From positions 1-42,073 of the forward strand of contig JACQDH010000252.1 in NCBI GenBank assembly GCA_016201215.1: a DNA stretch of 42,073 bases, given 5' to 3'. The notes under the pieces were generated by a model, which had not been told where the DNA came from, made no database searches, and saw nothing but the letters and a program-made list of their open reading frames with translations. The stretch is from Acidobacteriota bacterium. GTDB taxonomy: Bacteria > Acidobacteriota > Terriglobia > Acidiferrales > UBA7541. Made by a program: the position numbers and the translations under genes. Positions within the stretch are counted from its first letter, which is position 1; the number at the start of each line of letters is the position of its first letter. Below, piece by piece: positions 1-42,073 of the stretch.

Positions 1-317
1 CGCAGGCTGCGCATCAAGGCAATCGCCTCGGCGGCGGAGAGGCCGTGCGGCTTGAAGAAAGTCTCGACGTCCAGATCCGGGAAGCCCCTGTTGTTGAGGC
101 GGCTAGGGAGCTGCGCGCGGATTACCTCGGGATCAGCGCTGAGGATCTCGCGCAGCGTGTCGAAGACCAGTTGGTGCACCTTATCCACGAATGCGTATGG
201 AGCGAGGATGCTCAGCCCTTCGGCGTGGACGCTGCCCTGCGCCGTGCCCTGACACAGCGCGCGGAGAGCATTGCGCTCGGCCTCGATGATTCTTTGTCGG
301 GCTACAGGCGCGTCCAT
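1..317 (-). CDS. Unrecognised protein, N-terminal part, cut by the left edge
   Basis: A leftward reading frame starts at the ATG at 315-317 (MDAPVARQRI...) and stays open for 105 codons to the window edge, so only the N-terminal part is seen. The visible part is mainly helical and charged: an RxxIEAERNALRALC helix, then a segment around FVDKVHQLVFDTLREI, then a loop with NNRGFPDLDVETFFKP. The order of a small helix and a 'HxLVFxxL' stretch recalls the N-terminal domain of replicative helicases, but I cannot support that assignment and leave the function open. Its codon use resembles that of its neighbours, and the composition looks more like protein than the rightward frames on the other strand. 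No strong ribosome binding site is visible before the ATG, so the start could differ. Confidence 0.55.
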   Translation of the reverse strand, partial: MDAPVARQRIIEAERNALRALCQGTAQGSVHAEGLSILAPYAFVDKVHQLVFDTLREILSADPEVIRAQLPSRLNNRGFPDLDVETFFKPHGLSAAEAIALMRSL

Positions 318-443
318 AGGGGTCGGTGCGGGCGGCCATCTTAGCGCCTGCCTTCGCGGCGGGCAAGGACGCCCGGCTTGACTGGGAAGCGCGAGGCGCG
401 GAGACTGTGGCCAGGCAAGTTCCGTTTGGCTCAGGAGGCGCAA

Positions 444-833
444 GTGGGAATCGTCAAGCAACTCAGGGTGACGCTGGATAACCGGCCCGGGGCGCTGGCC
501 CAGTTGTGTTCGGAGCTGGCCAGGCGGGCGGTCAACATTCAGGCCATCGAGGCCCTAGAAACCAAACCCGAAGGGGCGGTGCGGCTACTGGTCAACCATT
601 TCGAGGCGGCAAGAAAAGTCCTCGACACGCTGGGGTTGAAATATGCGGAGGAGCAGGCGCTCGCCGTCAGGGTGGGAGACCGCCCGGGCTCGCTGGGCAA
701 GGTCACCCGGAAACTGTCGGAGAAGGGCATCAACATCGAATACTTGTATGGGACGATTGAACAGGGCTCCAAGCGTGCGCTGATTGTGCTGGGCGTGTCC
801 GACCTCGAAGCCGCCGCGCGCGTCGCCCGCTAG
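444..833 (+). CDS. Tandem ACT-domain amino-acid-binding protein
   Basis: This 129-residue protein consists of two ACT domains back to back. The first begins at residue 5 (QLRVTLDNRPGALAQLCSEL) and the second near residue 74 (LAVRVGDRPGSLGKVTRKL). Each shows the beta-strand, then the D-RPG-L turn that binds small ligands, then the helix. ACT domains usually sense amino acids and regulate linked enzymes; stand-alone double-ACT proteins of this size are common but their partners are mostly unknown. The start is placed at the GTG at 444 because CAGGAGGCGCAA lies just before it; an upstream start at 378 would add 22 residues unlike the family. The next gene is convergent, so no operon partner is visible. 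The family is clear; the ligand and the regulated process are not. Confidence 0.8.
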   Translation: MGIVKQLRVTLDNRPGALAQLCSELARRAVNIQAIEALETKPEGAVRLLVNHFEAARKVLDTLGLKYAEEQALAVRVGDRPGSLGKVTRKLSEKGINIEYLYGTIEQGSKRALIVLGVSDLEAAARVAR

Positions 834-882
834 CGCGGAGCCGGTGCGCCGGCGGGGTGCGGAGAACCTTTCCGCCGCTGGT

Positions 883-1158
883 TCAATCCTGTTCGCGGGC
901 CTGGCGCTCGCGCGCCGCTTCCAGACGCTTGTTCAGGCCAGCTTCCAGGAGGCGGCAGAGTTCCTCGTCGCGATGGCTGACGTAGTCGAGGTAGTTCATC
1001 CCCAGCACGAGCGGCCATTCTCCCTTTTGCATGACGAAGGCGAGCTGCTCGCGCGTGGAATCAAGCAGGACGTCGAGCAGGTGCACCTCGTGGTCAATCC
1101 CGGCGAGCAGCCCGCCGACGCGCTCCAGAATCCTCTGCCTGCGTTCTTCGCCCAGCAT
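883..1158 (-). CDS. Small helical protein downstream of the potassium importer
   Basis: This is a 91-residue, strongly charged and apparently all-helical soluble protein starting MLGEERRQRI and ending in an Arg/Glu-rich helix. There is no signal peptide or membrane segment. It lies 23 bases after the stop of the KimA-like gene on the same strand, so it is probably co-transcribed with it. No ATG, GTG or TTG is suitably placed between that stop and the ATG chosen here, and the ribosome binding site is poor, so translation may depend on coupling. I do not recognise a family. Its position suggests, without proof, a role connected with the transporter. Confidence 0.55.
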   Translation of the reverse strand: MLGEERRQRILERVGGLLAGIDHEVHLLDVLLDSTREQLAFVMQKGEWPLVLGMNYLDYVSHRDEELCRLLEAGLNKRLEAARERQAREQD

Positions 1159-1181
1159 GTCGATGCTCGAATCGGCGGCCG

Positions 1182-3014
1182 CTACTGGCGCAGGTGATGC
1201 GGCACACTGGTCACCACGATACCCTGGCGGAACAGTAGGGCGCCCTTCAACTGAAGGCTGGTCTGGTTGTGCAGCAGGTTGTGCCACCAGCGGGCCGGAA
1301 CGAACTCGGGCAGCAGCACCGTGACCTTATCGTCCGGGCGCAGGTCGTCCATCTCGTCAATGAAGCGCAGCAGCGGCTGCACGACCGAGCGATAGGGCGA
1401 CTCCAGCACGATTAGCGGCACTTCGGCCACGTACCTCTTCCAGCCAGCCACGATCTCGCGCCGCTCGCGCCCCTCGGTGTTCACGGTCACGGCGATGACG
1501 TCATCGGAGATCGACCGGGCGTACTCGACCGCGGTGAGCACGACCTTGTTCGGCACCGGGGCCACCGGAACGATCACGGTGTGGCGCGCCACGCGCACCG
1601 GCTCGAAACTCGCCAGCGAAAGCAGCCGGCCGGACATGAAGTAGTGCTCGCGGGTCTTGCGGAAAACCAGCACCAGCAGCGGGATGGCCAGCATCACGAT
1701 CCAGGCGCCGTGCCGGAACTTGATGGTGGCAATCACGACCAGAACCACTGAGGTAGTAACCGCCCCGATGGCGTTGACCACCATCCGCCAGTGCCGCCCC
1801 TTCTCCTTCGACCGTCGCCAGTGCACCACCATGCCCGCCTGCGAGAGCGTGAAGGAGACGAACACGCCGATCATGTACAGCGGCATCAGCAGGTGCGTCT
1901 CTGCGCGGAACACCACCAGCAGCAGGCCGGCCGCCAGCGCCAGCAGCAGGGCCCCGTTTGAGAACACCAAGCGGTCGCCCAGGTTGGCGAGTTGCCGCGG
2001 CGCGAAGCGGTCCTTGGCCAAGATCGAGGACAGCCGTGGGAAGCCGGCGAAGCTGGTGTTGGCCGCGAGAATGAGGATAGCTGTGGTTGCGGCCTGTATC
2101 ATGTAATAGATCGGCCCGCGGCCAAAGACGTAGCGGTTGATGTGGGAGAGCGCCGTTTCTGCCCCACCTGGAGTCGACACCACGCCAAATGCGTGAGCGA
2201 GGAAGGTGATTCCTAGCACCAGTGAGCCCAGAATCCCCGCCATCCAGAACAGCGTGATCGAGGCGTTGCGCGAAACCGGCTCTTTGAACGCCTGCACCGC
2301 ATTGGAAATGGCTTCGACGCCGGTCAGCGCCGCGCAGCCGGCCGCGAACCCGCGCAGAAAGAGCCACAGCGTGGAGATCTGTACCATGGCGGGGATCGCT
2401 GGGGCTTCCTGTACGACCATCCGGCCCGTACTCGCCACGCGGAACAGCCCAACGACGACGAGGATGTAGGCCGAGAGGATGAACCAGTACACGGGAATGC
2501 CGAACAGCGTGGCCGACTCGCGCACGCCCCGCAGGTTGGCGGTCAGGATGATGAAGATGGCGGTCAGGCAGAGAGTCACGCGATAGGGGTGGAGCGCAGG
2601 AACCGCGGAGGTAATCGCGGCGATACCCGCGGCCACACTGACCGCCACGGTCAGAACGTAGTCAATCAGCAACGCGGAGGCTGCCACTAGCCCCGGCATA
2701 ACTCCCAGATTGTCCTTGGCCACGATATAGGCCCCACCGCCGCTCGGGTAGGCATGAATCGTCTGGCTGTAGGAGCTGGCCACAATGGTCAGCAGCACGA
2801 TGATGCAGCCGGCGATGGGAAGGGAAAGGCTCAGGACCGCGGAACCCCCGACAATCAGCGCTAGCAGCACCTCCTCGCTCGCATAGGCGCTCGAGGACAG
2901 CGCGTCGGAGGCGAACACCGCGAGCGCCGCCACCTTGGAAAGTCGCTGCTGATGAAGCTCGGTGGTGCTGAGCGGGGAACCCAGCAGGAGTCGCTTCAGG
3001 CGCGGAAATATCAT
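1182..3014 (-). CDS. kimA: KimA-like APC-superfamily potassium importer
   Basis: A 610-residue membrane transporter. The N-terminal ~450 residues form about twelve hydrophobic segments of the APC fold, and the last ~140 form a soluble domain with the look of a universal-stress-protein-like fold (starting RHTVIVPVAPVPNKVV). Hallmarks shared with Bacillus subtilis KimA are the SDALSSSAYASEE stretch around residues 34-46, HAYPSGGGAYIVAKDNLG, LIDYVLTVAVSV, ALTGVEAISNAV and LSQAGMVVHWRR, and the length (607 in B. subtilis). KimA imports K+ with protons and is inhibited by cyclic di-AMP bound at the soluble domain. General amino-acid permeases of the APC family usually lack this C-terminal domain, so potassium is the better guess, but substrate is inferred from similarity only. 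It overlaps no neighbour and is followed by a small helical protein gene. Confidence 0.72.
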   Translation of the reverse strand: MIFPRLKRLLLGSPLSTTELHQQRLSKVAALAVFASDALSSSAYASEEVLLALIVGGSAVLSLSLPIAGCIIVLLTIVASSYSQTIHAYPSGGGAYIVAKDNLGVMPGLVAASALLIDYVLTVAVSVAAGIAAITSAVPALHPYRVTLCLTAIFIILTANLRGVRESATLFGIPVYWFILSAYILVVVGLFRVASTGRMVVQEAPAIPAMVQISTLWLFLRGFAAGCAALTGVEAISNAVQAFKEPVSRNASITLFWMAGILGSLVLGITFLAHAFGVVSTPGGAETALSHINRYVFGRGPIYYMIQAATTAILILAANTSFAGFPRLSSILAKDRFAPRQLANLGDRLVFSNGALLLALAAGLLLVVFRAETHLLMPLYMIGVFVSFTLSQAGMVVHWRRSKEKGRHWRMVVNAIGAVTTSVVLVVIATIKFRHGAWIVMLAIPLLVLVFRKTREHYFMSGRLLSLASFEPVRVARHTVIVPVAPVPNKVVLTAVEYARSISDDVIAVTVNTEGRERREIVAGWKRYVAEVPLIVLESPYRSVVQPLLRFIDEMDDLRPDDKVTVLLPEFVPARWWHNLLHNQTSLQLKGALLFRQGIVVTSVPHHLRQ

Positions 3015-3104
3015 GGGCTCAACGACTCACGCTTAACACACTTCTGGCAGTTCAGCAAGGCGCTGCCGGCCGCCGGGAGGATCCCGGAAGGATTCGGCGG
3101 AGGC

Positions 3105-5060
3105 TCAGCGTGGTGGCGAAGCCGTAGGCGGGGCTTCCGCCTTGAGCTGACGGAGCGCCGCGAGGGCTTCCGGGTTGGCGGGCTCGGTCTGGAGGCCGGC
3201 TTCATACTCGCGCGCGGCCTCTGCGCGGCGCCCGCTCGCGGCGTAGAGCGCGCCGAGACGGAAGTGCGCGTGGCCGGCGAAGGGATCGAGCGCCACGGCC
3301 CGCGCAAAGGCCTGCTCGGCGTGGTCGTTGCGGCCCCAGCACAAGTAAATGTCACCGAGCCGCTCATAGGCCTCGGCCGACGGGCTGATCTCCACGGCGC
3401 GCTGGAACTGCTCTTCGGCCTCGGGCAGGCGCCCGGCCTCGATGAGGAATTTGCCCAGGAGGTTGCGCGCCTCGGCACTGAGTGGCGCCAGCCGCACCGC
3501 CTCGCGGTATTCGGCTTCCGCCTGATCGGCGAGACCCATCTGCTCGTATGCGCTGCCCAGGTTCAGGTGCGCCATCGCGTAAGTGGGTTTTAGGGTGATG
3601 GCCTTCTTCAGGTACTCCGCGCCTTCGGGGTAACGCTTCTGCTTGGTATACAGCATGCCCAGGTTGTTCAGGGTGACCAGCGCCGCTGGGCCTTGGCGGA
3701 GCGCCTCGCGCCATTCGCGTTCCGCCTCCGCGGCGCGGCCCATGTTCCAGTACACCGTGCCGAGGTTGGCGCGAATCAAATAGGCATCGGGCGAGAACTC
3801 CAGCGTGCGGGTGTAGAGCGTCAGCTCGTCGTGCCAGTCGCGGTTGCGCGTGACGGTGCGGACGCCGTAGAGCGCGGCGAGCACGCCCATGGCCACCGCA
3901 ATCGCCGGGCGCAACGCGCGCTCGCGCGACGTTGCTCTCGACCACGCGCGTTCGGCGGTCCAGGCCACCAGCCAGCAGAAGCCTACCGAGGGAAGGTAGA
4001 GATAACGCTCGGCGAACACGTTTGCCGCCATCCAGCGGGCATTCAGCACCGGCGCCAGGGTCAGGAACACCCACAGCAGCGCGAAGGAAACCGCCCGCTC
4101 CTGACGCCACAGCAAGACGAAAAGAGTGCCGCTCAAGATGAGCACGGCCAGCCCGGCCAGAACGCGCGCGTCCGTTGGGCCGCTGGCTTTGTGGAACACA
4201 TGGAACATGCACAGGCGCGCGGGCCACAGGAGTTTCCCAGCATACTGGGCGACCAGAGCGAATCCGGAGAGCAACGCGTCCGGCCAACTTAACCCGGGAC
4301 GCTGCAGCACGGGCGCGAGGCCTCCTAGGAAACGTGCGCGGAAGACTAGGTATGCGCCCGCCAGCAGCCACAGCGAGGCGTAGCGCGAAATTTTCACCCC
4401 CAGGGACGTCTGCGCGCGGTCGTCGCGATAGAAGTGTTCATAGAGTGTGGCGAGCAAAGGAAGGGTGAGCGCCGGCTCCTTGGAGAGCAGTGCCAAGACA
4501 AAACTCGTCGCCATCGCAAGCTGCATTCCCAGCGCGCTGCCGCCCTCGCGGCGCACGACACCCAGGAAAAACCAGAAGGTGAGCAAGTAAAACAAGGCGA
4601 GCTGAAGGTCAGGAACGCCGGCCACCCAGGCTACCGATTCGGTGTGAATGGGATGGAGCGCGAACAGCGCTGCAGCCGCGAACGCCGCGCCGCGGTTCGC
4701 GAAGAGACGCCGCGTGACCCCGAACAGGACGAGAACCACCGCACCGTGCAGTAGGACATTGGCCAGGTGAAAGCCGTACGGAAGCGGGCCAAACAACAGG
4801 TAGCAGAGCAGGTAGCCGAAGGTCATCAGCGGGCGGTAGTAGTTCGTGATGCCCTGGGCGCCCTGAAATGACCAGACCGTAGTGCCGAAGGTCTCACGCA
4901 GATGGTGGAAGCTGCGCACGTAAGGGTTTTCCACCAACTGCGGGATGTCGTCATAAACGAAGCTCGCGGCCAGCGTGTTGGCGTAGGGAAGGATGGCGAG
5001 CAGCAGCAGCAGGACAAACAACGCGGCATCCGACTTGAAGAATTGGTGGGGCGAAGACAT
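3105..5060 (-). CDS. TMTC-like membrane glycosyltransferase with TPR repeats
   Basis: A 651-residue protein. The first ~390 residues hold around ten membrane segments with the features of a GT-C glycosyltransferase: the acidic pair in FVYDDIPQLVENPYV just after the first membrane helix, TNYYRPL, and ALHPIHTESVAWVAG. From about residue 410 to the end are some seven tetratricopeptide repeats (for example AYLIRANLGTVYWNMGRAAE and AMAHLNLGSAYEQMGLADQ). This arrangement is that of TMTC-type O-mannosyltransferases, which transfer mannose from a lipid carrier to proteins on the outer side of the membrane; many bacterial members are uncharacterised. The ATG at 5060 (MSSPHQFFKS) is preferred over a GTG 11 codons upstream because it places the first membrane helix normally. 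Activity is inferred from the family; acceptor proteins are unknown. Confidence 0.75.
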   Translation of the reverse strand: MSSPHQFFKSDAALFVLLLLLAILPYANTLAASFVYDDIPQLVENPYVRSFHHLRETFGTTVWSFQGAQGITNYYRPLMTFGYLLCYLLFGPLPYGFHLANVLLHGAVVLVLFGVTRRLFANRGAAFAAAALFALHPIHTESVAWVAGVPDLQLALFYLLTFWFFLGVVRREGGSALGMQLAMATSFVLALLSKEPALTLPLLATLYEHFYRDDRAQTSLGVKISRYASLWLLAGAYLVFRARFLGGLAPVLQRPGLSWPDALLSGFALVAQYAGKLLWPARLCMFHVFHKASGPTDARVLAGLAVLILSGTLFVLLWRQERAVSFALLWVFLTLAPVLNARWMAANVFAERYLYLPSVGFCWLVAWTAERAWSRATSRERALRPAIAVAMGVLAALYGVRTVTRNRDWHDELTLYTRTLEFSPDAYLIRANLGTVYWNMGRAAEAEREWREALRQGPAALVTLNNLGMLYTKQKRYPEGAEYLKKAITLKPTYAMAHLNLGSAYEQMGLADQAEAEYREAVRLAPLSAEARNLLGKFLIEAGRLPEAEEQFQRAVEISPSAEAYERLGDIYLCWGRNDHAEQAFARAVALDPFAGHAHFRLGALYAASGRRAEAAREYEAGLQTEPANPEALAALRQLKAEAPPTASPPR

Positions 5061-5788
5061 CTCGCGCACCGAAAGGCTCGGGGGAAAGTGCACGCTGCCA
5101 TGCTACCGGAGGCCGGTGGGCGAAATCCACGCACGGGGAGCCCCGGGTGCCGCAAGCCGAAACACTAGTGGCGCAAAACCAGCGGCGCCGGAGAGCCGCG
5201 CGCGGCGCTACCGGTGGTTGGAGCCGGGCGTGGCTTCCGGTTGCTGTTTGATCTCCTTCAGCGCCACCTCTTTGATCTTGGCCCCTACCTCGGGGTCGGA
5301 GGCCGCCTGGACGTGCGCACCGCCGGAAAGATCGGGTTAAGCAGGCAAGGGAGGGGGCTGCCAGGGAACACCCGGACAAGGCCGAGTCTCTGCTTGAGCG
5401 GTTCAATGTGCTGCCGCTAAAGAAGCCCGAGAAAGGTGTAAACGTCAATGTCAGAATCTTTCGCTTCGGCGACCTGCCCAGAACCGACGCCGTTCACCCT
5501 CGTAGAGATGGCCCCGCCGATGTGGTATCGCCCAAGCCGCAGGGATCGCGGCCATGGCCGAACACCATCTCGGCCTCTCTCCGGACCAAGAATAGTTTAG
5601 GCCGGCGAGATTCGGTTTACAGATCAACCTCCCCGGCATGCACGGATCTCGGCGGCAAGAGCGCCTACGCCCAGGCTGGCCTCCGGCAGCAGCTCTGGCG
5701 CAGACGAAAAACGCGATGCATGGCATCAGATTTTTGAAGGTACGTGGGCCCGGACTACGCATCTAAGATACTTATGAAGGGGGTTAAA
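5061..5788. other. Region without a convincing gene; possible gene remnants
   Basis: About 700 bases separate two genes. On the + strand one frame is open from 5276 to 5737 (154 codons). Its middle part, roughly 5339-5490, reads like real protein (KQAREGAAREHPDKAES, then LLERFNVLPLKKPEKG), but the remainder is Arg/Pro/Ser-rich and unlike protein, and no good start codon or ribosome binding site precedes it. On the - strand 5206-5335 a stretch reading AHVQAASDPEVGAKIKEVAL is also protein-like, yet is closed by a stop just upstream and has no start. The two overlap little, so this may be debris of two genes. I name no function. Confidence 0.3.
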
Positions 5789-6361
5789 GTGGCACTAGTT
5801 GGTGCCCATGGAGCCGAACTGCGGCGCTCGAAGCCAGGGGACTGTGGGGCGTTAGTGGCGATGTACCGGAGCTTTGAGCCTAAGGGGGCCTCCCTGGGCC
5901 TTCCACCGCGCTGGAAGCCAGAGAAGTGGCTGGATCGGTTGGCCGCTTTCCCGAATTTCATCGCCGTTGTCGAGGGGCGGGTGATCGGCCATGCGGTGCT
6001 CTGCCCGGAAGGAGATTCAGCCGAGGTGGCCATCTTTGTGCATCAGGATTCCCGGCGTCACGGACTTGGAAAGCCATTGCTTAACAAGTTGAAAAACGAG
6101 GGGCAGCGACTTGGCTTGCGACGCTTGTGGGGGATTACCGAGCCCAACAACGTGGCCATGCTTCGCCTGGCGGTTTCGCTTGGTTTTGTCCTCAGCGCCG
6201 AACCCGGCGAGTTCTACATCAAATTTGAACAACGGACCGAAGCAATCCGCCGTCGGGCCTACGAAATCTATCTCACCAGGGGTGGCGGCCCAGGCCGTGA
6301 GATGGAAGATTGGCTTCAGGCTGAAGGTGAATTCTTCAGCGTGAGCCCCAGTGACCGATAG
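5789..6361 (+). CDS. GNAT-family N-acetyltransferase
   Basis: This 190-residue protein carries the GNAT acetyl-CoA-binding core. The sequence AEVAIFVHQDSRRHGLGKPL near residue 80 contains the motif A signature R-x-x-G-x-G that binds the pyrophosphate of acetyl-CoA. It is followed by RRLWGITEPNNVAMLRLA and SLGFV, the usual motif B region. Upstream, IAVVEGRVIGHAVL is the preceding beta-hairpin. The substrate cannot be told from sequence. The GTG at 5789 is chosen because AAGGGGG sits five bases before it; an ATG at 5774 in the same frame would add five residues and is possible. The gene stands alone, with tRNA-Phe convergent to it downstream. Confidence 0.75.
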   Translation: MALVGAHGAELRRSKPGDCGALVAMYRSFEPKGASLGLPPRWKPEKWLDRLAAFPNFIAVVEGRVIGHAVLCPEGDSAEVAIFVHQDSRRHGLGKPLLNKLKNEGQRLGLRRLWGITEPNNVAMLRLAVSLGFVLSAEPGEFYIKFEQRTEAIRRRAYEIYLTRGGGPGREMEDWLQAEGEFFSVSPSDR

Positions 6362-6475
6362 ACCGCTCGGGAAACAGGTTTTCGGCAACTTGTGGGGTGG
6401 CCAGCCATCTGAAAAAACTACTCTTCGTGCCGGCGGGCGTGGGGGCCTGTACGTGCTACGAAATGAAATCTGAAC

Positions 6476-6550
6476 TGGTGCCGGGGGGCAGAATCGAACT
6501 GCCTACGCCGGCCTTTTCAGGGCCGCGCTCTACCGGTGAGCTACCCCGGC
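6476..6550 (-). tRNA. tRNA-Phe (anticodon GAA), CCA encoded
   Basis: The cloverleaf folds completely on the minus strand: acceptor GCCGGGG pairs with CCCCGGC, the D stem GCTC with GAGC, the anticodon stem CGGCC with GGCCG around loop CTGAAAA, and the T stem GGCAG with CTGCC around TTCGATT. The variable loop is five bases. The loop bases 34-36 are GAA, giving phenylalanine. The discriminator A and the terminal CCA are encoded. The total is 75 bases. Confidence 0.95.
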
Positions 6551-6566
6551 ACCGGGGCAACCAGCG

Positions 6567-6572
6567 ATTCTA
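6567..6572 (-). promoter_or_regulatory. -10 box of tRNA-Phe
   Basis: TAGAAT on the minus strand lies 16 bases upstream of the mature tRNA 5' end, so transcription would start about ten bases before it. The same hexamer precedes the small genes at 36-38 kb. No clear -35 is seen. Confidence 0.5.
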
Positions 6573-6702
6573 CGGGCGCGCAGCAAAGGTGTCAATGAAT
6601 CGTGGCAGGAGCAAGCCAGAGATGGAGCTGAAGAGCTGCGCAGCTGCTGGCGACAGAGCCCCTCCGTCGAAGGCGGACGGCTGATCGCTGATGGCTCACG
6701 CT

Positions 6703-6748
6703 CTCAACTGTCAACTAGCGGCATTCAACTGACAACTGACAACTGAAT
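6703..6748. repeat. Short AACTGAC-type tandem repeats after ftsK
   Basis: The stretch contains CAACTGTCAACT, a short spacer, then three near-perfect seven-base units (CAACTGA CAACTGA CAACTGA). It begins six bases beyond the ftsK stop. A related array in the opposite orientation lies at 12193-12234. It appears non-coding. Confidence 0.7.
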
Positions 6749-6753
6749 ACTGC

Positions 6754-9108
<2,355 letters not shown>

Positions 9109-9126
9109 CGGTGGGTCGCGCGGGCG

Positions 9127-9972
9127 CTAGCGCGCGTTGCCCATCTGGAGGAACGCGAGCAACAGGATCACTATACCAAACACGATGCGGTACACAACAA
9201 AGAACTTTAAGGTGCGTGTTTGCAAATAGCGCAAGAAGAAGGCGATGACCAGAAATCCTACCACGGCCGAGGTCGCCACGCTGATCGCCAGGGTGGACAT
9301 GGGCAGATCCACCCCGCCGGCGTGGTGCATCTTGAGGAGCTTGGGGACCTCTTTGACGGCGGCCCCGGCGATGACCGGGGTGGAAAGCAGGAAAGAAAAC
9401 CGCGCGGCAGTTTCGCGGGTCATGCCGCGGACCAGGCCGGCGATGATTGTGATGCCGGAGCGGGAAACGCCGGGAAACAGGGCCACCGCCTGCGCGGTGC
9501 CCACCGTCATCGCGTCGCCGAAGCCGGTCTGGTCCAGGTGACGCTCGAGCGGCGCGCTGCGTTCGGCCCACCACATCAGCAGGCCGACGACGATCAGGGC
9601 CCCGGCAATCGGCAGCGGCTTGCGCAGGTGCTCCTCGATCTTGTGCTCGAACAGAAATCCGGCCAATGCAGCGGGAATCGTCGCCGCCACCAGGTACCAG
9701 AACATGCGCTGGTTCTGCTGCACCTCCTCCAGGCTGGCGCGCCGCGGGTAGTGGAAGCCCAACCCGCAGAGCGTCAGCTCCACCCACGCGCGCAGGAAAT
9801 AGGCCAGCACGGCCAGCAGCGTCCCGGCGTGCAGGGCCACGTCGAACGCCAGGCCCTGCTCCGGCCAGCCGAACAGCCAGGGAAAGAGCACCAGGTGCGC
9901 GGTGCTGCTGATGGGTAGAAATTCGGTGAGCCCTTGCACGATGGCCAGCACGATGGCCTGGAAGAGGGGCAT
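9127..9972 (-). CDS. uppP: Undecaprenyl-diphosphate phosphatase
   Basis: This 281-residue polytopic membrane protein dephosphorylates undecaprenyl pyrophosphate to the monophosphate, renewing the lipid carrier for peptidoglycan and other surface polymers; it can give bacitracin resistance. The two family motifs are present: GLTEFLPISSTAHL near residue 15, with the conserved glutamate and serines, and LFPGVSRSGITII near residue 165, with the catalytic-region arginine. About seven to eight membrane segments are visible and the length matches the family (265-285). It begins seven bases after the rimI stop, in the same operon, ahead of ftsK, which fits with a role in cell-envelope growth and division. 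Confidence 0.95.
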   Translation of the reverse strand: MPLFQAIVLAIVQGLTEFLPISSTAHLVLFPWLFGWPEQGLAFDVALHAGTLLAVLAYFLRAWVELTLCGLGFHYPRRASLEEVQQNQRMFWYLVAATIPAALAGFLFEHKIEEHLRKPLPIAGALIVVGLLMWWAERSAPLERHLDQTGFGDAMTVGTAQAVALFPGVSRSGITIIAGLVRGMTRETAARFSFLLSTPVIAGAAVKEVPKLLKMHHAGGVDLPMSTLAISVATSAVVGFLVIAFFLRYLQTRTLKFFVVYRIVFGIVILLLAFLQMGNAR

Positions 9973-9978
9973 GGGGCG

Positions 9979-10440
9979 TCAGGCCTCCTTGGGAGGAGCG
10001 AGAGGTTTGTACATGGAATAGGCGTCGATGCGGTTCAAATAGTAGCGCTTCAGCACGCGCATCGTACGATAGCCGTGCTTGTGCCAGAAGGCAATTGCGG
10101 GCTCGTTGTCGGTTGCTGTTTCCAGCTCGATCGCGCGGGCGCCGCGCGCCGCCACGGTGTGCTCGATGGTATCCAGCAGCATGGTGCCGATGCCGCGCCG
10201 CCGCGCCCCCTCGAGCACGTCGATGGTGATCAGGTGCGCCCGCGTGCCCTCGCGCTCGACCAGGACGAACCCGGCAACCTGTCCATCCTCTTCCGCCACC
10301 ACGCAGTACGCCCCGGGCTGGTCCAGGAACCAGCGCAGGATGCGTTTCGAGTAGGCGATGCCTGGCGGGTAGCAGGCCTGGTCAATGGCGAGAAGCGTCT
10401 CGAAATCGGCGGAGGTGTAGGGGCGCAGGAGCAGGCTCAT
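9979..10440 (-). CDS. rimI: RimI-like GNAT N-acetyltransferase
   Basis: A 153-residue single-domain GNAT enzyme. The core motif A is LITIDVLEGARRRGIGTMLL, with R-R-x-G-I-G, and is followed by GARAIELETATDNEPAIAFW and KHGYRTMRVLKRYY, close to the ending of RimI-type proteins that acetylate N-terminal residues (RimI acetylates ribosomal protein S18 and EF-Tu). The N-terminus LLRPYTSADFETLLAIDQACY also fits RimI. The exact substrate is uncertain because several GNAT subfamilies share these features. The gene starts 15 bases after the rnj stop and ends six bases before uppP, so it is in the same operon. Confidence 0.8.
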   Translation of the reverse strand: MSLLLRPYTSADFETLLAIDQACYPPGIAYSKRILRWFLDQPGAYCVVAEEDGQVAGFVLVEREGTRAHLITIDVLEGARRRGIGTMLLDTIEHTVAARGARAIELETATDNEPAIAFWHKHGYRTMRVLKRYYLNRIDAYSMYKPLAPPKEA

Positions 10441-10455
10441 CGTCAGACGAGCAGT

Positions 10456-12120
10456 TTACACCTCGAGGATGACGGGGAGAATCAGCGGGCGCTTCGAGGT
10501 TTGCTTGTTCAGATAACGCTTCAGGTCCACGCGGATCTTTTCCTTGATGACGCTCCAGTCAGTTTTCTCTTCGGAGTTGGACTGCTCGACGGTGCGCAGC
10601 ACGACGTCGCGCGCCCCGAGGAGGATTTCCTGGCCGTCGTCCGAGGGCAGGAAGCCGCGCGTGACGATCTCCGGCAGTGACTCCATCCGTCCGGTGTGCT
10701 TGTCGATGGCGATAATGGGCACCACCACGCCGTCTTCCGACAGGTGCTTGCGGTCGCGGATCACCACCTCTTCGATCTCTTCGAGCGAGCCGGAATCCAC
10801 GCACACGCGCCCGGCCGTGACCGGCTCGCGGCGGAACGCCCCCTCCGGGGTGAATTCGATGGGCTGGCCGTCTTCGAGCAGCAGGATCTCGCCGGAAACC
10901 GCCCCCACTTGATGCGCTAGGCCGGCGTGGCGGAACAGTTGCCGGTATTCGCCGTGGATGGGGATGAAGTAGCGCGGGCGCACCAGATTCAGCAGCATCT
11001 TCTGTTCTTCCTGGCTGGCGTGGCCGGAGACGTGAATGATGCCGCTGTCATTGTCGTAGTAAACCAGGGCGCGGCGCCGCAGCATGTGGTCGAGCATGCG
11101 GAAAATGGCCTTCTCGTTGCCGGGAATGATGCGCGCGGAGAGGATGACCGTGTCGTTTTCTTCGACGCTCAGCAACCGATGGTTGTCCACGGCGATGCGC
11201 GACAGTGAGGACATCGGCTCGGCTTGGCTTCCGCTGGCCAGCACGACGAGCTTTTTGGGGTCAAACGACTTCAAATCCTGCGGCCGCACCACCATGCCGT
11301 CGGGGATGTGCAGCCGCTCGAGCCCGTGCGCGATTTCGACGTTGTCCACCATGCTGCGCCCGACAAAGCCGACCTTGCGGCCCACCGCCGCAGCGATATC
11401 CACCACCGACTGAATGCGGGGAATCGAGGAGGCAAAACACGATACCAGCACCCGGCGCGGCGCCGTACGGCAGAGCTCCTCGAGGCGCGTCCACACCGCT
11501 CGCTCCGAAGGCGTGTAGCCCGGGCGCTCGACGTTGGTGCTGTCGCTGAACAGCGCCAGCACTCCTTCCTGGCCGTAGCGCGCAAAGGCGTGCAGGTCGA
11601 ACGGCTGCCCGTCCATCGGCGTCGGATCCATTTTGAAGTCGCCCGAGTGGATGATGATGCCGAGTGGCGTGCGCACCGCCAGCGCCACGCAGTCAATCGT
11701 GCTGTGCGTGACGTAGATGAACTCGATCTCAAACGGGCCGAGCCCCACCTTCCGCCCCGCCGCCACCTCGAGCAGCATCGCCTTCTCGAGCAGGCCGTGC
11801 CCCTCCAGCCGCTTGCGCACCAGCGCCAGGGTGAAGCGCGTGCCGTAGATGGGCACGTTCAGATCGCTCAGGATGTAGGGCAGCGCGCCGATGTGGTCCT
11901 CGTGGCCGTGCGTCAGCACGATGGCGCGCACCGCGGCGCGGTTCTGCTTCAGATAGGCGATGTCGGGAATGACGATGTCCACGCCGAGCAGCTCGGCCTC
12001 GGGGAACATCATGCCGGCATCAATGACGATGATGTCGTCGCCGTAGCGGAGGGCGAGCATGTTCATGCCGAACTCGCCCAACCCGCCCAGCGGAATGGCC
12101 CACAGAGAAGGTGTGCTCAA
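10456..12120 (-). CDS. rnj: Ribonuclease J
   Basis: A 554-residue metallo-beta-lactamase/beta-CASP ribonuclease with 5'-3' exonuclease and endonuclease activity in mRNA decay and rRNA processing. The metal site is seen in LTHGHEDHIGAL (H71, H73, D75, H76), HSTIDC, and HSGDFKMDPTP. The beta-CASP part contains FSDSTNVERPGYTPSE and SGHASQEEQKMLL, followed by PRYFIPIHGEYRQL. Length is typical (550-560). The start is a TTG at 12118-12120. It gives the standard N-terminus LWAIPLGGLGEFGMNM, and the same TTG is preserved at the matching place in a decayed copy of this region at 12.6 kb. GTGGAGG lies 13 bases upstream, which is somewhat far. It is the first gene of the operon that continues with rimI, uppP and ftsK. 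Confidence 0.95.
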   Translation of the reverse strand: MSTPSLWAIPLGGLGEFGMNMLALRYGDDIIVIDAGMMFPEAELLGVDIVIPDIAYLKQNRAAVRAIVLTHGHEDHIGALPYILSDLNVPIYGTRFTLALVRKRLEGHGLLEKAMLLEVAAGRKVGLGPFEIEFIYVTHSTIDCVALAVRTPLGIIIHSGDFKMDPTPMDGQPFDLHAFARYGQEGVLALFSDSTNVERPGYTPSERAVWTRLEELCRTAPRRVLVSCFASSIPRIQSVVDIAAAVGRKVGFVGRSMVDNVEIAHGLERLHIPDGMVVRPQDLKSFDPKKLVVLASGSQAEPMSSLSRIAVDNHRLLSVEENDTVILSARIIPGNEKAIFRMLDHMLRRRALVYYDNDSGIIHVSGHASQEEQKMLLNLVRPRYFIPIHGEYRQLFRHAGLAHQVGAVSGEILLLEDGQPIEFTPEGAFRREPVTAGRVCVDSGSLEEIEEVVIRDRKHLSEDGVVVPIIAIDKHTGRMESLPEIVTRGFLPSDDGQEILLGARDVVLRTVEQSNSEEKTDWSVIKEKIRVDLKRYLNKQTSKRPLILPVILEV

Positions 12121-12150
12121 TGCGGTGAACCAGCCTCCACCAAACTCCTC

Positions 12151-12159
12151 ATCCTACCA
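12151..12159 (-). promoter_or_regulatory. Extended -10 of the rnj operon
   Basis: TGGTAGGAT on the minus strand, 30 bases upstream of the rnj TTG start. The TG one base before the hexamer makes it an extended -10. The equivalent element TGATAGGAT occurs at the same distance before the rnj-like fragment at 12.6 kb. No clear -35 is seen. Confidence 0.5.
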
Positions 12160-12192
12160 TATGACGCTGCGGTGAAGCGGGAAAGCGTAGAA

Positions 12193-12234
12193 AAGTCAAC
12201 AGTCAACAGTTGAAAGTCAAAAGTTGTACAGTTG
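12193..12234. repeat. AACTGTTGACTGTTGAC-type repeats upstream of rnj
   Basis: Read on the minus strand the stretch carries CAACTGT, CAACTTTTGACTTT, CAACTGTTGACTGTTGACT. These are seven-base units related to those after ftsK at 6703-6748. They lie between the glsB-like gene and the rnj promoter and look non-coding. Confidence 0.6.
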
Positions 12235-12263
12235 CCGAGTGGATGTGTGGAGAGCTGAAACGG

Positions 12264-12521
12264 CTACTTGTTGCCGGCGAACAGACGCGCAATGGCCACC
12301 AGAACCACGGCGCCGACTGTAGCCGCCGCTAGGCTGAACAGGAAACCGCCGCCGAAGATGCCCAGCTTTGAGAAAATCCAGCCGCCGAGCAGCGCTCCGA
12401 TCAGGCCCAGGGATAAGTCTGCGAGGCATCCGAAACCGGCGCCCCGCGTCACCTTGCCTGCCAGCCACCCGGCAATCAGCCCGATCAGAATCCAGGCGAT
12501 CAATGAATGCGAGAATCTCAC
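12264..12521 (-). CDS. GlsB/YeaQ/YmgE-family small membrane protein
   Basis: An 85-residue protein with three hydrophobic helices rich in glycine: IAWILIGLIAGWLAGKV, then LSLGLIGALLGGWIFSKLGI, then FLFSLAAATVGAVVLVAIAR. This is the pattern of the GlsB/YeaQ/YmgE (transglycosylase-associated) family. These are inner-membrane proteins often linked to stress responses, but with no proven biochemical activity. The start is uncertain: the GTG at 12519-12521 lies one base after the stop of a small upstream frame, so coupled translation is possible; a TTG at 12501-12503, six codons in, would give the more usual short N-terminus. The region just upstream is a decayed copy of the rnj start. Confidence 0.8.
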   Translation of the reverse strand: MRFSHSLIAWILIGLIAGWLAGKVTRGAGFGCLADLSLGLIGALLGGWIFSKLGIFGGGFLFSLAAATVGAVVLVAIARLFAGNK

Positions 12522-12522
12522 C

Positions 12523-12639
12523 TCAAATCCCCACGCCGTGATTCTTTTCCGAGCCGATACCCCAGCCGAGGGTGATCACGTTCACGCCAAACTCGCCCAG
12601 CCCGCCGAGTTGAAGGGCCGCAAGGAAAGCTTCGCCCAA
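12523..12639 (-). pseudogene. Decayed copy of the rnj 5' end (38-codon reading frame)
   Basis: A frame starting at the TTG at 12637-12639 reads MGEAFLAALQLGGLGEFGVN, continues VITLGWGIGS, and stops at 12523. LGGLGEFGxNxxxL is the characteristic N-terminus of ribonuclease J and matches the functional rnj at 10456-12120. The DNA matches without gaps from the -10 box (TGRTAGGATG), through the 29 bases to the TTG, through 13 codons to GGCGGG and beyond. The rest of the gene is missing. It is most simply the stump of a tandem second rnj whose body was lost. Whether the short peptide is still translated, as a leader for the glsB-like gene one base downstream, cannot be decided from sequence. Confidence 0.6.
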
Positions 12640-12669
12640 CGCGCTCTGTGTCCCTCCACTCGACCCGGC

Positions 12670-12678
12670 ATCCTATCA
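12670..12678 (-). promoter_or_regulatory. Extended -10 of the rnj-like fragment and probably of the glsB-like gene
   Basis: TGATAGGAT on the minus strand corresponds to TGGTAGGAT before rnj, at the same distance from the TTG. It is the only visible promoter-like element upstream of the glsB-like gene, so the duplicated promoter may now serve that gene. Confidence 0.4.
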
Positions 12679-12777
12679 CAACCATTTGTGGCGGAACGTG
12701 GGAACGGTGGGACAGCCGTTCTTGCTTGTCCCGGTGAAAAAGGGCCCCGCGACAATGCCGATCCCACTGCGAAGATG

Positions 12778-13857
12778 CTAGGCCGGCTGTTGCATGGTCA
12801 TGCAGTGCAATGTCCCCAGGCCGAGCACCAGGTCGCGGCAGCCGACCCCGATCACTTCACGATCGGGGAATAAGGCCGCCAGGGTATTGAGTCCCACGCG
12901 ATCGCTCGGATCATCAAACGTGGGCACAAGCACCAGCTTGTTGGCGATATAAAAGTTGGCATAGCTTGCTGGGAGCCGTTGGCCGTTGAAGCACACCGGC
13001 TCCGGCATCGGCAGCGTTTCCACGCGCAGCGGCCGCCCGTCCTGATCCTTCATCTCTCGAAGGAGGGCGAGGTTCTCCTGGAGGGGCTCGTAGTTCACGT
13101 CTGCGTTGTTGGGTTCGACGACGGCCACCAACGTGTTCGAGTTCACAAATCGCGCCAAGTCGTCCACGTGGCCGTGCGTGTCGTCACCAGCGATGCCGTT
13201 CTTAAGCCACAGGACGTGCGCGACCCCGAGGTAGTCGAAGAGCACTTTGTGCAGATCCTCGCGTCCGAACCCCGGGTTCCGCGCCTGCACTGGGCTCAGC
13301 AAACATTCTTCGGTGGTCAGCAGGGTGCCCTTTCCGTTGACGTCGATGCTCCCGCCTTCCAGCACGACGCGCCGCCCCTGGTGCGTGGGCTCCCACAGCG
13401 GCAGCTTGAATCTCAGCGCGAGCTTTCGCGTCACTGCGTCGTCGTATTCCCAGTTGTCGTACTTGGCCCAGCCCGTGAAGCGCCAGTTGACGATGGCCGA
13501 GTGGCCCTCGCTGTTCTTCACGAAAACGGGTCCGTAGTCGCGCGTCCAGCTCCGATTCGTCCGCGCATGGAAGAAATCGACCGCCTGGAGGTCCGCAGCG
13601 CTCTTGCGAAGCACACGCCGCGCTTTCTCCTCAGCGTCTCGGCTCGCCACGAGGATGCAGACCCGCTCCACGCGCGCCAGCCGGCGCACGATCTCTCCGT
13701 ACACCCACGGAATCGGTGCGAACTTCCCGGGCCAATCTGTCTTTTCATGGGGCCAGGCCAGCCAGGTTGCCTGGTGAGGCTCCCACTCGGCCGGCAGGCG
13801 ATATCCGAGCTGACAAGGGGTGGAACGCGGTGCGCGATAGGGACTCAATCCAGCCAT
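12778..13857 (-). CDS. aguA: Agmatine deiminase
   Basis: This 359-residue enzyme of the guanidino-group-modifying (penta-propeller) superfamily hydrolyses agmatine to N-carbamoylputrescine and ammonia. Family features are YRLPAEWEPHQATWLAWPH at residue 19, RSWTRDYGPVFVKN near 100, VLEGGSIDVNGKGTLLTTEE near 165, GDDTHGHVDDLARF (catalytic His and Asp) near 225, and LGTLHCMTMQQP at the end with the nucleophile Cys352. The C-terminal motif is usually GxxNIHCITQQ or similar, so LGTLHCMTMQQ is a mild variant that keeps H and C. It overlaps the end of aguB by 13 bases, so the two are translated together. The product of the reaction is the substrate of AguB next to it. Confidence 0.92.
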   Translation of the reverse strand: MAGLSPYRAPRSTPCQLGYRLPAEWEPHQATWLAWPHEKTDWPGKFAPIPWVYGEIVRRLARVERVCILVASRDAEEKARRVLRKSAADLQAVDFFHARTNRSWTRDYGPVFVKNSEGHSAIVNWRFTGWAKYDNWEYDDAVTRKLALRFKLPLWEPTHQGRRVVLEGGSIDVNGKGTLLTTEECLLSPVQARNPGFGREDLHKVLFDYLGVAHVLWLKNGIAGDDTHGHVDDLARFVNSNTLVAVVEPNNADVNYEPLQENLALLREMKDQDGRPLRVETLPMPEPVCFNGQRLPASYANFYIANKLVLVPTFDDPSDRVGLNTLAALFPDREVIGVGCRDLVLGLGTLHCMTMQQPA

Positions 13858-14723
13858 CGCTCCAGCAGGGCAGAGTAGGCGTCAATGCGGCGGTCCCGCA
13901 GGAACGGCCAGTTGCGGCGGACTTCCTCCATGCGGCGTGGATCGCATTCGACGACGAGCGTCTCCTCGTTGGTGGTGGAAGCTTCGGCAAGAAGTTGCCC
14001 GAAGGGATCCGCGGCGAACGAGGCCCCCCAAAATTCCAGGCTGTTGTCTGCGGGCCCCTCGAAGCCGACGCGATTCACCACGGCCACAAAGATGCCGTTG
14101 GCAATGGCGTGCGCGCGCTGGATCGTGCGCCAGGCATCGAGTTGCGCAGCGCCCTGCTGCAGTTTTTCCGAAGGGTGCCAGCCGATACTGGTCGGATACA
14201 ACAGGATGTTGGCTCCCCGCAGGCTCGCCAGGCGCGCGCCCTCAGGGTACCACTGGTCCCAGCACACCAGCACGCCGATGCGGCCATAGCGGGTGTCAAA
14301 GTTGGGGAACCCCAGATCCCCCGGCGTGAAGTAGAACTTCTCGTAGTAGAGCGGGTCGTCCGGGATGTGCATCTTGCGGTAGAGCCCCAGCAGAGAGCCG
14401 TCGGCGTCGATTACGATGGCCGTGTTGTGATACAGGCCTGGCGCGCGGCGTTCAAACACCGGAGCCACAATCACAACCTGGAGCTCACGCGCCAGCGGGG
14501 TCAAGGCATTCGTCGTCGGCCCGGGAATTGGCTCCGCCAGTGCAAACAACTCCGCGTTCTCCTCGCGGCAAAGATACTGGGTGCGAAAAAGCTCTTGCAG
14601 GCAGATGATCTGGGCGCCCCGGCTGGCTGCTTCGCGGATCCGCGCCATCGCCTTCGACAGGTTCTCGTCCGGGCGGGTGGAGCACTTCATTTGGACGAGA
14701 CCGATGCTGAACTTCTCGTTCAT
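13845..14723 (-). CDS. aguB: N-carbamoylputrescine amidase
   Basis: A 292-residue nitrilase-superfamily amidase that converts N-carbamoylputrescine to putrescine, CO2 and ammonia. The Glu-Lys-Cys triad is visible: E44 in IICLQELFRTQYLC, K117 in GLYRKMHIPDDPLYYEKFYF, and C154 in VLVCWDQWYPEGAR. The stretches around LFRTQY and HIPDDP are typical of AguB rather than other nitrilases. The start is placed at the ATG at 14721-14723 (MNEKFSIGLVQM). An in-frame ATG three codons upstream lies inside a good -10 box, so it would not be transcribed. With that -10 the message would begin at or next to the chosen ATG. It is first in a two-gene unit with aguA and diverges from the deoxyhypusine synthase-like gene. 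Confidence 0.93.
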   Translation of the reverse strand: MNEKFSIGLVQMKCSTRPDENLSKAMARIREAASRGAQIICLQELFRTQYLCREENAELFALAEPIPGPTTNALTPLARELQVVIVAPVFERRAPGLYHNTAIVIDADGSLLGLYRKMHIPDDPLYYEKFYFTPGDLGFPNFDTRYGRIGVLVCWDQWYPEGARLASLRGANILLYPTSIGWHPSEKLQQGAAQLDAWRTIQRAHAIANGIFVAVVNRVGFEGPADNSLEFWGASFAADPFGQLLAEASTTNEETLVVECDPRRMEEVRRNWPFLRDRRIDAYSALLERWLD

Positions 14724-14730
14724 AGGCCGC

Positions 14731-14739
14731 ATACTATCA
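14731..14739 (-). promoter_or_regulatory. Extended -10 before aguB (leaderless start)
   Basis: TGATAGTAT on the minus strand ends seven bases before the ATG of aguB (spacer GCGGCCT). With the usual distance from -10 to +1, transcription begins at the start codon. No Shine-Dalgarno sequence fits between, which agrees with a leaderless message. Confidence 0.55.
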
Positions 14740-14927
14740 TTTCTTCCTGCGCTGCGAAGAATTCCCCCGGACGGATTGGCCTCGGAAAGCGCGCAGGGGC
14801 TGCCCCGCTCTTCTCGGAGGATCGCCTGAGGCTCCCGGAAGCAGTGGCGACGCGAAGCTCCTCATCGAATGACCGCTGGGAAACGCGTGTGTAAGTGACT
14901 TTCCTCTTTGCTTTGCGTGCGAGTTTG

Positions 14928-14933
14928 TACTAT
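14928..14933 (+). promoter_or_regulatory. Possible -10 of the deoxyhypusine synthase-like gene
   Basis: TACTAT on the plus strand, with a likely start of transcription near 14940, about 60 bases before the ATG. The -35 region is not convincing. Confidence 0.3.
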
Positions 14934-15001
14934 CAATAGTGGCGCGACGCAATCGAAAAACGCGCGCACGCGCATTCTCGACCGAGGCAAGAGGAGATTG
15001 G

Positions 15002-16102
15002 ATGGCCAAGAAAATGGGAGTCACCGGGCGCGACCTGCATGACCCGGTTCGGGATCGGCTGACGCCGATTTATCCGCTGGATCTTTCCAAGGTGCGCACG
15101 GTGGATGAGCTGGTGCGGGCGATGGGCCGCACGGCGTTTACCGGCCGGCAGGTTGGCGATGCCGCCGACGTGCTGGAAGCCATGGCGCGCGACAAGGATT
15201 GTTTCGTCGTGCTGACCCTTTCCGGCGCGATGACCGTGGCCAAAATGGGCCTGATCTTCTGCGACCTGATCGAATCGGGCGTGGCCAACGCCGTCGTCTC
15301 CACCGGCGCGCTGATGGCACACGGGCTGGTGGAAGCTACGGGCCGCTCGCACTTTCGCTACGACGCAAAGATGGACGACCGCGAGCTGTTCCACGCCGGT
15401 TACAACCGCGTTTATGACTCGCTCGAGCCCGAAGTCAACCTCGACACCGTCGAGCGGGTGGTGCAGGGAGTCTTTTCGGAGTGGGACGCCAACGAAACGC
15501 TGTCCAGTTGGGAGCTTCATCATCGCATCGGCGAGTACCTCAGCCGGCACGCCCCTGGGCGGGGCATCCTGAAGTCGGCGCTCGAACACGGCGTGCCGGT
15601 TTATGTGCCGGCGTTCACCGATTCGGAGCTGGGCATCGACTTCGCGCTGCACAAGAAGGCTCGGCTGCGCGCCGGCCGCCCCATGCTGCGTTACGACCCC
15701 TACGAAGACTTCGAGTACTTCGCCGAACTCATGCTGGGCGCAAAGAAGATGGGCATCTTCACGATTGGCGGCGGCGTGCCGCGCAACTGGTCGCAGCAGT
15801 TCGGCGTCTATGCCGAGTTGCTCGCGCGCCGCGGCTACGAAAAGCTGCCCCTCAAGCGCTACCACTACGGCGTGCGCATCTGTCCCGAGCCGGTGCACTG
15901 GGGCGGGCTTTCCGGCAGCACGTATTCCGAGGCGGTCTCCTGGGGCAAGTTCGTGCCGCCGGAGGAAGGCGGGCGCTTCGCTGAGGTGCTCGACGATGCC
16001 ACGGTCGCGTTGCCGCTGGTGGTTGGCGCGGTCTTCGAGCGGCTCGGCTATTTCCGGGGGCATCGAATTTGCAAAACCAAGAGTAGGAAGTCGAAGAAGT
16101 GA
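15002..16102 (+). CDS. Deoxyhypusine synthase-like protein without the catalytic lysine
   Basis: A 366-residue member of the deoxyhypusine synthase fold. Shared features are LTLSGAMTVAKMGLIFCDLI near residue 71, VPAFTDSELGIDFALHKKA near 202, FTIGGGVPRNW near 253, and SEAVSWGKF near 309, part of the NAD site. In true deoxyhypusine synthase the sequence GGGVVKHH carries the lysine that forms the covalent enzyme-aminobutyl intermediate; here it is GGGVPRNW, with Arg261 at that place. The protein is therefore of the bacterial 'DHS-like' group, and bacteria have no eIF5A to modify. The three neighbouring genes make putrescine from arginine, so an NAD-dependent aminoalkyl transfer to or from a small polyamine is the best guess. 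The ATG at 15002 follows AAGAGGAGATTGG, a strong ribosome binding site. Confidence 0.85.
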   Translation: MAKKMGVTGRDLHDPVRDRLTPIYPLDLSKVRTVDELVRAMGRTAFTGRQVGDAADVLEAMARDKDCFVVLTLSGAMTVAKMGLIFCDLIESGVANAVVSTGALMAHGLVEATGRSHFRYDAKMDDRELFHAGYNRVYDSLEPEVNLDTVERVVQGVFSEWDANETLSSWELHHRIGEYLSRHAPGRGILKSALEHGVPVYVPAFTDSELGIDFALHKKARLRAGRPMLRYDPYEDFEYFAELMLGAKKMGIFTIGGGVPRNWSQQFGVYAELLARRGYEKLPLKRYHYGVRICPEPVHWGGLSGSTYSEAVSWGKFVPPEEGGRFAEVLDDATVALPLVVGAVFERLGYFRGHRICKTKSRKSKK

Positions 16103-16108
16103 ACGAGG

Positions 16109-16666
16109 CTAGTCGTCGTCGCTGAGGAGAATGGCCGCGGCCAGCACCGTGCTCCACAGCCCGCGCTTGTCGCCCACGGCGGACTGGGTGATGTTCATCG
16201 TGCGCACGATTTTGTTCGAGATGCGGTAGACCTCCTTTTTCTCATCCCACGAGAGGTCCGGATCAAACTCCACGTTGAGCGTAGTGGCGAGCATCTCGGC
16301 GGCCAGCTCTTCGGCATATTCCCCGGCGACCTCTTCGGTCTCGCCGAAGGAATGGTGCTCGGAGAGATAGCCGTACATGGATTTGTCCGCGGGCAGCGCG
16401 AGCCCGATGCCCGCGGCAATCAGCCGGTGCGGCTCGCGCGTGGAGTTCTCGCTGATCACGGTGAAGGCCACCTGGCCGGGCTTGATGTGCTTCAGACCTT
16501 CGCTGCGCGAAATCAATTTGCAGTTGGGCGGGAAAATTGAAGAGACGCGGACGATGTTACACGCGGCGATGCCGGCGTTGCGCAGGGCCAGCTCAAAGCT
16601 GGAGAGCCGCTCGCGATGTTTGCCGACGCCCTTGGTGAGGAAGATCTTCTTCGCGACGAAGGCCAT
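16109..16666 (-). CDS. pdaD: Pyruvoyl-dependent arginine decarboxylase
   Basis: A 185-residue proenzyme of the PvlArgDC family, which turns arginine into agmatine and CO2. It is made as one chain that cleaves itself, and the serine at the new N-terminus becomes the pyruvoyl cofactor. The site is seen in [12 protein letters not shown]: cleavage is expected between Ser42 and Ser43. Further family features are [19 protein letters not shown], the glutamate in [20 protein letters not shown], and [18 protein letters not shown]. It converges on the deoxyhypusine synthase-like gene with only six bases between the stops and supplies the substrate of agmatine deiminase close by. A GGAGGAGG sequence is 23 bases before the ATG, farther than normal for a ribosome binding site, and no nearer start codon exists. 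Confidence 0.93.
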
Positions 16667-16706
16667 GGATCGTGCCGGGCTGCGGTGCCTCCTCCGTTAA
16701 GCTGCC

Positions 16707-16733
16707 ACGCGAGCGGAATTTTTTACGCGAGCG
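16707..16733 (-). promoter_or_regulatory. Direct repeat upstream of the arginine decarboxylase gene
   Basis: ACGCGAGCG occurs twice with an 18-base period (16707-16715 and 16725-16733) around an A/T run, 40-67 bases upstream of the decarboxylase ATG. The spacing puts both copies on nearly the same face of the helix, as expected for a transcription-factor operator. No regulator is known. Confidence 0.35.
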
Positions 16734-16772
16734 AGAAAGTAGCAAGAACGTGCGGCAGTGTCAATCTCTTTC

Positions 16773-16879
16773 CCCGGTTCGCGCGCGACGCGCGTGTCGC
16801 ATCTTGCAGTAACCGAATGGGGAAAGTGCTGCGGGAGAGGAGCGCGACGCCGAGAAAATCTTCTTCAGCGCGAACCGGG
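16773..16879. repeat. 12-bp inverted repeat at the 3' end of the 5'-nucleotidase gene
   Basis: CCCGGTTCGCGC at 16773-16784 is the exact reverse complement of GCGCGAACCGGG at 16868-16879, with 83 bases between. The right arm overlaps the last codons of the 5'-nucleotidase gene. It could fold at the end of that transcript; no T-run follows, so it is not a classical terminator. Confidence 0.4.
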
Positions 16880-18580
16880 CGCCCCGTTGCCGCGCGCTTG
16901 GCGCAGGATGGCTTCCCGCGCTTGGTCGGGCACGATTTTCCAGTTACCGTCGGCCGTCGTGGGAATGATTCCCGTCCGCGTGATATGCTCGATCAACAGC
17001 TCGCGCATCTCCTGCGCCGAGCGGTACACCACTGGCAGCCCTCGGTACACGTCGTAGCGCCCGCCGCCGGTGTAGCGGTAGTTGTTGATGGCGACGCGGA
17101 GCCTCGTACCCGGGTCAAGCGGCTTGCCTTGGTAGGTGAGATTCCGGATGCGCTGCCCGGCGGGCCGCGCGAGGTCCATCGTGTAACTAACTCCCTCCGC
17201 CGAATCGGCGCTATAGCCCGGCAGGCGGAGTGGCTCATCCGGCTTGAACGGCCACGCGGGAAATAAGCTGGCCGCGTGCTCGAGCGCCTCTTTGAGTTGC
17301 GCCCCGGTCATCTTCACCGTGTAGAGCGTGTTCTCATAGATGTAGAGGGAGGCCACCTGCCGCAGCGTGACCTTACCGGCTGGAATGCGTGCCCCAGAAT
17401 AAAGCATGGTGGCGAGCGAGACGTCGGCGTGGCCGGCTTCCAACTGCACTTTGTGGATCAAGTCGAGCAGCGGATGGTCTTCGTAGCGCGCCGTCTGCGC
17501 GTCCAGAGCGACCGCCGAGCTGGCGATGGGCGAATCGAGGTACGCCTGCGTGGCCTGGTGGAAAGGTTCGGCCAGCGTCAGGATTTCGGGGTCGGCGGGC
17601 ACCGCATCGGTGACGAGAATTGTCGTCGAATGTTTTTGAGCCACGCGCCAATGGTTCGCGACATCGTGTTCCAGGGTGACCTCCACTCGCGCCAGCGACT
17701 GGCCCCAGTTCTTTGGCTGCGCCAGCAGGACGCCACGGACAAAGTTTTCCGACACCTCGTGGTGCGTGTGGCCGAACAGGATCACGTCAATCCCGGGCAC
17801 CTCTTCGGCCAGAGCAACGACCGCGTTCTCGCCGGAGATTTCTTCTTCCGGGAAAGGTTTGCCGGTCTCCGGGTCGCGCCCAAGTCCGGAGTGGGCGATC
17901 ACCACCACGAAGTCGGCTTGCTTGCGCACTTCGGGGATGACGCGCCGCGCGGCGTCCACGATCGGCTCGAACTCGTAGCCGCGGTAGTTCGCCGGAATCT
18001 CCCAGCGCGGGACGCCCGGCGTCACCAAGCCCACAATGCCTACGCGCACGCCGTCCACATTCTTAATGATGTACGGGGCGAAGTGCTCAACGCCTCGCTT
18101 GTACTTCTGGCGCAGGTTGGCGGCCAGGATGGGGAATTTCGCCTCGCGTTTGGCTTTCCAGAGATTCTTCAGGCCGAAGTTGAACTCATGATTTCCGACG
18201 GCCATGGCGTCGTAGCCCAGCGCATTCATCGCGGCGATCGCGGGATTGGGTTTGCTGGTGTCCTTGCGCGCGAAGTAGTACGCCAGGGGCGTGCCCTGAA
18301 TGGTGTCGCCGCAGTCGAGCAGCAGCGCATGGGGCCGCTCGCCGCGGATGCGGCGCACCAGCGTGGCGATCTTGGCCAAGCCGCGGTTCGCCGGCTGATC
18401 CACGTAGTAGTCCACCGGCTCGAGGTTGCCGTGCAGGTCGGTGGTGCCGAGCAGCGTGAGGGTGACGCTTTCCGGCGCGGCGGTCAGCGTGGTTGGCGCC
18501 GATCCACAGAGCGTGCCGCCCTGCAGGACGGCAACGTCGAGCAGGCAGGCGAGCAGCAGCAAACGCTGGAGGCGTTTCAT
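16865..18580 (-). CDS. Exported 5'-nucleotidase / cyclic-nucleotide phosphodiesterase
   Basis: A 571-residue UshA-like enzyme. The N-terminal metallophosphoesterase domain has the full metal-site series: GTTDLHGNLEP (D and H), DCGDTIQGTP, VGNHEFNFG, VVVIAHSGLG and ILFGHTHHE. From about residue 340 the C-terminal substrate domain follows, with YENTLYTVKMTGAQLKEALE and INNYRYTGGGRYDVYRG. Such enzymes sit in the periplasm or on the surface and release phosphate or nucleosides from nucleotides. MKRLQRLLLLACLLDVAVLQ looks like a secretion signal. The ATG at 18580 is preferred; a GTG four codons earlier is possible. The gene starts 17 bases after the GAF-protein stop, so the two are probably one transcript. 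Exact substrate (5'-nucleotide or 2',3'-cyclic) is not settled by sequence. Confidence 0.88.
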   Translation of the reverse strand: MKRLQRLLLLACLLDVAVLQGGTLCGSAPTTLTAAPESVTLTLLGTTDLHGNLEPVDYYVDQPANRGLAKIATLVRRIRGERPHALLLDCGDTIQGTPLAYYFARKDTSKPNPAIAAMNALGYDAMAVGNHEFNFGLKNLWKAKREAKFPILAANLRQKYKRGVEHFAPYIIKNVDGVRVGIVGLVTPGVPRWEIPANYRGYEFEPIVDAARRVIPEVRKQADFVVVIAHSGLGRDPETGKPFPEEEISGENAVVALAEEVPGIDVILFGHTHHEVSENFVRGVLLAQPKNWGQSLARVEVTLEHDVANHWRVAQKHSTTILVTDAVPADPEILTLAEPFHQATQAYLDSPIASSAVALDAQTARYEDHPLLDLIHKVQLEAGHADVSLATMLYSGARIPAGKVTLRQVASLYIYENTLYTVKMTGAQLKEALEHAASLFPAWPFKPDEPLRLPGYSADSAEGVSYTMDLARPAGQRIRNLTYQGKPLDPGTRLRVAINNYRYTGGGRYDVYRGLPVVYRSAQEMRELLIEHITRTGIIPTTADGNWKIVPDQAREAILRQARGNGAPGSR

Positions 18581-18597
18581 TGGCGAGGGCACCTTTC

Positions 18598-19131
18598 TCA
18601 GGACACTTTGCAGAGGCTGATGAACTGGCCGAGCACGCCGGTGACCGAGGTGAGATCGCTCAGATCGCCTGGCGTGAAGTCCGGGCCGGCATCCGCGGTG
18701 GATCGACCCTTGCGGGAGATTTGCACGACGCCCACCACTTTGTCGTCCACGATGATTGGCGCGCTCATGATTTTGTGGATCAGCTCGCCGTGGCGCCGGC
18801 CCAGCGGCACGCCTTCAAACACACTGGCGTGGCGGGTTGTGGTGAAGTTGTTGAGAAACTCGGCCCGCCTCTCCCGCGCGGTGCGCGCAGCCAGCGCATT
18901 TGGGCTGCTCAAGGGGATGGTGCCGATCATCTGCAGCTTTTCGGGGATGATGAACTTCAGAAACTTGTCTTGGCTGGTGACCACCAGGATGGCCACCTCG
19001 TCCGGGCGGACGCCGAAGGCCTTAGCAATCTGCTCGCCCACCTGGGCCAGCGTGGTGGATTCCATGGGATCGACTTCTTTGGCCAATCCCTCGAGGATGC
19101 GTCCCAGTCTGGCGTCCAGCCGTTCAGCCAT
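18598..19131 (-). CDS. GAF-domain protein
   Basis: A 177-residue protein that is essentially one GAF domain. Features are the helix LGRILEGLAKEVDPME, the strands EVAILVVTSQDKFLKFIIP, then GTIPLSS, and the late core IMSAPIIVDDKVVGVVQISR with the small-residue turn usual for GAF folds, followed by LSDLTSVTGVLGQFISLC. GAF domains bind cyclic nucleotides, tetrapyrroles or other small ligands, or act as dimerisation modules. No output domain is attached, so it may work with a partner protein. It is the first gene of a leftward pair with the 5'-nucleotidase and diverges from sdhCAB. Ligand unknown. Confidence 0.75.
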   Translation of the reverse strand: MAERLDARLGRILEGLAKEVDPMESTTLAQVGEQIAKAFGVRPDEVAILVVTSQDKFLKFIIPEKLQMIGTIPLSSPNALAARTARERRAEFLNNFTTTRHASVFEGVPLGRRHGELIHKIMSAPIIVDDKVVGVVQISRKGRSTADAGPDFTPGDLSDLTSVTGVLGQFISLCKVS

Positions 19132-19163
19132 GCTCGTTCTCCGTTCCAGACCCCAGCCGCCCC

Positions 19164-19169
19164 ATTATA
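19164..19169 (-). promoter_or_regulatory. -10 box before the GAF gene
   Basis: A perfect TATAAT on the minus strand, 32 bases before the GAF-protein ATG. The -35 region is unclear. It diverges from the sdh promoter about 50 bases away. Confidence 0.5.
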
Positions 19170-19216
19170 GCCAAACCCGTGCGGCCGATGGGGACGATTT
19201 CCGGATGCGTGCCGCC

Positions 19217-19245
19217 TTGAAAAGCAACAGGAAAATCCCTATACT
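19217..19245 (+). promoter_or_regulatory. Sigma70-type promoter of sdhCAB
   Basis: TTGAAA (19217-19222) and TATACT (19240-19245) are separated by 17 bases, close to the housekeeping consensus. The leader to the sdhC ATG would be about 110 bases. This is the clearest two-part promoter in the window. Confidence 0.7.
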
Positions 19246-19360
19246 GCAAAGTCCGCAGGAACACGCGCCCTCCTGCACGGACACCGACCCTCCCGGCAGG
19301 CTCGTGAGCTGCCGGCGAGGCTTGGTGACTTCACCGCACAAGCGAATCGAGGGAGCGCCG

Positions 19361-20011
19361 ATGTCCGCCGCCGGGGTACGAGCCGACCACAGCTTCTTCT
19401 GGCGCAAGCTGCATTCCTTCTCCGGCATCTTCCCCGTGGGCGCCTTTCTGGCCGAGCATTTCTGGTCCAATAGCTACGCCCTGGTGAGCGTCGCCAAGTA
19501 CAACGAGGCTTCGCGCGAACTGCAGACGATTCCCTGGCGGATCTTCGTGGAAGCCGGCGCCATCTGGCTGCCGATCCTTTATCACGGCGGCTACGGGGTC
19601 TATGTGTGGTGGAAAGGGAAGTCGAACGTCTCGCAGTACCCCTGGGTAGGCAACTGGATGTACCTGCTGCAACGCTGGTCGGGGCTGATCGCATTTGTCT
19701 TCATCGGCTGGCACGTGTATACCGAGCGCTTCCTCACGCAGGGCAAATCCACCTTCGCCGACGTGGATAAGGCGCTGGCCAATCCCTGGTATTTCGGCTT
19801 CTACCTGCTGGGCATCGTGGCCGCGTCGTTCCACCTGGGCAGCGGCCTCTGGAATTTCCTGTGCAAGTGGGGCCTGGCAGCAACCTCCCGGTCGCAGCGC
19901 GCGGCCGGCTATCTCGGAGCGGTGGTGGCAGTCGTCTTCAGCGTGGTCGGCGTGGCCATCGCGCTGAGCATCCGCTACCACTGGCGCCCGTTTGAGTTCT
20001 ACGTCCAATGA
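19361..20011 (+). CDS. sdhC: Succinate dehydrogenase cytochrome b558 subunit
   Basis: A 216-residue membrane anchor of complex II with five hydrophobic helices. It is of the B. subtilis single-anchor type that holds two hemes. Candidate axial histidines are H18 or H33, H75 (LPILYHGGYG), H118 (FIGWHVYTER) and H158 (AASFHLGSG). It carries electrons from the iron-sulphur subunit to menaquinone. The ATG at 19361 follows GAGGGAGCGCCG. Its stop overlaps the sdhA start (ATGA), so the two are coupled. No sdhD is present, as expected for this type. Confidence 0.92.
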   Translation: MSAAGVRADHSFFWRKLHSFSGIFPVGAFLAEHFWSNSYALVSVAKYNEASRELQTIPWRIFVEAGAIWLPILYHGGYGVYVWWKGKSNVSQYPWVGNWMYLLQRWSGLIAFVFIGWHVYTERFLTQGKSTFADVDKALANPWYFGFYLLGIVAASFHLGSGLWNFLCKWGLAATSRSQRAAGYLGAVVAVVFSVVGVAIALSIRYHWRPFEFYVQ

Positions 20012-21792
20012 GAGAGCCGAAGATCATCGTCGTGGGCGGGGGCCTGGCCGGGCTGATGGCGGTGATCCGTGTCGCCGAGGCCGGCGTGCCCGTGGACCTG
20101 TTCTCCATCGTCCCGGTTAAGCGCTCGCATTCGGTGTGCGCGCAGGGCGGCATCAACGCAGCGAAGAACACCAAGGGCGAAGGCGACTCCACCGCCCAGC
20201 ACTTCGACGACAGCATTTATGGCGGCGACTTCCTGGCCAACCAGCCCCCGGTCAAGGCCATGTGCGAGGCCGCGCCGGGCATCATCGACCTGCTCGACCG
20301 TATGGGCGTGATGTTCAACCGCACCCCGGAGGGCCTGCTCGACTACCGACGCTTCGGCGGCACGCTGTATCACCGCACCGCTTTTGCCGGCGCCACCACC
20401 GGGCAGCAGTTGCTCTACGCGCTCGACGAGCAGGTGCGGCGCTTTGAGGCCGAAGGTAAGGTCAGGAAATATGAGGGCTGGACGTTCCTCTCCGCTGTCT
20501 TGGACGGCACCGGCGTGAGCCAGGGCATCTGCGCCATGGACCTGAAGACCATGGAGGTGCGCACCTTTCCCGCCGACGCGGCCATCTTCTGCACCGGCGG
20601 AGTCGGCGCAATCTTCGGCCGCTCCACCAACTCGGTCGTCTGCACCGGTTCGGCGCAGTCGGCGCTGTTGCAGCAGGGGGTGGACTACGCCAACGGCGAA
20701 TTCATCCAGGTGCACCCCACGGCCATCCCCGGCGAAGACAAACTTCGCCTGATGAGCGAATCGGCGCGCGGCGAGGGCGGGCGCGTCTGGGTGCCCCAGC
20801 GCCCGGGCGACAACCGACCGCCGTTGCAGATCCCGGTTGACGAGCGTTTCTACTTTCTCGAGGAGTGGTACCCCAAGTACGGCAATCTAGTGCCGCGCGA
20901 CATCGCCACCCGGGCCATCCACAAGGTGGTCTTCGAGATGAAGCTGGGCGTCGGCGGCGACGCCGCGGTCTATCTCGACCTGACCCACATTCCGCGCGAG
21001 GTGCTCGACCGCAAACTCGAGGGCATCCTGGAGATCTACGAGAAGTTCCTGGGCGTCGATCCGCGCGTCGAGCCGATGATGGTTTTCCCGGGAATGCACT
21101 ACACCATGGGCGGGATCTGGGTGGACAACGAGCACCAGGCCACCAATGTTCCGGGGATTTATGCCGCGGGCGAGTGCGAGTATCAATATCACGGTGCCAA
21201 CCGCCTAGGGGCCAACTCGCTGGTCTCCTGCATCTGGGGTGGGATGGTGGCGGGCCCGGCGTCGGTGAAATATGCGCAGGGGCTCAGCAAGGGTTGTGAG
21301 AGCGTGGACGTGAGCGTCTTCGACCGCGAGCGCCGGCGGCAGGAACAGATCAACCAGGCGCTGCTGCGCCAGGACGGCGCCGAAAACCCCATCACCATCT
21401 GGAAGGAGATGGGCTCGTGGATGACCGAACACGTGACCGTGGTGCGGCACAACCAAGACCTCGAGCGCACCGACGCGAAACTCCAGGAGCTGCTCGAGCG
21501 CTACAAGAAGATCAATCTGTCGGACCGCACCCAGTGGTCGAACCAGACGCTGAACTTTGCGCGCGAGCTCTACAACATGCTCATTCTGGCGCGCGTCATC
21601 ACGCTCGGCGCGCTGGCGCGCAATGAATCCCGTGGGGCGCACTACAAGCCGGAATTCCCCGAGCGCGATGACCCGAATTGGCTGAAGACCACGCGGGCCA
21701 GCTGGAAAAACGGTCAGATCCGCCTCGGCTATGAGGCGGTGGACACTTCGCTGGTCCCGCCGCGGCCACGGCGCTACGACGTGGCCAGCTAG
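20008..21792 (+). CDS. sdhA: Succinate dehydrogenase flavoprotein subunit
   Basis: This 594-residue subunit oxidises succinate to fumarate with covalently bound FAD. The nucleotide-binding motif is IIVVGGGLAGLMAVIRVAEA at the N-terminus. The flavinylated histidine is H41 in KRSHSVCAQGGINAA. Substrate-site features are QVHPTAIPGEDKLRLMSESA with RGEGGRVW, MHYTMGGIWVD and YQYHGANRLGANSLVSCIWG. The length matches the family (about 590). It overlaps sdhC by four bases and precedes sdhB by 50 bases. With the B. subtilis-type cytochrome it forms a menaquinone-type complex II. Confidence 0.97.
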   Translation: MREPKIIVVGGGLAGLMAVIRVAEAGVPVDLFSIVPVKRSHSVCAQGGINAAKNTKGEGDSTAQHFDDSIYGGDFLANQPPVKAMCEAAPGIIDLLDRMGVMFNRTPEGLLDYRRFGGTLYHRTAFAGATTGQQLLYALDEQVRRFEAEGKVRKYEGWTFLSAVLDGTGVSQGICAMDLKTMEVRTFPADAAIFCTGGVGAIFGRSTNSVVCTGSAQSALLQQGVDYANGEFIQVHPTAIPGEDKLRLMSESARGEGGRVWVPQRPGDNRPPLQIPVDERFYFLEEWYPKYGNLVPRDIATRAIHKVVFEMKLGVGGDAAVYLDLTHIPREVLDRKLEGILEIYEKFLGVDPRVEPMMVFPGMHYTMGGIWVDNEHQATNVPGIYAAGECEYQYHGANRLGANSLVSCIWGGMVAGPASVKYAQGLSKGCESVDVSVFDRERRRQEQINQALLRQDGAENPITIWKEMGSWMTEHVTVVRHNQDLERTDAKLQELLERYKKINLSDRTQWSNQTLNFARELYNMLILARVITLGALARNESRGAHYKPEFPERDDPNWLKTTRASWKNGQIRLGYEAVDTSLVPPRPRRYDVAS

Positions 21793-21842
21793 CCCGTGCG
21801 CAGATGAGCCGGAGGGACTTTTTCCACGCCCATTGAGGGAGC

Positions 21843-22595
21843 ATGGCCGAGAAGAAGAGCGTTATCGTCCGAGTCAGGCGGCAGGCAGGACCCAACGAGC
21901 GGCCCCACTGGGAGGAGTTCGAGCTCGCCTCGCGCCCGCACATGAATGTGATCATCTGCCTGCGCGACATCGCCGAGCGGCCCATCACGCGCGACGGCAA
22001 GGCCACCTCGCCGATCACCTACGACTCCAATTGTCTCGAAGAAGTCTGCGGGTCGTGTGCCATGGTGATCAACGGCAAGGCGCGCATGGCCTGCTCGGCG
22101 CTGGTGGATTCCCTGACGCAACCCATCCGCATCGAGCCCATGACGAAATTTCCGGTCGTGCGCGATCTTTCCGTGGACCGCGGGGTGATGTTCGAGAACC
22201 TCAAGCGCATGCGGGCCTGGGTGCCCATTGACGGCACCCACAACCTGGGCGAGGGGCCGCGCATGTCCCCCGACACGCAGGCCAAGGCCTACCCGCTCTC
22301 GCGCTGCATCACTTGCGGCATGTGCCTGGAGGTCTGCCCCCAGGTCAACGACAACAACCAGTTCATCGGTGCGGCCATCATCAGCCAGGTGCGCCTGTTC
22401 AATCTGCATCCCACCGGCGCGATGCACGCGCGGGAGCGCCTGGAGGCGGTCATGGGCCCCGGCGGCGTGGCCGATTGCGCCAACGCGCAGAACTGCGTCC
22501 AGATCTGTCCCAAGCAGATCCCGCTCACCGAGTCGATCGCCGAGGTCAATCGCCAATCGATCAAGCAGGCGCTGCTGGGCTGGCTGTTTGGCTAG
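21843..22595 (+). CDS. sdhB: Succinate dehydrogenase iron-sulphur subunit
   Basis: A 250-residue protein carrying the three clusters of complex II. The [2Fe-2S] ligands are C64, C69, C72 and C84 (NCLEEVCGSCAMVINGKARM then AC). The [4Fe-4S] set begins with C155, C158, C161 (CITCGMC), and C165 and C212-C222 (CANAQNCVQICP) complete the [4Fe-4S] and [3Fe-4S] sites. It passes electrons from SdhA to the heme subunit. The start ATG follows GAGGGAGC. It is the last sdh gene; the next gene on the strand is a dipeptidase 120 bases on. Confidence 0.97.
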   Translation: MAEKKSVIVRVRRQAGPNERPHWEEFELASRPHMNVIICLRDIAERPITRDGKATSPITYDSNCLEEVCGSCAMVINGKARMACSALVDSLTQPIRIEPMTKFPVVRDLSVDRGVMFENLKRMRAWVPIDGTHNLGEGPRMSPDTQAKAYPLSRCITCGMCLEVCPQVNDNNQFIGAAIISQVRLFNLHPTGAMHARERLEAVMGPGGVADCANAQNCVQICPKQIPLTESIAEVNRQSIKQALLGWLFG

Positions 22596-22715
22596 GTGGC
22601 GCGGGGCCTTGACCGTCCGGGCGGCGCTCGACTACAAGTCCTCGTTGTTCCGGGCCCTGCGCAGTCATGCTGTGTTTTGTGCTCGCACCCCGCGCGGGGA
22701 TTGAGGTTTGGTCTG

Positions 22716-23948
22716 ATGCGCTGGCTCGCTTTGCTGAAGACCGGCGTCGTTGTGCTCGCCGGCAGTTTGCTCGTTGCTGACATGCCCGCTGAGGATATCG
22801 CCGCCCGCGCCCGAAGACTCCACTCGAACGCCATCATGCTTGATACTCACGTGGACACGCCCCAGCGAATGTTGTTCGAGAAGTTCGACCTGGCCCATCG
22901 CGACCCCGAAGGACACTTGGACATCCCGCGGATGCGCGAGGGCGGATTGAACGCCGTGTTCATGTCCATCTGGGCCCCGAGCTCAGTGAACGGTGCCAGG
23001 GGCGTCAAGCGCTCGCTCGATCTGATCGATGCGGTGCGCGAACAGGTGCGCCTGCACCCCCACGACCTCGCGCTGGCCACCACCGCCGAGGAGGTCCGCC
23101 GCGCCCACGCCCAGGGCAAGATCGCCGTGCTGCTGGGCCTCGAAGGCGGGCACTTGATTGACGACGACCTGGGCGTGCTGCGGTCCTATGCCGCGCTGGG
23201 CGTGCGCTACCTGACCCTGACGCACAGCAGCAACAACGACTGGGCCGATTCCTCGACCGACAAGCCGGCGCACGACGGGCTCACCGACTTCGGCAAGGCG
23301 GTCGTGCGCGAGATGAACCGCCTGGGCGTGCTGGTGGACATCTCGCACGTCTCGGACAAAACGTTTTACGACGCGCTGGAGACCAGCCGGGCCCCGCTGA
23401 TCGCCTCGCACTCCTCCTGCCGGGCGCTTTGCAACGTGGCGCGCAACATGAGCGACGACATGATCCGCGCCCTGGCCAAGAAGGGCGGGGTCATCCAGAT
23501 CAACTACAACATCGGCTTCCTCAGCCAGGAGTACGCCGACGCGCGGCGCGGCCCCACGGCCGAGGAGTTTGCCGCTAAGTCAAAAGCACTGGAAAAGAAG
23601 TACGGCGAGGACGAAGCGCGGATCATCCGGGAGAACGAACGCCTCAGCCAGCAGTACCGTGCGGCAGGGAAACTGCCGCAGGTGAGCTGGGAGAAGATCG
23701 TCGAGCACATGGACCACGTGGTGAAGCTCGTCGGTGCCGATCACGTCGGGCTGGGCTCGGACTTTGACGGTGCGGTGATGCCGCAGGGCATGGAAGACTG
23801 CTCCAAGCTGCCCAGGCTGACAGAAGCGCTGCTGCGCAAAGGCTACTCGGAATCCGACATCCGCAAGATCCTGGGCGAAAACCTGCTGCGCGTGATGGCC
23901 GAGGCCGAGCGCGTCAGCCGGGAGATGCATGTGGTTCCGGGGAACTAG
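22716..23948 (+). CDS. Membrane dipeptidase (peptidase M19)
   Basis: A 410-residue zinc dipeptidase of the renal-dipeptidase family, which cleaves dipeptides, some with D-residues at the C-terminal side. The metal ligands are present: H and D in MLDTHVDTPQRM, E in LLGLEGGHLIDDD, and H in LVDISHVSDKTF and APLIASHSSCRAL. DHVGLGSDFDGAVMPQGMED near residue 340 is the family's substrate loop. The N-terminus (RWLALLKTGVVVLAGSLLVA) looks like a signal peptide, so the enzyme is exported. The ATG at 22716 is chosen because it begins the signal peptide, although no strong ribosome binding site is seen. It may be cotranscribed with the following exported cyclophilin, 33 bases away. Confidence 0.93.
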   Translation: MRWLALLKTGVVVLAGSLLVADMPAEDIAARARRLHSNAIMLDTHVDTPQRMLFEKFDLAHRDPEGHLDIPRMREGGLNAVFMSIWAPSSVNGARGVKRSLDLIDAVREQVRLHPHDLALATTAEEVRRAHAQGKIAVLLGLEGGHLIDDDLGVLRSYAALGVRYLTLTHSSNNDWADSSTDKPAHDGLTDFGKAVVREMNRLGVLVDISHVSDKTFYDALETSRAPLIASHSSCRALCNVARNMSDDMIRALAKKGGVIQINYNIGFLSQEYADARRGPTAEEFAAKSKALEKKYGEDEARIIRENERLSQQYRAAGKLPQVSWEKIVEHMDHVVKLVGADHVGLGSDFDGAVMPQGMEDCSKLPRLTEALLRKGYSESDIRKILGENLLRVMAEAERVSREMHVVPGN

Positions 23949-23981
23949 CAATTCACTTCGCTCGATAAGGAGAGGGCATCA

Positions 23982-24758
23982 ATGAAAACCTGGAAAGCTC
24001 TTCTTTGCCTGTTCGTTGTGGGTCTTCTGGCCGCCGTCGGCACGAGCCAGGTGGGCGGTCAAACGAAGGCGCCGCCGACGCAGTCCGCGGCCCCCACCTC
24101 GAGCCAGGGGGCGGTATTAGACGCTGCGCTGCTCCATCCGGCGACGCTCCAAGCGAAAGCGCCGGAGAGTTATCAAGTGAAGTTCACGACCACGAAGGGT
24201 AATTTCGTCGTCAAGGTCACGCGCACCTGGGCTCCGCTCGGGGCCGACCGTTTCTACAATCTCGTACAGCATCACTTTTTCGACGGCGCCAGCTTCTTCC
24301 GCGTGCTGCCTGGGTTCGTGGTGCAGTTCGGGCTCAGCGCGTATCCCCAGGTCTCGCAGGCTTGGCAGAGCGCTACGATCAAGGACGATCCGGTCAAGCA
24401 GAGCAACCGCCGCGGGTACCTCACGTTTGCGACGGGGGGAGCCAATACGCGGACCACGCAGGTTTTCATTAACCTGGGCGACAACTCGCGCTTGGACACG
24501 ATGGGCTTTTCACCCTTCGGCGAAGTGCTCCAGGGCCTGAACGTTGTCGAGCAGCTCTACAGCGGTTACGGCGAGGGTGCTCCGCAGGGGCGTGGTCCGC
24601 GGCAGGACCTGATCGGGGCAAGGGGAAAGGCTTACCTGGACAATGACTTTCCCAAGCTGGACAGCATCAAGACGGCGACCCTGATTGTGCCGGAAGGCGG
24701 ACCTGCACCCGCCCCCACGAAGGCACCCGCCAAGGCGCCGGCGAAGAAGTCCTCTTGA
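23982..24758 (+). CDS. Exported cyclophilin-type peptidyl-prolyl isomerase
   Basis: A 258-residue protein with a signal peptide (KTWKALLCLFVVGLLAAVGT) and a cyclophilin domain from about residue 65 to 220. It catalyses cis-trans isomerisation of prolyl bonds in exported proteins. Core features are QVKFTTTKGNFVVKVTRTWA, FFDGASFFRVLPGFVVQFG, RGYLTFATGGANTRTTQVF, and INLGDNS and GFSPFGEVLQG. The catalytic region keeps F-F-R-V and Q-F-G. The usual tryptophan of eukaryotic cyclophilins is not expected in this type. The C-terminal 20 residues are Ala/Pro/Lys-rich and probably unstructured. AAGGAGAGGGC precedes the ATG. A hairpin follows the gene. Confidence 0.92.
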   Translation: MKTWKALLCLFVVGLLAAVGTSQVGGQTKAPPTQSAAPTSSQGAVLDAALLHPATLQAKAPESYQVKFTTTKGNFVVKVTRTWAPLGADRFYNLVQHHFFDGASFFRVLPGFVVQFGLSAYPQVSQAWQSATIKDDPVKQSNRRGYLTFATGGANTRTTQVFINLGDNSRLDTMGFSPFGEVLQGLNVVEQLYSGYGEGAPQGRGPRQDLIGARGKAYLDNDFPKLDSIKTATLIVPEGGPAPAPTKAPAKAPAKKSS

Positions 24759-24779
24759 TTTAATCGCTCTGTGAAGTGA

Positions 24780-24809
24780 CCTTGTCGGACTGGGGTGCGT
24801 CCAACAAGG
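24780..24809 (+). terminator. Hairpin after the cyclophilin gene
   Basis: CCTTGTCGGAC and GTCCAACAAGG pair over 10 bases with one mismatch around an eight-base loop, 22 bases after the stop. No T-run follows, so it may be an mRNA-end structure or a leader structure for the next gene rather than an intrinsic terminator. Confidence 0.4.
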
Positions 24810-24852
24810 CGCACGCACGAGCACTCCGATCCGCATTCAACGGAGCCGTTTC

Positions 24853-26478
24853 ATGGGCTCAATCGGTCTCGAAGGGCCTCAGAGCGTCGCCACACAGGAG
24901 TCTGCCCGGGCGCTGGAGAAGCCGGGCTTACGTAGCCTGACCGCTTCTTTCCTGGCCAGCGACGCTGCCATCGTGCTCACGCTAGCGGCCACCGCCTGCC
25001 TGCTGCATTTTCTGGTCAACCTTTCCGCTGCCCGATGGTACGGTTTTTTCCGGGATGAACTCTACTACGCTGCCTGTGGCGAGCATCTGGCCTGGGGCTA
25101 CGTTGATCAGGCTCCTTTAATCGCCGTGATCGCCCGGCTGACCCGCTGGCTGCTGGGCGATTCGCTGTTCGCCTTGCGATTTTTCCCGTCGCTTTCGGCC
25201 GCGGCCAAGGTGTTGCTGGCCGGCTGGATGGCGCGCGAGCTGGGCGGCCGTCGCTACGCGCAAGCGCTGGCCGCAACCTGCGTCCTGATCGCTCCCATTT
25301 ATTTAACCTTCGACAATCTGCTCACCATGAACGCTTTTGAGCCGGTCTTCTGGATGTTGTGCGCGGCCATCGGTATGCGCATCGTCCGGCAAGAGCGTCC
25401 GCGTCTCTGGCTGCTGTTCGGGCTGGTGGCGGGTCTGGGGCTGCTCAACAAGCATTCCATGTTGTTCTTCGGCTCGGGCGTGTTTGTGGGGCTGCTGGTG
25501 ACTCCGGGACGCCGCTTCTTCCGGGGCAAGTGGATCTGGCTAGGCGGGCTGCTGTCGTTTGTCATTTTCCTGCCCAACCTCGTCTGGGAGGCGCGGCACG
25601 CCTGGCCCACCCTGGAGATCCTGCAATTTGTCGGCAAGATGAAAAACGTTCCGGTGGCCCCGCTCAGCTTTATTCTCGAGCAAACGCTGCTGGTTCATCC
25701 CCTGGCCACGCCCGTGTGGGTTGCCGGCTTGTACTTCTTCTTGCGAGCGAAGGAGGGCGAGCCATATCGCTTCCTGGGATGGACCTACCTGGTCGTGCTG
25801 CTCGAGATGCTGATCCTTAAGGGCCGGATCTACTATCTTGCGCCGATCTACCCGATGCTTCTGGCCGCGGGAGCCGTGTGGATTGAGCAGCAGATCCGCG
25901 CGCGCGGCTGGAATTGGATGAAGCCTGCCCTCCTCGCGCCGCTGGTCGTCGGTGGGGTCCTCGCTGCACCGCTGGCGCTGCCGCTGCTTCCGGCCGAGGC
26001 CACCATCCAGTACTCGAATTTCTGGGACGTCGAAGACGTCAAAGTGGAAAACCACGAATTGGGGCGGATGCCGCAGCTTTTTGCCGACATGTTCGGTTGG
26101 GAGAACCAGGTGGCCACCGTGGCCCGTGTTTTTCACAGCCTGCCCGCCTCCGAGCAGGCGCGGTGCACGATTTTCGCCTCGAATTACGGTGAGGCCGGCA
26201 CGATCGACTACTTCGGTGCGCCCTACGGGCTGCCCAAGGCCATCAGCGCCCACAACAGCTACTATCTCTGGGGACCGGGGAGCTCGACGGGCCAGGTCGT
26301 CATCACCCTGGGCCTCCCGAGGGAAGACCTGGAGCCGGTGTTCGCAGAGATCGAGCAAGTCGCTACGATCAACCACGGGTACGCCATGCCGGATGAAAAC
26401 AATCTCCCGGTCTTCATCTGCCGGGCACCAAAGATGGGCTTGCAGCAGGCCTGGCCGAAACTGAAGGTGTACGACTAA
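24853..26478 (+). CDS. Glycosyltransferase family 39 (ArnT/PMT-like) membrane protein
   Basis: A 541-residue integral membrane protein with about eleven hydrophobic segments up to residue 380 and a soluble C-terminal part. The first external loop reads RWYGFFRDELYYAACGEHLA, with the conserved acidic residues (D-E) of GT-C enzymes that use polyprenyl-phosphate sugars, followed by WGYVDQAPLIAVIARL. This pattern is typical of the PMT_2 family (Pfam term), which modifies lipids or proteins with sugars on the outer face. Further loops include LTMNAFEPVFWML and NKHSMLFFGSG. Substrate cannot be derived. The start is the ATG at 24853, after ACGGAGCCGTTTC. The next gene encodes an exported duplicated-domain protein behind its own promoter. 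Confidence 0.82.
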   Translation: MGSIGLEGPQSVATQESARALEKPGLRSLTASFLASDAAIVLTLAATACLLHFLVNLSAARWYGFFRDELYYAACGEHLAWGYVDQAPLIAVIARLTRWLLGDSLFALRFFPSLSAAAKVLLAGWMARELGGRRYAQALAATCVLIAPIYLTFDNLLTMNAFEPVFWMLCAAIGMRIVRQERPRLWLLFGLVAGLGLLNKHSMLFFGSGVFVGLLVTPGRRFFRGKWIWLGGLLSFVIFLPNLVWEARHAWPTLEILQFVGKMKNVPVAPLSFILEQTLLVHPLATPVWVAGLYFFLRAKEGEPYRFLGWTYLVVLLEMLILKGRIYYLAPIYPMLLAAGAVWIEQQIRARGWNWMKPALLAPLVVGGVLAAPLALPLLPAEATIQYSNFWDVEDVKVENHELGRMPQLFADMFGWENQVATVARVFHSLPASEQARCTIFASNYGEAGTIDYFGAPYGLPKAISAHNSYYLWGPGSSTGQVVITLGLPREDLEPVFAEIEQVATINHGYAMPDENNLPVFICRAPKMGLQQAWPKLKVYD

Positions 26479-26569
26479 CCCGGGCTGCGGCGCGCTGCTT
26501 CAGCGACGCACGTCTTGCCACGGTGGAACTTCAGGTTCAAGTTTCTGCGACCGCGAAATTCCGGCTGGT

Positions 26570-26575
26570 TATAAT
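26570..26575 (+). promoter_or_regulatory. -10 box before the duplicated-domain gene
   Basis: A perfect TATAAT preceded by CTGGT, 15 bases before the ATG at 26591. The transcript would have a leader of roughly nine bases, too short for a normal ribosome binding site. No clear -35. Confidence 0.5.
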
Positions 26576-26590
26576 CCGCTCGTTTGCGTC

Positions 26591-27892
26591 ATGCGGCCCT
26601 CTCCCACAGCGGATTCGGCTCCGATCTCCCGGCCCGGCGCGGCCCTGGTCGTGGTTTTCCTGGTCTGGGCGCTCGTCCCGGTGGCCGCCGCACCCATCCG
26701 GCCAACCGATCCGGGGCAAGGAGCGCCGGCGACGGATCAAGGAACACCCGCCGTCGCCGGCCGGGTGCTCTACCAGGATGATCTCCACACCATGCGACGT
26801 TGGAGGGAGGGCACCGACGGCGCCTGCAAGACGGCCTACGCCGACGTCGGCTTCGTCGTCGAGGATGTTCCGCCTCCGGGCTCCTGCGAATTCGATCTCG
26901 TGCAAGCCGGCTACTTCACCGGGAACGTGCGGATCGAGGTTTCCCTGCGCCTCCGCCGGGGAAACCAGAACGGGACGTTTGGACTCAAGTTCGGCCGCGT
27001 GGGCGAAGACAATCGCTTGTTCCACACCTTCACCCTGTCTGCCGCGGGGACTTACGACCTGGCGCTCAACGACGGCGAATGGCGCGTCCTGATCCCCCGC
27101 ACGCAGGACCCGGTTGTCCAGCAGGGTTACGGCGCGCTCAACCGCCTGGCGCTGGAGATCCGCGGGGGTCGCGCGATTCTCTGCTTCGTCAACGACAAGC
27201 TGGTGGGCTCGGTCGTCTCCCCACGCGAGGTCCGCGGCCACATCGGGCTCTATCTCGATGAAGTGGGCATGGAGGCCGTGTTCACTGATCTTCGCGTGAT
27301 GGATCTGGGGAGCGCGGCCCCGCCCCCGGCGGTTGGGCGCGTGATCTTTGAAGACGACTTCTTCAGCAGACGGAACTGGCCGGAGGGCACCGCGGCGCCC
27401 TGCAAGACCTATTACACTGATGCCGGCTATGGCATCGAAGACGTCGCGCCCGAGGGTACCTGCGAGTTCACCCTGGCCAACGTGGGAAGCCTGCCGGCCA
27501 ACGTGCGGATTGAAGTCTCCGCGGCCCTGCGCAGGGGCAGCCCGAGGAGCGCGTTCGGACTGAAATTCGGCAAGTCCCTGCCGGACAACCGGTTCTTCTA
27601 TACCTTCACGGTCAACGCGGACGGCGCCTATCGCCTCTCCCTGTGGAACGGGGAGTGGCGCTCGCCGATCGACCTGACCGTGGACCCCGTCCTCAACAAG
27701 GGCTACGGCGCGGTGAATCGCCTGGCTGTGGAGATCCGCGGGCGCACCATTCGTTGCTTTGTCAACGAAAAGCTTGTCGGTTCGACGGTTTCGACCGAAG
27801 ACGTCCGCGGCGAGACGGGCCTGTTTATCGCCCGGGCGGGTATGGAAGTGGTCTTCAGCAGACTGCGCGTCCTGGAACTCACCGATCGTTAG
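26591..27892 (+). CDS. Exported protein with two tandem copies of a beta-sandwich-like domain
   Basis: A 433-residue protein. Residues 15-35 (GAALVVVFLVWALVPVAAAP) form a signal peptide or membrane anchor. After it come two homologous units, about residues 56-237 and 245-430. Both open with GRVxxxDDxxxxRxWxEGT and CKTxYxDxGxxxEDV, continue with CEFxLxxxGxxxxNVRIEVS, then FGLKFGxxxxDNRxFxTFT, YGAxNRLAxEIRG, CFVNxKLVGSxVSxxxVRG and end VFxxLRVxxL. The pattern of alternating strands and the phrase xFxVNDxLVG recall laminin-G/concanavalin-like domains such as those in DUF1080-type proteins, but I cannot assign one. One unit is clearly a copy of the other. Each unit has two conserved cysteines that may form a disulphide. 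Function unknown; carbohydrate or surface binding is a guess. Confidence 0.75.
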   Translation: MRPSPTADSAPISRPGAALVVVFLVWALVPVAAAPIRPTDPGQGAPATDQGTPAVAGRVLYQDDLHTMRRWREGTDGACKTAYADVGFVVEDVPPPGSCEFDLVQAGYFTGNVRIEVSLRLRRGNQNGTFGLKFGRVGEDNRLFHTFTLSAAGTYDLALNDGEWRVLIPRTQDPVVQQGYGALNRLALEIRGGRAILCFVNDKLVGSVVSPREVRGHIGLYLDEVGMEAVFTDLRVMDLGSAAPPPAVGRVIFEDDFFSRRNWPEGTAAPCKTYYTDAGYGIEDVAPEGTCEFTLANVGSLPANVRIEVSAALRRGSPRSAFGLKFGKSLPDNRFFYTFTVNADGAYRLSLWNGEWRSPIDLTVDPVLNKGYGAVNRLAVEIRGRTIRCFVNEKLVGSTVSTEDVRGETGLFIARAGMEVVFSRLRVLELTDR

Positions 27893-27927
27893 AGCAGATC
27901 TAACGGTGGGCTGAACTTGTCCCGAAC

Positions 27928-27942
27928 CCCGACTTCGTCGGG
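27928..27942. terminator. Hairpin between convergent genes
   Basis: CCCGAC and GTCGGG pair around the loop TTC in the gap between the duplicated-domain gene and mdh, which face each other. There is no T-run on either side; a shared stop signal is possible. Confidence 0.35.
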
Positions 27943-28004
27943 CTAAACTCCGCGAGAGACCCAGCCGCGAGTTGCTTCGCTTTCCCGTGCGCTGGGCATC
28001 GCCG

Positions 28005-28943
28005 CTACAATCCCAGGACGGTGATCAGTTCGCGCACCGACGCCGCAGACTTCTGCAGCGCGGCGTTTTCCTCCGGCGTCAGCTTGATCTCGATGATCTG
28101 CTCGACGCCGCGCGCGCCCAGCTTCACTGGCACGCCGACGAACAATCCATTGATGCCGTACTCCCCCTCGAGGTAAACCGCGCAGGGCAGGATTTTCTTC
28201 TTGTCTTTGAGGATGGCTTCGACCATCTCCACCACCGCGGCCGAAGGCGCGTAATAGGCCGAGCCGGTCTTGAGCAGGTTGACGATCTCCGCGCCGCCCT
28301 TGCGCGTGCGATCTACGATGGCCGCGATGCGCTCCTTGGGCAGTAGGTCGGGCAGCGGGATGCCCGCCACGGTCGAGTAGCGCGGTAGCGGCACCATGTC
28401 GTCGCCGTGGCCCCCGAGCACAAACGAGTGCACGTTTTCCACCGACACGCCAAGCTCCACGGCCACGAAGGTGCTCATGCGCGAAGAGTCGAGGACGCCG
28501 GCCATGCCCATCACGCGATTCTTCGAGAAACCGCTGAGCTTGTACGCCGCCTGGGCCATGGCGTCCAGCGGGTTGGTGACCATGATCAGGATGGCATTGG
28601 GGGAGAACTTGACCACCTGCTCGACGACCGCCTTGATCACGTCGTAGTTGGCCCGCAGCAGGTCGTCGCGACTCATCCCGGGTTTGCGTGGGAACCCTGC
28701 CGTGATCACCACGAGGTCGCTGTTGGCGGTCTCGCGGTAGTCGCCCGCGGCGGTGGTGATGCCGAGGGCCCGCGCATCGCTTCGCTGGATGGGGCCGGAT
28801 TCGAGCATGTCGAGGGCTTTGCCCGCCGGCACTCCTTCCAGAATATCGGTCAGGACGACGTCGGCCAGCTCTGCATCCACGATGCGCTGCGCCGTCGTGG
28901 AGCCGACGAAGCCCCCGCCGACTACGGTCACTTTTTTTCGCAT
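28005..28943 (-). CDS. mdh: Malate dehydrogenase
   Basis: A 312-residue NAD-dependent enzyme of the lactate dehydrogenase-like malate dehydrogenase group, oxidising malate to oxaloacetate. The N-terminal Rossmann motif is [18 protein letters not shown] (third G is the usual GxGxxG position with GGGFVG). Substrate arginines are in [20 protein letters not shown] (R86 is the malate/lactate-selecting position, R92 binds the carboxylate). The catalytic histidine is in [16 protein letters not shown] and D in [11 protein letters not shown]. Length and the ending around LITVLGL fit the family. CAGGAGCG lies before the ATG. It lies 111 bases after icd on the same strand; together the two give consecutive TCA-cycle capacity with sdhCAB nearby. 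Confidence 0.95.
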
Positions 28944-29054
28944 GATGGCGCTCCTGCAGGAAGTAGGAATTCGTGCTGCTGCGATGGAAGTTCTTGGGGT
29001 CGAAGGGGCACAGGATGCTGCGCCCCTGCTGATTCCGTTTGCCCGCTGCGGGCC

Positions 29055-30476
29055 TCAGTCCGCGGCGACCTTCGCCTCCATGTTCTGGATGATGGCGGAG
29101 GCAAACTCCGAGGTGCGCAACTTGGTCGCGCCTTCCATCAGCCGCTCGAGGTCGTAGGTCACGCGCTTCTGCTGGATGGTGCGGGTGATACCGTCTTCGA
29201 TCAGCCGCGCCGCCTCGCCCCAGCCCAGGAAGTCGAACATCATCACCCCGGCCAGCATGACCGCGGCGGGATTGATCACGTCCTTATCGGCGTACTTGGG
29301 TGCCGTACCATGGGTGGCTTCAAAGCAGCCGTAGCCGTCGCCGATATTTGCGCCGGGAGCCACGCCGAGCCCGCCCACCTGCGCCGCGCAGGCGTCGGAA
29401 AGATAGTCGCCGTTCAGGTTGGGCGTGGCCAGCACTTCGTATTCATCGGCGCGGGTCACCACCTGCTGGAAGATCGAATCGGCAATCCGGTCGTTCACCA
29501 GCAGCTTTTTCTTCCACTGGCCCTTGCCGTGGGTCGCATAGATCGCCTCGAGCACCTGCTTGACCTCGGCATAGATTTCTTTCTTGAACGCGTCGGTGGC
29601 CTGCTCCAGCCCGGGCTCGATCATCGCCGCATTCTGCTCGATGCTGAGATTCGGGTTGCGGTCCACGTTATCCACGATCCAACTCTCGCGCTCCGTGATG
29701 ATGTGCTGGCGGAATTCGTCCTTGGCCAGCTCGTAGCCCCAGTCGCGGAAGCCGCCCTCGGTGAATTTCTGAATGTTGCCCTTGTGCACCAGCGTGACGA
29801 GGCGCCGCTGGTGGTCCAGCGCGTGCTGGATCGCGCGCCGCACCAGCCGCTTGGTGCCTGTCGGCGAAATGGGCTTGATACCCACGCCGGAGTCCCAGCG
29901 AATCTGCTTGCCCGTGCCCTTCAACATCTCGTTGTTGAGGAACTCCAGGAGCTTTTTCACCTCGGGTGTACCGGATTTCCACTCGATCCCGGCGTATACG
30001 TCCTCGGTGTTCTCGCGGAAGATCATGACGTTCATGCGCTCCGGGTGCTTCACCGGCGACGGGATGCCGGGGATGTAACGCACCGGACGGATGCAGGCGT
30101 ACAGGTCCAGGATCTGGCGCAGCGCCACGTTGAGCGAGCGGATGCCGCCGCCCACCGGAGTGGTCAGCGGGCCCTTGATGGCCACGCGGAAGTCGCGGAT
30201 GGCATCCGTGGTATCCTGCGGCAACCACTGATTGAACTGGTTGAAGGCTTTTTCGCCGGCGAAAACCTCGAACCACGCCACCTTGCGCTTGCCGTTGTAC
30301 GCGCGCTCGACTGCAGCGTCGAACACGCGGCGCGAGGCCTTCCAGATGTCGCGCCAGGTGCCGTCGCCTTCAATGAAGGGGATGACCGGGCGGTCGGGCA
30401 CGCGGTACGTGTTGCCGATGTACTCGATGGCTTTGCCATCGGAGGGTATGGGGAGGCCGTTGTAGGACTGCTTCAT
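29055..30476 (-). CDS. icd: NADP-type isocitrate dehydrogenase
   Basis: A 473-residue decarboxylating isocitrate dehydrogenase. The isocitrate site is [20 protein letters not shown], with the serine that is phosphorylated in E. coli and the arginines in IRPVRYIPG. Other marks are [20 protein letters not shown] at the start, [20 protein letters not shown], and [20 protein letters not shown] with [20 protein letters not shown] at the coenzyme site. The length exceeds the E. coli enzyme (416) by about 55 residues; an insertion near residues 280-330 ([11 protein letters not shown]...[12 protein letters not shown] region) accounts for part. Coenzyme choice (NADP) is inferred from overall similarity. 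The ATG at 30474-30476 follows AGAGAGGTGACC. mdh follows in the same direction. Confidence 0.93.
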
Positions 30477-30561
30477 GATGGTCACCTCTCTAGGTTTGGG
30501 CGCGGCGAAACGCGCGAGAGGCTGCGCCGGCGGCGGTCGGCGCTTCCCGCTCGAACTGCAC

Positions 30562-30570
30562 ACAATAGCA
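30562..30570 (-). promoter_or_regulatory. Extended -10 before icd
   Basis: TGCTATTGT on the minus strand, 86 bases before the icd ATG. It has the TG extension seen in other promoters of this window. No clear -35. Confidence 0.4.
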
Positions 30571-30716
30571 TAAACCGAAACGCCTCGCACCAATCACTTG
30601 AATGCGCAGGGGGGTCCCGACTGGCCCGCCAGGCTCGGGCTTCCGGGCCGGGAATGAAGCATGCAGCCTGCCTACCAAGCCGCCGTACCAGAATGAAACC
30701 CCACGCCAAGCTGGGT

Positions 30717-31592
30717 TCAGGGAGATGGGGTTCTCTGCGCAGCCGGGGTGGGCGCAGGTGAGGGCTCCGGGCGGATGAAAGGCAGCTTCAGCTTGCGAGA
30801 GATATCCGGCAAGAACTCGCGGAGCACATCGAAGCCCATGTCGATGCCGATGTTGATACCCGTCCACTTTGCGGCATGCCCGAACCCCCGCGGGTTGTCC
30901 GGGTGATACAGATTGCCGAGGCTCACCGAACTGGCGGTTCCCAGCCATTCGGAAAAATTAAACATCGTCTGCCCCGAGTCGGAATGTGCCAGAAAGGTAT
31001 GGCGGATGGCATGGACAGACCGTTTCCCGCCGCTGCCGTGTCCCATGCGAAAGTAGCGCGGGTCCTCCCGAAAGATGGCCGGATAGAAAAAAATCCCGAA
31101 GAAATTGTCTGATGCTTGGTCGGCCAGTGCTGCGCCGTAGCGCTTGCCGAAGCCCGCGCCGCCCTGGCCGAAAGGCGCATCGTTATTCTGCGCCTGGTTC
31201 AGCCCGGCTTGGAAGCCGGCAATCACAAAGGTCACCGGCTCGGCCGTATCCTGAACGAACAACATCAACTTCTCGCCCGCGCCCAGCGAGCAGGGCGCCG
31301 CGCCGCGCCGGGCATGTGGGCGGTGCGCGTTTCGCAGCTCGAGCTTGCGGGTGATGAAAACCGAAGTCTTCTTGAACGGGCCGTCATATCGGTCGAGGCT
31401 CTGGAACGACTCCGGTTCAATGCAACCTCCGCCGTTTGCCTGTGCAGGCGGAGCAATGGCTGTTTGCGCTGCGGAAGCCGCCGGAGGTGCCGTAGCCAGG
31501 ACTCCCTGTCCGAACAGGCTGCGGCCGCTTGACAGTAGGGCGAGGCAAGCAAGAAGAATCGCCCCTCGGTCAAGATCAGGACTGTGTCTCAT
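30717..31592 (-). CDS. Exported protein of unknown function
   Basis: A 291-residue protein with a signal peptide (GAILLACLALLSSGRSLFGQ, cleavage after a GQG-like site) and a low-complexity Ala/Pro linker to about residue 52. The main part contains YFRMGHGSGGKRSVHAIRHT, then FNFSEWLGTASSVSLGNLYH with PDNPRGFGHAAKW, and GINIGIDMGFDVLREFLPDI. I associate this arrangement with a family often found in Acidobacteriota whose role is unknown. Amphipathic segments rich in Gly and aromatic residues would suit an outer-membrane location. The tail is Pro/Ala-rich. The ATG at 31592 follows GGGGAAACC, and an extended -10 lies 31 bases upstream. It is in line with the metallophosphoesterase gene but has its own promoter. 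Confidence 0.7.
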   Translation of the reverse strand: MRHSPDLDRGAILLACLALLSSGRSLFGQGVLATAPPAASAAQTAIAPPAQANGGGCIEPESFQSLDRYDGPFKKTSVFITRKLELRNAHRPHARRGAAPCSLGAGEKLMLFVQDTAEPVTFVIAGFQAGLNQAQNNDAPFGQGGAGFGKRYGAALADQASDNFFGIFFYPAIFREDPRYFRMGHGSGGKRSVHAIRHTFLAHSDSGQTMFNFSEWLGTASSVSLGNLYHPDNPRGFGHAAKWTGINIGIDMGFDVLREFLPDISRKLKLPFIRPEPSPAPTPAAQRTPSP

Positions 31593-31623
31593 GGTTCGGT
31601 TTCCCCGGCGCGCGAGGGGCGCA

Positions 31624-31632
31624 ATTCTAGCA
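31624..31632 (-). promoter_or_regulatory. Extended -10 before the exported unknown
   Basis: TGCTAGAAT on the minus strand, in the 46-base gap after the metallophosphoesterase stop. It shares CGTGnTAGAAT with the four promoters of the small genes at 36.5-38 kb. Confidence 0.5.
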
Positions 31633-31638
31633 CGGCGA

Positions 31639-32736
31639 CTAGGGTCCGGGCGCCGCGGCCTTGAGTTCAAAAGAGTCTTTGCGTTTCCAGGAGGCCGATT
31701 TTCCCCGCAGGTCGAGCTTGAACATTTCAAATGTCAGCTTCTGCTGATGAAGGCTGATCTTGCAGTAATGGTAGGTGGGGCCTTTTTCGCGATAGAAATC
31801 CTTCGCATCCCGCGCCACCCCGTATGGTGTGGCGCCGCCTCCTGCCGTCACCACGTAAGTGATCCCGTTCTCCATGTAGCGCTCGTAATTGTGATTGTGC
31901 CCGGAGAGAACCAGGATTTTAGGCCGCGGATGGGCCCGCGACCATTCCTCGAGCATCTCTTTGAGCTGTCCTTCTGCGGCCTGCACCTTATGTCCTCCGC
32001 GGCTGAGCTTGAGCCCGCCCGGGCAGGGAGGTCGAAAGGCCTCTCCGGACGGATGCGAAATGACAGGGCGGTGCAGCACAACAATCAGGAAATCGGTTCC
32101 CTCGGGCACCTGCTCCAACTCGTCGCGCAGCCAAACTCCCTGCGGTGTGTTTTCCGAGTACGGATCCTGGCTATCGAGCAGAATAAAAAAGGAATTGGCG
32201 TAGCGCAGAGAGTACCAGCCTCTCTCCTTGAGCTGAGGAAAATCCTTCAAGGCAGGAAAATGGTCGAAGAACTTGACTTGCCCGCCGCCGCTTTTGTCGT
32301 GGTTGCCCAGGATCGATAAGATCTCGATCCGGCGGTCGCGCAGGGCCTCAGTCTCCTCGTCAAAAACCCTCCAGTCGTCGTCATTGCCGCCTTTGAGCAC
32401 CACGTCCCCGGTGATGAGCACGAAGTCCGGTTTTGGCGTGAGTTGCGCGACGCGATCGGTCAGCGCCTGGCGCGCCGTGGGGCTGCTGGTCTCGCATTTT
32501 TGCGGGTCGGTGAAGCGGATGTCGCCATAGACGATGAAGCTGTGCGTCTCCGGGGTGACGGCGATCTGTGGCGCCTGTTCCTTGGGTGCCGCTTCCTGCG
32601 CTCGCGCCGCCGGGATCGCTCCGCCGCACACGCCCAGCAGCACGACCAACAGCAGCGCGCGGAGCGTGGACTTGCCTTGTCTCGCGAATGGGAAATGTCC
32701 TTGCCTTGAGAAACTCCCTGAGCCTGTGGTCACCAC
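31639..32736 (-). CDS. Exported calcineurin-like metallophosphoesterase
   Basis: A 365-residue protein. The metal-binding series is complete: FIVYGDIRFTD, VLITGDVVLKGGNDDD, LSILGNHDKSG, LIVVLHRPVIS and LVLSGHNHNYERYM. This resembles purple-acid-phosphatase-like phosphoesterases; phosphomonoesterase or phosphodiesterase activity cannot be told apart. A hydrophobic stretch, RALLLVVLLGVCGGAIPAAR, followed by AQ, forms the signal peptide, with an unusually long positively charged N-terminal part of about 24 residues. The GTG at 32734-32736 is preferred because GGGAGGCTCAGA stands just before it; starts farther upstream would lie inside glnE. It begins 28 bases after the glnE stop. Confidence 0.85.
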   Translation of the reverse strand: MVTTGSGSFSRQGHFPFARQGKSTLRALLLVVLLGVCGGAIPAARAQEAAPKEQAPQIAVTPETHSFIVYGDIRFTDPQKCETSSPTARQALTDRVAQLTPKPDFVLITGDVVLKGGNDDDWRVFDEETEALRDRRIEILSILGNHDKSGGGQVKFFDHFPALKDFPQLKERGWYSLRYANSFFILLDSQDPYSENTPQGVWLRDELEQVPEGTDFLIVVLHRPVISHPSGEAFRPPCPGGLKLSRGGHKVQAAEGQLKEMLEEWSRAHPRPKILVLSGHNHNYERYMENGITYVVTAGGGATPYGVARDAKDFYREKGPTYHYCKISLHQQKLTFEMFKLDLRGKSASWKRKDSFELKAAAPGP

Positions 32737-32764
32737 TCTGAGCCTCCCGAGAACACTGAATTCA

Positions 32765-35700
32765 TCAGACGCCGCCCGCCGCACCCGGGTTACCTCGCGC
32801 GGCCAGCACAATCTGTTCATACAGCGCCCGAGTCTGCCGGCGCGCATTTTCCACCGCGGCTTCGAGTCCCTCCGGCAGCGGCAGGTTCCAGCGCTCGAGC
32901 AGGCGCCTGACCCGCTGGGCCAGTGCTGGTTCGGGCAGCCGGCTGGCGGGCCGGCCGGTTGCCAGGCGCAACGCGTGGTCCAGGCACCGGTAGAGCAGCG
33001 CCGCCGGGCGCAGGATCTGCGCCTGCGCCGTGGTCAGCGCGCTCGCCGATTCCAGCGCGGCAATCTGCCGAAGAACATGGCTCCCCGGCCCCAGGCTGCG
33101 CGGCAGGCCGCGGGTGAGAAACAGAAAGGCAAGAATGTAGTCCACGTCGTAGAAGCCGCCGCTGGCTTTCTTGAATTCACCCTTGCGGCTCAGACTCTGG
33201 TAGGCCTCCGGGGTTTCCTTTTCGACCTGCGCCTCCTCCAGGAGCCGGCGCGTGTGGGCCAACTGCGCAGCCAGTCCCTCGGGTTTGGAGAAGCGTTCGG
33301 CCAACGTGGCCTGGACTTGGCGGACGGCTTCCGCGCCGAGCTCCAGATTGCCCGCGATGGGCCGCGCCTTGAGAAACGTGGCCGCCTCCCAGGCTTCCGC
33401 CTCGGCGCGGAAGTAGCCGCGCAGGTAACCGACCGACTGTACGATCTCACCTTCGCTTCCGCGCGGGCGCAACCGCGTGTCCACCGGAAACAGCAGGCCT
33501 TCGCGCGTGTGGCTGCCGGCCACCTGCACGCATCGTTCGGCCAGGCGCCGCCACGGTTCGCGGCTTTCGCCGGAGAGAAACTCGTCGGTGACGAACACGA
33601 GATCGGCGTCCGAGCCAATGTCCATCTCCCCGGTGCCCAGTCGCCCCAGGGCCAGAACGGCCAGCGGCCCCGCGGCCAGATCGGTTTCGCCCACCACCTC
33701 CCGCGCCGCGAGTTTGAGCGCGGCCCGCAGGGCCCCCTCGGCAAGCCGGGTAAAGATCTCGAAAGTTTCAAAGGGTTGCGTGGTGCCCAGCAGCGCCCGG
33801 ACGACCGTGGCAAGCACGCTGCGGCGATAACTCGCGCGCACCGCGGCCATGGCATCCTCTCCGGCAGCCTCCGCCGGCACGGCGGGCGCTGCGCGGAAGC
33901 CGGCCAGGCCCGGGTCGGCCACCACGGGCACTTCTTCGGGATTGCGCGAGAGCATTTCCACGGCCAGGTCACTCACGGAAAAAAGTTCGGCGGCGCGGGC
34001 CAGCCATTCGGCGTGCGCTTCCAGTTGCGCCATCACGCCCGGGTCGAGCAGGGCGGAGCTGAGGAACCGGAGCAGGCCGCGTCGCGCGTAAGCGTCCTCC
34101 GACGTCTCGCGCCGCTGCAGCGCCTGACCGAGCGCCCGGGCCACGGTAGGATATTCGAGCCGGAGCCGGGGTAGCAGCGCGCCCGTGCTCGCGTCGGCCT
34201 CGGCCGTCTCTTGTTCCGGCAGCGGCGCGGGCGTGCGTCGCGCCAGAATGCGCTCGTAGATTTCGCGAACCTCGGCGAAATGTTGTGCCAGGCGGTGTAG
34301 CAACTGCTCCGCGGGTGTGCGCCCCTCCGCCGCAGCGGATTCCACACCGCAGCGCCGCGCCAGGCGCTCGAGCGCATCCGGTGCTTCGGGCAGGGTGTGT
34401 CGCTGCAGGCCATCGCGAAGCTGCAAGCGGTGCTCCACCCTGCGCAGGAACTGATACGCGCTGCCCAGGCGGAAGAAATCCCGGCCGCTCAGGTGCCCCT
34501 TGTCGTGCAGCCGCTGGAGTGCCACCAGCGTCGATGCCGAGCGCAGCCACGGCTCGGCGCCGCCGTAGAGCCGTTGCACACACTGCGTCAGGAACTCGAT
34601 GTCGCGGATGCCGCCCGGCGAAAGCTTGACGTTCCACTCTGCCGCGTGGCCCGCCGGCCCGGCGCGGCGCTGGAGGTCGCGCGTGATCTCTTGCCGGGCG
34701 TTAAGCACGGCTTCCACGGCGGCCAGGTTGAATTCCCGGCGATAGACCAGCGGCTGCACCTCGCGCAGAAAGCGCCGGCCGGCCTCGAGGTCCCCGGCTG
34801 AGCAGCGCGCCTTGAGGAGCATCTGCAATTCCCATTCGCGGGCGCGGCTGCGGTAGTAGTCGAGCGCCGCGGGCAGGCTCGTGGCCAGGTCCCCTTCGGT
34901 GCCCTGCGGGCGCAGGCGCAGATCCACGCGGTAGACAGCGCCCTCGGGGGTGACTTCGGTGATCATCTTGAGCACGGCCTGCGCCACCCGCACGAAGTAT
35001 TCGGCGTTGCTCGTGGTTCCTTGTTTGCCGCCGGAGGTTTCCCCCTCGCGGCTATAGAGGAACATCAGGTCAATGTCCGAACTGTAGTTCAGTTCCTGGC
35101 CGCCCAGCTTGCCCAGCGAAAGGATCGACATCCGCGCGACGTGGCGCTTGCCGCCCGCGTCGGTGTATTGCGGCGTGCCCAAGGCGTTTTGCAACTTTTG
35201 TTCGCAGATGCGCAGGGCGCGCTCCAGCAGCACGTCGGCCAGTTGCGAAAGCTCGAGCGTGGTCTCGGCCAGCGTGGCCAGGCCCAGGACGTCTCGCAGC
35301 GTGATGCGCAGATACTCGCGGCGCTTGAACCGCGCCAGCGCCACGGCCGGCGACTGCTCAAACGCGACGGCCTCGAAGCGCGCAAACTCCTCGTTCAAAT
35401 CTTCGGGGGACTTCAGGCGGTCCAAGCTCTCGGCCGCCGCCGGGCCCTTCCGCGCGGGCCGGTGCAGCCAGGTGATCAGTTCGGGCTGCTGCACCAGGGT
35501 CTCGGACAGAAACCGGCTGTAGCTGAAAATCACCAGCAGGTGATGCAGTGCCGCCGGATGGCGCTTGAGATAAGCGGCCGTGCGCGCGGGCGACGTGGCC
35601 TCCACTGCCTCGGTGTCCGGCCGCAGGTAGCGCTCCAGAAAATTCAGCGCGCCGTCCGGATCGGGAAGCTGTGCCAGCAACGCAGGCAGTGCGGACCAGA

Positions 35701-35791
35701 GGTTCGCAGGAAGATGCTGTTCCAGCAGCGTCAGGTTCGACTCGGCGCGTGCCGGCTCGGCAAAGGCGATGCTGGAAAAGGCGGCGTCCAT
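32765..35791 (-). CDS. glnE: Glutamine synthetase adenylyltransferase/deadenylase
   Basis: A 1008-residue bifunctional enzyme that adds AMP to, and removes it from, a tyrosine in glutamine synthetase according to nitrogen status. Both nucleotidyltransferase halves are present with their acidic metal motifs: LGKLGGQELNYSSDIDLMFL in the N-terminal (deadenylating) half and LGRLGTGEMDIGSDADLVFV in the C-terminal (adenylylating) half. Helical domains follow each, including GGIRDIEFLTQCVQRLYGG and SGGFYDVDYILAFLFLTRGL. The length is slightly above E. coli GlnE (946). Its target gene glnA lies 2.3 kb upstream in the same direction. The island of small genes lies between them. AAGGGA stands before the ATG, but the -10 box is so close that the message may begin only about three bases before the start codon. 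Confidence 0.95.
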   Translation of the reverse strand: MDAAFSSIAFAEPARAESNLTLLEQHLPANLWSALPALLAQLPDPDGALNFLERYLRPDTEAVEATSPARTAAYLKRHPAALHHLLVIFSYSRFLSETLVQQPELITWLHRPARKGPAAAESLDRLKSPEDLNEEFARFEAVAFEQSPAVALARFKRREYLRITLRDVLGLATLAETTLELSQLADVLLERALRICEQKLQNALGTPQYTDAGGKRHVARMSILSLGKLGGQELNYSSDIDLMFLYSREGETSGGKQGTTSNAEYFVRVAQAVLKMITEVTPEGAVYRVDLRLRPQGTEGDLATSLPAALDYYRSRAREWELQMLLKARCSAGDLEAGRRFLREVQPLVYRREFNLAAVEAVLNARQEITRDLQRRAGPAGHAAEWNVKLSPGGIRDIEFLTQCVQRLYGGAEPWLRSASTLVALQRLHDKGHLSGRDFFRLGSAYQFLRRVEHRLQLRDGLQRHTLPEAPDALERLARRCGVESAAAEGRTPAEQLLHRLAQHFAEVREIYERILARRTPAPLPEQETAEADASTGALLPRLRLEYPTVARALGQALQRRETSEDAYARRGLLRFLSSALLDPGVMAQLEAHAEWLARAAELFSVSDLAVEMLSRNPEEVPVVADPGLAGFRAAPAVPAEAAGEDAMAAVRASYRRSVLATVVRALLGTTQPFETFEIFTRLAEGALRAALKLAAREVVGETDLAAGPLAVLALGRLGTGEMDIGSDADLVFVTDEFLSGESREPWRRLAERCVQVAGSHTREGLLFPVDTRLRPRGSEGEIVQSVGYLRGYFRAEAEAWEAATFLKARPIAGNLELGAEAVRQVQATLAERFSKPEGLAAQLAHTRRLLEEAQVEKETPEAYQSLSRKGEFKKASGGFYDVDYILAFLFLTRGLPRSLGPGSHVLRQIAALESASALTTAQAQILRPAALLYRCLDHALRLATGRPASRLPEPALAQRVRRLLERWNLPLPEGLEAAVENARRQTRALYEQIVLAARGNPGAAGGV

Positions 35792-35800
35792 GCATTCCCT

Positions 35801-35809
35801 TTTATATCA
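35801..35809 (-). promoter_or_regulatory. Extended -10 before glnE (near-leaderless)
   Basis: TGATATAAA on the minus strand, ending nine bases before the glnE ATG. Transcription would begin roughly three bases ahead of the start codon, so AAGGGA would not be in the message. Confidence 0.4.
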
Positions 35810-35892
35810 CAGCGATGAACGCAGGCACGGCCGCCGCGACGGTGGGAGGCGAAGACGCAACACAAAGAACGCGCAGCAGAAAAGATCACGCA

Positions 35893-36069
35893 ATGAAAAC
35901 GAGCAGCCATGCGCTGCGTAGCGCCGCTATCCTCGCGGCGGTTGTCGGCTGTGCCCCGAGGTCGTCTGGCATTCCGAGGGAAGCACGGACTTGTTCCGAT
36001 CCGAGATTGGCCAGAGGGAAATGCGGGGGCGAGCCCGCAGGCCCGCCCCTGCGAGAATGCAGTGACTAG
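35893..36069 (+). pseudogene. Possible lipoprotein gene fragment
   Basis: The frame from the ATG at 35893 begins MKTSSHALRSAAILAAVVGC, a good lipoprotein signal with the lipobox V-V-G-C, but after that it turns into Arg/Gly/Pro-rich sequence and ends after 58 codons. A shift of one base after about codon 21 would continue as CPEVVWHSEGSTDLFRSEIG, which reads more like protein, then stops. The last part covers a GC-rich hairpin. It may be a lipoprotein gene broken by a frameshift, or chance. No strong ribosome binding site. Confidence 0.25.
36023..36052. repeat. GC-rich hairpin (REP-like)
   Basis: GGGGCG (36026-36031) pairs with CGCCCC (36044-36049), an inner GCC with GGC around a four-base loop, and GCG with TGC outside. 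It lies just downstream of the second glnA 3' end on the minus strand and could mark the former transcript end. No T-run. Confidence 0.45.
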
Positions 36070-36089
36070 ATGTCGTAATAAAGCTGGAA
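36066..36089 (-). repeat. Second copy of the last codons of glnA
   Basis: The minus strand reads TTC CAG CTT TAT TAC GAC ATC TAG, i.e. FQLYYDI and stop, identical in protein to the end of glnA at 38067-38090. 21 of 24 bases match and all three differences are synonymous or stop-for-stop. Similarity ends directly upstream (GFL instead of PYE). It is the left border of the island of small genes, either a remnant of a second glnA or a displaced original 3' end. Confidence 0.65.
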
Positions 36090-36215
36090 TAGAAAACCGG
36101 ATTGACAGCGCGTAACTTACAGAAAACACTTACGCAGGATTCGATAAAACCGGTCAAACGGGCTGTCTTCCTGCCAAATTCCTGCGAAAAATCCAAGGGC
36201 CAGCGGCGCTTTTTA

Positions 36216-36488
36216 TCACGCCTGCCGAATCTCCGTTGCCTGCCCACCTGCGTTCAAATTTGCAAGCCAAGTAAACGCGCTACTCGGAATTTGCGCCGAG
36301 GAATCACACAACAGCACAACAGGTTTCGGGGTGGTTCCGATACCCGTAGTGTTCAAATGCATTACTCGCTCGTGTAGGTAGCTGTCCACGGCCTCGCCTT
36401 GTCGGTCACCGAAAGGGCGCACATCGAGCGTTATCGTCGTCGCGTCTGCTGTCCGCACTGCTGTAGCGTTGAATTCGTTCATGTCCAC
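36216..36488 (-). CDS. Small unrecognised protein, island gene 1
   Basis: A short protein of 88-90 residues (MNEFNATAVRTADATTITLD...), beginning either at the GTG at 36486-36488 or at the ATG two codons later. GGAGGT lies nine bases before the GTG, at the proper distance, so the GTG is preferred. The sequence has alternating hydrophobic strands (TTITLDVRPFGD, KPVVLLCDSS) and no signal peptide or membrane helix. LHERVMHLNT suggests a helix between them. I recognise no family. The promoter with TGGTAGAAT is about 25 bases upstream. It is the last of four small genes that all carry the same kind of promoter and is less GC-rich than the chromosome around it. Confidence 0.5.
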   Translation of the reverse strand: MDMNEFNATAVRTADATTITLDVRPFGDRQGEAVDSYLHERVMHLNTTGIGTTPKPVVLLCDSSAQIPSSAFTWLANLNAGGQATEIRQA

Positions 36489-36511
36489 GGCTGGGTACCT
36501 CCGTGCGGCGG

Positions 36512-36520
36512 ATTCTACCA
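36512..36520 (-). promoter_or_regulatory. Island promoter 1 (TGGTAGAAT)
   Basis: Extended -10 within GCGTGGTAGAATCCGCCGC. It lies 23 bases after the stop of island gene 2 and is followed by GGAGG and the island gene 1 start. There is no -35 at the normal distance. Confidence 0.6.
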
Positions 36521-36539
36521 CGCCCGGCCCCGCCTTTTT

Positions 36540-36902
36540 CTAACGGCTGCTTGCCGGTGGGTTCGTTGGGGCCGCTGATTGAGGCTTGCCGTCTACATAA
36601 TACTGTTGCGCGGGACAAGCGGGGTATCCGGGGTATCTCTTCACCGTGCATCTCTCTTTATTCAGATTGTCGAAGAAAAGTCCGTGTTGGATATCGTCGC
36701 TTGTAGGGTACTTCTGTTCTAATCGCCAACCGTTGAAATGGTCTCTATCCCACTGCGCCTGTGCTTGCGCCCGTGCTTTCCTTTGTGGGCCATTTACAAG
36801 AGCGTCGTAGCCGCTGTAGACCAGCACGCAGATTCCTAAGAACACCCACCAGATAATCATGACAGGGAGCGGAACGTTCGTCCGGTAGTAGTGCCTTGCC
36901 AT
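36540..36902 (-). CDS. Small single-span membrane protein, island gene 2
   Basis: A 120-residue protein with one N-terminal membrane helix (VPLPVMIIWWVFLGICVLVY, residues about 10-29) and a hydrophilic C-terminal domain. The positively charged residues before the helix (ARHYYR) suggest the N-terminus is inside and the rest outside, although the RKARAQAQAQWDRDH stretch right after is also charged, so the topology is unsure. Two cysteines (CTVKRYPGYPAC) near residue 90-100 could form a disulphide if it is outside. The last 15 residues are Pro/Ala/Ser-rich. No family recognised. The ATG at 36900-36902 follows CGGGGCCG. It has its own promoter (TGGTAGAAT) and is the third gene read in the island. 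Confidence 0.55.
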   Translation of the reverse strand: MARHYYRTNVPLPVMIIWWVFLGICVLVYSGYDALVNGPQRKARAQAQAQWDRDHFNGWRLEQKYPTSDDIQHGLFFDNLNKERCTVKRYPGYPACPAQQYYVDGKPQSAAPTNPPASSR

Positions 36903-36923
36903 ATTTCGGCCCCGTAGCGCGGG

Positions 36924-36932
36924 ATTCTACCA
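36924..36932 (-). promoter_or_regulatory. Island promoter 2 (TGGTAGAAT)
   Basis: Extended -10 within GCGTGGTAGAATCCCGCGC, 27 bases after the stop of island gene 3 and 21 bases before the ATG of island gene 2. No -35 visible; the upstream part is a GC run. Confidence 0.6.
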
Positions 36933-36956
36933 CGCACGGCCCCGGCGCGCCCGCAG

Positions 36957-37205
36957 CTACAGCACGCCCGCCAAGAAATCAACCATGCGCCCTTTCAGGG
37001 ATTCTTTTTGACGTTCGACTTCCTGTTGTAATCGCAGTTCCGGCAATGGCGGCGTTTCCCGCGCGACCAGCAACACCCATTCCTCCTTCAATCCACGAGC
37101 TGTTTCGATAGTCTCTGAATCAGCGGATGGCCTCTCGGCAATCTTCCCGCACAGTACAGCTAGTTCCGTCAAATCCCTACGTTCAAGTTCCTGTTTCGGC
37201 GGCAT
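36957..37205 (-). CDS. Small helical protein, island gene 3
   Basis: An 82-residue acidic-basic helical protein (MPPKQELERRDLTELAVLCG...). There is no signal or membrane segment; two long helices are likely (residues 5-50 and 56-80, the second with EVERQKESLKGRMVDFL). The ATG at 37203-37205 is chosen because AAGGGGAG lies just before it and the shared promoter lies just before that. A longer version beginning at 37277 would include the promoter in its coding part and is therefore unlikely. No family recognised. The helical charge pattern suggests self-association or protein binding, a guess. Confidence 0.55.
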   Translation of the reverse strand: MPPKQELERRDLTELAVLCGKIAERPSADSETIETARGLKEEWVLLVARETPPLPELRLQQEVERQKESLKGRMVDFLAGVL

Positions 37206-37224
37206 GGCTCCCCTTGTGGCGCGG

Positions 37225-37233
37225 ATTCTATCA
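37225..37233 (-). promoter_or_regulatory. Island promoter 3 (TGATAGAAT)
   Basis: Extended -10 within GCGTGATAGAATCCGCGCC, 19 bases before the ATG of island gene 3, with AAGGGGAG between. It is the only one of the four with A instead of G between TG and the hexamer. Confidence 0.6.
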
Positions 37234-37425
37234 CGCGCCCAGCGGCGGAACCGTGAAGTAGCAATGGCCGGGCGCATCCGGCACGGGACTGGCCTTCGGG
37301 CTGGCCCTGTTTCATTTTCCGGCCAGTGGCACTATAGCTCTAACCGGCATGTTGGCGTAGGCTTCAAGGCAGCGGGACGCGGTGGCGGTTGCACGCCAAC
37401 ACTCGGCGCGATTTGAACCGCCCCA

Positions 37426-37938
37426 TCACTGACTCTCTTCGGGCAGAATGAATGCTTCAATTTCGGCTCGCACATCCGTTCCAAAACGTCGGGTTGCAAT
37501 GACCGAATACCCCACGATCTCTGTTCGGCTTGTTGCCTCGTCTCCTACCGCGCTCACTTCTAAACCCAACACGGAATTCCCTGCAAGGCTCCGGGCATCA
37601 ACCACCATATCGGGAGCAGAATCTAACTTGGGCAAAACATTCGCCAGTCTGCAAACTGGCCAGCCGATAGTCCAGCAACCCGACCGACTGGTCACGAGCG
37701 CGGGCGGCGTGTGGAACAGCTTCATAGGCTCAAAATCTCCTGTCGGCCCCCCAGTCCATTTGGCATAGCTCCCACCGATCTTGATGTGGTACTGGCCCGA
37801 AGCATGGTAAGAACCGTGTGCTTCTGGCGTGCTTATGTCGGAATAGTTCACGTAGATATTTCCATCCTTGATGCACACGTCGAATGCTTTTACGAGGCCA
37901 GTCGCCACCTGAATCCCAACGACGCATTTCTTTTCCAT
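37426..37938 (-). CDS. Unrecognised 170-residue protein, island gene 4
   Basis: A 170-residue protein beginning MEKKCVVGIQVATGLVKAFD. It appears beta-rich, with strands such as GQYHIKIGGSYAKWTGGP, MVVDARSLAGNSVLGLEVSA and TEIVGYSVIATRRFG, and Gly/Tyr-rich turns. No signal peptide or membrane helix. Four cysteines are present but in no recognised pattern. I do not recognise the family. The -10 box ends seven bases before the ATG, and the only bases between are CCGCCGC, so the message should be leaderless. It is the first gene of the island read after the glnA terminator, whose T-run stands directly upstream of the promoter. Base composition is visibly lower in GC than glnA. Confidence 0.55.
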   Translation of the reverse strand: MEKKCVVGIQVATGLVKAFDVCIKDGNIYVNYSDISTPEAHGSYHASGQYHIKIGGSYAKWTGGPTGDFEPMKLFHTPPALVTSRSGCWTIGWPVCRLANVLPKLDSAPDMVVDARSLAGNSVLGLEVSAVGDEATSRTEIVGYSVIATRRFGTDVRAEIEAFILPEESQ

Positions 37939-37945
37939 GCGGCGG

Positions 37946-37954
37946 ATTCTACCA
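37946..37954 (-). promoter_or_regulatory. Island promoter 4 (TGGTAGAAT, leaderless)
   Basis: Extended -10 within CGTGGTAGAATCCGCCGCATG. The ATG of island gene 4 begins seven bases after the hexamer, so the transcript should start at or next to it. Confidence 0.6.
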
Positions 37955-37977
37955 CGGCGCGCCTACGGCAAAACAAA

Positions 37978-38005
37978 AGGGCCGGAACCTTTCGGCCCCG
38001 GCCCT
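37978..38005 (-). terminator. Intrinsic terminator of glnA
   Basis: On the minus strand AGGGCCGG pairs with CCGGCCCT, the stem continues with GCC and GGT around a GAAA loop, and it is followed by TTTGTTTTG. It is about 60 bases after the glnA stop. This is a standard rho-independent terminator. Confidence 0.85.
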
Positions 38006-38017
38006 ATACTAAAAGCA

Positions 38018-38049
38018 GATCCCTCGGTCGCGTTGCTCCCTCGGGATAA
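38018..38049. repeat. REP-like inverted repeat
   Basis: ATCCCTCGGTCG and CCCTCGGGAT form an imperfect inverted repeat around CGTTGCT. Sequences of the form 'gatccctcggtcgc...ctccctcgggat' are familiar to me as dispersed intergenic repeats in many bacterial genomes; only one copy is in this window. Confidence 0.4.
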
Positions 38050-38066
38050 CGATCCTAGTCGGATCG

Positions 38067-38069
<3 letters not shown>
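38047..38069. repeat. Perfect 9-bp inverted repeat overlapping the glnA stop codon
   Basis: TAACGATCC (38047-38055) and GGATCGTTA (38061-38069) are exact reverse complements around the five bases TAGTC. The right arm includes the glnA stop. It can fold as an mRNA hairpin; it also has the form of a recombinase core site (two arms around a short spacer), which fits the idea of an insertion at this place. Confidence 0.6.
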
Positions 38070-39476
<1,407 letters not shown>

Positions 39477-39580
39477 CCACTCTCCTTAGCGGGGTAGTCG
39501 GAGCATTTGCGGTGTAACCCGGGACAGTAGCGCAACTTGTCGCCAGCGTCAAGAATCGGCGTACCGCCCCGACCGACAAT

Positions 39581-39608
39581 TTGGCCTATCAGTACACTGC
39601 ACTATACT
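39581..39608 (+). promoter_or_regulatory. Promoter of the MFS gene
   Basis: TTGGCC (39581-39586) and TATACT (39603-39608) with a 16-base spacer, about 55 bases before the GTG start. The -10 is the same hexamer as that of sdhCAB. Confidence 0.5.
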
Positions 39609-39662
39609 GGGAAGAGCCTGCGGGCGGAACGCGCCGCACGACATCGCAAAAGAGGGAACATA

Positions 39663-40997
39663 GTGGATCCAGTTCAAACCACGCCGGAGACGGTCCGCAC
39701 CAGCAGCGGCGCGCAACCCCCTGCGGTCCTGCGCGCACTGCGCCACCGCAACTTCCAGCTCTTCCTTGGCGGCCAACTCATCTCTCTCATCGGCACCTGG
39801 ATGCAGATGGTGGCCCAATCCTGGCTGGTCTATCGGCTGACCGGCTCGGCCTTGCTATTGGGCACGGTGGGATTTGCCGGGCAGATCCCGGTGTTCCTGC
39901 TCGCCGCTGCGGGAGGCACCGTCGCCGACCGGCACAACCGGCACCGCGTCGTGATCGCTGCGCAGGCCTCGGCCATGCTCCTGGCGCTCGTGCTGGCCGG
40001 GCTGACGCTGGCCGGCCGCGTGCAGGTCTGGCAGATCGTGCTGCTCGCAGCGCTGCTCGGCGTGGTCAACGCCTTCGACATCCCCGCGCGACAGTCTTTC
40101 CTGGTGGAAATAGTCGGCAAGGAAGACCTGATGAACGCCATCGCGCTGAACTCCTCGATGTTCAACGGCGCGCGGGTGGTCGGGCCGGCCGTCGCCGGGC
40201 TGCTGGTCGCCAGCATCGGCGAAGGTTGGTGCTTCTTCGCCAACGGCATGAGCTATCTCGCTGTGATCGCGGGACTCCTGCTCATGAAGCTTGCGCCACA
40301 ACGCGTCGCCGACCGCAACGCCTCGCCGCTCGACCACATCGCTGAAGGCTTCGGCTTCGCCTGGCGCACCGAGCCCATCCGCGCACTCCTGTTGCTGATC
40401 GGGCTGGTGAGCATGGTGGGCATGCCCTATACCGTGCTGATGCCCATCTTCGCCGACCAGATCCTTCACGGTGGACCGCGCGGCCTGGGCCTGCTGATGG
40501 GTGCAACCGGTGTGGGCGCGCTCGCCGGCGCGCTGGTCTTGGCCGCGCGTGCGGGCTTGACCGGGCTGGGCCGCTGGGTGGTGCTTTCCTCCGCCGGCTT
40601 TGGCGCCAGCCTGATTCTGTTTTCCTTCTCGCGCTGGTTCTGGCTCTCGTTCGTGCTGCTGCTGCCGGCGGGTTTCGCCATGATGCTGGAGATGGCTGTC
40701 TCCAACACGCTGATCCAGGCTATGGTGCCCGACCATCTGCGCGGGCGCGTGATGGCGGTCTATTCCATGATGTTCATGGGCATGGCCCCGATGGGGGCGC
40801 TCGGCGCCGGCGTTGTGGCGCAAAAGCTGGGGGCTCCGTGGACGGTGGCCATCGGCGGCGCCGTGTGTCTGGTCGGCGCGGGGATTTTCGCGCGACGCCT
40901 GCCCGGCCTGCGCACTCAGGCCCAGCAACTCATCATCGCGCAGGGCATGGCCGGCGGCGAGCCCCCCGAAGAGATGAATGTCCGCAGCGTCACGTAG
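39663..40997 (+). CDS. MFS exporter of the EntS/DHA3 type
   Basis: A 444-residue major facilitator with about eleven to twelve membrane helices. Signs of the EntS-like (MFS_3) group are ALRHRNFQLFLGGQLISLIG and TWMQMVAQSWLVYRLTGSAL at the start, the cytoplasmic loop motif AAGGTVADRHNRHRVVIAAQ (the G-x-x-x-D-R-x-x-R type), NAFDIPARQSFLVEIVGKED and NGARVVGPAVAGLLV. These proteins export siderophores, drugs or metabolites with proton coupling; substrate unknown. The start is placed at the GTG at 39663 because AGAGGGAACATA stands before it. An upstream start at 39537 would lie ahead of the promoter. The gene diverges from glnA and stands alone. Confidence 0.88.
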   Translation: MDPVQTTPETVRTSSGAQPPAVLRALRHRNFQLFLGGQLISLIGTWMQMVAQSWLVYRLTGSALLLGTVGFAGQIPVFLLAAAGGTVADRHNRHRVVIAAQASAMLLALVLAGLTLAGRVQVWQIVLLAALLGVVNAFDIPARQSFLVEIVGKEDLMNAIALNSSMFNGARVVGPAVAGLLVASIGEGWCFFANGMSYLAVIAGLLLMKLAPQRVADRNASPLDHIAEGFGFAWRTEPIRALLLLIGLVSMVGMPYTVLMPIFADQILHGGPRGLGLLMGATGVGALAGALVLAARAGLTGLGRWVVLSSAGFGASLILFSFSRWFWLSFVLLLPAGFAMMLEMAVSNTLIQAMVPDHLRGRVMAVYSMMFMGMAPMGALGAGVVAQKLGAPWTVAIGGAVCLVGAGIFARRLPGLRTQAQQLIIAQGMAGGEPPEEMNVRSVT

Positions 40998-41180
40998 GTG
41001 CTCCCCGAAATGGCCACAGCCCCCTGCGGGCACACGCGCGGAGACAATGGTCGGCATTACCCGCGAAAATTCCTGGTTTCTCAACCCGCGGTCTGGTCTG
41101 AGACTCCTGCCAAAGGCCTGGGACGGGAATGGCGTCCCCGACGACCCACGGGCCCAAACATAGTGTCGCGGCCCCAGCGG

Positions 41181-41202
41181 GAGGGAGGGGTACCCCCCCT
41201 CC
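41181..41202. repeat. Palindrome centred on GGTACC
   Basis: GGAGGGG and CCCCTCC-type arms face each other across GGTACC, followed by the T-rich stretch TATCTTTCTTAC on the plus strand. It could fold as a hairpin but is far from any gene end on that strand (about 185 bases after the MFS stop). Confidence 0.45.
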
Positions 41203-41219
41203 TATCTTTCTTACGTATG

Positions 41220-41320
41220 TGCAGATTCTGAAGGACTTAAAGGCTAGAAATTGGATAAGTGCTGATTCTAAAGGGGTTGCGGACACGTTTTTCGTAGCTG
41301 CGAAATCTAAAGAGCTTATG
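41220..41320. repeat. Degenerate tandem repeat with ~40-base period
   Basis: Three units begin TGCAGATTCTGAAGGACTTA, TGCTGATTCTAAAGGGGTT and TGCGAAATCTAAAGAGCTTA at 41220, 41260 and 41299. The period is 40 then 39 bases. Only the first ~20 bases of each unit are conserved. Confidence 0.55.
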
Positions 41321-41499
41321 GGGCTGAGCGTAGGACTTGGCAGGGTCGAGCGCTGCTCAACGGGGGTGCACGCCGGAATCGTCTGCGAGAACATGGTGCG
41401 ATGATTCGTTTTAGGGCCGGACGCTTGAGGCCGAAGCCTGCACGCGGAAGCCTCGGCGGCTGAACGCTTCAAGATTGAAAGCTTCAGGCTAGAGCGAGT

Positions 41500-41586
41500 C
41501 CCGCAACCCCACCCGGGACGCAGAATGCGCGCCCTGCGTCCGTCCCACTGGGGGCCCCAGGGCCGCGCCCCGCAACCCCACTCGGG
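41500..41586. repeat. Two copies of CCCGCAACCCCACYCGGG
   Basis: The 18-base motif at 41500-41517 recurs at 41569-41586 with one difference. GGGCGCGC-type sequence lies between the copies. Confidence 0.55.
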
Positions 41587-41843
41587 GCACTCAACCCGTG
41601 CCTCAAAGGCTCTTGGCAGGCCTTACAAGACATTATACCGCGCACGTCAACGTAAATGCCGCAAGGGGGCCAGTCGCGCACAAGTCCCACTGTCTGGAAG
41701 GATCCGCACCCTCGCCCCGCAACGGCGTCCAGGGCGGAAATGCGCGCTGCCCGAGGGTGCGGCAGCCGCAACTCCGATAAAGCGTACAGTGCTCGGTAGT
41801 GGAGAGGGTGCACTGCCTGCCCAACGTGAACCGTCCTGCGCCC

Positions 41844-42073
41844 CTACCTGCGGAATCGCCGACGCAGGGCCAGGAGCAACAGGGCGAGTTGGCCAGGAAT
41901 CACGACAGCCTCCACTGTGACCCAGAAGTGGCCAGCCGACTCGGCAGGCTCGAATGCTTTTTCTCTCTGGAACGTGGCTACTTCCAGCGAGAGGAGAAGC
42001 GTGCTGCGGTATGTGTAGACGAATTCGATGCGGCGGCGGTGTGTGACGCCGCCCAGACGCCAGGCTGTGGACC
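41844..42073 (-). CDS. C-terminal part of a membrane-anchored protein, cut by the right edge
   Basis: The leftward frame enters from the right edge and stops at 41844-41846. The last 75 or so residues read ...RRRIEFVYTYRSTLLLSLEV, then HFWVTVEAVVIPGQLALLLL, ending ALRRRFRR. The hydrophobic stretch followed by Arg-rich residues is a typical C-terminal membrane anchor with its end in the cytoplasm. The start and most of the protein lie outside the window, so no family is proposed. Confidence 0.55.
   Translation of the reverse strand, partial: STAWRLGGVTHRRRIEFVYTYRSTLLLSLEVATFQREKAFEPAESAGHFWVTVEAVVIPGQLALLLLALRRRFRR

Follow-up and report, generated by a model that had tools for sequence, protein, structure and literature searches.

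Sequence alignment confirms that, in a 42,073-nt window from an Acidobacteriota bacterium (assembly GCA_016201215.1, contig JACQDH010000252.1; 3.29 Mb in 268 contigs, completeness 80.55%), the region lying before a small GlsB-like gene is a paralogous copy of the promoter and start region of rnj, the gene for RNase J. The fairly probable explanation is promoter capture by partial duplication of rnj, in which the copied promoter and start signals would now drive glsB. All the genes concerned are on the minus strand, where agd is followed by a 38-codon leader frame, the glsB-like gene and rnj. The upstream neighbour agd, read in the same direction (12778-13857), is agmatine deiminase-like (PAD_porph; PF04371, E 4.6e-116), and its closest named relatives are mostly Acidobacteria. 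It belongs to a polyamine gene set at 12778-16666 that also includes genes for a carbon-nitrogen hydrolase, a pyruvoyl-dependent arginine decarboxylase and, on the opposite strand, a deoxyhypusine synthase family protein. The donor of the copied segment, rnj, occupies 10456-12120 (PF22505, PF17770, PF07521) and starts with TTG. The Transgly_assoc family (PF04226) includes the GlsB/YeaQ/YmgE proteins, and the glsB-like product (12264-12521, GTG start; E 3.6e-10) is a plain member of it, scoring 40.3 bits against a curated cut-off of 25.3; it differs from most relatives in having a shorter N-terminus and start signals derived from rnj. Between glsB and the rnj promoter, at 12195-12225, lies a short repeated motif, GTCAACAGTCAACAG, followed by a run of GTTGAAAGTCAAAAGTTG.

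For some 150 nt before the glsB-like gene, the leader region aligns with the start of rnj, both read on the minus strand, without a gap. The ungapped local alignment (match +1, mismatch -1) scores 43, with 79 identical positions in 115 columns, bearing out the gap-free likeness from the -10 box past the LGGLGEFG codons that was claimed in the preliminary description. With the TTG codons as anchor, identities upstream are 11/20 (-70 to -50), 11/20 (-50 to -30) and 15/30 (-30 to 0), and those in frame are 18/30 in codons 1-10, 21/24 in the LGGLGEFG codons and 19/27 in codons 19-27. Beyond these limits the values are at chance level: 5/18 and 8/18 on the downstream side, and 5/20 and 6/20 further upstream than -70. 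Because similarity extends from about -70 to codon 27 and drops to chance on both sides, the homologous block, consisting of the rnj promoter, 5' UTR and first 27 codons, is placed at 12559-12709, with approximate edges. A likeness confined to the conserved LGGLGEFG codons would not account for the alignment, given that 62 of the 105 positions outside them are identical and that no other offset reaches this value among the 83,824 compared on both strands of the window (mean 27.5, sd 4.4, maximum 47). The 78 nt before the LGGLGEFG core, taken alone, hold 43 identities against a null maximum of 37. The 48 nt upstream of the TTG are weaker (25/48, equalled by 1 of 41,911 offsets on one strand and 1 of 41,913 on the other) and are persuasive only together with the rest of the block. 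A paralogous promoter and 5' end of rnj are accordingly found directly before glsB and in the same direction, and the alignment upholds the earlier description of this copy as a leader of a Transgly_assoc gene.

The signals within the block are conserved in kind and position. The extended -10 of the copy (TGATAGGAT, 12670-12678) and that of rnj (TGGTAGGAT, 12151-12159) each stand 39 nt before the TTG, with 30 bases between the -10 hexamer and the TTG rather than the 29 first counted. A Shine-Dalgarno-like GGAGG is found at 12653-12657 in the copy and at 12134-12138 in rnj, in both cases 18 nt from the TTG, and the duplex energies with the anti-Shine-Dalgarno sequence are nearly the same (-9.8 and -10.0). 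The 13 nt that separate the GGAGG of rnj from its TTG in the present genome are an unusually long spacing. In 30 of 35 rnj genes of the family a TGnTAnnnT motif lies upstream, usually about 39 nt before the start, and its commonest forms are TGATACGAT and the TGATAGGAT that is present in the copy. Across the family, the extended -10 of rnj resembles TGRTASGAT and precedes the TTG or GTG start by about 39 nt. The alignment of family rnj starts omits eight loci that are duplicates or very short; in it the start codon at the aligned position is TTG in 29 of 35 genes and GTG in four. It is this alignment that backs the TTG start of rnj; the copy, which had been put forward as independent support, adds little, because a paralogue inherits the codon.

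The distribution of the copy was examined by aligning the regions upstream of glsB one by one with a positive control, since a DNA search across the family, with the 5' region of rnj as query, missed the copy even in its own genome and was therefore unusable for absence. Of 67 family loci offered to this test, four were without glsB (L114, L115, L118 and L121); other loci, L139 and L147, stand for the genomes of L114 and L118, and those of L115 and L121 are unrepresented. Four others (L129, L132, L134 and L191) were left out as second loci of genomes already present. The preceding locus search gave no match in 20 of 89 family genomes (some of which have loci from another search), and a short match in G047 was excluded. 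The derived state is absent before the same gene in all 63 other family genomes with a readable upstream region, each a distinct genome aligned over 257-365 nt: the best relative scores 36, which is also the highest score among 1000 shuffles, and the positive control, the copy aligned with its own rnj, reaches 86. The two highest-scoring relatives were considered as possible bearers of the copy and rejected, namely L142 (score 36), where the best match in the whole locus is a gapped stretch, and L119 (score 32), where the strongest match in the whole locus (44) is rnj itself. On these alignments the copy looks private to the present genome. G001, the one further genome of the genus, has glsB and lacks the copy; a search for a remnant there gave a score of 21, reached by 209 of 300 shuffles, and the rnj start aligned with the same region gave a gapped score of 28, reached by 18 of 300 shuffles and taken as chance.

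The genes flanking the copy have long been neighbours. In 14 relatives (one duplicate locus left out) agd lies at most 300 nt upstream of glsB, at distances down to 31 nt, and among 29 distinct relatives with both glsB and rnj visible at the locus, 20 have glsB at most 300 nt upstream of rnj; the order agd-glsB-rnj is therefore old, and since it is common to many relatives, the fragment is taken to have entered the agd-glsB spacer. In G001 no agd is nearby: at its locus L102 (G001:C225:16800-22500) about 1.15 kb separates glsB from rnj, and agd lies outside the 5.7 kb examined, indicating that this neighbourhood has been rearranged.

The preliminary description derived the copy from an intact tandem rnj that had lost its body, and the loss of the body of a complete second rnj, whether a tandem paralogue or an acquired gene, is indeed an ordinary route to truncated paralogues. 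By identity the copy stands closest to its own rnj, though not significantly (82/122 identical positions), with the rnj of G005 close behind (80/122), and a tree of these 122 columns gives a support of 31 for the place of the copy, an AU test rejecting none of three placements, so that an origin older than the genus is compatible with the tree. The remaining evidence makes such a remnant exceedingly improbable. No second rnj was seen in relatives in a DNA search of 41 genomes, 34 of which matched an rnj-glsB query (the rnj match in G022 is split over two contigs), and no rnj body is left behind the copied start, where homology ends at codon 27 and glsB begins 37 nt later. Because relatives show no second rnj and the copy appears private to this genome, a complete tandem rnj is unnecessary, and partial duplication suffices.

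Under promoter capture, some 150 bp with the extended -10, the 5' UTR and its Shine-Dalgarno sequence, the TTG start and 27 codons would have been duplicated, in the same orientation, into the spacer between agd and glsB in the present lineage. A likely route would be a tandem duplication running from just before glsB to codon 27 of rnj, followed by loss of the first glsB; this would place the rnj start directly before a glsB, much as happened to citT in the rnk-citG duplication, and the position of the copy is exactly the one that it would give. Relics of glsB or of the glsB-rnj spacer were sought in 12690-12777, where all scores were within those of shuffles, and as no relic of a first glsB is visible, a direct ectopic copy is equally possible. 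A palindrome-like stretch beside the copy (12706-12724) was considered as a dispersed repeat, and this reading was dropped because the stretch occurs once in the genome at up to three mismatches and a wider search of the spacer found no repeat. In the E. coli long-term evolution experiment (PMC5918244), a tandem duplication placed citT under the rnk promoter, and there, too, a promoter and a truncated 5' frame came to lie before a nearby gene whose complete frame follows. That duplication was recent, kept both citT copies and had a measured effect, whereas the present copy has drifted to 67-69% identity, is followed by the one glsB left and has a putative effect on it.

The copied start opens a frame of 38 codons from TTG to TGA (12523-12639), whose 38 residues gave no match in a Pfam search. 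The preliminary description was right as to its length and its end, with the TGA at 12525-12523, a single G and the GTG of glsB at 12521-12519; its attribution of the whole frame to rnj holds for codons 1-27 and fails for the last 11. Comparison with rnj over 26 aligned codons shows 17 that differ, 13 of them nonsynonymously, with 11, 5 and 6 mismatches at codon positions 1, 2 and 3. The resulting dN of 0.35 and dS of 0.46, which are rough because the stretch is short, may be set beside 0.10 and 0.43 for the same stretch of rnj between the present genome (G000) and G001, and beside 0.165 and 0.73 (dN/dS about 0.22) for glsB between the same two genomes. By this rough measure the 38-codon frame is without purifying selection, unlike glsB, and the figures favour a maintained gene preceded by a fragment that drifts.

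These figures also weigh on the proposal that the frame is translated as a functional leader peptide regulating glsB by coupling or attenuation. In its favour, the TTG retains its good Shine-Dalgarno sequence, and the single base between TGA and GTG is within the short distance that coupling needs (PMC10666635). Nevertheless, purifying selection on the peptide is absent, the peptide is found in none of the relatives examined (0/63), and an open run of 38 codons is by estimate ordinary at high G+C. Single-sequence folding gave RNA structures that are not unusually stable (z -1.57 for 12545-12672 and 0.24 for 12490-12570), and an Rfam search had no match. A regulatory role of the leader peptide thought possible in the preliminary description is thus unsupported, and a functional peptide is very unlikely; most likely the peptide is a passive by-product. 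It is very improbable, slightly more so than a functional peptide in general, that the copied start carries control specific to rnj, such as feedback of RNase J on its own 5' region, with a truncated RNase J leader that is translated and coupled to glsB as the intermediary.

The start of glsB itself differs from that of its relatives, in which it is mostly further upstream, with ATG and a strong Shine-Dalgarno sequence. The median energy in relatives is -9.5 (from the best candidate start in each, a choice that favours the relatives) against -5.5 at the GTG here, and four of the 63 relatives have an even weaker site. The weak site is in line with loss of the native start signals. The GTGAGATTC at the glsB start resembles the ATGCGATTC at the start in G001, and an alternative TTG start at 12503 acquires a Shine-Dalgarno sequence only if long spacing is allowed (energy -9.9 with a 19-nt window and -2.7 with one of 15 nt). 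Termination-reinitiation coupling (PMC10666635) involves a stop and a start within a few bases of each other, as here, so that the distance would be short enough for reinitiation; the usual arrangement there is an overlap of 4 or 1 nt, whereas in the present case one base separates stop and start, a gene fragment that drifts supplies the upstream frame, and any coupling is putative.

The main competing account of the copy is that it is inert debris in the spacer, glsB being transcribed from agd or from another promoter. The copied frame drifts like unselected DNA, no terminator between agd and glsB came up in a scan of 12000-12900, and the agd-glsB gaps of as little as 31 nt suggest co-transcription in relatives; readthrough from agd could drive glsB and counts against promoter capture. 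In the same stretch, a sigma-70 scan that also required a -35 recognised no promoter for the copy or for rnj. However, the same scan recognised no other promoter for glsB, the extended -10 of the copy is intact and, judged by eye from the alignment, nearer to the family consensus than that of rnj, and glsB is itself under selection. An inert relic is therefore possible but rather unlikely. Under promoter capture, the copied segment would have replaced the usual start signals of glsB, and transcription would begin at the copied -10. Ribosomes may initiate at the copied TTG and terminate one base before the GTG, so that translation of glsB may gain from termination-reinitiation, the peptide having no function of its own and at most coupling translation into glsB.

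In a limited search of the literature on promoter capture and duplication, the GlsB family, Acidobacteria RNase J and citT, no mention was found of an rnj start copied before glsB. The 38-codon frame deserves a warning in annotation, for it begins like RNase J and is most likely no gene. Should control specific to rnj be real after all, a small membrane protein would be co-regulated with an RNA-decay enzyme. Overall, the copy is a real, apparently lineage-specific partial duplication with probable promoter capture, an ordinary case of a known process whose effect is local to one genome and which introduces no new kind of system. Its value lies in offering, from nature rather than from laboratory evolution, a readable case of promoter capture through partial duplication; donor and copy are 519 bp apart, measured from TTG to TTG, and dozens of copy-free relatives can serve for comparison.

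Follow-up and report, generated by a model that had tools for sequence, protein, structure and literature searches.

A probable integrase-less islet at the 3′ end of glnA with four small genes, each preceded by an extended −10 element

Four small leftward genes in a 42,073-nt stretch of an Acidobacteriota genome (the window) are each preceded by nearly the same short sequence, which raises the question of how unrelated genes came to share it and how they are expressed. The reading that we favor, at a rough probability of 0.78, is that they are the independently promoted cargo of a small islet that lacks an integrase and was inserted site-specifically at the 3′ end of glnA.

Four sequence blocks and the genes behind them

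The first-pass annotation of the window had placed a repeated block at 36.51, 36.92, 37.22 and 37.95 kb, each copy before a small leftward gene. All four were found on the minus strand, with the consensus (G/C)CGTG(G/A)TAGAATCC and each preceding one small gene unrelated to the others. The blocks and the genes (P1 to P4) are as follows.

36510-36523, minus strand: promoter block 1, GCGTGGTAGAATCC, extended −10
36922-36935, minus strand: promoter block 2, GCGTGGTAGAATCC, exactly as block 1
37223-37236, minus strand: promoter block 3, GCGTGATAGAATCC, variant start TGATAGAAT
37944-37957, minus strand: promoter block 4, CCGTGGTAGAATCC, variant start CCGTGG
36216-36488, minus strand: P1, ORF of 90 aa from a GTG start (88 aa from the ATG at 36482)
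36540-36902, minus strand: P2, ORF of 120 aa with an N-terminal membrane span, orphan
36957-37205, minus strand: P3, ORF of 82 aa, charged, probably helical
37426-37938, minus strand: P4, ORF of 170 aa, beta-rich N-terminus in a low-confidence model, orphan

Two copies (37223-37236 and 37944-37957) deviate from the 14-mer originally described, rather than one. With up to three mismatches, the block pattern was matched nine times in the window versus 3.2 times in shuffled sequence, and the best four matches were blocks 1 to 4. The extended −10 sequence TGNTANAAT (TGnTAnAAT) occurred five times on the two strands of the window against 0.77 expected, four of these in the blocks, and GTGRTAGAATCC had 0 occurrences in 2000 shuffles of the islet. 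The description of the blocks as an extended −10 of the TGnTAGAAT type with no −35 was borne out: this type is present in all four, and a search for a −35 partner of the four blocks found none. They thus have the sequence features of a −35-less extended −10 sigma-70 promoter (TGnTANNNT, no −35). A search of the whole draft genome (3.29 Mb, 80% complete, 268 contigs) recovered exact CGTGRTAGAATCC four times, in each case as one of blocks 1 to 4. Copies with one mismatch numbered six elsewhere in the genome, versus two matches for a reversed control pattern.

Start codons lie 7 nt (P4), 19 nt (P3), 21 nt (P2) and 23 nt (P1) beyond the −10 hexamer. P4 is probably leaderless, since its start lies so close to the hexamer; leaderless genes have been linked to a −10-like signal about 12 nt upstream (PMC3160421). 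The common sequence extends past the −10 as GTGGTAGAATCCGCCGC in two of the four blocks, with GGAGG for one. The blocks had also been described as lying outside the reading frames. For block 1 this holds only if the GTG at 36488, which is preceded by the Shine-Dalgarno sequence CGGAGG, is chosen as the start of P1; the P1 frame is open through the block (ORF 36216-36521).

The structure models of P1 (predicted beta-alpha-beta-alpha, low confidence, pLDDT 58) and P4 (pLDDT 34), made without an alignment, are too poor for a fold search and do not contradict the earlier descriptions ‘strand-helix’ and ‘beta-rich’. No convincing homologs of P1, P2 or P4 were found in the searches made, which for P4 covered 250 class genomes, viral contigs and phages and for P2 covered sources other than the class genomes. 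P1 is nearly an orphan; in G122 a 289-aa frame matches it weakly, at 32%, with its C-terminus. Assignment of P2 to DUF2523 was rejected; the match is below the curated cut-off and covers the membrane span only. The suggestion of a defence or phage island was not upheld, as none of P1 to P4 had a PADLOC match, no PHROG match of a cargo protein was better than E = 0.04 and no Pfam match was convincing.

The tight packing of small genes on one strand, with the same sequence at each start, could also suggest a piece of a phage early region whose start-site promoter is repeated. The start-associated sequences (SAS) of cluster K mycobacteriophages form a short asymmetric repeat that immediately precedes many unrelated small genes at their starts and is all but missing elsewhere in the host genome (PMC3203893), and the islet block is likewise a short sequence repeated before unrelated small genes and rare in the rest of the genome. 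SAS, however, occupy the ribosome-binding position and contain AGGAG (PMC3203893), whereas the islet repeat is an extended −10 common to chromosomal genes of relatives. The viral stretches retrieved contain the block at most once each, and no viral relatives of P2, P3 or P4 were found, P1 having only a 22-residue partial viral match. A phage early region is therefore highly improbable.

A second glnA end and the borders of the islet

A repeat search showed the glnA 3′ end to be present again on the far side of the four genes. The features at the borders are listed from the glnA side.

38067-39476: glnA ORF
38068-38090, minus strand: resident glnA 3′ end, last codons and most of the stop codon, att-like side 1
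38011-38067, no strand assigned: REP-like dispersed intergenic repeat (GATCCCTCGGTCGCGTTGCTCCCTCGGGAT...), directly after glnA
37978-38005, minus strand: intrinsic terminator between glnA and P4, 12-pair stem with a TTTGTTTT tail
36165-36197, plus strand: short direct repeats TTCCTGCC-AAA-TTCCTGCG, possible integrase arm sites
36090-36126, plus strand: left end of the islet, putative integrase core-site flank, ...CCGGATTGACAGCGCGTAACTTACAGAAAA
36067-36089, minus strand: displaced second glnA 3′ end, TTC CAG CTT TAT TAC GAC ATC TA, att-like side 2

The direct repeat formed by 36067-36089 and 38068-38090 is 23 nt long and 91% identical. Its displaced copy lies ∼2.0 kb beyond the real glnA end, with all four cargo genes between the copies; it is where the glnA-end pattern matches this genome a second time. 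Minus-strand translation of either copy gives FQLYYDI-stop, with the synonymous differences TAC/TAT, ATT/ATC and TAA/TAG. The GC content of the islet is about 0.54-0.60 versus 0.65-0.70 in the flanks, and GC3 is 0.55-0.60 in the islet genes compared with 0.86 in glnA and 0.83 in glnE.

We propose that the islet spans about 36067-38067 (2.0 kb) and would have been inserted at the glnA 3′ end by a tyrosine recombinase that is now elsewhere or lost. A crossover in the last glnA codons would have let the islet supply the functional end of the gene while the original end was shifted 2 kb towards glnE. Synonymous differences in the displaced end are expected when the att sequence of another host replaces the end of a gene. 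The window contains no integrase, so the islet would at best be a non-autonomous or decayed integrative element; eight Phage_integrase matches lie elsewhere in the genome, none of them tied to the glnA site. A point against the islet is that the repeat is just 23 bp. The first-pass proposal that the genes were acquired together stands in outline, given the low GC and GC3 and the single pair of flanking repeats, of which acquisition as one piece is the simplest reading; it leaves room for stepwise build-up before or after the insertion.

The terminator at 37978-38005 would stop read-through from glnA and would set the cargo, four short genes on one strand, apart from it. Similar hairpins occur at loci of two relatives, G008 and G020. 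The direct repeats at 36165-36197 are matched at 88% over 33 nt in G008:C118, and G020 has analogous TTTTATGCC repeats at the equivalent position. The REP-like repeat is scattered over unrelated positions, in several copies, in the genomes of G003, G004, G016, G029 and others.

The 189-nt spacer between P4 and P3 (37237-37425) is strongly structured as RNA (−74 kcal/mol) and contains GGCGGTTCAAATCGCGCC, which resembles a fragment of a tRNA T-arm; the spacer is possibly the scar of an older insertion. An integron cassette array was considered and rejected. Two of the spacers are very short, and the one long spacer has no GTTRRRY or RYYYAAC attC core site.

The same site in other Acidobacteriota

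We also compared the glnA-glnE interval among relatives, all Acidobacteriota. From the glnA stop to the glnE start it measures 159 nt in G024 and 361 nt in G011, compared with 2276 nt here. Both of these relatives have empty sites with no second glnA end; their intergenic DNA has diverged so far that an alignment was obtained at the glnE start only. Several other relatives have a long gap with no recognisable second glnA end, so insertions of other kinds may also be taken up here.

In G020, which belongs to another genus, a 1.2-kb insertion carrying a methyltransferase gene lies between glnA and a second glnA end. The left end of this insertion is 82% identical to window positions 36066-36126 over 61 nt, while the likeness at the right end is partly that of a dispersed repeat. 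In G008, of the same genus as G020, a displaced glnA end adjoins an islet-like stretch containing a mini-gene with the same promoter block. Insertions have occurred at this site independently in that genus.

Of 399 class genomes, 8 contain the motif at the left end, GGATTGAYAGCGCGTAACTTA (20-21 nt). Displaced sequence resembling a tRNA T-arm precedes it in both G105 and G120. G036 has the motif about 60 nt away from where a Phage_integrase gene, broken into two frames, ends. From the motif beside displaced tRNA ends and an integrase gene, together with the likeness to G020, we infer insertion by a tyrosine recombinase. An integrase-bearing version of the glnA element was not found in the 399 class genomes by means of the end motif, and a full-text literature search of partial coverage gave no report of glnA as an integration site.

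The islet resembles the tyrosine-recombinase islands and islets located at tRNA-gene or protein-gene 3′ ends in its duplicated host-gene end with synonymous differences, its foreign composition, its variable cargo at one hotspot and its conserved end sequence. It differs from them in being merely 2 kb long, in having no integrase and in its target, glnA. In kind it is an ordinary mobile-DNA insertion, a site-specific islet whose integrase is missing, at an unusual gene. The 3′ ends of glnA are thus added places to check for islets.

The promoter type in the family and its use

Using GTGRTAGAATYCGCSGC with one mismatch allowed, we obtained 133 matches in 89 family genomes, compared with 13 for the reversed pattern (our count). 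Downstream lie both core genes (pyrF, rnhB, a larB-like gene and an MBL-fold hydrolase, named by eye from the sequence) and small genes that could not be placed. Four blocks (TGATAGAAT) precede unrelated small ORFs within 3 kb of G050 (L051:3341-6240), one of them encoding a DUF6988 protein, and two precede small unrelated genes in G043. Judged by these matches, the block appears to be a lineage-typical extended −10 promoter that is concentrated in small-gene groups and not private to them. A scan of contigs for the block pattern was set aside; the matches listed appeared to be largely due to chance and came from all phyla.

A common family promoter would also fit a native chromosome. The four genes would then be resident in the glnA-glnE gap, whose width is highly variable, and would evolve fast and use an ordinary promoter of the lineage; the second glnA end would be due to chance or partial duplication. 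Yet the repeat begins exactly at glnA codons and continues into sequence conserved with the insertion of another genus and with elements at tRNA sites. The composition of the islet is also low in GC and GC3, extended −10s are rare across the surrounding 42 kb, and G001, of the same genus, has no ortholog of P1 or P4. We regard a native origin as very unlikely.

For the inserted islet, each gene would have its own −35-less extended −10 (TGRTAGAAT) and a leader of about 0-15 nt, and the housekeeping sigma factor would make each transcript from its own start, with read-through from the preceding gene possible. The first-pass view that these genes are transcribed independently and not as an operon is consistent with a block for each gene and with the similar arrays in G050 and G043; separate transcription, like promoter activity, is here something we infer from sequence. 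Insertion at a specific site downstream of a core metabolic gene, each cargo gene arriving with a minimal promoter already in place, would be a route by which small orphan genes enter and become expressed in Acidobacteriota. TGRTAGAATCCGCC is a candidate promoter for this phylum, which has few genetic tools.

Prophage moron genes are single genes with their own promoter and terminator. The islet is alike in having a promoter for each small gene, and here too a terminator parts it from the preceding gene, but no phage genes surround it and there is one clear terminator for four genes. A moron-like, stepwise build-up would have single genes with their leaders exchanged by homologous recombination at the common promoter-leader, the glnA repeat recording one event among several. 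The P1 leader is indeed matched over 35-43 nt, Shine-Dalgarno included, before unrelated ORFs in three genera (G029, E = 2.9e-6; G035, E = 2.6e-5; G043), and in G008 two loci share a mini-gene that has this promoter. The P3-P2 and P2-P1 spacers contain about 20 nt before the block, so that the promoters are nearly the sole non-coding DNA there. On the other hand, the block also precedes core genes, and homologs of P3 in G044, G109, G057, G118 and G008 do not have it immediately upstream; block and gene therefore do not move as one unit, and the block is no private mark of cargo. Stepwise build-up is unlikely on this evidence. A broader version would make the promoter-leader a standard expression module that receives one unrelated small gene or another by recombination across the genera of the family. 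Such a leader-based cassette exchange, different from integrons, seems to us distinctly improbable.

The P3 homologs are 56% identical in G044, 45% in G109, 43% in G057 and 38% in G008, with a partial match of 63% in G118. By these matches P3 is a member of a real, undescribed family of small proteins that recurs in related genomes. A 1.9-kb stretch that includes a P3 match (L334, L335) is letter-identical in G008 and in G365, a genome of another family, probably because one of the two drafts was binned wrongly. At two loci of P3 homologs (L330:815-1195 and L331:530-946), Rap1a-type immunity genes (Pfam PF18602) are located within about 1 kb.
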